Origin: a virus | IMG/VR virus record: IMGVR_UViG_3300021963_000584 | Span: 1-25,849 of that record | Direction: 5' to 3' (one strand) | Length of the DNA: 25,849 bases | Shown here: in pieces, positions 1 to 25,849 of the stretch | How positions within the stretch are numbered: the stretch's first letter is position 1 | Layout of the letters: each line of letters opens with the position of its first letter | Translations under genes and position numbers: made by a program | The notes under the pieces: generated by a model | What the model saw: only the letters and a program-made list of their open reading frames with translations | Databases searched by the model: none | Told to the model about the DNA's origin: nothing

Positions 1-1
1 A

Positions 2-280
2 AAAAATGGTTCAGCTGACTTTACAGGATGGACATTGGTTGGTGAAGGACCATATCATACTTTATACCAAAAGCAAATAACGTTTACGGTACCATTTACA
101 GATAGTGCGTATACGGTTACATTACAAACTGTAAATTATCCTAACCCAGCTGGTGGTAGTGGTTCATCACATCCAGGATATTTATTCCCAATTAATAAAA
201 CAGCAAACGGTTTTAAAATTTATGTTCACACAATACCAGCCGACCTTGAATACATAGACTGGGTGGCAATTAAATACTAA
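2..280 (+). CDS. C-terminal fragment of a tail-fibre-like or surface protein (5' end outside window)
   Basis: The reading frame is open from the first bases of the window and stops at 278-280, so only the last 92 residues are seen. A TTG at 35 could be read as a start, but the frame upstream of it is open and plausible (NGSADFTGWTLV), so I treat the gene as running in from the left. The fragment is rich in beta-strand residues (T, V, Y, N, G) and ends in DWVAIKY. A terminal W-(I/V)-A-I motif is common in the last beta-strand of the C-terminal domains of phage tail fibres, where it packs the trimeric tip. The gene lies just upstream of the portal gene, in the same direction. A receptor-binding or virion-surface role is inference; the missing N-terminus would decide it. 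Confidence 0.5.
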   Translation, partial: KNGSADFTGWTLVGEGPYHTLYQKQITFTVPFTDSAYTVTLQTVNYPNPAGGSGSSHPGYLFPINKTANGFKIYVHTIPADLEYIDWVAIKY

Positions 281-300
281 GTGACCAAAACGCATAAAAA

Positions 301-308
301 TATATTTA
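301..308 (+). promoter_or_regulatory. TATATTTA box upstream of portal gene (candidate late promoter)
   Basis: The octamer TATATTTA ends 6 bases before the portal ATG at 315. It resembles the Bacteroidota -7 element TAnnTTTG except for the last base, and no TTTG lies 19 bases upstream. If initiation is 4-6 bases downstream of the box, the transcript would be essentially leaderless. The same octamer precedes five other rightward genes. Confidence 0.45.
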
Positions 309-314
309 TAACAA

Positions 315-1547
315 ATGTCAAATATGACCAATAGAAAAATTAATATAATTACAGAAGAAAAGTTATACGTACCTCAATTAATTGAAGTAACTACAAGACG
401 TGATGACTTTATCAAATACGGTGCTGATAATTTATTCCCAGACTATTTGCTTAGTTTGTTGGAAAAGTCATCCATCCACAAAAGCATCCAAACAGGTAAA
501 CAAGACATGGCTATGGGTGACGGTATAAAAGTCGCTACAGAAAATTTACCAGCTGACCAACAAGCCATCGTTAGCAAGTTCATGAACATGCCTAACCCAA
601 ATGAAAACATCGAAGATATAAGCTATAAAATATTTATGGACCTTATTATCTACGGTGCATATGCATTGAATATTATCTGGTCAAAAGATAGACAAACCAT
701 CGCTGAATTTTATCATATTGACTACGGTAAATTAAGATGCAGCAAACCAGATGAAGATGGTAATATGAATTATTATTATTACTGTGATGACTGGTCTGAT
801 ACCAAGAACAATGAAATTAAAAAAATTGCTCTATATAGCACAGATGAAAGAAAAGACCCATCACAAATAATGGTGGTTAAGGAATACAACCCAGCTGCAA
901 AATATTACGCAATTCCACAATATTCAGCTTCAATTCCATATGTGGAAATTGACTTTGAAATTGGTGCTTACCACTTGAACAACATCCAAAACCAATTATC
1001 ACCAAATTATATTATACAAATTAACACAGGTATTCCAGAAGAGGAAGAACAAGATGAGTTATTCAGACAATTTAAGTCTGAAATGACTGGAAAAAAAGGT
1101 CACAAGTTCGTTTTACTGTTTGGTAACGGCCAGGACCAAGCACCAACGTTTATTCCAATTGCAACTACAGATAGTGATAAGCAATTCTTGGTGTTGAATG
1201 AAGCTGTATTACAAGCATTGTGTACAGCTAACAAAGTAACATCACCGATGTTATTGGGTATTAAGACACCTGGTCAATTGGGTGGTCGTTCTGAATTGGT
1301 GGATGCCTATGACCTATACTATGCAACAGTTATCAACAAATTACAAAAACACGTATTAAAGTCTTATCACAAGATATTAACAATTAATGGCACAAGCGCA
1401 CAATTGGACTTTATCAAAGCTGAACCATTGCCATTCAATTTAACTGAACAGTCATTGTTGCAAGTGGCAACACCTAATGAAGTAAGGGACATGGTTGGAC
1501 TTGAACCAATTGAAACACAAAATAACCCAACCGAAACAGTAGAATAA
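315..1547 (+). CDS. Phage portal protein
   Basis: This 410-residue protein has the size and character of siphophage portal proteins, the dodecameric ring at the capsid vertex through which DNA enters and leaves. Features seen: an N-terminal region with the pattern FIKYGADNLFPDYL, an alpha/beta core with DLIIYGAYALNIIWSK (about residues 110-125), and the helical stretch VLNEAVLQALCTANKVTSPMLLGI (about 293-316). The last is typical of the portal core helix before a variable loop: ITxxFxVPxxLLG in HK97/PBSX-type portals, here ANKVTSPMLLGI. The C-terminal tail (LPFNLTEQSLLQVATPNEVRDMVGLEPIE) matches the usual portal ending in which a helix precedes an 'N-E-x-R-x-x-x-G-L-E-P' motif. The next gene starts at the stop codon, so the two are translationally coupled. 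The ATG at 315 is chosen because it directly follows the promoter-like box. Confidence 0.85.
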   Translation: MSNMTNRKINIITEEKLYVPQLIEVTTRRDDFIKYGADNLFPDYLLSLLEKSSIHKSIQTGKQDMAMGDGIKVATENLPADQQAIVSKFMNMPNPNENIEDISYKIFMDLIIYGAYALNIIWSKDRQTIAEFYHIDYGKLRCSKPDEDGNMNYYYYCDDWSDTKNNEIKKIALYSTDERKDPSQIMVVKEYNPAAKYYAIPQYSASIPYVEIDFEIGAYHLNNIQNQLSPNYIIQINTGIPEEEEQDELFRQFKSEMTGKKGHKFVLLFGNGQDQAPTFIPIATTDSDKQFLVLNEAVLQALCTANKVTSPMLLGIKTPGQLGGRSELVDAYDLYYATVINKLQKHVLKSYHKILTINGTSAQLDFIKAEPLPFNLTEQSLLQVATPNEVRDMVGLEPIETQNNPTETVE

Positions 1548-2134
1548 TGTCACAAGTACTATTTATATCCGAAACATTTTTACGTGAATACACCAACGTA
1601 GGTGCTAACGTACAAAACAACATTCTTACAAATTCAATTCGTAAGTCACAAACTATCAAAATACAAAGCATTTTGGGTAAGGCGTTATATGATAAAATTG
1701 ATAATGACTTATATAATGCTGGTGGTAGTGTTAGTGGTTTGACTGGTAACTATGCGATATTATTTACAGACTATGTTGTTCCTTGTTTAACAGCTTGGGC
1801 ATTCTACGAATGTATTGTACCACTTACATTGAAATTCACCAACAAAGGTATCAACCGTGCACAAGATAGTTACAGTGAAGGTATTGACTTGGAAACGATG
1901 AAATTTATCAGAAACGATGCACGTAATGAAGCCGAATGGCATAACCAACGTTTAACAACTTACTTGTGTAACAACACAGGTTTATTCCCAGAATATTCTG
2001 ACTATACCGCTAATGACTTATATCCTTCAACAAAGGCTGGTAGCTACGAAAGTGGTATCTATTTTAAAAAGCGTAAAAGCACCAACAATAATTTCTTCCC
2101 AGATAAGGATGACTATAACAAATTCACATTTTAA
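1547..2134 (+). CDS. Head-tail connector/adaptor-like protein
   Basis: This 195-residue protein overlaps the portal stop by one base (TAATG). Its N-terminal half has the layout of small helical head-tail adaptors: a first helix (FISETFLREYTNVGANVQNNILTNSIRKSQTIKIQSILGKALYDKI), a short loop, then a helical bundle (NYAILFTDYVVPCLTAWAFYECIVP). I recognise the 'sequence of turns ending in I-x-x-I-L-G-x-x-L-Y-x-x-I' as that of an adaptor family found next to portal genes in Bacteroidota phages. These adaptors form the ring under the portal and receive the tail. The C-terminal third (NNTGLFPEYSDYTANDLYPS...) is polar and aromatic and probably extended. The family is assigned from pattern and position, so the exact ring (adaptor or stopper) is uncertain. 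Confidence 0.65.
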   Translation: MSQVLFISETFLREYTNVGANVQNNILTNSIRKSQTIKIQSILGKALYDKIDNDLYNAGGSVSGLTGNYAILFTDYVVPCLTAWAFYECIVPLTLKFTNKGINRAQDSYSEGIDLETMKFIRNDARNEAEWHNQRLTTYLCNNTGLFPEYSDYTANDLYPSTKAGSYESGIYFKKRKSTNNNFFPDKDDYNKFTF

Positions 2135-2135
2135 T

Positions 2136-2300
2136 ATGAAAAAGGAACAAATACTATCTATTATCCGCCACACCCTAACATTTGCTGGTGGTATCTTAGT
2201 AACTAAAGGTTTAATTGATGAAGGCATGGCAACAGAAGTTGTTGGTGGACTTATGACACTTATCGGTACCATTTGGGGTATCGTTGATAAAAACAACTAA
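2136..2300 (+). CDS. Small holin-like membrane protein (Pam3-gp28-like)
   Basis: The start is the ATG at 2136, one base after the connector stop, giving 54 residues; the frame runs further upstream but inside the connector gene. The protein has a charged N-terminus (MKKEQILSIIRHTL), a hydrophobic segment TFAGGILVTKGLI, a short hinge (DEGMATEVVG) and a second hydrophobic segment GLMTLIGTIWGIVDKNN. The pattern R-x-x-L-T-x-x-G-G-x-L-x-x-x-G, then a G-x-x-x-T-x-x-G-x-x-W segment, is that of small two-helix putative phage holins of the Pam3-gp28 type. Holins permeabilise the inner membrane at the end of infection. A second membrane protein lies just downstream, so this could be a holin/antiholin-type pair. 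No endolysin is visible in the window. Confidence 0.6.
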   Translation: MKKEQILSIIRHTLTFAGGILVTKGLIDEGMATEVVGGLMTLIGTIWGIVDKNN

Positions 2301-2302
2301 GA

Positions 2303-2479
2303 ATGGGTTTAGGTGACTTTGTAGAGGCTTTCATCAAGGTGGTGACACTAGGACAAGGAAAACGCATTGCAAACGCTGTAGCACACTTATTTGGTTATGA
2401 AGACTGTGGGTGTAATAGAAGACGTATATGGTTAAATAATTTATTCAAACCTAAACATAAGAAAAGATACCCAATTTAA
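2303..2479 (+). CDS. Small cysteine-containing protein, conserved-looking, function unknown
   Basis: ATG at 2303 follows the upstream stop by two bases and the gene ends two bases before the next ATG, so it sits tightly in the cluster. It encodes 58 residues: an N-terminal amphipathic helix (GDFVEAFIKVVTLGQGKRIANAVAHLFG) followed by the compact motif EDCGCNRRRIWLNNLF and a basic tail (KPKHKKRYPI). The CGC-N-RRR-x-WLN motif looks like a short metal- or nucleic-acid-binding knuckle. I have seen similar small proteins among head genes of Bacteroidota phages, but no function is known to me. The gene is below common length cut-offs and easily missed. Confidence 0.7.
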   Translation: MGLGDFVEAFIKVVTLGQGKRIANAVAHLFGYEDCGCNRRRIWLNNLFKPKHKKRYPI

Positions 2480-2480
2480 A

Positions 2481-2603
2481 ATGGCATACAAAAAAAATAC
2501 AAAAAAATTACAAGAAGCGGTTATTAAATTGCAACAAATAAAACAAAGTGAGAAAGATGAAAACAGTTTACGAAGCATTGAACCATCTAGGAATAAACGT
2601 TAG
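2481..2603 (+). CDS. Very small lysine-rich protein, function unknown
   Basis: ATG at 2481 is one base after the preceding stop. The frame encodes 40 residues (MAYKKNTKKLQEAVIKLQQI...), predicted as one basic amphipathic helix, and overlaps the start of the next membrane-protein gene by 47 bases. In favour: the start fits the tight spacing of its neighbours. Against: the long overlap, and a C-terminus (SLRSIEPSRNKR) that reads like an out-of-frame shadow of the next gene. It may be a real small protein or a translation-coupling device for the gene downstream. Confidence 0.4.
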   Translation: MAYKKNTKKLQEAVIKLQQIKQSEKDENSLRSIEPSRNKR

Positions 2604-2835
2604 TCTAATTATTGGTGGGTTAATTGGTGCGTTCATTGGAATGAAACCAAACCTTCCATGGTGGAAGCAAGTGATCAGCGTTGTGATGGGTGCATTCATA
2701 GCAAATTACACAGCACCGCTTATAGTTAACCTATTTGGTTTAGGCCAGGATACATTACCAGGTGTTGGTTTTGTCGCTGGTTATAGTGGACGTGAAATGC
2801 TAAATTATATAATGACCAAATTAAAGAAAAAATAA
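2557..2835 (+). CDS. Small three-segment membrane protein (second holin-like protein)
   Basis: The chosen start is the ATG at 2557 (92 residues); a GTG at 2548 would add three residues. The protein has hydrophobic stretches at about residues 14-28 (INVSLIIGGLIGAFIGM), 39-58 (ISVVMGAFIANYTAPLIVNL) and 66-78 (LPGVGFVAGYSGRE), and ends in a lysine run (TKLKKK), as many holins do. The topology and size resemble class I phage holins. With the holin-like gene at 2136, the head region carries two membrane proteins, an unusual place for a lysis cassette. A virion or DNA-entry membrane role cannot be excluded. Confidence 0.55.
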   Translation: MKTVYEALNHLGINVSLIIGGLIGAFIGMKPNLPWWKQVISVVMGAFIANYTAPLIVNLFGLGQDTLPGVGFVAGYSGREMLNYIMTKLKKK

Positions 2836-2836
2836 G

Positions 2837-2980
2837 ATGGCAAAGGCTAAAGCAATTAAAGAAGCAAAGCGTTGGGTTGCAAAACCAAAGACAAAACGTA
2901 AAGGTGTGCATAGTAAATGCAAAGCATCCAAACACAAAGGAAGTAAGAACTATCTGAAACGTAACAAGGGTCAGGGTTAA
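2837..2980 (+). CDS. Small highly basic protein, function unknown
   Basis: ATG at 2837 is one base after the preceding stop; the product has 47 residues, about 40% of them lysine or arginine. The C-terminal half has the run KRKGVHSKCKASKHKGSKNY followed by LKRNKGQG. A pattern of this kind (K-x-K-G-V-H-x-K-x-K-x-S-x-x-K-x-S-K-N-Y-x-K-x-x-x-G-Q-G) is one I associate with small basic proteins in head clusters of Bacteroidota phages. Binding to packaged DNA or RNA is a guess from the charge alone. Another small basic protein, unrelated in sequence, is at 21524-21634. Confidence 0.65.
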   Translation: MAKAKAIKEAKRWVAKPKTKRKGVHSKCKASKHKGSKNYLKRNKGQG

Positions 2981-3005
2981 GAAATGGGACATATATACCT
3001 AATAG

Positions 3006-3013
3006 TATATTTA
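3006..3013 (+). promoter_or_regulatory. TATATTTA box upstream of scaffold/capsid genes (candidate late promoter)
   Basis: The octamer lies in the only sizeable gap (2981-3046) of the head cluster, 33 bases before the ATG at 3047. No TTTG is seen at the -33 position. It would allow separate, high expression of the scaffold, capsid and tail-tube genes. The leader after it is very A-rich (AATAAAAAAAAATTT), which in Bacteroidota favours translation in place of a Shine-Dalgarno sequence. Confidence 0.4.
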
Positions 3014-3046
3014 CCAGTATAATAAGCTTATAATAAAAAAAAATTT

Positions 3047-3601
3047 ATGAACAAATTACAAAAAATAGCTGAAATTTTAGGTTTGACGTTATCTAGTAAT
3101 GTTGTTGAAGAAACTTTGTCAGCAGAAATGATGACCAAAGACGGTGCAAAACTATACACAGAAGCTGAAGGCTTCGTGGTAGGTGCTGCTGTTATGGTTG
3201 TTATGGAAGACGGTTCAATGGTCCCAGCTATGGCTGGTGAAGTTGAAATGGAAGACGGTTCAATTCTTGTTTTTGATGAAGCTGGTGTTATCTTAGAAAT
3301 TAAGGTAGTTGAACCAGTAGAACCAGTTGAACCAGTAGAACCAGCAGCTGAAGAATTGAATGATGACGAACCAGTTGCATTCACTTTATCAGAAGAAGAC
3401 TACAACACATTAGTTGAAAGAATTGCAAAACTAGAAGAAGTATTGTTGGGTGCCGTTGAAGCATTGAACAACACTAACAAAAACTTGGTCGAAAAAGTTG
3501 AAACGTTAAGCGCACAACCTGCTGCTGAACCAGTTAAAACTAGAAAGCCTTTGAAAGAAGAAAATGCCTTGGCTGGCTTGAAATTGCCAAAAAGAAATTA
3601 A
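3047..3601 (+). CDS. Putative head scaffolding or head-associated protein
   Basis: The 184-residue acidic protein sits directly before the major capsid gene, the usual scaffold position. Residues 28-86 hold a beta-rich region with two copies of a Val-Met-Glu-Asp-Gly-Ser unit (MEDGSMVPAMAGEVEMEDGS), suggestive of a small beta-barrel. Residues 88-99 are four repeats of V-E-P. Residues about 115-156 are a likely coiled coil (LSEEDYNTLVERIAKLEEVLLGAVEALNN...). The tail is basic (RKPLKEENALAGLKLPKRN). A helical middle plus a basic capsid-binding tail is the usual plan of scaffolds, which guide procapsid assembly and are then removed. No protease domain is present here; the protease is encoded far away at 19201. 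The beta repeat could instead mark a decoration protein, so the call rests mainly on position. Confidence 0.5.
   Translation: MNKLQKIAEILGLTLSSNVVEETLSAEMMTKDGAKLYTEAEGFVVGAAVMVVMEDGSMVPAMAGEVEMEDGSILVFDEAGVILEIKVVEPVEPVEPVEPAAEELNDDEPVAFTLSEEDYNTLVERIAKLEEVLLGAVEALNNTNKNLVEKVETLSAQPAAEPVKTRKPLKEENALAGLKLPKRN
3308..3343 (+). repeat. Four tandem 9-bp repeats (GTWGAACCA) coding for VEP units
   Basis: Four copies of GT(A/T)GAACCA in frame encode Val-Glu-Pro four times, forming a rigid acidic spacer between the beta-rich region and the coiled coil of the scaffold-like protein. Because the copies are nearly identical, their number could vary between relatives by slippage without breaking the frame. 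Confidence 0.85.
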
Positions 3602-3634
3602 TAATAAAACTAAACTAAAAAAACAAATTAAATT
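3602..3634 (+). promoter_or_regulatory. A-rich leader of the major capsid gene
   Basis: The 33 bases before the capsid ATG are almost all A and T, with no Shine-Dalgarno sequence. A similar A-rich stretch precedes the tail-tube gene (4526-4570), and both end in A(A)ATT before ATG. In Bacteroidota such A/T-rich, unstructured leaders raise translation, fitting the high copy number of these two proteins. No clear promoter box is seen here. Confidence 0.4.
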
Positions 3635-4525
3635 ATGTCATTAGTAGTAACAGGGTTAACCGCTTACGCAAAAGCTGAAGGTTTCCCACTTATCGTGTCA
3701 GCTGTAACACGTGGCAATACAGCAAACTACGCTAACATCGTTAGTGGGTTGAAAGGTACTGGACTTGTACCATTTTTAAGTTCATCTGTAACATTGGCCG
3801 CTGGTGGTACATGTTCATTTACAAATAACGGAACATCAACTTTTTCTGAAGTAGAAATTGCAGTTAAACCTGTAGAATTTATGGAAGCTATCTGTGTTGG
3901 TGCATTAGAAGGTAAAGCTATGATGTATGAAGTAGCTGGTTACGATGCTATTCCTTACACTGAACAATTCTTGCAAGACAAAGCTGACCAAATTTCTAAG
4001 AAATTGGACGGTTTATACTGGTTAGGTTCAGTAGCTGGTGGTGATGTTTTTTCTGGTTTCGTTGCACAAGCAACTGCTGCTTCTAAATTAAACACTATCA
4101 CTGGTTCAACTTCTTCAGTTTATGATGCTATTGACTTAGCTATCGATACAGCTGTAGCTGTTGACAGTACTTTCGAAAGTTCTGATAGCGTTGCTATCTT
4201 CTTGAACTATGCGAAATACCGTACATTACAAAAAGAATTAGTTGCTAAGAACCTATACCATTTTGGTCCTGGTGCTTATGAGGCTGGTAACATGGAAATT
4301 TTATTCCCTGGAACAAAAATTAAAGTTATCCCAACTGAAGGTTTAGCTGGTCACTCTTTCTTGTACTTGGCTGATACTGCACACTTGCACATTGGTACAA
4401 ACTTGGCTTCTGAAGCTGAAGGTTTGAACGTATACCATGACCAAATTACAAACAACATCTACTTACGTTCACAGTTCTACGCTGGAACAGGTGTTTCTAA
4501 AGTAATTTTCAAGAAAGCTTGCTAA
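3635..4525 (+). CDS. Major capsid protein (HK97-fold type, inferred)
   Basis: The 296-residue protein follows the scaffold-like gene and precedes the tail-tube-like gene, the expected major-capsid slot. Seen in the sequence: a polar, Gly/Ala/Thr-rich N-terminus, a long helix-like stretch (EQFLQDKADQISKKLDGLYWLG, about residues 110-131) that could be the spine helix of an HK97 fold, an alpha/beta region around SVAIFLNYAKYRTLQKELVAKN, and a C-terminal beta region (NMEILFPGTKIKVIPTEGL..., YHDQITNNIYLRSQFYAGTGVSKV). The motif 'I-x-L-R-S-x-F-x-x-G-x-x-x' near the end matches the closing strand of many HK97-type capsid proteins. Codon choice is very uniform (GGT, GCT, AAC, TTC), consistent with high expression. 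A fold prediction would confirm the call. Confidence 0.75.
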   Translation: MSLVVTGLTAYAKAEGFPLIVSAVTRGNTANYANIVSGLKGTGLVPFLSSSVTLAAGGTCSFTNNGTSTFSEVEIAVKPVEFMEAICVGALEGKAMMYEVAGYDAIPYTEQFLQDKADQISKKLDGLYWLGSVAGGDVFSGFVAQATAASKLNTITGSTSSVYDAIDLAIDTAVAVDSTFESSDSVAIFLNYAKYRTLQKELVAKNLYHFGPGAYEAGNMEILFPGTKIKVIPTEGLAGHSFLYLADTAHLHIGTNLASEAEGLNVYHDQITNNIYLRSQFYAGTGVSKVIFKKAC

Positions 4526-4570
4526 TAGCAATTAATAATAAAATATAAACAAATTTAAAAATTAAAAATT

Positions 4571-5146
4571 ATGTCATATACTCCACTTACATGTATCTTA
4601 TCAGAAGGTCTTAACCTTACTGGTTGTACTAAAGACAATACAGGTGGTGTTGAACAAGTAATTTTTGCTAACTTCAAAGATGTAGTTCCAGCTGGTACCC
4701 CAACTGGTTTCACATACGACAGTACAACTGGTGAAGTTACAAATATTGTTACTGGATCAACTGCTGCTGACTGGTATATTTTTGACACAGTTAAAGAAAC
4801 TTCTTCATTAGCTGAAGCGGTTGCTGTAAACGTTCAAAATGGTACAATGTCATTCACCCCAACTGTATCGTTGGTAATGAATAAAATGAACACACAAAAA
4901 AGAAACCTTATCCACATGTTGGCTTTAGGTATCTTGGTTGCTGTTGTTAAAGACAATAACGGTATCTACTGGTTAGTAGGTCAGAAAAAAGGTTTAGATG
5001 TAACTGCTGTTGACAACAACACTGGTACTGCATTGGGTGACAGAAACGGTTCAACAGTTACGTTGACTGGTGCTGAAAGCTTACCAATGGCTGCTTTATC
5101 TGCCGCTGCTGTAGCGCAATTGAAATTAGTTGCTGCTTACGTATAA
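4571..5146 (+). CDS. Putative major tail tube protein
   Basis: The 191-residue beta-rich protein follows the capsid gene. Its middle contains SFTPTVSLVMNKMNTQKRNLIHMLALGILVAVVKDNNGIYWLVGQKKGLDVTAV, then TGTALGDRNGSTVTLTGAESLPM. The pattern V-K-D-N-N-G-x-Y-W-x-x-G-x-x-x-G, then T-G-x-x-x-x-D-x-N-G, then a G-x-E-x-x-P strand, is one I associate with tail-tube proteins of Bacteroidota siphophages, whose hexameric rings stack to form the tube. It shares the A-rich leader and strong codon bias of the capsid gene, as expected for an abundant virion protein, and is followed by a strong terminator. A decoration protein is the main alternative, as the gene lies far from the other tail genes. Confidence 0.65.
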   Translation: MSYTPLTCILSEGLNLTGCTKDNTGGVEQVIFANFKDVVPAGTPTGFTYDSTTGEVTNIVTGSTAADWYIFDTVKETSSLAEAVAVNVQNGTMSFTPTVSLVMNKMNTQKRNLIHMLALGILVAVVKDNNGIYWLVGQKKGLDVTAVDNNTGTALGDRNGSTVTLTGAESLPMAALSAAAVAQLKLVAAYV

Positions 5147-5169
5147 TTCCGTATCATCGAATTAATAAG

Positions 5170-5200
5170 ACCCCTGGCATTACGCTGGGGGTTTTTTTTT
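5170..5200 (+). terminator. Rho-independent terminator after the head/tail-tube genes
   Basis: A 9-bp stem (5' arm 5170-5178 ACCCCTGGC, loop ATTAC, 3' arm 5184-5192 GCTGGGGGT, two G-T pairs) runs into an uninterrupted T9 tract (5192-5200). It separates the highly expressed structural genes from the sigma/terminase transcription unit. Confidence 0.9.
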
Positions 5201-5208
5201 ACCCATTA

Positions 5209-5238
5209 TTTGTCTTTTGCGGTTTTGGCTTATATTTA
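5209..5238 (+). promoter_or_regulatory. Candidate promoter of the sigma/terminase operon
   Basis: TTTG at 5209-5212 and TATATTTA at 5231-5238 are separated by 18 bases. This is the only one of the six TATATTTA sites with a -33-like TTTG at roughly the right distance. It directly follows the terminator and precedes the sigma-like gene, so the new transcription unit should start here. Confidence 0.5.
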
Positions 5239-5252
5239 TATTAAAGGTAAAT

Positions 5253-5756
5253 TTGAATATTAACGAATATATAACGAAGAATTATAATACTTTATATCAA
5301 GCCGCTAAAAATATAACAAAGGGTCATGCTCTCACCGATGACTTATTTAGCCATTGTATAGAAGTATTATTAACAGATAAGGATGGTGAAAAAATACAAC
5401 AACTTATTGACAAAAACCAACTACATTATTATTTTACAGCGATACTAATTAGAAATTATCATTCATCCACATCTAGGTTTCATTACATATACCGCAAACC
5501 AAGCGATATGATAAGTGATAAGGATGTTTATCTAGTGGAATTACCAGAGGATGAATTTGATGGTCTTAAAGAAGCTAAAATTGAATTTATCGAAAAGGAA
5601 ATTGAACACCTTGACTGGTACGATAAACAATTGGTTAAATTATATTTTTATGATAACCTGTCATATAGAAAAATAGCTGAATTAACCAAGATACCCAAAA
5701 CATCAATTTACAATGGTATCACATCAATTAAAAACAAAATTAAAAACAAATTATAA
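5253..5756 (+). CDS. RNA polymerase sigma-factor-like protein (ECF-type layout)
   Basis: I place the start at the TTG at 5253 (167 residues). An AAAGG at 5243-5247 stands 5 bases before it, one of the few Shine-Dalgarno-like sequences in the window, and the longer frame from 5217 would read through the promoter. The N-terminal half (YNTLYQAAKNITKGHALTDDLFSHCIEVLL) resembles sigma region 2, with the usual 'D-D-L-x-x-x-x-x-x-x-L' helix. The last 48 residues (from LDWYDKQLVKLYFYDNLSYRKIAE) resemble region 4: a short helix, the turn 'LSYRKIAELTKIPKTSIYN', then a basic recognition helix ending KNKIKNKL. It probably redirects host RNA polymerase or acts as a DNA-binding transcription regulator. As first gene of the unit carrying the terminase genes, it could drive the TATATTTA sites, which is inference. 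Confidence 0.65.
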   Translation: MNINEYITKNYNTLYQAAKNITKGHALTDDLFSHCIEVLLTDKDGEKIQQLIDKNQLHYYFTAILIRNYHSSTSRFHYIYRKPSDMISDKDVYLVELPEDEFDGLKEAKIEFIEKEIEHLDWYDKQLVKLYFYDNLSYRKIAELTKIPKTSIYNGITSIKNKIKNKL

Positions 5757-6001
5757 TGGGTATTAAGAAATTTACATTTACAAAAGAAAATTATGAATTA
5801 GGGAAAGCCTATCTTCAAGAAATTGAAGGCGCTTATGAATTAACACATGACCAAATGATAAGACTTCACCAAATATCAACAGAATTGGGTGAATATAGTG
5901 TACCAGGTGCGTGTCCAACATGTAATAGACGTGCAAGGGTATTTATCACAGCATATGTTAATGAATATGAAAGGGTGGTTATAAATGGTGAAGATGAATA
6001 A
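5756..6001 (+). CDS. Small protein with one CPTC cysteine pair, function unknown
   Basis: The ATG overlaps the sigma-gene stop (TAATG), and the stop overlaps the next ATG in the same way, so it is embedded in a translationally coupled operon. The 81-residue product has a helical, charged first half and a single C-P-T-C pair at residues 53 and 56 followed by a basic patch (NRRARVF). One pair is half of a zinc ribbon; two copies, or a partner, could complete the site. The next gene has a full set of four cysteines. I do not recognise a family. Confidence 0.6.
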   Translation: MGIKKFTFTKENYELGKAYLQEIEGAYELTHDQMIRLHQISTELGEYSVPGACPTCNRRARVFITAYVNEYERVVINGEDE

Positions 6002-6591
6002 TGGCTAAGAAGATAGAAAGAAAAAGCAAGTTAACCAAAATTACTTCTGAAGACCTTTACAAAAAGACAAAGAATGATGGCACAACAGATGAACGTTCAA
6101 ATAGAGCAAGTACAACAGACTATGTTGGCCTAACCTTTGAATGTAACTATGACACGTTTTTGGTTATAGCTGAAGCTGATAGGGTGTTATCAAAGAATGG
6201 TAAACACCTATATAGAAACTTTCATGTTAGATGCGTTGCATGTGGTACAGAAAGGGAAACATTAATAGCATCGCTAATAGGTAAAGGTGTGGCTTGTAGG
6301 GAATGTCAAACAACAGTTAGGGGTGTAAGGTTAGACTTATCAAAACCACCAATTACATTGGAAGGTAAAATTGAAGCGATGCATGAAATAAACCAAATAT
6401 GGGATGAAATGAAACGCATGGCCAAAGCTGGACAACTAACTAAATATCTTGTAAAAAAGTTTGACGTTAATGAATACCTAATTAATGATGAAGAAGAAGA
6501 TAAACCAAATGAAATGGTCGATGATAGCGATGATATTAACTATGACGATATTAATATTAATTGGGATGAAGAAATTAAAAAATATCTATAA
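6001..6591 (+). CDS. Zinc-ribbon-like protein with acidic tail, function unknown
   Basis: The 196-residue protein is coupled to both neighbours through TAATG overlaps. A basic start (MAKKIERKSKLTK) is followed by a beta-rich part with cysteines at 78, 81, 99 and 102 (CVAC...CREC), a plausible four-cysteine zinc ribbon. After a helix (EAMHEINQIWDEMKRMAKAGQL) comes a strongly acidic C-terminus (about residues 160-196, many D/E). Zinc ribbons often bind nucleic acid, and acidic tails often compete with it or bind a basic partner. The position before the terminase genes is compatible with a role in packaging or late transcription, but nothing in the sequence proves either. Confidence 0.6.
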   Translation: MAKKIERKSKLTKITSEDLYKKTKNDGTTDERSNRASTTDYVGLTFECNYDTFLVIAEADRVLSKNGKHLYRNFHVRCVACGTERETLIASLIGKGVACRECQTTVRGVRLDLSKPPITLEGKIEAMHEINQIWDEMKRMAKAGQLTKYLVKKFDVNEYLINDEEEDKPNEMVDDSDDINYDDININWDEEIKKYL

Positions 6592-7109
6592 TGACAAAAC
6601 CTAAATATAAAGCACATGGTAAAGAAACAAGGTTACGCAGTTACGTAAAGCTAGAAGACCTTGGTGCTTATATCAAAGAAAAATATGATGGCTATAGGTT
6701 AACAGAACAGACCATCGAATTTGCGATGAAGGTTGCTGCTGGTGAAGATGCAATATCAGCTGTAAGAGATGTGTATAGTTTACAAGAAAATGCAGCAGAA
6801 GCCAGAAGACAGGCAAAAGAATTGATGTTAAAACCAAAGGTGGTTGAAACAATTAACATCATACGTGAAAATATAAAACACCAGACAATTGTTGATACCA
6901 ATAGCATACTTATGCGACTGGAAATGATGTATGGGGAATGCATACAGGAAAACGATAGGGCAAACGCTTTGAAGGTCCTAAAACAGATGGCTGATATTGT
7001 AAGCAAAATTGATGGCACAACTAGTGTTGGTGATGTAACCATACAGTTCACCTTACCGAACCCTATGAAGGCTAAAACAATTGATATAACAGAAGCTGAA
7101 GTAGAATAA
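6591..7109 (+). CDS. terS: Terminase small subunit
   Basis: The 172-residue protein directly precedes the large terminase gene and overlaps the upstream stop (TAATG). The N-terminal half has the small-terminase pattern LTEQTIEFAMKVAAGEDAISAVRDVY, a helix-turn-helix-like region like those that recognise the packaging site, followed by AAEARRQAKELMLKPKVVETINIIRENI, the usual 'A-x-x-x-x-x-x-x-L-L-x-x-P-x-V' helix. A central coiled-coil-like oligomerisation region (NSILMRLEMMYGECIQENDRANALKVLKQMADIVSKIDG) and a beta tail (VTIQFTLP) follow. The tail probably contacts the large subunit. The protein would choose the phage DNA and load the large subunit for packaging. Confidence 0.8.
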   Translation: MTKPKYKAHGKETRLRSYVKLEDLGAYIKEKYDGYRLTEQTIEFAMKVAAGEDAISAVRDVYSLQENAAEARRQAKELMLKPKVVETINIIRENIKHQTIVDTNSILMRLEMMYGECIQENDRANALKVLKQMADIVSKIDGTTSVGDVTIQFTLPNPMKAKTIDITEAEVE

Positions 7110-7110
7110 T

Positions 7111-8349
7111 ATGTTAATAACATTACAGGGGGCGGATCTGTTCCCATGGCAACAAGAAGTATATCGTTCTTATATTGAAGATGACTTTAAAACGTATATC
7201 TTAAACACATCTAGACAGATAGGTAAGTCATTACTTATCAGCCAGTTGGTGTTGCATTCAGCAATTAACAATGAAAAGGTTATCGTAGGGGTGGTGTCAT
7301 TGACGTATAAACAGACCAAATTAATTTACAACAGCATCAGCGAAATACTTGCAAATACACCACTTTTGGCCAGTGATAACAAGTCAGAACTTGAAATAAA
7401 GTTGGTTAATGGGTCATCCATAAAATTCCTATCCATCCAGAACTACGATGCAATTCGTGGTCACACCTTCGAATATTTATTTTGCGATGAGGCTGCTTAT
7501 TATCCACCAAATGTATACCAACAGGTATTGCAACCAACTACACTAGCCAGGGGCCGCAAAACGGTTCTATGTTCAACCCCAAGGGGTATCAATTACTTCT
7601 ATGACTTATACATGCGTGGGATGGACCAGGATGATAAAACAACCATATCATTTAAATATGACTTTACCGCTAACCCCTTCTTCAACCTGGATGAAATTGA
7701 AGCCATTAGAAAGCAATTACCAGATGGGATATTCCGTGCAGAATACTTGGGTGAATTTAGTGAAAACAGTTCGGTGTTCGGTAATGTAAAAGATGTGTGT
7801 ATTCACCATGGGTATCCAACACCAAGTGGTAATTTATTCTGTGGTATTGACGTTGGTTTATTCCATGACTATGCTGTTGCATCCATATTTGATGCAAACG
7901 GTAATTTGGTCGCATTTTACCGTAGCAAAACAGGTAGCATAAATAAATTAAATTCAGAACTTGAAGAATTTTTAAACAAATACAAACCCACAAAAACCCT
8001 CATAGAATTGAATAACGTTGGGGTATCGGTATATGAACACCTTCAGCCACGTGTTCGTGGTGTGGAAGGCTTTAAAACAACCGCTGTGTCGAAGCCAGAT
8101 CTTATCAACCAACTACAGAATAGTATTGAAGATAAAAGAATTAAATTATTACACCAACAATTCATACCAGAAATATACGATGAACTGGTGAACTTCACTT
8201 TTAATTACAGTGAAAAGACCAGGGCCATCCAATATTCAGCGTTGCCAGGTAAGCATGATGATATTGTCATCAGTTTGGCTTTGGCCAATAAGATATTTGT
8301 TGAAGCAAACTTCAGCATTAAACCAAAAATAAAAGTTCGTTTTGGATAA
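7111..8349 (+). CDS. terL: Terminase large subunit (packaging ATPase and nuclease)
   Basis: This 412-residue motor protein has all expected motifs. Walker A is at residues 33-40 (TSRQIGKS), Walker B at 122-129 (YLFCDEAA) with catalytic E127, and the coupling motif CSTPRG at 154-159. The C-terminal RNase H-like nuclease has D247 in GIDVG, E299 in LIELNN and D383/D384 in KHDDIV, the three metal-binding positions. It translocates DNA into the procapsid through the portal and cuts the concatemer. At 412 residues it is on the short side for the family but no motif is missing. Its ATG is two bases after the small-subunit stop. The motif order is clear enough to exclude other ATPases. Confidence 0.96.
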   Translation: MLITLQGADLFPWQQEVYRSYIEDDFKTYILNTSRQIGKSLLISQLVLHSAINNEKVIVGVVSLTYKQTKLIYNSISEILANTPLLASDNKSELEIKLVNGSSIKFLSIQNYDAIRGHTFEYLFCDEAAYYPPNVYQQVLQPTTLARGRKTVLCSTPRGINYFYDLYMRGMDQDDKTTISFKYDFTANPFFNLDEIEAIRKQLPDGIFRAEYLGEFSENSSVFGNVKDVCIHHGYPTPSGNLFCGIDVGLFHDYAVASIFDANGNLVAFYRSKTGSINKLNSELEEFLNKYKPTKTLIELNNVGVSVYEHLQPRVRGVEGFKTTAVSKPDLINQLQNSIEDKRIKLLHQQFIPEIYDELVNFTFNYSEKTRAIQYSALPGKHDDIVISLALANKIFVEANFSIKPKIKVRFG

Positions 8350-8369
8350 AGAAACGATAACAAAATTAT

Positions 8370-8377
8370 TATATTTA
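8370..8377 (+). promoter_or_regulatory. TATATTTA box upstream of tail-assembly gene (candidate late promoter)
   Basis: The octamer lies in the 35-base gap after the large terminase gene and ends 7 bases before the next ATG. No TTTG stands 19 bases upstream. It would start a tail transcription unit with a very short leader. Confidence 0.45.
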
Positions 8378-8384
8378 TAAACAG

Positions 8385-9193
8385 ATGGAAAAAATTAAAT
8401 ACAAAGATATTGAATATAACATCCCCACATCTTGGGATGAAATGACAGTATTGCAATTATACAGTTTAAATGACTATATAGCGACATTAGGTGATACGGA
8501 AACGGATGATAACATCATCTATTCAAATATATTCCACCATATGACTGGTTTGAATAAAAACGCATTTTTAAAGTTATCTATAACTGATGCGATGGCCTTC
8601 AAACAGGCTATGTTATTTATTACCACAACAAAAATTAAGGAAGAAGAATTTAAAAGTGAAATTGAATATAAACAATATGTTTTAAAGGTTAAGAATTTTG
8701 ATAAACTTAACTTTGGTGAATACATAGATGCGACCGCAATTTCATCTGAACCATCATCAAAGAATTTAATTAAATTGTTATCGTTGGTGACGGATGTTTA
8801 TCTTAAAAAGAATATAAAAAAGTTTAGGTTTAAGGATAAGTTGGTTAATGCAACCCAAGAACAAAAGGAAGATATTATATCTAATTTACCAGCCACCAAA
8901 GCAAACGCAATTGTCGCTTTTTTTTTGCGTGGTCAAAAACAGTTAGGTCGCAATACAGTGTCTTATTTGAACAGACTGGCTCTTCGTCTGGCCATGAGAG
9001 CAATTTTGCTGGGGGTTGGTCTTACTATATTTGGCTTATGGACGCATGTCAAGATGATGTTACGAAACTTAATGAAGTGGTTGTTCTTCCGTTCAGACAA
9101 GTCATTACCTACCTTACCTACAGAACATCAAAAAATAACATGATAGAAGCTATCAGAAAAGAACAAGAACAACAGTCAAAATATAAAAGATAA
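8385..9193 (+). CDS. Tail-assembly-chaperone-like protein made by a -1 frameshift
   Basis: The frame from ATG 8385 is well-formed for 180 codons. After a T9 run (8918-8926) the same frame gives a hydrophobic, cation-rich sequence and stops at 9143. The -1 frame instead gives natural protein sequence (FEQTGSSSGHESNFAGG..., DDVTKLNEVVVLPFRQ), is open for 89 codons, and ends at TAA 9191-9193, overlapping the next ATG by one base as elsewhere in this operon. The T run supplies a perfect slippery heptamer T_TTT_TTT (8918-8924) in the correct phase. The slipped product would be 269 residues. In siphophages a -1 slip commonly joins two tail-assembly chaperone parts before the tape measure. The location differs here, since tail-completion genes and two large tail genes intervene. 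A T10 misread as T9 is the alternative; either way the downstream half belongs to this gene. Confidence 0.8.
8918..8926 (+). promoter_or_regulatory. T9 slippery sequence, -1 frameshift site
   Basis: Nine T residues are in phase as GCT-TTT-TTT-TTG. Both ribosomal-site tRNAs can re-pair after slipping one base back. No strong stem downstream was identified by eye. The same run is a typical place for sequencing or assembly errors. Confidence 0.7.
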
Positions 9194-9633
9194 TGAATTA
9201 CAGTCAATTAACAACCTACCTTAAGACCACCGCTGCATCCCACATTAATGTGGTATATTCTGAAGCTGGTTATATAGAAAACCTTAACTGGGGTGAAAAC
9301 AACTATCCAATGGTGATGTTTGTTTGTCAACCTGGTACATTCAGCATAAACAAAATAAGATACAACATGACCATGATAGTGGCCGACATTATGGATGATG
9401 CAACCTTGCAACAAATTACCAAACAGTCGAACATGTTTGATATCGGCCGTGATATTATCAACCAGATATTGTTGGATAGTCAACCTTCTAGTTCAACTTT
9501 TGACCTTATTGAAGACAGTGTGATATTCACACCGTTTACCGATAACTTACCAGACCTTTGTACTGGGTTCCAATTTGACTTTGTAATTGAGGTTCAAAAT
9601 AAAAATAGTTGTGTATTACCATTCGGGAACTAA
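9193..9633 (+). CDS. Tail terminator/completion-like protein
   Basis: The 146-residue protein overlaps its neighbours by one base at each end (TAATG). It shows the pattern NWGENNYPMVMFVCQPGTFSINKIRYNMTMIVADIMDD, then QITKQSNMFDIGRDIINQILL. A strand with Y-P, a long beta hairpin, 'D-x-x-D', then a helix that recurs as I-x-x-x-x-x-x-D-I-x-x-I is usual for small proteins closing the top of siphophage tails (the tail terminator fold). The remaining beta region (FTPFTDNLPDLCTGFQFDFVIEVQN) fits this fold. It is followed by a gp10-like gene, another usual neighbour. The family call is from pattern and context. Confidence 0.6.
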   Translation: MNYSQLTTYLKTTAASHINVVYSEAGYIENLNWGENNYPMVMFVCQPGTFSINKIRYNMTMIVADIMDDATLQQITKQSNMFDIGRDIINQILLDSQPSSSTFDLIEDSVIFTPFTDNLPDLCTGFQFDFVIEVQNKNSCVLPFGN

Positions 9634-10094
9634 TGGAAGAATTTGTAATATCACCAGAATTGTATAAGGCGTTAGGGGATGAATTAAAAAAGAATTTAAT
9701 TCAAGAACTACGTAGAACCAAAGCCATCGCCTCTGGCGATCTGCTTAAGTCCATACAATTCGATGTTAAAGAAAACAATGATGGTGGTGCGACTATAAGC
9801 TTAAATGGTAATGAATATATCACCTATGTTGATAAAGGTAGAAAACCAGGTAAATACGCCCCAACAAAAGCGTTAAAAGAATGGATAAAGTCTAAGGGTA
9901 TCGCAACAGATGAAGCAAAGGTGACAGCAATTGCATTTGCAATTAATAACAAAATAAAAAGACAGGGTATTAAACCAAGACCAATTCTTGAAAGGGCTTA
10001 CACCAACGGTTTGCCGATGTATGATAAGATAATAGATGACACCTTAAACAAAGACCTTGATAAGTATTTAAACGAAACATTAAACAATATATAA
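9633..10094 (+). CDS. HK97 gp10-like tail completion protein
   Basis: The start is the ATG at 9633 overlapping the upstream stop; an upstream GTG at 9609 would read into that gene. The 153-residue product contains YVDKGRKPGKYAPTKALKEWIKSKGI (about residues 68-93), then IAFAINNKIKRQGIKPRPILERA. This combination (Y-V-x-x-G-R-x-P...P-x-x-A-L-x-x-W, later G-x-x-P-R-P-x-L) is characteristic of the HK97 gp10-like family, small proteins at the head-tail junction. Its position next to the tail-terminator-like gene supports this. Confidence 0.75.
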   Translation: MEEFVISPELYKALGDELKKNLIQELRRTKAIASGDLLKSIQFDVKENNDGGATISLNGNEYITYVDKGRKPGKYAPTKALKEWIKSKGIATDEAKVTAIAFAINNKIKRQGIKPRPILERAYTNGLPMYDKIIDDTLNKDLDKYLNETLNNI

Positions 10095-10095
10095 T

Positions 10096-12012
10096 ATGGC
10101 TATTCAAACAATAGAAACCCCAAATGAATTTAACTTTGCCAGACAGACAATTCCGTTCTTGGTTAAGTCCACATTAATAGGTCCATCTGGAACAGGTGGT
10201 ATCGACCCAATTGAACGTGCCTTTAGGTTCGTATTTGATGTTGTGGTACAAATAGGTAATGGTACCTATAAGACATATGCATCAGTTGCAATTCCACCAA
10301 GACCAGATAACTATTATTCATTCTTTGATGTGTCACCACTTATCATCGATGCATTATCATATGACCTTGGAACACATCAACAAACCTTTGCAACAGCATG
10401 TGCAAATAGTATAGTAAAATTTAAGGTATTCTGTACCGAAAGATATTTGGATGCCAATGGTGTGTTTATATCTGGTACCAAAACATCTTTGGGTGAATAT
10501 TATGGTATTGATGCGGCTGGTAACGAAGGTATCGACCCTTATCTTATAAATGCTTTAAACCTAAAGAAACCATTACACTATCACCAATTGATAGATGCTG
10601 GTGAATTAAAGGTAAACGCAAAAGAACCCCTTACATTATCTTGGTTGTCAAGAAACGACTTGGGTGTAAATGAATTGGAATATATCCACGGTAATTACGG
10701 TACGTTCAGCAACATCGCAGCAGTTGGTGTTGGAACCACATCAAACGTTATGAACGCTTATACAGGTATCACCAAGAATGCTTTAACAACATTGGGTGTT
10801 GGTGCAACATCAACCCCACCATCATTAAGAACGGTTTTAAACGGTGTTACAGGTACGGCAACATCCATCATGGTAATTAAGTTTACAGACTTAGACTTAT
10901 CAGCGAATACAACATACAAATTTAACATAGGTGCAAAGATATTAACAGGTCCATATCCTGGTGGTTCACCAACATCATCACAGTCAAATGCGTTGACGCT
11001 TAGACCAGTTGTTATAGGTACGAACTTTACACCAGTTACAGGTGTGGGTGTTACAATGCAACAGGCTGCTTCTGGTGCACCCAACTCATGGCAAGGTGGT
11101 GCAATTACATTTGTAACAAACAGTTCGTTTGTGACAGGTGATATTACGGCAATTGAAATACAAATTCAAACACCTAACAGTACAACATTCCCATTAGGGT
11201 TTATGAACGGTGTAAGTGTTAATTTAACATCAGCCACTTTATACGAAACAGCTAACACAGGTACCCCATTTGTTTATGACGTACAAGTTATCACTGATAA
11301 CAACACCACATACACGATGCCATCTGGTTATACCCAAAACATTATCCCATTGAATGATACCAAACAGTCACGTTTTGATACACCTGTGGGTCCATATAAA
11401 CAATATCATCCAACTGGTCAAGACACAACAACAGGTTACTGGTTAAATTCACCTGGTGTGCCAGCAAAATGGTTCCAGGTTAGACTTAGAAATGCCATTG
11501 GTGGTGTTATTGGTCTAAGTGAAAAGATATACCAAATTAACGACACCTGTCAAAACTGCGAAAAGTTCAGACTTAAGTGGAAGACACAGCTAGGTGGGTG
11601 GGACTATTTTACATTCACCAAAGTAAGCAAAGCTAAAACAAGTATAGAACGTGAAAACTTCAAACGTTCACGTGGTACAATTAGTTCAACAGCTTACAAA
11701 GAATTGTCATCTGACCGTGGTTATCAGTCTTTGAATATCAAATTAGAAGATACCTACACAATTATTACAGACTGGGTTGGTGATGGTACAGCTAAATGGA
11801 TGCAAGACTTATTCACATCGGATGAGGTTTATCTATTGAACCCAGAACCGTTTATGAAGTACCCAACCACAACTGAATTTGACTTAGAATACCCAGTGTT
11901 CGTACAACAAACAGAAGTTGAATATATGAATAACAGTATTGAAGCTAAGTTGAAGAACTTTGTAATAGAAATAACACCAGCAATACGCTTCGAAGAAAAT
12001 ACAACCAACTAA
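10096..12012 (+). CDS. Large tail structural protein (tail tip or distal tail), with inserted beta domain
   Basis: The 638-residue protein is beta-rich throughout. The N-terminal part (1-200) has FRFVFDVVVQIGNGTYKTYASVAIPPRPDNYYSFFDVSPLI, recalling the first domain of a tail protein family common in Bacteroidota phages. The C-terminal part (about 395-638) has a short cysteine motif C-Q-N-C at 485-488, then FRLKWKTQLGGWDYFTFTK, where the pattern L-x-W-x-x-x-x-G-G-W-D-Y-x-x-F is the clearest hallmark of that family. Between them, about residues 220-390 (LTTLGVGATSTPPSLRTVLNGVTG..., SVNLTSATLYETANT) form a separate Thr/Ser/Gly-rich beta domain, resembling a carbohydrate-binding-type insertion. 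The gene ends one base into the next ATG. A role in the tail tip with host-surface contact is inferred from size and order. Confidence 0.65.
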   Translation: MAIQTIETPNEFNFARQTIPFLVKSTLIGPSGTGGIDPIERAFRFVFDVVVQIGNGTYKTYASVAIPPRPDNYYSFFDVSPLIIDALSYDLGTHQQTFATACANSIVKFKVFCTERYLDANGVFISGTKTSLGEYYGIDAAGNEGIDPYLINALNLKKPLHYHQLIDAGELKVNAKEPLTLSWLSRNDLGVNELEYIHGNYGTFSNIAAVGVGTTSNVMNAYTGITKNALTTLGVGATSTPPSLRTVLNGVTGTATSIMVIKFTDLDLSANTTYKFNIGAKILTGPYPGGSPTSSQSNALTLRPVVIGTNFTPVTGVGVTMQQAASGAPNSWQGGAITFVTNSSFVTGDITAIEIQIQTPNSTTFPLGFMNGVSVNLTSATLYETANTGTPFVYDVQVITDNNTTYTMPSGYTQNIIPLNDTKQSRFDTPVGPYKQYHPTGQDTTTGYWLNSPGVPAKWFQVRLRNAIGGVIGLSEKIYQINDTCQNCEKFRLKWKTQLGGWDYFTFTKVSKAKTSIERENFKRSRGTISSTAYKELSSDRGYQSLNIKLEDTYTIITDWVGDGTAKWMQDLFTSDEVYLLNPEPFMKYPTTTEFDLEYPVFVQQTEVEYMNNSIEAKLKNFVIEITPAIRFEENTTN

Positions 12013-15000
12013 TGTTAAAAAAGACAGAACTTTATATTGAAGATAGACAGCTTGACCTATACGGTAACGAAGCGTTCTTATTAAACTTTAACGTGGCTGA
12101 TATTAGTGATATATCAGCCAAAGCGTCATCCTATTCCAAAGAAGTTGATATACCAGCTACAAAGGAAAATAACAAAACCTTTAGCCACCTTTTTAACATA
12201 AGTTCTGAGGGTTACTTTAACCCAATATCAAAGAAAACATCTGAAGTGTATATCGATGGTATTTGTGTTATGCGTGGATATTTTAAATTGAATAGCATCA
12301 CCATCATCGATAATGAATATGTTACTTATCATGGGGTTATTTATGAAGATGCTGTGAATTTTGTACAGTCATTGGGTGACCTTGAAATATCGAACCTTAT
12401 ATGGGATGTTACGGGATCAACCGTAACATCTGGTATTACAACTGGTACAATTACATTGGATGACTATTATGGTACGGACTTTAAACAATTTGTAACCACT
12501 TCGTCTAACGGACCAGGTGGTGGTATGCAAATTACCGCCAACAGAATTTATAATTCAAACAATAACGGTTTATCATTTACTGGTGGTGTGTTCGGTTCAT
12601 TACAAAACATATCAAAGGATACATTATTATGGGGTGGTGGTACAAATTCAAACCCCAATATACAGGCTTTTGTGCCATTTACAGCTGTTAACGTATCATT
12701 GACAGCCACAATACGTTTTAGTGTTCCTAGGGCGGTTAAATGGGCTTTTAGAAAAGCTGTATATAACATATCAACTGGTCAGTGGTCACATTTCAATATT
12801 ATAACTGGACCAGCAACAACAACAATACCGTCTATCACATTATTAACAGCATCAATGCCAACAACACAAATAAATGCTGGTGAGGCTTTATATTTTGTTG
12901 TTTTCGATGCTTTCCCACAAAGTGGTGTTACATCAGCACCATTACCTATTATATCATCATTAAGTAGTGTTACTGGTAACATACAAAGTGTTGCAACACA
13001 GGTTAGCAATTCAGCTACAATTGATGAAGGACTTATAATGCAAAATATTGCCACCGTAACTGGTGCAACAAACGGTTTATATACATTCCCATTAATTGAC
13101 TATAACCAAACATACCCTTATTCAGCTACAAACGTTACTTTAAGCAACCAAACTGAAGCTGGTGAAGCAAATGTTAGAATACATTTTAATGACCTTAGAC
13201 CAGCCTTATTTGTTAAACACATCTGGGATAAAATATTCAAACAAAGTGGTTTCAAATACAAGTCAAAATTCTTGGACACCAATGCTGACCTATTCAATAA
13301 ATTAATTGTTATCGGTGGTATGGAAGAAGATGAAATTGTTGCCCCACAATTTGATGCCGTTCTTACTGGAACAACTGGTACTTATTACACATTAATTGAA
13401 CCTGTACAAGATGTTGATACACCATCAACTGGTACAGCACAAACTGGTTATAATTATAAGTCATTCTTAGTTGGTGGTTCAGTCCCTAATAACCCAACCA
13501 CTGGTCAATGGAAAATAAACACCAATAAATATTCCTATACTGAATTTTTAAAGGCAAACCATACATGGGCCAATAAATTAAACCCAGCACATGGTTATTC
13601 TGGTGCTGACTATGGTTTCGTATTAAAAGCTTTGGTTGCTGGTAGATATAAAATTGACACCCAATTAAAAGGTTTGTCATTACCTGTTAAATACGGTTCC
13701 AACATCGCACCAAACTTTCAACAAGGTATTACATACAGGCTTAAGGTTGAAGTGTTAAAGAATGGTTCGTGGGCTAATAGTCCTGACCTATTCACCGTAC
13801 CACAAAAAAGTAAGTGGGTTGAAAAGAAGGTTGTTACATTCAAAAGGGATGTGGCTCAAACCAACCAAGAATTTACATTAAACATAAACGAAACAATTGA
13901 ACTTGAAAAGGGTGACCTTTGCCGTGTTATATTATTGGGTTCAGCTGAAGCACAGAATGACCCAACATCAACTGATGCGACACCATACACTTCTGAAACA
14001 AGGTTATACTTTGGTCAATGTTATGTTAATTATTCAAGATGTGGTACATGGTTAAATAAGACCATCACCAGTTATACTGACTTGATGCCAAAAGGTTTAA
14101 AACAAAAAGACTTTGTATTGGGTATCAGTAAGATGTTTAACCTTTATTTTGAGCCAGATAAACAAGACCCTAAGACGCTTTATATCGAACCTAGGGATGT
14201 TTACTATGAAGATGGGCGTGTATTGAACTGGGAAAAGAAATTGGACTATTCTAAACCAATTGATATTAACATATTGTCACATGACCAGGCTAAGAATTAT
14301 GTGTTCAAATATGCGGATGATAGCACCGACTTTAACACCGAACAATTTAAAAAGTTTACACCAAATGGGTTAAATTTCGGTTCATTTAAATTCACATCAC
14401 CAAATGAATACGTTTCTGAAACTGAAGAATTGGAAGTACCATTTGCTGCATCTTATTTGCAAAAGATAAGTGGTACAGACCCATTAAACAACGTTACAGG
14501 TACAACTTTTTCACCAATTGTTATTACCAAGATAATTGACCCAGAAAGTCAGAAACCTGGTTACAATGGCGATCCCGCTGAATGGAAAAAAGAACCACGT
14601 ATTTTGATGTATGGTGGTCCAATTCAATTGGCACCGCAAATATCCAGAAACTATTCTTTATACTTTGTTGGTAACGAACCAGATGGTGATGAATACACAA
14701 TTGAAATGAATTACTATGGTTATGCTGGCCACTATGACAAACCAGTTAACCCAACTATTGATATAAACTTTTATACGGATACGCATTACTTACCAACCAC
14801 TTATTGGAATACAATTAGCGGTAACACCATTACATCAACATCAACAACGTCAATAGACTTATCGGCTTTGGTTATCGGAAATAACCAGGTAGTTAACTTG
14901 GTGACCCCTGGTAACTTTACTATTAACCCAGCTGTTGAAAAATATGTTAAGGTATCTTCAGCTACTGACCCAACCAAGTATTTCATAGGTTTGATAATAT

Positions 15001-15971
15001 CATCAACATCGACCACGATGACCCTTAAAATTACACAGAAATTTGGTACTGGTACGTTCAATAGCTGGAAAATTGTTCTTAATGATGTTTATTTAAAATA
15101 CAACTTATTCAATGTGTTTTATAAAAACCAGATGATAGAATTAACCGACCAGACGGCTAGGTTGATGACGTGTAACATGTATTTAACACCAACAGATGTT
15201 ACCAACTTTAGGTTCAATGATATTGTCTATGCACACAATGAATACTGGCGTGTAAATAAAATTGTTGACTACGATACATCATCTGACGTTAACCAAACAA
15301 CAAAGGTTGAATTAATTAAAATATTGCGTGCCGACACCAATAAATTAATTGACTATATTGCTGGTGGTTATTTGGGTATCAATGGTGGTACTGGTGGTAA
15401 CACAACATCAACAGGAACTAGTTCATTTAACGGTAACACCCCATCTGTTGTTAATTTAACACCTTATGGTGGTCCTGGTGTGTATAACCAAGACACAATG
15501 GGTATGTTTATGATGGCTGGTAATAATATCATCTTGGATAGTAACAGTGAAGCCCCAACTTATTTCCAAATGGGTGAAACAGTTTATACTGGTAGTGATG
15601 ATATTTATGATACAATATCCAACCAGGTGTTATTAACACAAGAATTATTAAACGCCCCAGCTGACAAACCAACTGGTGAAAGCATAACTTATATGGATAA
15701 AGATGCTGGCCGTATTACATTGGATGGAATTTATTCACAGGTGTATTTTGATGTTATTGCAAGAAATATGTTATTTATCATCACCTTACAAGATATTATA
15801 ACCGATGGTTATACCATCCATTTTGATGCTTTAAATGACACCACAACGACTTTCATACAAATTGAAAACGGTAACGCCACCACCAATGAAGTATTCGTTG
15901 TAAACGCAGATAATAGCGTTATCGCAAAATATGATGCAGCGAAAGATAAATGGGTTATATCTAGGGGATAA
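12012..15971 (+). CDS. Very large tail hub/baseplate protein with adhesin-like insertion and C-terminus
   Basis: The 1319-residue protein is overlapped by the previous stop. Residues 1-120 (LYIEDRQLDLYGNEAFLLNFNVADISDIS..., SSYSKEVDIPATKENNKTFSHLF) show the 'L-Y-I-x-x-x-x-x-D-L...I-P-A-T-x-x-N' start typical of Bacteroidota phage tail-hub proteins. Residues about 145-375 are a Ser/Thr/Asn-rich beta insertion, similar in character to that of the preceding gene. A hub-like part follows, with ITSYTDLMPKGLKQKDFVLGISKMFNLYFEPD and TLYIEPRDVYYEDGRVLNWEKKLDY. The last 140 residues (after GGYLGINGGTGGNTTSTG) form a glycine-linked terminal domain ending DKWVISRG, a usual ending of virion-surface proteins. 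It would cap the tail and contact the host. The protein is long for a hub, so it may be a merged hub and fibre. Confidence 0.7.
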   Translation: MLKKTELYIEDRQLDLYGNEAFLLNFNVADISDISAKASSYSKEVDIPATKENNKTFSHLFNISSEGYFNPISKKTSEVYIDGICVMRGYFKLNSITIIDNEYVTYHGVIYEDAVNFVQSLGDLEISNLIWDVTGSTVTSGITTGTITLDDYYGTDFKQFVTTSSNGPGGGMQITANRIYNSNNNGLSFTGGVFGSLQNISKDTLLWGGGTNSNPNIQAFVPFTAVNVSLTATIRFSVPRAVKWAFRKAVYNISTGQWSHFNIITGPATTTIPSITLLTASMPTTQINAGEALYFVVFDAFPQSGVTSAPLPIISSLSSVTGNIQSVATQVSNSATIDEGLIMQNIATVTGATNGLYTFPLIDYNQTYPYSATNVTLSNQTEAGEANVRIHFNDLRPALFVKHIWDKIFKQSGFKYKSKFLDTNADLFNKLIVIGGMEEDEIVAPQFDAVLTGTTGTYYTLIEPVQDVDTPSTGTAQTGYNYKSFLVGGSVPNNPTTGQWKINTNKYSYTEFLKANHTWANKLNPAHGYSGADYGFVLKALVAGRYKIDTQLKGLSLPVKYGSNIAPNFQQGITYRLKVEVLKNGSWANSPDLFTVPQKSKWVEKKVVTFKRDVAQTNQEFTLNINETIELEKGDLCRVILLGSAEAQNDPTSTDATPYTSETRLYFGQCYVNYSRCGTWLNKTITSYTDLMPKGLKQKDFVLGISKMFNLYFEPDKQDPKTLYIEPRDVYYEDGRVLNWEKKLDYSKPIDINILSHDQAKNYVFKYADDSTDFNTEQFKKFTPNGLNFGSFKFTSPNEYVSETEELEVPFAASYLQKISGTDPLNNVTGTTFSPIVITKIIDPESQKPGYNGDPAEWKKEPRILMYGGPIQLAPQISRNYSLYFVGNEPDGDEYTIEMNYYGYAGHYDKPVNPTIDINFYTDTHYLPTTYWNTISGNTITSTSTTSIDLSALVIGNNQVVNLVTPGNFTINPAVEKYVKVSSATDPTKYFIGLIISSTSTTMTLKITQKFGTGTFNSWKIVLNDVYLKYNLFNVFYKNQMIELTDQTARLMTCNMYLTPTDVTNFRFNDIVYAHNEYWRVNKIVDYDTSSDVNQTTKVELIKILRADTNKLIDYIAGGYLGINGGTGGNTTSTGTSSFNGNTPSVVNLTPYGGPGVYNQDTMGMFMMAGNNIILDSNSEAPTYFQMGETVYTGSDDIYDTISNQVLLTQELLNAPADKPTGESITYMDKDAGRITLDGIYSQVYFDVIARNMLFIITLQDIITDGYTIHFDALNDTTTTFIQIENGNATTNEVFVVNADNSVIAKYDAAKDKWVISRG

Positions 15972-15988
15972 ACCAAAAGGAATAAATT

Positions 15989-15996
15989 TATATTTA
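15989..15996 (+). promoter_or_regulatory. TATATTTA box upstream of the tape-measure gene (candidate late promoter)
   Basis: The octamer sits in the 40-base gap between the hub and tape-measure genes, 15 bases before the ATG at 16012. The 10 bases before it and a preceding ACCAAAA (15972-15978) match the layout upstream of the portal box (ACCAAAA at 284-290), but this is not seen at the other four sites. Confidence 0.4.
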
Positions 15997-16011
15997 ATTT
16001 AAAAGACCACA

Positions 16012-19000
16012 ATGGCTGATAATATAAAAAAGATAATACAAATTGAATTTCAAGTCAATAACGCACCTGTACAACAATTCGAAGGTACGCTTGACGAAGT
16101 TATTGCAAAAGTCGCTGAAGTTGAAGAAGCAATTAGTACGCTTCCAGATGCTGAATTAAAATTAAAGGTTGATGGTGTTGAAAAGACCACCAAAGAACTT
16201 AAAGACTTAGAACAGCAAACCAAGAAAACTGATAAAGCCATGGATGGCTTAGGTAAAGAAACTGGTGACTTATCCAAAAGCTTTGCTGACATATATGGTG
16301 AAGCGCAACCCCTTACAGGTAAGCTTGGTGAAATTGAAGACCGTTTATATGCGTTAGCTGATGCTGGTAAAACAAACACCAGTGAATTTGCCACTTTAAC
16401 AGCTGAAGCTGGTAGGTTAAGAAAAGCGCAGATCGATGTGGACCTTGCTGTCGATAGTGCAGCTAAAACCATCGGTCAAAAGATGGGTGGCGCATTAAAC
16501 GCTGCTGCTGGTGGCTTTGCTGTTGCACAGGGTGCAGCTGGTTTATTTGGTTCAGAAAATGAAAAGGTTGAAAAAGCTTTATTGAAGGTTCAAAGTGCTT
16601 TGGCAATTGTATCTGGTATCACCGCATTCCGTGAAAACAAAAAAGATATTGCTGGTTTAGTAACAAGCTTTGGCAACCTTTCAAATGGTATCGGTGGTGC
16701 CATAGCTAAAATGCTTGGTTTTGGTACAGCTAGTGCTGTTGCTGGGGCTGAAGCTGAAGCTGGCTTTGCCGCTGCATCAACTGGTGCAAAAGGTTTTTCT
16801 GTTGCTTTGACCGCAACTGGTATTGGTGCCATCATTGTTGGTATTGGTGTTGCCTTGGCTGTTGTTGCAGCTTATTGGGATGATATAACCAAAGCTGTTT
16901 CTGGTGTATCTTCAGCTGAACGTGATAGTCTTGAAAAAGCTAAAGCTAATACCACTGAACAACAACGTAAATTGGATAACTTAAATTCCCAAGATGAAAC
17001 GTTAAAAGCGCAAGGTAAAAGCGAAGAAGAAATTCTAGCTTTAAAAAAGCAACAAACACAAAAGGTATTGGATGCCACCAAACTTGAACAAAATAAAGCT
17101 GACCAAATTGCTAAAGCTGAAATTGAACAGGCTAAAAGAAACAATAAGATATTACAATTTATTGTAAGGGCTGGTATTGAAGGTGCTACCTTAATGTTAA
17201 GGTTATTAGCATTACCAATTGATGCCGTTATTGAAGCTGTTAATATTGCCAGTGAAGCGTTAGGACTTGGTAAAGCAATTGACTTTAACATCAACGCCAA
17301 AATTAGTGATATAAACGCTTCATTAGCTAAGGGTGCTGCTGACTTATTTATTGACCCAGCTGAACTTGAAGCTGAACGCCAAAAAACATTAAAGACTAAT
17401 GAAGAAACTAATATAGCGCTTCAAAACCAACTTGACGGTTTCGATAACCAAATTAAGGATAAGAAAAAACAAAAAGGGCAAGAAGCTGCAAAAGCCACTG
17501 CTGACCTTAATAAAAAAATTATTGACGAAACAAAAAGACATAATGCTGAATTAGCAAAAATTGCTGAAGATGCAACCAAGTTAGCATTGGAAAAAAGAAA
17601 GCAAGAAGCAAAGACATTGCTTGACGAATTGGCTATAGACCAACAATTGGAAATGAACGCTTTAAAGAAAGGTTATGATGACCAAATTAAAGCTGCCACC
17701 GATGCTGGAAAAGAAATTCAAAAACAAATTGCTGGTGGTAAAGATGCTGAGGGTAAAGCTTTAAGCAAAGCGCAATTGGACGCATTGAAAAAACAGGTTC
17801 AAAACTACAATGATGAAGTTGTTAAACTTACCGCAAATAGAACCCAAGCTGTAACAAACTTGGAAGTAACTCAAGGTGAAAAGACAAAAGAAATATTGGA
17901 TGACACCTTAAAGGAACAACAAGCTTATAATGAAGAAGTTTATGGTTTGACACTGGAATTGGTTAACGCACAAACTGACCTTGAAAATAAAGCTTTGGCT
18001 GAAAAGTTAAAACAATACGGTTTCACCGAAGAACAAATTGCTGCCATCCAAAAGAAAAGAAAGGATGCTGCTGGTGATGAATTTACACAAAACATCAAGA
18101 AGCTTGAAAGTGATAAAGCATATTTCGATGCCCTTGCAAAGATATACAACGATGATACTTTAAACCAAGAACAAAGAGCTAAGGCAATTGAAAAACTTGA
18201 TAAGAAAAGAACAGCTGATGCTTTAACAAATGAATTGGTTATTTTAAAAAGCAAACAAAAAGCTGGTGAAGAAGAAACAAAGGGATACAAAGAAAGGGCT
18301 GCCAGAATAGCTGAAATTGAAGCACAACAAGCACAAACATCTGTTGAAACAACTGAAGATGCTGAAGCTAAAAAACAAAAAGCTAAAGAAGAAGCTTTTG
18401 ATAGGGCGGTTGAATTAGCGAATGCGTTGGCGGATCTGGCGCAAGCCTTGCTTGAAATTGAAACAGCACGTATTGAAAGCGAATATGAAAAACGTGCTAA
18501 TGCACAACAAGATAGAACCGATAGGTTATTAGCAAATGATGAATTAACCGCTGAACAACGTACTGAAATTGAAAGAATGGGTGCTGTTGAAAGTGCAAAA
18601 ATTGAAGAAGAAAAACAAGCTAAGTTAAAAGATATTCAAAAGAAACAAGCTGATGTTCAATTTGCAATTACAGTTGCTAATATTATCGCACAAACTGGTC
18701 TAGCTTTAGCTGAAGCGGCTACATATTTAAGTAACCCAGTTACAGCACCACTTTATCCAGTTATCGCTGGTTTAATTGCTGGTATTGGTGCAGTTCAGTT
18801 AGCTACAGCTACAGCACAAAGAGCTGCTGTTCAAGGTTTAGCACGTGGTGGTATGGTTTATGGTCCTGGTGGGCCAACTGATGACCTTATCCCAGCGATG
18901 TTATCAAACGGTGAAGCTGTAATTAACGCAAGTGCTGTATCAAAGTTTGCCCCTGTTTTATCAGCGATAAACCAAAGTACTGGTGGTGCACCTATCAAAC

Positions 19001-19179
19001 CACGTTTTGCTGCTGGTGGTATTGTAACACCTAACCCAGGTCAAGTTACTGTAAGCAATATAAATGACATTGCAGCGGTTGCTGGAACATCGGCTGTTAG
19101 GGCTTATATCTTAGAAGCAGATGTTACGTCTGAAAGCGCAAGAAACGCAAGAATAACTAGACAGTCTAGAATTAAATAA
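16012..19179 (+). CDS. Tail tape measure protein
   Basis: The 1055-residue protein has the usual plan: a basic/acidic coiled-coil N-terminus (LKDLEQQTKKTDKAMDGLGKETGDL), a Gly/Ala-rich segment (MGGALNAAAGGFAVAQGAAG), hydrophobic helices (about residues 260-290, VALTATGIGAIIVGIGVALAVV; 385-410), very long charged coiled coils in the middle, and a third hydrophobic stretch near the end (ITVANIIAQTGLALAEAATY). The C-terminus has the signature GGMVYGPGGPTDDLIPAMLSNGEAVIN, and FAAGGIV, common in tape measure proteins of Gram-negative phages. It sets the tail length; by the usual rule of about 0.15 nm per residue, the tail would be roughly 150-160 nm. The hydrophobic helices may form a membrane channel during DNA entry. 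Confidence 0.93.
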   Translation: MADNIKKIIQIEFQVNNAPVQQFEGTLDEVIAKVAEVEEAISTLPDAELKLKVDGVEKTTKELKDLEQQTKKTDKAMDGLGKETGDLSKSFADIYGEAQPLTGKLGEIEDRLYALADAGKTNTSEFATLTAEAGRLRKAQIDVDLAVDSAAKTIGQKMGGALNAAAGGFAVAQGAAGLFGSENEKVEKALLKVQSALAIVSGITAFRENKKDIAGLVTSFGNLSNGIGGAIAKMLGFGTASAVAGAEAEAGFAAASTGAKGFSVALTATGIGAIIVGIGVALAVVAAYWDDITKAVSGVSSAERDSLEKAKANTTEQQRKLDNLNSQDETLKAQGKSEEEILALKKQQTQKVLDATKLEQNKADQIAKAEIEQAKRNNKILQFIVRAGIEGATLMLRLLALPIDAVIEAVNIASEALGLGKAIDFNINAKISDINASLAKGAADLFIDPAELEAERQKTLKTNEETNIALQNQLDGFDNQIKDKKKQKGQEAAKATADLNKKIIDETKRHNAELAKIAEDATKLALEKRKQEAKTLLDELAIDQQLEMNALKKGYDDQIKAATDAGKEIQKQIAGGKDAEGKALSKAQLDALKKQVQNYNDEVVKLTANRTQAVTNLEVTQGEKTKEILDDTLKEQQAYNEEVYGLTLELVNAQTDLENKALAEKLKQYGFTEEQIAAIQKKRKDAAGDEFTQNIKKLESDKAYFDALAKIYNDDTLNQEQRAKAIEKLDKKRTADALTNELVILKSKQKAGEEETKGYKERAARIAEIEAQQAQTSVETTEDAEAKKQKAKEEAFDRAVELANALADLAQALLEIETARIESEYEKRANAQQDRTDRLLANDELTAEQRTEIERMGAVESAKIEEEKQAKLKDIQKKQADVQFAITVANIIAQTGLALAEAATYLSNPVTAPLYPVIAGLIAGIGAVQLATATAQRAAVQGLARGGMVYGPGGPTDDLIPAMLSNGEAVINASAVSKFAPVLSAINQSTGGAPIKPRFAAGGIVTPNPGQVTVSNINDIAAVAGTSAVRAYILEADVTSESARNARITRQSRIK

Positions 19180-19188
19180 AATTATAAC

Positions 19189-19196
19189 TATATTTA
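19189..19196 (+). promoter_or_regulatory. TATATTTA box upstream of prohead protease gene (candidate late promoter)
   Basis: The octamer is in the 21-base gap after the tape-measure gene and ends 4 bases before the ATG. Initiation 4-5 bases downstream would begin on the ATG itself, giving a leaderless message. Confidence 0.45.
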
Positions 19197-19200
19197 TAAT

Positions 19201-20238
19201 ATGGAATACCAAAGACCAATATACGACATTAGCATTAAGGAAGCCTTACATTTGGGGGTTGATGAAGTGGCATTTGTACACGACCCTGCGATGCAAGAAT
19301 TATTTGTGGCAATGGCCAACGAAATAACAAAACTATTATTATCTGAAGATGATAAGATGATAGTTACAGGACCAGCATTGGTTCCAGATAAACTTATCTA
19401 TCGTGTTCACCCAAAGACAGGTGCTGAATATTACATCCGTTTTAGTGAAGAAGTAATTCAACAAATTGTGCAAAGATATTTCACCCAAAACCGTCAAATT
19501 CATTTCAACCTGGAGCATAATAAAGAAAATGACGTACAAGGGGTTATTTTGGAAAGCTGGATAGTGGAAGACCCATCGATGGATAAAAGTGCTGCAATGG
19601 GCTTTAAACAGCTTCAAAAAGGTACATGGATGATAAGTGTTAAAGTTCAAAGTAAAGAATTCTGGAATGACTATGTAAAAACTGGTAAGGTTCGTGGGTT
19701 TTCAATAGAAGGTGCATTTGGTCAAAGCCTTGCTGAAGCAATGGCAAACCAGGAATTGGTTGAACCACATTCTGGTGAACACCAGGATGAATTTATTCCA
19801 CGTTGTGTTGCATATCATGTTGATAAAGAAAATATGGACCCCGATCAGGCAACAGCCATTTGCTATACCAAGTGGGATGAAAAGCTTAGGGTTGGTGAAA
19901 AAATTGGTTATGACTTTGATGGTACCATCAGCACCCGTATAGGCCAGGCAATGGCTGAAAAGGATATTAAGTCTGGTTCAACCGTTTACATCATATCAGC
20001 ACGTTCATCTGCATCTGGTATGTATAGAATTGCTGACAAACTTGGAATACCGCATGACCGTGTATTTGCGATGGGTGGTAACTTGGCTAAAGCTGAAAAG
20101 GTTAAAGAACTTGGTTTGGATACATTCTATGACAATAACAGAATGGTAAGACGTTTGCTTCCACGTGGTGTAGGTGTTAACTTCACCTTAAGTGAACAGG
20201 AAATTGAAATACTAATTAAAGCTGCGATAGAAGCATAA
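19201..20238 (+). CDS. Prohead protease (XkdF-like S78-type) fused to a HAD-like domain
   Basis: This 345-residue protein has two linked parts. Residues about 50-185 read as a phage serine prohead protease: MIVTGPALVPDKLIYRVHP, IHFNLEHNKEND (candidate catalytic H106), VILESWIVEDPSMDKS, GTWMISVKV, and GFSIEGAFG with candidate catalytic S168. Such proteases mature the head by cutting scaffold and capsid. Next comes DEFIPRCVAYHVDKENMDPDQATAICYTKW (about 197-225), a motif found at the end of phage head proteins and of unknown function. Residues 236-345 have HAD phosphatase motifs: DFDGT (238-242), ISARS with S266, K297/K300, and YDNN (310-313). The protease part is usually encoded beside the portal or capsid gene; here it follows the tape measure. 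Either the HAD part is active on a nucleotide or phosphopeptide, or it is structural. Confidence 0.85.
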   Translation: MEYQRPIYDISIKEALHLGVDEVAFVHDPAMQELFVAMANEITKLLLSEDDKMIVTGPALVPDKLIYRVHPKTGAEYYIRFSEEVIQQIVQRYFTQNRQIHFNLEHNKENDVQGVILESWIVEDPSMDKSAAMGFKQLQKGTWMISVKVQSKEFWNDYVKTGKVRGFSIEGAFGQSLAEAMANQELVEPHSGEHQDEFIPRCVAYHVDKENMDPDQATAICYTKWDEKLRVGEKIGYDFDGTISTRIGQAMAEKDIKSGSTVYIISARSSASGMYRIADKLGIPHDRVFAMGGNLAKAEKVKELGLDTFYDNNRMVRRLLPRGVGVNFTLSEQEIEILIKAAIEA

Positions 20239-20272
20239 AAAAAGTTTCAAAAAAATTTGGTGGATAAGAAAA
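20237..20272 (+). repeat. Inverted repeat, left copy (36 bp identical to 21146-21181 in reverse)
   Basis: The 36 bases, from A7-GTTTC-A7 through TTTGGTGGATAAGAAAA, recur perfectly on the opposite strand at 21146-21181. With mismatches, the match extends to 20286 and 21132. It includes the -33 element and the start of the spacer of the two facing promoters. The arms flank about 900 bp holding the ncRNA candidates and the AlkB gene. Confidence 0.95.
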
Positions 20273-20286
20273 TAGTCGTATCTTTG
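20256..20286 (+). promoter_or_regulatory. Promoter of Bacteroidota type (-33 TTTG, -7 TATCTTTG)
   Basis: TTTG (20256-20259), a 19-base spacer and TATCTTTG (20279-20286) match the Bacteroidota housekeeping promoter (TTTG, TAnnTTTG) perfectly. It points rightward, away from the virion block's last gene and into the convergent gene's end. No protein gene lies downstream on this strand, so it points to a small RNA. A-rich sequence upstream may act as an UP-like element. Confidence 0.8.
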
Positions 20287-20290
20287 TTGG

Positions 20291-20400
20291 GTCGTAAGGA
20301 AACAACGAAGGGCGAGGGTAAGACCACGAAGTAACTCAGAGGTACGTTGCCCAAAATTTCTAAACTTTTTTACAAAAAAAAGGGGCTTTAGGCCCCTTCT
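20291..20400 (+). ncRNA. Candidate small RNA between the convergent blocks
   Basis: A perfect promoter ends at 20286, so transcription should start near 20291 and would run to a T6 tract (20366-20371) or to the palindrome at 20380-20398. No start codon and frame of useful length exists. GC-rich for this genome, it contains a possible H-type pseudoknot: CAACG (20303-20307) with CGTTG (20345-20349), and GGGC (20310-20313) with GCCC (20349-20352), sharing one base. Size would be 80-110 nt. It might base-pair with a host or phage message, or with the convergent AlkB transcript's 3' end. No known RNA family was recognised. Confidence 0.5.
20373..20398 (-). terminator. Terminator of the AlkB-like gene, possibly bidirectional
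   Basis: Arms AAGGGGC (20380-20386) and GCCCCTT (20392-20398) form a 7-bp stem with a 5-base loop. Read leftward it is followed by eight T (the A8 run 20374-20381), a good rho-independent terminator for the leftward gene ending at 20402. Read rightward the T tract is weaker (TTCTGTTATTTT). Confidence 0.85.
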
Positions 20401-20401
20401 G

Positions 20402-20989
20402 TTATTTTATAGTTCTGAATGTTAGGTTTATTCTTGGCTCCGCATTCTTTTGTTTAGGTATGCAGTGTTCCCAGTCCTTTTGCATTTCCTCAGACATTAC
20501 CAATACACTTCTATCTTTTAGTTCGTAAGTGATAGTTTCTTTGGTGTGTTTGTTTCTAATTTTGAATTTGCGTGTACCACCAAATGAGAATGATACGATA
20601 GGCCCAGTCAATTCTGGTTCGTCATCTGAGTGCCATGCAATGCTGTGGTCACCATCTTGGTAGTAGTTACATAGTACAGCGTTAAATTTGTAAAATGGTT
20701 TACCTATTGCAACTGCGGCAACATTATTTAACATACTAAGATATGGTGTCCATTGGTTTGGTTGGCATACTATACCGCTATAGGTATATGTTTTGCCAGC
20801 GTCACCATAGTATGCTTGTAGGCGTGGGATGTTATGGGTTTTGCCATACAATTTTATTGTACGTTGTTCCCACAATAAGTCCCAAGATAATTCAGCGAAA
20901 AAGTCGATGCCGATACCATCCAATAGATGGTCCAAGATAACTACGTTCGCTTCTGCGTAGTTGTTGTCAGCTGTTATTGCATTTTCCAT
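20402..20989 (-). CDS. AlkB-like 2-oxoglutarate/Fe(II)-dependent dioxygenase
   Basis: The 195-residue protein has the full AlkB active site. H120 and D122 (WHSDD) and H175 (WEHCIP) bind iron; R186 in RINLTFR and R192 would hold 2-oxoglutarate. Other AlkB signatures are PRLQAYYGDAGKTYTYSG (residues 55-72), NYYQDGDHSIAWHSDDEPEL and SFSFGGTRKFKIRNK. This spacing is closest to the ALKBH2/3-type branch, which removes methyl groups from 1-methyladenine and 3-methylcytosine in DNA or RNA by oxidation. In phages it may repair alkylated genome or RNA. Its own promoter lies 4 bases upstream of the ATG (start at the ATG itself gives a leaderless mRNA), and a structured RNA transcribed from a second promoter runs into it. 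Length is normal for the family. Confidence 0.95.
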   Translation of the reverse strand: MENAITADNNYAEANVVILDHLLDGIGIDFFAELSWDLLWEQRTIKLYGKTHNIPRLQAYYGDAGKTYTYSGIVCQPNQWTPYLSMLNNVAAVAIGKPFYKFNAVLCNYYQDGDHSIAWHSDDEPELTGPIVSFSFGGTRKFKIRNKHTKETITYELKDRSVLVMSEEMQKDWEHCIPKQKNAEPRINLTFRTIK

Positions 20990-20993
20990 ATAG

Positions 20994-21024
20994 CAAAGAT
21001 AATACTTTTTTCTTATCCACCAAA
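20994..21024 (-). promoter_or_regulatory. Promoter of the AlkB-like gene (Bacteroidota type)
   Basis: On the minus strand, TTTG (21024-21021), a 19-base spacer and TATCTTTG (21001-20994) lie 4 bases before the ATG at 20989, giving a likely leaderless message. The spacer starts GTGGATAAGAAAA, as in the two neighbouring promoters. Confidence 0.85.
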
Positions 21025-21027
21025 CAT

Positions 21028-21127
21028 TATTAGTAATTTAGAATGGGTCTAAATAAGCAAAGTATAAGGCAGGGGTGGTTTTAGACCTTAGTTATCTTGT
21101 GAACAACCACCCTTCCGCTTATTGGAC
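21028..21127 (-). ncRNA. Candidate structured RNA or 5' regulatory leader upstream of the AlkB-like gene
   Basis: A perfect minus-strand promoter ends at 21132; the predicted first base is G at 21127, 4 bases later, exactly where the outer stem begins. Pairings, in + coordinates: AATAAGC (21052-21058) with GCTTATT (21117-21123); GGCAGGGGTGGTT (21068-21080) with AACCACCCTTCC (21105-21116), 11-12 bp with one bulge and one mismatch; and GGTCTAAA (21046-21053) with TTTAGACC (21080-21087), an 8-bp pairing between the hairpin loop and the 3' flank, forming a pseudoknot. It holds no useful reading frame. It is either a free small RNA of about 85 nt or a leader in front of the AlkB gene, which also has its own promoter. 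I do not recognise a riboswitch class. Confidence 0.6.
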
Positions 21128-21131
21128 AGTA

Positions 21132-21162
21132 CAAAGATACAGCTTTTTTCTTATCCACCAAA
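21132..21162 (-). promoter_or_regulatory. Promoter of the structured RNA (Bacteroidota type)
   Basis: Read leftward, TTTG (21162-21159), a 19-base spacer beginning GTGGATAAGAAAA, and TATCTTTG (21139-21132). It is the right arm of the inverted repeat shared with the promoter at 20256-20286. Confidence 0.85.
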
Positions 21163-21181
21163 TTTTTTTGAAACTTTTTTT
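21146..21181 (-). repeat. Inverted repeat, right copy
   Basis: Perfect reverse complement of 20237-20272, including the A-rich upstream region and -33 element of the promoter. Confidence 0.95.
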
Positions 21182-21220
21182 AAAAAAAATAAGAAAGGGC
21201 CAGATCGGCCCTTTCTTATT
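21182..21220 (-). terminator. Rho-independent terminator of the leftward small-gene operon
   Basis: A perfect 14-bp stem has arms at 21188-21201 and 21207-21220 and a 5-base loop. Read leftward it runs into eight T (A8 at 21182-21189, partly inside the stem base). It overlaps the stop codon of the gene at 21219 and insulates the downstream RNA promoter. Confidence 0.92.
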
Positions 21221-21527
21221 ATAACGCTTTTACTAATTCACTGAACTTTGCTTTGGCTAATTCAAGTGTTGGGCAATTGAACGCCCTATCATTACCAAAG
21301 TCATTATCATCTGGATACATGCAGAAGGCACCTTTAGCTGTTTCCATGTATCTGGCTTCAAAGACCACATAGTGGATATTACCATCGTAGTCTACCTGGT
21401 AAATAAAAACTGTTTCAAGATATTCTTCAATTTGGTTATAGTGTATCATCATTCTGATACCTTTTTTCTTATCGTCTGCGATATTACCTTTGCGGTGGAA
21501 TTGTTTAGGTAAGTGATGTAATGTCAT
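21219..21527 (-). CDS. Small hypothetical protein, function unknown
   Basis: The 102-residue protein starts at an ATG that overlaps the stop of the 36-residue gene upstream (ATGA), so it is translationally coupled. A basic N-terminal part (MTLHHLPKQFHRKGNIADDKKK) precedes a beta-rich middle (EYLETVFIYQVDYDGNIHYVVFEARYM) and a C-terminal helix (TLELAKAKFSELVKAL). The pattern Y-x-V-x-Y-D-G-x-x-H-Y-V-x-F-E-A looks like a small beta-sheet fold. I do not recognise a family. Confidence 0.7.
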   Translation of the reverse strand: MTLHHLPKQFHRKGNIADDKKKGIRMMIHYNQIEEYLETVFIYQVDYDGNIHYVVFEARYMETAKGAFCMYPDDNDFGNDRAFNCPTLELAKAKFSELVKAL

Positions 21528-21634
21528 CGTTTGTATTTTTTCGTAGGTTTACGCTTCTTTGTCGGTGGTACTGCACGTTGTTTCAACCCTAATGCTTTGC
21601 GTACAACGCTGTAATTTTTCTTAATTGTTGCCAT
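21524..21634 (-). CDS. Very small basic protein, function unknown
   Basis: ATG at 21634 to TGA at 21524 encodes 36 residues, about 40% lysine or arginine (LKQRAVPPTKKRKPTKKYKR at the C-terminus). It overlaps the end of the upstream gene by 14 bases and the start of the next by 4 (ATGA), so it is well placed in the operon despite its size. The C-terminal polybasic tail suggests nucleic-acid binding or interaction with an acidic partner. Length is below usual annotation limits. Confidence 0.6.
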   Translation of the reverse strand: MATIKKNYSVVRKALGLKQRAVPPTKKRKPTKKYKR

Positions 21635-21818
21635 GGTATTCAGTTAATATATCGACATGTGTATTAATTGCATCTAATAGTGGTTCCAATACTTGGATAT
21701 CGAAGTTTATTACATGCGTTTTGTCTGTGCTGTCAAGTACGAATAGTGTCATTGTTCCACCGTTGGTTGTTGAATTAACAATTTTGGTGATGTTGGTAAA
21801 GATAATTTGTTCTTCCAT
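21621..21818 (-). CDS. Small acidic protein, function unknown
   Basis: The 65-residue protein (MEEQIIFTNITKIVNSTTNGGTM...) reads as a short beta sheet (TMTLFVLDSTDKTHVINFDI) followed by a helix (VLEPLLDAINTHVDILTEYH). It is first in a three-gene operon and has its own promoter just upstream. No family recognised. Confidence 0.65.
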   Translation of the reverse strand: MEEQIIFTNITKIVNSTTNGGTMTLFVLDSTDKTHVINFDIQVLEPLLDAINTHVDILTEYHGNN

Positions 21819-21838
21819 AGTGTTTTTCTTTTATGTTA

Positions 21839-21870
21839 CAAATGTAGTAGTTATTTTTTTACGGTGCAAC
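21839..21870 (-). promoter_or_regulatory. Promoter of the three-gene small operon (Bacteroidota type, weaker)
   Basis: Read leftward: GTTG (21870-21867), a 20-base spacer and TACATTTG (21846-21839), then 20 bases to the ATG at 21818. The -7 element matches TAnnTTTG; the -33 element and the conserved spacer are poorer than in the other four. It overlaps the stop codon of the helicase gene. Confidence 0.65.
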
Positions 21871-23951
21871 TATTTGTTTAAATATTTTTTACATTCTTCA
21901 AACCATCCGTTTTTTTGCGCTGCATCTAATGACCCAGATGATGCTTTAGTCCATTCACCTATACTTTTATATTTTTTAGCTTCTTCAATACAACGTTCCT
22001 TTATCCAGTAACCCCTAGGTTTATTTTTTATAACCATATGTACCGTACATTCTTCTAACCAACCATTTTTACGTGCCCATTGATATGATGAACTTGAACC
22101 AAGTTGCCATTCAGTTTTTGAATTATATTTTTTAGCTTCTTCAATACAATTATTTTTATCATTCCAATGACCTTGTTTAACATACACTATATGTGCTGTG
22201 CATTCTTCTAACCAACCATTTTTACGTGCAACATTAAATGACCCACCAGAACTTTTTTGCCATTCACGAACACGTTTATATTTTTTAGCTTCTTCAATAC
22301 AACGTTCTTTGGTCCAATAACCTTTTGGGGTATAATTGGTCATATGACTAATACATTCATCAAACCAACCATTTTTACGTGCAATATTTTCAGAACCACC
22401 AGAATTTATTTTCCATTCATTTGGTGAATTATATTTTGCAGCTTCTTCAATACAACGTTCTTTTGTCCACCAACCCATAGGTAAAACTTGATACTCACCC
22501 AACAAATATTTAACCTCACGTATCTTAGCAAAGCTGTGGTTTACCATCGCTTCACCATTGTCTTTGTGCAATAGGTCTTTGAAGAAACGAATACCTTCTG
22601 GCAACCCCAAGAACTCAACTGGTTGTATACCAGTTTCTCTACGTTGACGTGGTTCACCTGGTTCACCTGGTTCACGTGGTTCACGTGGTGATCTAGGTGT
22701 TCTTACAACAGGAATTTCAAGGTCCAAAAAGTTCTCACCATTATACTTCGTATAGTAGCTTTCATCACACAAACACATCGTGGCTGTCATAATGTATTCA
22801 TAATTGTGTTCAAGGTCCTTAGGGGCAATTTTAAAGAAGAATTTCTTTCTACCATCTGGGTGCTTACGAATAACACGACACATCAATTGAAAGATACGGT
22901 CGATGTTCTGTGTACCAGACATATCAACCACGTTTATCATTCTTGTAAAGCTAAACCCTAAAATACCACGACCAACTACAATAAGAACACGACAGTCCTC
23001 ATCATCTTTAAAGCGTTGAATTTCTGATGATGTGCTGTCGGTATCGGACGTACTTAACGCAACGTTTATATTCTTTGACATGAAGTAGTTTCTAATTTGT
23101 CTGGCTTGTTCCTGTGAACGTGCGACTATCATCGTCTTATCCAAAGCCTTCAATGGTAGGTGCCACCCAGTCAATGCCGATACACCAGCTTCAATTGATG
23201 TAAATTCTTTTAACACCGACTTTAATTTGTTAACAAGAACACCTAAAAAGTCATTCAACGTGTTAATGGTTTCTTGTTCCTGGAATTGGTAGTCTTCACG
23301 AACTTCACCAGACGCATTAAAGTCCGTGCGGTTCATTTTGTAATTAGAAGATGCTACAACAACTGTAAGGTCTTCAACCATGTCATAGTCAAGAATTTCA
23401 TTTACGGTAATTGTAATAAGCGGAAATTCGTTTAAGATGAATATTGAAGGTGTACCAGTCAACATCAACTGATGTTTAACACCAGCTTGTCTAATGATAT
23501 TCTGAACCATATCAGCAAAGTAGAATTGGTGTGCTTCATCAACAACCACCATATCGAATTTTGGTAATTTCTTAACACCTTTGATAGACTGTGGGATAGT
23601 TACAACAACCTGTGCATCGCATTCATCCATTTCACGTTTGCGTGTAATTTCACAATGCGTAAAGTCTGGGTTGGCACCCACAATTTCTTCATAGTATTGT
23701 GAACGCAATACGTTTGTACCGTGGGCCAATACCAACACCCTAAAGTCTGGGTTATCTTTTAGAATGGTATCTATCATACAGATAGACATAAGAGTTTTAC
23801 CAGCACTTGGGCATGCAGCAAACACCGTTGGTAGTTCTTGGGTTGCAAGTGAAGTGATGACAGTTTGCATCTTTTCAGCTTGGTATCCCAGTTGTTTCAA
23901 GTTTCTTTTAGCAAACCATTCGCTAAAGTCGTAGTTAATTTTTGTTTCCAT
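21870..23951 (-). CDS. SF2 DNA/RNA helicase with four C-terminal repeats
   Basis: The start is the ATG at 23951 (693 residues); the TTG at 23972 is inside the promoter box. The helicase core has motif I ACPSAGKT (46-53), motif II DEAH (138-141), motif III TGTP (165-168) and a motif-VI-like QLMCRVIRK (355-363), where R359 and R362 are the arginine-finger positions. A proline linker (PREPREPGEPGEP, about 422-434) and a short region follow. Residues 493-693 are four repeats of 47-53 residues with the plan G-x-W-x-K-E-R-C-I-E-E-A-K-K-Y-x-S-x-x-E-W-x-x-x-S-x-G-S, then ARKNGWxEEC. They resemble small DNA-binding modules added to phage nucleases and helicases. A role in replication or recombination is likely. 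The gene has its own promoter. Confidence 0.9.
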   Translation of the reverse strand: METKINYDFSEWFAKRNLKQLGYQAEKMQTVITSLATQELPTVFAACPSAGKTLMSICMIDTILKDNPDFRVLVLAHGTNVLRSQYYEEIVGANPDFTHCEITRKREMDECDAQVVVTIPQSIKGVKKLPKFDMVVVDEAHQFYFADMVQNIIRQAGVKHQLMLTGTPSIFILNEFPLITITVNEILDYDMVEDLTVVVASSNYKMNRTDFNASGEVREDYQFQEQETINTLNDFLGVLVNKLKSVLKEFTSIEAGVSALTGWHLPLKALDKTMIVARSQEQARQIRNYFMSKNINVALSTSDTDSTSSEIQRFKDDEDCRVLIVVGRGILGFSFTRMINVVDMSGTQNIDRIFQLMCRVIRKHPDGRKKFFFKIAPKDLEHNYEYIMTATMCLCDESYYTKYNGENFLDLEIPVVRTPRSPREPREPGEPGEPRQRRETGIQPVEFLGLPEGIRFFKDLLHKDNGEAMVNHSFAKIREVKYLLGEYQVLPMGWWTKERCIEEAAKYNSPNEWKINSGGSENIARKNGWFDECISHMTNYTPKGYWTKERCIEEAKKYKRVREWQKSSGGSFNVARKNGWLEECTAHIVYVKQGHWNDKNNCIEEAKKYNSKTEWQLGSSSSYQWARKNGWLEECTVHMVIKNKPRGYWIKERCIEEAKKYKSIGEWTKASSGSLDAAQKNGWFEECKKYLNK
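21873..22475 (-). repeat. Four imperfect tandem repeats of about 150 bp in the helicase gene
   Basis: Units at 22323-22475, 22173-22322, 22014-22172 and 21873-22013 (in translation order) code for the four protein repeats. The CIEEA(K/A)KY core and the ARKNGW(L/F) core are the best-preserved parts. The units are diverged enough to be stable but close enough to mark recent duplication. Confidence 0.9.
22651..22686 (-). repeat. Four tandem 9-bp repeats coding for the (R/G)EP linker
   Basis: On the + strand the unit is GGTTCAC(C/G)T, four times in a row, two of each variant. It encodes the EP-rich flexible linker between the helicase core and the repeat domain. Like the VEP repeat in the scaffold-like gene it keeps frame if its copy number changes. 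Confidence 0.9.
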
Positions 23952-23969
23952 AGTATTGAATTTATATTG

Positions 23970-24000
23970 CAAATATACAACTTATTTTTTACCCACCAAA
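23970..24000 (-). promoter_or_regulatory. Promoter of the helicase gene (Bacteroidota type)
   Basis: Read leftward: TTTG (24000-23997), a 19-base spacer starting GTGGGTAAAAAA, and TATATTTG (23977-23970), a perfect TAnnTTTG. Transcription starts near 23965, leaving a leader of about 14 bases before the ATG at 23951. The box differs from the late-type TATATTTA only in its last base. Confidence 0.85.
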
Positions 24001-24005
24001 TTTAT

Positions 24006-24353
24006 TTAAAAATTATTTTGACCAATTGTTTTGATGAATTTGAAGTCTGCTTTGAGTAACAAAGTGTTTCCAAAGTAACTTGTAATATAATTCTGTTCGA
24101 CATGCAGTCCGTTACCTTCCAAGAGTACCTCAGCAATTCTGGAACCAATTTCAGCAACAACCTGGTGCCAGATGCGTTCCATACTAACACCGCCAGCATA
24201 CTCGGCTGGAATTTCTTTTATAACTGTAACCGTTTCAACCCTATTTTGCATTGTCTTCAACCGCTTATAGTCTTCTTCAATACGTTGGTATTCTTTAACC
24301 TTCTGGTGGTATTCTTCAATTAACCTAATTAATGTTTCGTTGTTGTTTGTCAT
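24006..24353 (-). CDS. Coiled-coil protein, function unknown
   Basis: The 115-residue protein begins with an N-terminal coiled coil (LIRLIEEYHQKVKEYQRIEEDYKRLKTMQNRVE, about residues 8-40), then a compact domain (MERIWHQVVAEIGSRIAEVLLEGNGLHVEQNY). It overlaps the upstream gene by 4 bases (ATGA), and its end touches the helicase promoter. No family recognised. Association with the helicase is possible from the position. Confidence 0.65.
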   Translation of the reverse strand: MTNNNETLIRLIEEYHQKVKEYQRIEEDYKRLKTMQNRVETVTVIKEIPAEYAGGVSMERIWHQVVAEIGSRIAEVLLEGNGLHVEQNYITSYFGNTLLLKADFKFIKTIGQNNF

Positions 24354-24610
24354 AAGTTCATTATTGGTGGGATATATTTTGATATTGTTAATGTAAGTGG
24401 TAGTGCTTCACCAACCCTTTCAACGGCATAACAACAGCCCTGGATAGTCCCATCATCAATGTCTGGTTCAAAGACTATTTGTATATGTTTAGTTTGGTTA
24501 TGCACAACCACAAGTATGCCATGTTGGGTTCTACATAGTGAATTATGTCTTAACCCTAATACGTTTTGTAATACGGTCACTTCTTCACCGTTGTTTGCTT
24601 TAATTATCAT
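24350..24610 (-). CDS. Small hypothetical protein, function unknown
   Basis: The 86-residue protein overlaps both neighbours by 4 bases (ATGA overlaps), so it belongs to one operon with the nuclease-like gene. It is beta-rich (VTVLQNVLGLRHNSLCRTQHGILVVVHNQTKHIQIVFEPD) with three cysteines (C26, C59, C60) and no recognisable motif. Confidence 0.65.
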   Translation of the reverse strand: MIIKANNGEEVTVLQNVLGLRHNSLCRTQHGILVVVHNQTKHIQIVFEPDIDDGTIQGCCYAVERVGEALPLTLTISKYIPPIMNL

Positions 24611-25104
24611 TTCTTTTTATTTAATTTAAAATAGTCGTTTATTGGTACCTTAATTCCGCTGGAAGCGGATCCGTTTGAACACTTATGTTTGCCAGCCAGA
24701 TATTTTGTATTGCGATGATATTCATCATATAATTCCTTCAACCTTGAAGTTAATAAAAATATCACCCCACATGGTTGTTTGTTTTCATCAAGGAACACTG
24801 TTGACCATATGTCACTTTCGGTGGTTAGGATGCCGCTAATTTCATCTTCACCAGTGTGAGCATCATATTGCATGTCTTCAATGTAGATATTCCCTGTATC
24901 AAGATATTTACCAGCTTCTGTTTTAACTTCGATAAGTAATTCATCATTCATTATTTTATCGATAAAGTCTTCACCTACCTTACCTTCAATTTGGGTTTTA
25001 TTAGCTTTCCTATCACCACGTCCTAATTTCTTTGTTAATGTACTAACAATTTTATGTTGGTCTTCAAGTGATAGTTGTTCAAATAGTTTTACAATTTCGT
25101 ACAT
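24607..25104 (-). CDS. PD-(D/E)XK-type nuclease-like protein
   Basis: The 165-residue protein shows the motif order of this nuclease superfamily. There is a glutamate-bearing helix GKVGEDFIDKIMND, then D-E-L-L-I-E-V-K-T-E, where the D and the E-V-K supply the usual D...ExK metal site, then TGNIYIEDMQY and later SGILTTESDIWSTVFLDE and GVIFLLTSRLKELYDE. 'TGN-x-x-I-E' and 'S-G-I-x-T-T-x-x-D-x-W' follow the ExK motif in phage members I know, which include resolvase- and repair-type enzymes. It could process replication intermediates alongside the helicase. Substrate is not deducible. Confidence 0.7.
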   Translation of the reverse strand: MYEIVKLFEQLSLEDQHKIVSTLTKKLGRGDRKANKTQIEGKVGEDFIDKIMNDELLIEVKTEAGKYLDTGNIYIEDMQYDAHTGEDEISGILTTESDIWSTVFLDENKQPCGVIFLLTSRLKELYDEYHRNTKYLAGKHKCSNGSASSGIKVPINDYFKLNKKK

Positions 25105-25114
25105 TGTATTTAAT

Positions 25115-25537
25115 TTAGTCTTCTATCAGTTTATATACTGAAAATTTATTCTTGCTAACATCTACGATGTTCATTTGGTGTTCATGTCTTAGGATATGAA
25201 TTACCGCTGCTAAGCGCATACACCCAAAATATTCTATTGCTTGAAGTTGGTTAATAGTCCTACCGCTTTCTAAGAAGCCTTTTAAGGCACTTACTTGGTT
25301 GTTTGGTTGTCTTCCTACCTTTAGTTCCATTTGCTTCATGTAGAAGCGTTGTTTGATGCTATTCTTGAAGAAGTTTAATTCTTCCATGAATTTAACATGT
25401 TGTTCATACTGTTGAAGAAAGTTATCAAAGTTATCAATTAGTTCATCACGGTCGCTTCCAGCGATACCTGTGTAAAGCTTTTGGTTTAGTTCCTTAAGCT
25501 TCATCTGTTGTGTTGGGGTTAATGTTTTGTTTGCCAT
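25115..25537 (-). CDS. HTH-domain protein (HTH_39-like)
   Basis: The 140-residue protein has a helical N-terminal half (TPTQQMKLKELNQKLYTG, then DELIDNFDNFLQQYEQHVKFMEELNFFKNSIKQRF). The C-terminal half is LKGFLESGRTINQLQAIEYFGCMRLAAVIHILRHEHQMNIVDV, which fits a winged helix-turn-helix of the HTH_39 type, with the pattern A-L-x-x-G-x-x-I-x-x-x-x-A-x-x-x-F-G-x-x-R-L-A-A-x-I-x-x-L-R. Such modules bind DNA in phage regulators and recombination proteins. One base separates it from the upstream stop. Confidence 0.75.
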   Translation of the reverse strand: MANKTLTPTQQMKLKELNQKLYTGIAGSDRDELIDNFDNFLQQYEQHVKFMEELNFFKNSIKQRFYMKQMELKVGRQPNNQVSALKGFLESGRTINQLQAIEYFGCMRLAAVIHILRHEHQMNIVDVSKNKFSVYKLIED

Positions 25538-25538
25538 T

Positions 25539-25849
25539 TTAGTTAAGTTGAAGTTGTACAGTTAATTTTTTCAAATATAATTCTTTTTCATCATATGACT
25601 TATCAAGATACCATTTATCTTCAATAATATATTTTGGGTTATTGGTACCTAAAGATACATCATTAATTGAACACCAAAATATAATATCTTCAATGGTATC
25701 CAAATTTCCTATATTATTAATAGTACTATTATTAATATCTATACATAGGTTTTCTTCTTTTTTTATATCTTTGTTATTAACTTCTGTTATTATGTAGGCA
25801 CTTTCATCCTGGGGGTCTAGGATATTTATCTGGGGGGTGGGGGCTATTT
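25539..25849 (-). CDS. Partial gene of unknown function (5' end beyond right edge)
   Basis: The minus-strand frame is open from the right edge to the TAA at 25541-25539 and gives 103 residues. It has no start codon within the window, which is why it lies outside start-based listings. The seen part is acidic and Asn/Ile-rich (INNSTINNIGNLDTIEDIIFWCSINDVSLG, KWYLDKSYDEKELYLKKLTVQLQLN), alpha/beta in feel. The stop is one base before the next ATG, matching operon spacing, so I regard it as real. At the edge it reads IAPTPQINILDPQDESAYIIT; the proline codons are C-rich against the AT-rich genome. Confidence 0.65.
   Translation of the reverse strand, partial: IAPTPQINILDPQDESAYIITEVNNKDIKKEENLCIDINNSTINNIGNLDTIEDIIFWCSINDVSLGTNNPKYIIEDKWYLDKSYDEKELYLKKLTVQLQLN

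Follow-up and report, generated by a model that had tools for sequence, protein, structure and literature searches.

A T9 run joins two reading frames

We found a viral gene in which a run of nine T residues (T9) joins two reading frames, and we put the probability that programmed recoding at this run, whichever machine slips, yields two proteins from one gene at about 0.92. From the comparison of sequences we infer that both proteins are produced and have a use. The gene represents a new, unannotated recoded gene family; in the open-access literature, no paper was found that describes recoding for it or for these phages.

The DNA analyzed is a 25,849-base virus record (the whole stretch is called the window below) that carries portal, neck, protease, and tape-measure genes together with a large terminase. 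The terminase (7111–8349, plus strand like all parts of the locus; 60%–88% identity in relatives, with terminase matches in phages) is the conserved upstream neighbor of the gene. Frame 0 starts at the ATG at 8385, stops at 9141–9143, and encodes a product of 252 amino acids (aa). Its first 180 aa (8385–8924) make up an N domain with a beta-hairpin and helices that would be common to both products, as delimited by the alignment of eight genomes, AlphaFold, and BFVD. The run occupies 8918–8926 and begins at codon position 3 (GTC GCT TTT TTT TTG CGT). It offers two overlapping slip heptamers in phase, T_TTT_TTT (8918–8924) and, as a second usable one, T_TTT_TTG (8921–8927). In the −1 frame, 8924–9190 is open, and the TAA that follows (9191–9193) overlaps the ATG at 9193 of the downstream neighbor (9193–9633; placed by alignment, with a weak match to P12024S gp41). 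This frame encodes a C domain of 89 aa (8924–9193, stop included), whereas the unshifted product would end in a frame-0 tail of 72 codons plus stop (8925–9143). The preliminary description of this DNA had located the run, the frame-0 stop at 9143, the open −1 frame, and the overlap with the next ATG correctly; its in-phase T_TTT_TTT is present, and a slip at the run does lead into a conserved C domain encoded by the −1 frame.

Two other genes of the window may be recorded here. The ORF at 19201–20238 encodes an XkdF-like phage protease (Pfam Peptidase_S78_2, E = 1.7e-16) and continues into a nucleotidase-like stretch (phrog_8630, E = 4e-4), in appearance a two-domain fusion. A helicase-like protein on the minus strand (21870–23972) has repeats in its C-terminal third, with ∼4–5 copies of GYWTKERCIEEAKKY..W....S......A.KNGW.EEC.

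Conservation of the run and of the −1 frame

The comparison set comprises eight distinct viral genomes, that is, the window and seven others with homologs; IMG/VR relatives were found with the −1 peptide, and two more were reached via the neighboring terminase. A final profile scan gave zero further homologs, and one candidate from Clostridia (L020, from the genome contigs) was a false match, being a glycosyltransferase. In all eight genomes frame 0 encodes the N domain, frame −1 encodes the C domain, and the junction has exactly T9 followed by G (NNT TTT TTT TTG). Identity to the window's N domain is 20%–47%. Alignment of the −1 peptide with its homologs, a check that the preliminary description had proposed, gave 48%–73% identity, and dN/dS over the C-domain stretch is ∼0.15–0.35 in the −1 frame versus ∼0.8–1.3 in frame 0. 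By this measure, purifying selection acts on the −1 frame and not on frame 0.

An independent start for the C domain can be ruled out, since the −1 frame of every homolog lacks ATG, GTG, and TTG from the run to +120. An ATG upstream in the −1 frame is found in a single genome (L010, at −24). In two genomes (L008 and L011) a −1 stop lies immediately 5′ of the run, so that the frames must be crossed at the run or after it.

Cultured relatives and single-ORF homologs

Searching phage records with the N and C domains by tblastn gave zero matches; the Nonlabens phages P12024S and P12024L were reached via portal and protease synteny. Both have a T9 split gene, at 23136–23830 in P12024S (L038, NC_018271.1) and at 2052–2746 of the P12024L locus (L041, NC_018272.1 21895–27137). 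In P12024S the gene corresponds to gp38 and gp39, which lie behind the terminase gene. gp38 contains T9 at 23578–23586, and its −1 frame C domain aligns with that of the window; gp39 is the mere end of this C domain, taken from an internal ATG. The window-type fused protein matches that of P12024S with E = 7.6e-7 (hhalign), and the AlphaFold model of the window's N domain (pLDDT 84) matches gp38 in BFVD with E = 3.4e-6. The P12024 genes are thus homologous to that of the window and resemble it in location, in two-frame architecture, and in having nine T residues at the corresponding site of the protein. They differ in a frame-0 tail of only ∼25 codons and in a run that is one codon position off, beginning at codon position 2 rather than 3. 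In the annotation, the split genes gp38+gp39 and gp40+gp41 of P12024S/L appear as two distinct hypothetical proteins, and PHROGs assigns each half to an unknown family of its own (phrog_32199 and phrog_38404). Polaribacter phage P12002S has a different gene order.

Homologs encoded by a single ORF (259–301 aa) were reached through Flavobacterium phage 6H, a BFVD match. They occur in Duneviridae (Flavobacterium, Cellulophaga), Bacteroides phage BT-TP2, Polaribacter phage Leef, and a Microcystis phage. The fused-protein profile aligns with the single-ORF profile end to end over 244 columns (E = 1.7e-13, hhalign), with the junction in register: The residues there are LYFASF, LFFGAM, or LFFASC in single-ORF proteins and FFFAW in those of the window type. 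The fused product is therefore the full-length form of an existing family. Duneviridae-type hypothetical proteins (phrog_25418) share whole-length homology with it and the same structural cluster, but their genes are one ORF, uninterrupted at the junction, with a longest T run of at most six. As these single-ORF relatives make plain, some phages of the family do without the short form. The split is carried by one clade and P12024 only; a single origin would be compatible with the gene tree, though barely supported by it.

In the 6H record itself (L051, NC_021867.1, 10047–10927, minus strand) the homolog is broken into several frames. Phages 95% identical to 6H, such as FPSV-D15, have it as one ORF, so that the 6H record probably has sequence errors, and we rejected 6H as a multiply shifted homolog.

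The frame-0 tail

Past the run, frame 0 stays open for 38–72 codons across the homologs. When openness was compared with a null of synonymous recoding in which the −1 frame is held, it was in excess in seven of eight genomes (single P from 0.0007 to 0.07; combined P ∼3e-4 over five clades), and the third frame gave no such effect in the same test. Since frame 0 is open in all homologs, and beyond the null in nearly all, synthesis of the frame-0 product is probably purposeful as well. The preliminary description held that sharing of the frame-0 tail among homologs would speak against frameshifting; as an amino-acid sequence, the tail is not conserved. Accordingly, the tail may be of importance solely as a spacer, or in that it keeps termination from occurring early, before the next gene is reached. 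The same description also expected annotation to list a wrong C terminus. It is right that annotation loses the C domain, but "wrong" is too simple a word for a frame that is kept open and a product that is probably purposeful.

Homopolymer indels are frequent mutations, and a T10 in place of T9 would turn the window gene into a single ORF. Among the eight genomes and P12024S/L there are zero T10 alleles, so that both products are probably selected.

Homopolymer runs in the window

A/T runs of at least nine are not rare across the whole AT-rich window (first-order Markov null, ∼3.4). The significance of T9 therefore comes from the absence of such runs in coding sequence, from its conserved length, and from conservation of the −1 peptide. 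T9 is the sole A/T run of at least eight inside a gene: The other ∼22 kb of coding sequence has none, against 5.5 expected under synonymous recoding, and runs of at least seven number four in coding sequence against 15 expected. Long A/T runs are common between the genes of the window and strongly avoided inside them. Among Phe codons TTT is the commoner (136:91), so that the ninth T alone is a weak sign of polymerase slippage.

Polymerase or ribosome

Ordinary reading would give the N domain with the frame-0 tail. In some expression events an additional U would in effect be read at the run, either by insertion of a base by RNA polymerase (T9 to U10) or by a −1 slip of the ribosome on U_UUU_UUU or U_UUU_UUG; the −1 frame would then be read to give an N+C protein of 269 aa.

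We give about even odds to slippage of the polymerase on T9, in which mixed mRNAs would arise and the U10 messages would be translated normally to the fused protein. A length of nine in every member, across two different codon phases, speaks for such slippage, although most of the nine positions are constrained, which makes the exact length only modest evidence. The purging of long A/T runs from the other genes of the window fits as well, but could stem from replication slippage. Many bacteria avoid A/T runs from length nine, and a conserved nine-base run linking two ORFs has been proposed as a mark of purposeful slippage (PMC1088944). Downstream of the run there is also no RNA structure that a ribosome might use: Single-sequence folding gave z-scores from −1.5 to +1.4 and no stimulator, and RNAalifold gave −0.8 kcal/mol and no conserved structure, a stimulator being common but not obligatory. 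This lack counts against ribosomal −1 frameshifting on U_UUU_UUU (or U_UUU_UUG), which, as in lambda-like tail chaperones, would have to proceed unaided by a structural stimulator, and which we regard as a serious but somewhat doubtful candidate. The precedents among phage tail chaperones are ribosomal, with stimulator-free shifts in certain tailed phages (PMC5009743), and T_TTT_TTT is in phase in all members and fits X_XXY_YYZ. Yet every T9 holds an in-phase heptamer, so that its presence carries little information, and T7 would suffice for it. The fixed run length, the purged coding A/T runs, and the lack of conserved structure together tilt the balance slightly toward polymerase over ribosome. 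That the slip is neither transcriptional nor ribosomal is unlikely.

The existence of single-ORF relatives invites two further explanations. The gene might be a rescued pseudogene, in which an ancestral T10 lost one base, unavoidable slippage corrects the loss, and the fused protein alone is functional; but T10 should then return easily and be favored, and it is absent from all genomes, while frame 0 is kept open. We consider this very improbable. Nothing except these relatives speaks for a sequencing or assembly error at the homopolymer, with a true T10 and one ordinary gene, as the preliminary description had allowed. An identical T9 in the eight distinct genomes, whose contigs stem from several metagenomes, and in the genomes of two cultured phages argues so strongly against such an error that we give it hardly any credence.

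Programmed recoding at T9 also has parallels among the 9A/9T slippage genes (Shigella mxiE, IS transposases), in which likewise an A/T run joins two overlapping ORFs and the longer protein comes from one added base; within the 9A/9T class the run length is conserved, and transcripts vary in the length of the run. Two features of that class are found in the window gene, namely a conserved nine-base run joining ORFs and avoidance of runs elsewhere in genes; it differs in that it sits in a phage structural cluster.

Comparison with tail-assembly chaperones

Lambda-type G/GT pairs resemble the proposed products in that a single start gives rise to two proteins, of which the longer has a C domain gained via a −1 slip, in that the −1 extension overlaps the first ORF and is kept across relatives, and in that the gene belongs to the structural cluster. 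The frameshift efficiency in a phage chaperone cluster is ∼6%–7% (PMC3711429). Chaperones of the G/GT type bind tape measure and tail tube proteins and do not occur in the virion. The T9 gene differs in its long frame-0 tail, its pure T9 slip site, and its single-ORF homologs. It also lies ∼7 kb upstream of the tape measure (at 16012 in the window), whereas the classical place is adjacent to that gene; in the single-ORF relative Ingeline the homolog is ∼1 kb upstream of the tape measure.

Its product has no match in curated families, including Pfam and NCBIfam, and nothing significant in PDB sequence and fold searches. A match to phrog_29715 is colinear but insignificant (E = 0.16), one BFVD entry named tail assembly chaperone matches weakly (E = 0.03), and the model of the C domain (pLDDT 60) is too poor for a fold search. 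With no curated match, weak fold and profile hints, and this distance from the tape measure, the product is a plausible but putative tail-assembly chaperone. Of the programmed, siphophage-tail-chaperone-type slip put forward in the preliminary description, the slip is borne out by its conservation; the chaperone part lacks a significant match and the expected position. We give somewhat less than even odds to the reading that the two products are a G/GT-like pair acting in tail or neck assembly. We would go further with more reserve still: Polymerase slippage on an exactly conserved T9, rather than the ribosome, may set the N-only to N+C ratio of a tailed-phage assembly pair. Sister phages encode its homologs as single ORFs, and the unshifted member of the pair would have a maintained frame-0 tail of its own.

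For these phages, automatic annotation yields a product that is wrong or incomplete and drops the C domain; even the cultured P12024S record and PHROGs cut the gene into two parts. Should both products be required, flavobacterial and related phages have a new protein family that depends on recoding. The T9-split and single-ORF homologs form a natural comparison, both for the role of the short form and for whether polymerase or ribosome sets the ratio.

Follow-up and report, generated by a model that had tools for sequence, protein, structure and literature searches.

Promoters recognised by Bacteroidota sigma-A (sigma-ABfr) carry a TTTG box at −33 and a TAnnTTTG box at −7 (PMC7366714); in Flavobacterium psychrophilum TAnnTTTG lies at −12 to −5 (PMC9723704), and transcription starts 5 nt past the −7 box (PMC7366714, PMC9723704). 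Phage-encoded small RNAs (review: PMC12197685) are a second known kind, which the predicted transcript discussed below resembles in being short, gene-free and promoter-driven. Phage moron cassettes carry an extra gene together with promoters and a terminator of its own, lie between conserved operons and are missing in near relatives. The locus described here belongs to a virus infecting Bacteroidota bacteria and lies in a 25,849-nt stretch of DNA, referred to below as the window. Between two convergent operons, promoter P1 and the predicted transcript RNA1 read rightwards into a shared terminator, on the other side of which alkB, P2, RNA2 and P3 follow in that order, all reading leftwards (Table 1). 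On balance, P1 is probably a genuine sigma-A-type phage promoter within a lineage-specific alkB cassette, which it would provide with a short accessory transcript.

Table 1. Features of the alkB cassette and its right border (positions in the window).
Feature	Position	Strand	Remarks
A-tract stretch	20239..20255	+	UP-element-like; upstream of P1; kept in the P3 copy
P1, orphan promoter	20256..20286	+	TTTGGTGGATAAGAAAATAGTCGTATCTTTG; exactly TTTG-N19-TATCTTTG, plus GTGGATAA extension
RNA1, predicted short non-coding transcript	20291..20405	+	start from spacing; no ORF; G+C outlier; 3' end uncertain
Bidirectional terminator hairpin	20378..20400 (hairpin 20380-20398)	both	U-tract strong for leftward alkB, weak for rightward RNA1
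alkB, 2OG-Fe(II) oxygenase, 195 aa	20402..20989	-	PF13532 E 1.6e-29; phrog_21963
P2	20994..21024	-	promoter giving leaderless alkB mRNA (predicted), ATG 4 nt past TTTG
RNA2, predicted leader between P3 and P2	21025..21127	-	four perfect 7-8 bp helices
P3, upstream alkB promoter	21132..21162	-	inverted copy of P1
Terminator of gene 21219-21527	21188..21220	-	at the site of the relatives' single terminator; right edge of inserted cassette

Both boxes of P1 and their 19-nt spacing match those of Bacteroidota sigma-A promoters exactly (TTTG at −33, a 19-nt spacer, TAnnTTTG at −7); unlike the plain promoters of that class, the P1 type has a GTGG-N-TAA extension and upstream A-tracts common to phages. 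DNA resembling the A-tract upstream of P1 also precedes promoters in the sequences L015, L062, L109 and L005. The window contains four perfect TTTG-N19-TANNTTTG sites, against 0.4 expected, and none of 100 shuffles reached four. The exact word TTTGGTGGATAAGAAAA occurs three times, at P1 (20256, + strand), P2 (21024, −) and P3 (21162, −). The stretches 20236–20287 and 21131–21182 are 52-nt inverted repeats, 94% complementary, whose arms hold P1 and P3. A perfect rightward promoter, present in duplicate, had been proposed in a first-pass annotation of this DNA, and both statements were borne out by these matches. A phase-variable switch operating through the inverted repeats was considered and rejected, since the flipped segment would be the mirror image of the same layout and no on/off effect would be expected.

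The extended promoter, TTTGGTGG-N-TAA-N11-TANNTTTG, has matches in at least 120 viral contig stretches, and related DNA was found in Riemerella phages and microviruses. A search of 84,980 host genomes with a strict version of the motif gave no match, which, the pattern being so strict, is only weak evidence that the extension is particular to phages. Where a gene follows the extended promoter directly, its ATG lies 4 nt past TTTG (six distinct cases, with no other distance below 14 nt). Among the matches listed there are 87 distinct extended promoters, which simple ORF rules sort approximately into 42 with a gene within 60 nt, 34 classed as having a 60–400 nt leader before the gene (some of these "leaders" hold short genes under the cut-off), five inside ORFs, three far from any gene and three that reach a convergent gene first. 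Of the last three, L028 is followed after 352 nt by a gene on the same strand and is part of the shared-leader family described below, and the boxes of L067 are the least typical; among the listed promoters P1 is thus an outlier, a nearly unique copy in facing only a convergent gene, for a type that normally drives genes.

Near-identical leaders of ~350 nt, starting with TCCGCAGAGACACGTAATATACGTATCACCCCAGAGGG and apparently structured, follow the same extended promoter in L028, L037, L053, L085, L090, L112 and L117. Leaders of ~90 nt that run from promoter to gene, with a terminator just before the ATG, occur in L030 (2340, +), L036 (6866, +), L040 (2364, −), L115 (4614, −), L125 (1544, +), L103 (13619, −) and L104 (4566, −). 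Their sequences differ by family, and the loop of the 5' hairpin is complementary over 6–7 nt to the apical loop of the terminator, with single P values of 0.003–0.08; these leaders are possibly an undescribed group of attenuators. In Riemerella phage RAP44 (2052–2220) the leader contains GTTAAACCATC and its complement GATGGTTTAAC, and a second GTTAAACCATC lies at the start codon of the gene that follows; from its sequence, this leader looks like a translational switch able to hide the start codon.

The position of TAnnTTTG at −12 to −5, together with the ATG found 4 nt past TTTG in the leaderless examples, places the predicted start of RNA1 at about 20291, and a transcript from P1 probably exists. 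RNA polymerase would start there and produce a free-standing RNA of ~110 nt, ending, perhaps leakily, at the hairpin common to alkB. This hairpin has 8 pairs (−12.3 kcal/mol) and also terminates alkB from the opposite side, in accordance with the earlier proposal that the transcript ends near a shared terminator. RNA1 would measure about 110–115 nt if the hairpin stops the polymerase; its 3' end is uncertain because the rightward U-tract, CTGTTATTTT, falls far short of the leftward one in strength. The same annotation had RNA1 perhaps acting on the 3' region of alkB or on a host target, which is not supported; the overlap of RNA1 with the alkB 3' end proved to be the shared terminator hairpin only, an ordinary convergent arrangement.

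No ORF of at least 50 aa lies downstream of P1, and the longest start-codon frame within predicted RNA1 has 14 codons (TTG at 20347), which agrees with the gene-free stretch noted previously. The RNA1 body (20291–20351, 61 nt) has 52% G+C against 36% for the window; 0.6% of all 61-nt segments are as rich, and of 564 overlapping non-coding segments of this length none but the body exceeds 49%. Such a G+C- and purine-rich composition is unusual for non-coding DNA in the window, and the G+C richness is the sole positive sign that the stretch may not be filler. RNA1 folds no better than its shuffles (z −0.82 to +0.51), and its body contains no perfect stem of 6 bp. An H-type pseudoknot of CAACG/CGUUG and GGGC/GCCC, assembled by hand, was discarded, as it left no nucleotides for the crossing loop. 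Rfam searches of the window yielded zero matches at family thresholds and nothing credible at permissive ones. Homologues of the body were found neither in the 49 phage records that have the promoter or proteins of this phage in common with it nor in the phage collection, where matches lay only around the promoter and terminator. Pairing of RNA1 with gene starts in the window was nowhere convincing, the best case, among about 30 genes, being equalled by 1 of 100 shuffles.

Syntenic relatives that share the protease are L159 and L160 (81%, best segment) and L005 (68%). All three have a 43-codon ORF and a single terminator immediately after the protease gene; the convergent gene comes next in L159 and L005, and L160 ends within that gene. 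The convergent protein of L005 matches the product of window gene 21219–21527 (BLASTP E 6e-11), and the correspondingly placed L159 protein is similar to it by eye. P1, RNA1, alkB, P2, RNA2 and P3 are all absent at the syntenic locus of these relatives, and the right-hand terminator lies at the site of theirs; segment 20236–21190, judged from this comparison, is therefore a lineage-specific, moron-like alkB insertion or replacement, known from one copy. Genome contigs contained no prophage relatives, the helicase revealed no relatives, and the two relatives found by terminase (82%) are on contigs too short to reach the cassette region. Free variation of the region in relatives, promoter apart, had been named in advance as telling against a functional RNA, and the finding comes close to it: relatives with the same flanks lack the promoter and the RNA both. 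The C-terminal parts of the XkdF-like head protease (window 19201–20238, +; L159 6001–7350; L005 6001–7056) differ among relatives, being nucleotidase-like in the window, unrelated in L005 and present as both in tandem in L159. The helicase gene (window 21870–23972, −) has about four 153-bp tandem repeats in its 3' part, and the corresponding C-terminal repeats match Vibrio and Rhizobium phage proteins.

The favoured reading is that RNA1 is a small accessory transcription unit which the cassette brought with it. For it count the perfect promoter, the 52-nt module common to P3 and many phages, the lack of an ORF, the hairpin on the right strand, the rich G+C of the body, the near-unique convergent setting and the absence of the cassette in relatives; against it count the weak rightward U-tract and the lack of a body homologue, fold, Rfam match or target. 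Of the functional early sRNA originally suggested, the sequence supports an orphan promoter from which a short non-coding RNA is probably transcribed; the functional role is not supported, there being no homologue, Rfam match, significant fold or standout target. A selected function of RNA1 in trans, as a riboregulator, is accordingly a tentative proposal that we consider possible but rather doubtful; otherwise P1 acts in cis only or is a by-product of cassette assembly.

The strongest competitor is the by-product reading, for which we see an appreciable chance, equal to that of a trans function and short of even: P1 and the stretch after it would be left over from cassette assembly, e.g., by recombination between promoter copies, and the RNA would be made but have no role. 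The 52-nt promoter copies flanking the insert, the lack of any trace of P1 or RNA1 in relatives and a body with neither fold nor relatives all agree with this, but P1 is intact to its last base and the body has a G+C- and purine-rich composition unusual for local non-coding DNA. Transcriptional interference is unlikely. Polymerase from P1, which faces P2 and P3, would often have to pass the terminator into alkB, collide with transcription from these promoters and make antisense RNA, thereby setting the level or timing of alkB; the rightward CTGTTATTTT tract is indeed poor compared with the leftward one, but the 8-pair hairpin may stop polymerase well enough, and the late structural operon points the same way and would interfere without P1.

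It is also quite improbable that RNA1 originated as a regulated 5' leader whose rightward gene has since been lost or replaced. That 34 of the 87 listed promoters are classed with a 60–400 nt leader before a gene, and that some such leaders close with a terminator immediately ahead of the ATG, speaks for this origin; against it, no gene remnant follows RNA1, and RNA1 lacks the loop–terminator complementarity. As a present-day leader of that kind RNA1 was rejected, its longest complement being 4 nt (P 0.79) and no rightward gene following it.

The alkB gene has relatives of only 25–46% identity, with no similar promoter beside them, and a search of 50 other phage records, run without a positive control, did not find it. 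Its predicted leader, RNA2, contains the helices AAUAAGC/GCUUAUU, GGGUGGUU/AACCACCC, GGUCUAAA/UUUAGACC and AUUUAGA/UCUAAAU, i.e., four perfect helices of at least 7 bp, where shuffles average 0.35 and 0 of 500 reach four; the folding energy is mildly low (MFE z −1.3 to −1.95). The third helix overlaps both the first and the fourth and forms a crossing with the second, so that RNA2 is plausible as an alkB leader that switches or folds into a pseudoknot. If any RNA in the locus is regulatory, RNA2 is a better candidate than RNA1. A two-RNA control circuit for the phage AlkB, in which the twin promoters P1 and P3 fire together and RNA1 pairs with or competes for RNA2, setting the choice between leadered (P3) and leaderless (P2) alkB mRNA, is highly improbable. 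Homology of the two RNAs was rejected (local score 19, against 16.9 ± 3.1 for shuffles), as was a duplex between them (−33.7 against −28.8 ± 3.8; 21 of 200 shuffles were as good, which is not significant). Finally, a 14-codon peptide from the TTG at 20347 is scarcely credible: the start codon has a purine tract (AGAGG) ahead of it, but the frame overlaps the terminator hairpin, no relative is available for comparing the frame, and Bacteroidota mRNAs naturally lack Shine-Dalgarno sequences (PMC6847099).

Compared with the systems named at the outset, neither the promoter nor a phage small RNA (PMC12197685) is new in kind. Like moron cassettes, the alkB cassette has its own promoters (P2/P3) and terminator (20378–20400) around the extra gene, lies between conserved operons and is lacking at this locus in the close relatives L159, L160 and L005. 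Unlike them, it adds a gene-free promoter unit facing alkB and a predicted structured leader. No lysogeny is known for the phage. Small transcription units in moron-like phage cassettes are a known kind, to which the RNA1 unit is a candidate addition. A limited literature search found little on phage-encoded sRNAs in Bacteroidota; if the transcript is real, RNA1 would add a further candidate to the phage small RNAs of this group. The extended promoter is a useful marker, being widespread in Bacteroidota phages and having a predictable start site, and it points to transcription units overlooked by ORF-based annotation, structured leaders among them.

Follow-up and report, generated by a model that had tools for sequence, protein, structure and literature searches.

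A structured non-coding stretch at positions 21028-21127 (minus strand) of the IMG/VR virus record IMGVR_UViG_3300021963_000584, delineated by folding, shuffles, and the list of open reading frames, forms the 5' part of a predicted transcript that leads into an AlkB-like gene. The analysis covered 25,849 nucleotides of this record, termed here the window. The stretch is read, with a probability of about 0.4, as a structured 5' leader belonging to an additional, longer AlkB mRNA, whose stability or translation it would affect. This reading is supported by a perfect promoter, by the lack of a terminator before AlkB and the presence of one behind it, by the absence of a coding frame, and by a three-stem score that none of 500 shuffles reached. 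It also draws support from the promoter module itself, which drives tRNAs and structured RNAs elsewhere, including a covarying pseudoknot in Riemerella phages.

The promoter of this transcript, P1 (TTTGGTGGATAAGAAAAAAGCTGTATCTTTG, 21132-21162, minus strand), reads TTTG-N19-TATCTTTG from 21162 to 21132, and is indeed the perfect Bacteroidota promoter that the initial annotation had described. It carries the -33 TTTG and the -7 TAnnTTTG of the Bacteroidota primary sigma factor promoters at the correct spacing (PMC6847099). Since the -7 box TAnnTTTG spans -12 to -5 in the mapped promoters of Flavobacterium (PMC9723704; PMC6847099), the predicted +1 is G21127, and transcription would start at about that position. 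The outer stem described below starts at 21123, four bases past the predicted +1; G21127 is the position named in the initial annotation, but it lies near the base of this stem and not, as proposed there, exactly at it. P1 comes directly after the terminator stem (21220-21188, minus strand) of the upstream gene (21219-21527). This terminator, found by terminator search and having a counterpart at the same place in a related phage (L025), insulates P1.

The three pairings reported in the initial annotation are all present on the minus strand. The outer stem, identified by pairing search, joins AATAAGC (21117-21123) to GCTTATT (21052-21058); in the RNA, AAUAAGC/GCUUAUU amounts to 7 bp, or 9 bp counting two G-U pairs. 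The inner stem, retrieved by both folding and pairing search, is formed by GGGTGGTT (RNA: GGGUGGUU; 21105-21112) and AACCACCC (21073-21080), and comprises 8 uninterrupted bp. Within its loop, GGTCTAAA (RNA: GGUCUAAA; 21080-21087) is complementary to TTTAGACC (RNA: UUUAGACC; 21046-21053) in the 3' flank, as shown by pairing search. This loop-to-flank pseudoknot helix has 8 bp, or 7 bp if the shared A21080 is kept by the inner stem. Of the sizes given earlier (7, about 11, and 8 bp), the first and the last stand, while the inner stem has 8 bp and reaches ~11 only across a small internal loop of the minimum free energy (MFE) fold. The two bases said to be shared by the first and third pairings are 21053 and 21052, common to the outer stem and the pseudoknot. 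The 3' strands of these two helices are contiguous (GCUUAUUUAGACC, 21058-21046), and no gap separates the pseudoknot 5' strand from the inner-stem 3' strand, like in classical H-type pseudoknots. The pseudoknot is a plausible prediction made from one sequence. Each pairing segment has a single exact match in the window, besides one unrelated AATAAGCGG, and a search for antisense targets elsewhere in the window returned no convincing site. A peptide-coding role was dropped: the longest minus-strand frame in the stretch is a 9-codon GTG frame, and there is no ATG frame of note.

The fold was compared with dinucleotide shuffles, using stem scores made of stacking energies only, pseudoknot penalties not being included. 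The two crossing stems score -28.6 kcal/mol against -19.0 +/- 2.6 in the shuffles, a value reached by 3 out of 500, and the three stems -38.8 against -27.0 +/- 2.9, reached by none (0/500). For the longer stretch 21131-21000, the score is reached by 3/200 (two stems) and 2/200 (three stems) shuffles. Among 68 promoter-proximal 100-nt stretches from the loci compared in the analysis, the present one has the best three-stem score. Along the record, the same three-stem score is found in 15 of 5150 sliding 100-nt segments, which correspond to about six other places and to the reverse complement of the stretch itself. The ordinary nested MFE is not significant (z -1.65). It reuses bases of the pairings above, AUAAG with a nearer CUUAU and UUUAGA with a downstream UCUAAA; by estimate, the nested fold differs little in stability from the pseudoknot, with which it competes. 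The three-stem fold moderately exceeds chance and is unusual, not extreme. What makes the stretch notable is its non-coding location immediately after a promoter.

These figures bear directly on a second reading, in which the stretch is a functionless transcribed spacer between two cassette promoters, with pairings arisen by chance. The equal-scoring places in the 25.8 kb and the MFE z-score speak for such an incidental fold, as do the lack of the RNA in relatives (see below) and the fact that the stretch was picked from the whole window. The same two figures count against the leader reading, together with the single sequence available and an AlkB start that is not clearly masked. On the other side stand the shuffles, none of which attains the three-stem score, and the first rank among the promoter-proximal stretches. 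Furthermore, a strong promoter followed by 100 nt of non-coding sequence is seldom kept by phages for nothing. An incidental fold is judged somewhat unlikely, yet a close rival of the leader reading.

The downstream gene (20402-20989, minus strand) encodes an AlkB-like 2OG-Fe(II) oxygenase (PF13532), recognised by Pfam scan and by its HSD and RINLTFR motifs. As previously noted, it possesses its own promoter, P2 (20994-21024, minus strand), found by motif search. The predicted +1 of P2 is the A of the AlkB ATG (20989), and its mRNA is therefore predicted to be leaderless, so that only P1 can supply a leader. The 4-nt spacing between the -7 box and the ATG is also observed in four IMG/VR loci (L007, 8362-8399, and L008-L010), apparently representing the same gene, whose phage mRNAs are likewise predicted to be leaderless. 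In Flavobacterium johnsoniae, leaders exceed 10 nt in 87% of the predicted transcripts (PMC6847099), which makes a leaderless AlkB mRNA a minority arrangement. The stretch is read as an AlkB leader because no terminator separates it from the gene: none was found between 21028 and AlkB, and the 3' end of the stretch lacks a U-run. A terminator is located at the end of AlkB (20378-20400, minus strand; terminator search), with a plus-strand terminator at the same place (20380-20398), and the P1 and P2 transcripts should both end at 20400-20378.

In the proposed mechanism, P1 would start the RNA at ~21127 and transcription would continue through AlkB to this terminator. The first ~80 nt are predicted to fold into the inner hairpin, probably supplemented by the loop-to-flank pseudoknot and the outer stem. 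This fold may protect the 5' end and/or set the translation of the leadered AlkB mRNA. P2 would make the leaderless form, and AlkB would hence be produced from two mRNA forms; ligand sensing is not implied. The AlkB start codon has a U at -3, not the favoured A, and predicted folding does not clearly mask the start-codon region by the leader.

Compact pseudoknots are the topology of leaders with H-type pseudoknot riboswitches, such as SAM-II and preQ1, and a ligand-sensing riboswitch before AlkB would share this general topology. The placement of a compact pseudoknot ahead of a gene for an enzyme, and a 3' hairpin (UUUAGA/UCUAAA) that could exchange with the pseudoknot, would fit such a device. 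However, the window RNA displays no expression platform, having neither a terminator nor a nearby start codon, and no conserved core; the downstream promoter of AlkB bypasses the element. Aptamers are normally the conserved part of riboswitches, yet no homologue was found before related genes in IMG/VR, phages, plasmids, or 395 Bacteroidota genomes, and no Rfam family matched at E<=10. The initial annotation had termed the architecture riboswitch-like; with no terminator switch, conserved aptamer core, or homologue, and with a P2 mRNA devoid of the element, this description is not supported, and a riboswitch is considered extremely improbable.

The searches for homologues and families were conducted at several levels, and could miss strongly diverged copies. 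Rfam yielded nothing relevant, either at the gathering threshold over the window or at E<=10 over the region, in agreement with the earlier statement that no known RNA class matched. DNA similarity searches in phages returned only promoters or short A+T-rich matches, the plasmid search with the RNA returned nothing, and the 395 Bacteroidota genomes searched with each cassette RNA gave short chance matches only. Among these, the match in the GGAAGGGTGGTTG part (L033) looks coding on the other strand (HNHPSG motif); the window's own plus-strand frame at this part gave an empty Pfam check. A single-sequence covariance model run on 24 phage or MAG records that share the promoter returned one match with an E-value of 0.96, taken as chance. 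A pattern search of IMG/VR with the inner stem and the pseudoknot gave two matches; the two contigs carry one and the same sequence, which seems to be coding and misses the rest of the layout.

The AlkB gene and the RNA belong to a cassette bounded by a perfect 37-bp inverted repeat, identified by repeat search (left arm 20236-20272, plus strand; right arm 21146-21182, minus strand). The cassette contains a plus-strand RNA, AlkB, and the minus-strand RNA, and each of the two inward-facing promoters has its upstream part within the repeat. A motif search located the second of these, a third copy of the promoter, at 20256-20286 (plus strand), at the opposite side of the cassette and pointing into it. 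It is predicted to produce a second non-coding RNA of ~110 nt (20291-20400, plus strand; promoter and terminator prediction), which holds no gene and is terminated by the AlkB terminator acting on the plus strand. Folding and shuffles revealed no significant fold for this plus-strand RNA. No homologue of it was found in the phage DNA search, in the 395 Bacteroidota genomes, or with an IMG/VR pattern, which returned no match at all. The two cassette RNAs pair with each other no better than shuffled ones.

Relatives sought through AlkB and through the helicase were not found. The protease retrieved two closely related phages, L005/L027 and L025/L026, as well as the distant L028; a protease-based search of genome contigs retrieved no relative. 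The best protease segment is 81% identical in L025/L026 and 68% in L005/L027. In both phages, the protease is followed by a small ORF of ~43 codons, a terminator, and then a homologue of gene 21219-21527; neither AlkB nor either RNA is found at this place. The AlkB cassette is accessory ("moron") DNA of a Bacteroidota phage, and the lack of RNA homologues fits its absence from the closest relatives.

This organisation also accommodates a stand-alone small RNA, cut or stopped near 21040-21028 and acting in trans, for example on a component of host defence or as a decoy resembling an antitoxin. In that case, two small RNA genes would lie beside AlkB in the cassette. The opposite inward promoter, which makes a geneless RNA with its own terminator, lends weight to this possibility, as does the use of the same promoter type for tRNAs in Alistipes and for a phage tRNA array. 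A precedent is provided by phage PhiTE, an RNA of which mimics the ToxI pseudoknot antitoxin and thereby counteracts host defence (PMC3475682). The type III antitoxin ToxI and the phage pseudo-ToxI are, like the window RNA, H-type pseudoknot RNAs (PMC3475682). ToxI units, however, measure about 36 nt and are arranged in tandem, type III antitoxins in general being tandem repeats of a 34-48 nt pseudoknot unit next to an endoribonuclease gene, whereas the window RNA is one ~80-nt unit with no repeats, and no toxin gene was recognised among the neighbouring proteins scanned. Its 3' end has neither terminator nor U-run, no homologue is found, and its plus-strand counterpart in the cassette is without significant fold. 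A stand-alone regulatory RNA, the other option put forward originally, would lack a terminator before AlkB; it is rated somewhat unlikely and, like the incidental fold, a close rival of the leader reading.

The promoter module, TTTGGTGG followed by an A-rich spacer and TATMTTTG, has close variants at unrelated loci that are followed by stable or structured RNAs. It precedes a tRNA array in Maribacter phage Panino, an Rfam c4-2 RNA in L018 (42.5 bits), and, in two Alistipes MAGs, what we read from the sequence as a tRNA-like gene. At other loci, it simply precedes genes. The module is hence a strong general promoter, and not the mark of a single RNA class. In L018 (3706-3790, minus strand), the c4-2 RNA (RF02944) lying behind the module has an upstream segment, UCAUCAAGCG, complementary to its loop, and is followed by a 346-aa ORF. 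In L014 (1-760, minus strand), a contig of 190,908 bases, two tandem copies of the promoter are each followed by UACNAUNGUUCUUUGAAAGUAUUG, which resembles the boxA of rRNA leaders; these UACNAUNGUUCUUUGAAAGUAUUG copies open long, apparently non-coding, structured stretches.

A leader of ~150 nt lies behind the same module in Riemerella phage RAP44 (L004:2552-2715; also L050, L051, L052, and L053). It harbors a 14-bp stem (GUUAAACCAUCGUG in RAP44, GUUAAUCCAAGUGC in GRNRAP2/CRP5, and GUUCAAACAAGAGC in CRP34/CRP19), with a perfect complement ~100-115 nt downstream. The stem varies in concert among the three phage types, and so does a crossing helix of 9-11 bp that joins its loop to the flank before the start codon. 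The next gene carries, at its start codon, a second copy of the initial 11-12 bases of this 5' strand (AUGUUAAACCAUC, AUGUUAAUCCAAG, and AUGUUCAAACAAG), and the 3' strand can therefore pair with either the leader or the start site. The residues encoded at these repeats differ (LNH, LIQ, and FKQ). The second gene downstream carries an antirepressor or KilAC annotation in RAP44, CRP5, CRP34, and CRP19. The control of c4-icd-ant in phage P1 follows the same logic, and the resemblance of the Riemerella leader to c4-type antisense control of an antirepressor operon is a lead, not a proof; no c4 model of Rfam matches this leader, and the concerted change of its repeats could also reflect operator DNA. 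For the promoter-driven pseudoknotted RNA envisaged in the initial annotation, the leader of the Riemerella phages provides the best positive control. This unnamed leader, not present in Rfam, shares with the window RNA a near-identical promoter module, a start a few bases behind it, and a stem combined with a loop-to-flank pseudoknot. In contrast to the window RNA, it is longer, covaries, and has its 5' strand repeated at a start codon, and the two have no sequence similarity.

The c4 family (Rfam clan CL00128; c4-2 is RF02944) likewise consists of promoter-proximal phage RNAs in which two segments are complementary to one downstream segment, and its L018 member shares the promoter module of the window RNA. 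In a c4-like antisense system, AAUAAGC and GGUCUAAA would bind GCUUAUU-UAGACC (21058-21046) in another or the same RNA copy, in the manner of the a' and b' segments of c4. The complementarity of two separated segments to a single uninterrupted one further downstream, and the same module preceding both c4-2 and the c4-like covarying Riemerella leader, are consistent with such a system. However, the c4 and c4-2 covariance models do not match the window RNA at E<=10, L018 serving as positive control. While c4 targets a translation start, the complementary segment of the window RNA lies ~57-69 nt before the AlkB ATG (20989), and no copy of it is found at the AlkB start codon. Moreover, c4 controls an icd/antirepressor pair, whereas the gene following the window RNA is AlkB (PF13532), not an antirepressor, and P2 escapes the control. 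A c4-like mode of action is consequently held to be very improbable.

The window RNA is so far a solitary promoter-proximal structured phage RNA. A more far-reaching proposal, which we regard as improbable, is that it represents a new class of phage RNA with a pseudoknot, expressed at high level from a promoter of the stable-RNA type, and either acting in trans against a host function or controlling AlkB by exchange between the pseudoknot and the nested fold, while the plus-strand RNA of the cassette would be another, unrelated small RNA. Should the RNA prove real, the accessory cassettes found in Bacteroidota phages can encode not only proteins but also non-coding RNAs, transcribed from tRNA-type promoters, and AlkB would be made from both a leadered and a leaderless mRNA. 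Few phage regulatory RNAs are known in the Bacteroidota phylum, and the TTTGGTGG...TATMTTTG module, which precedes structured RNAs in several phage groups, offers a handle for finding them.
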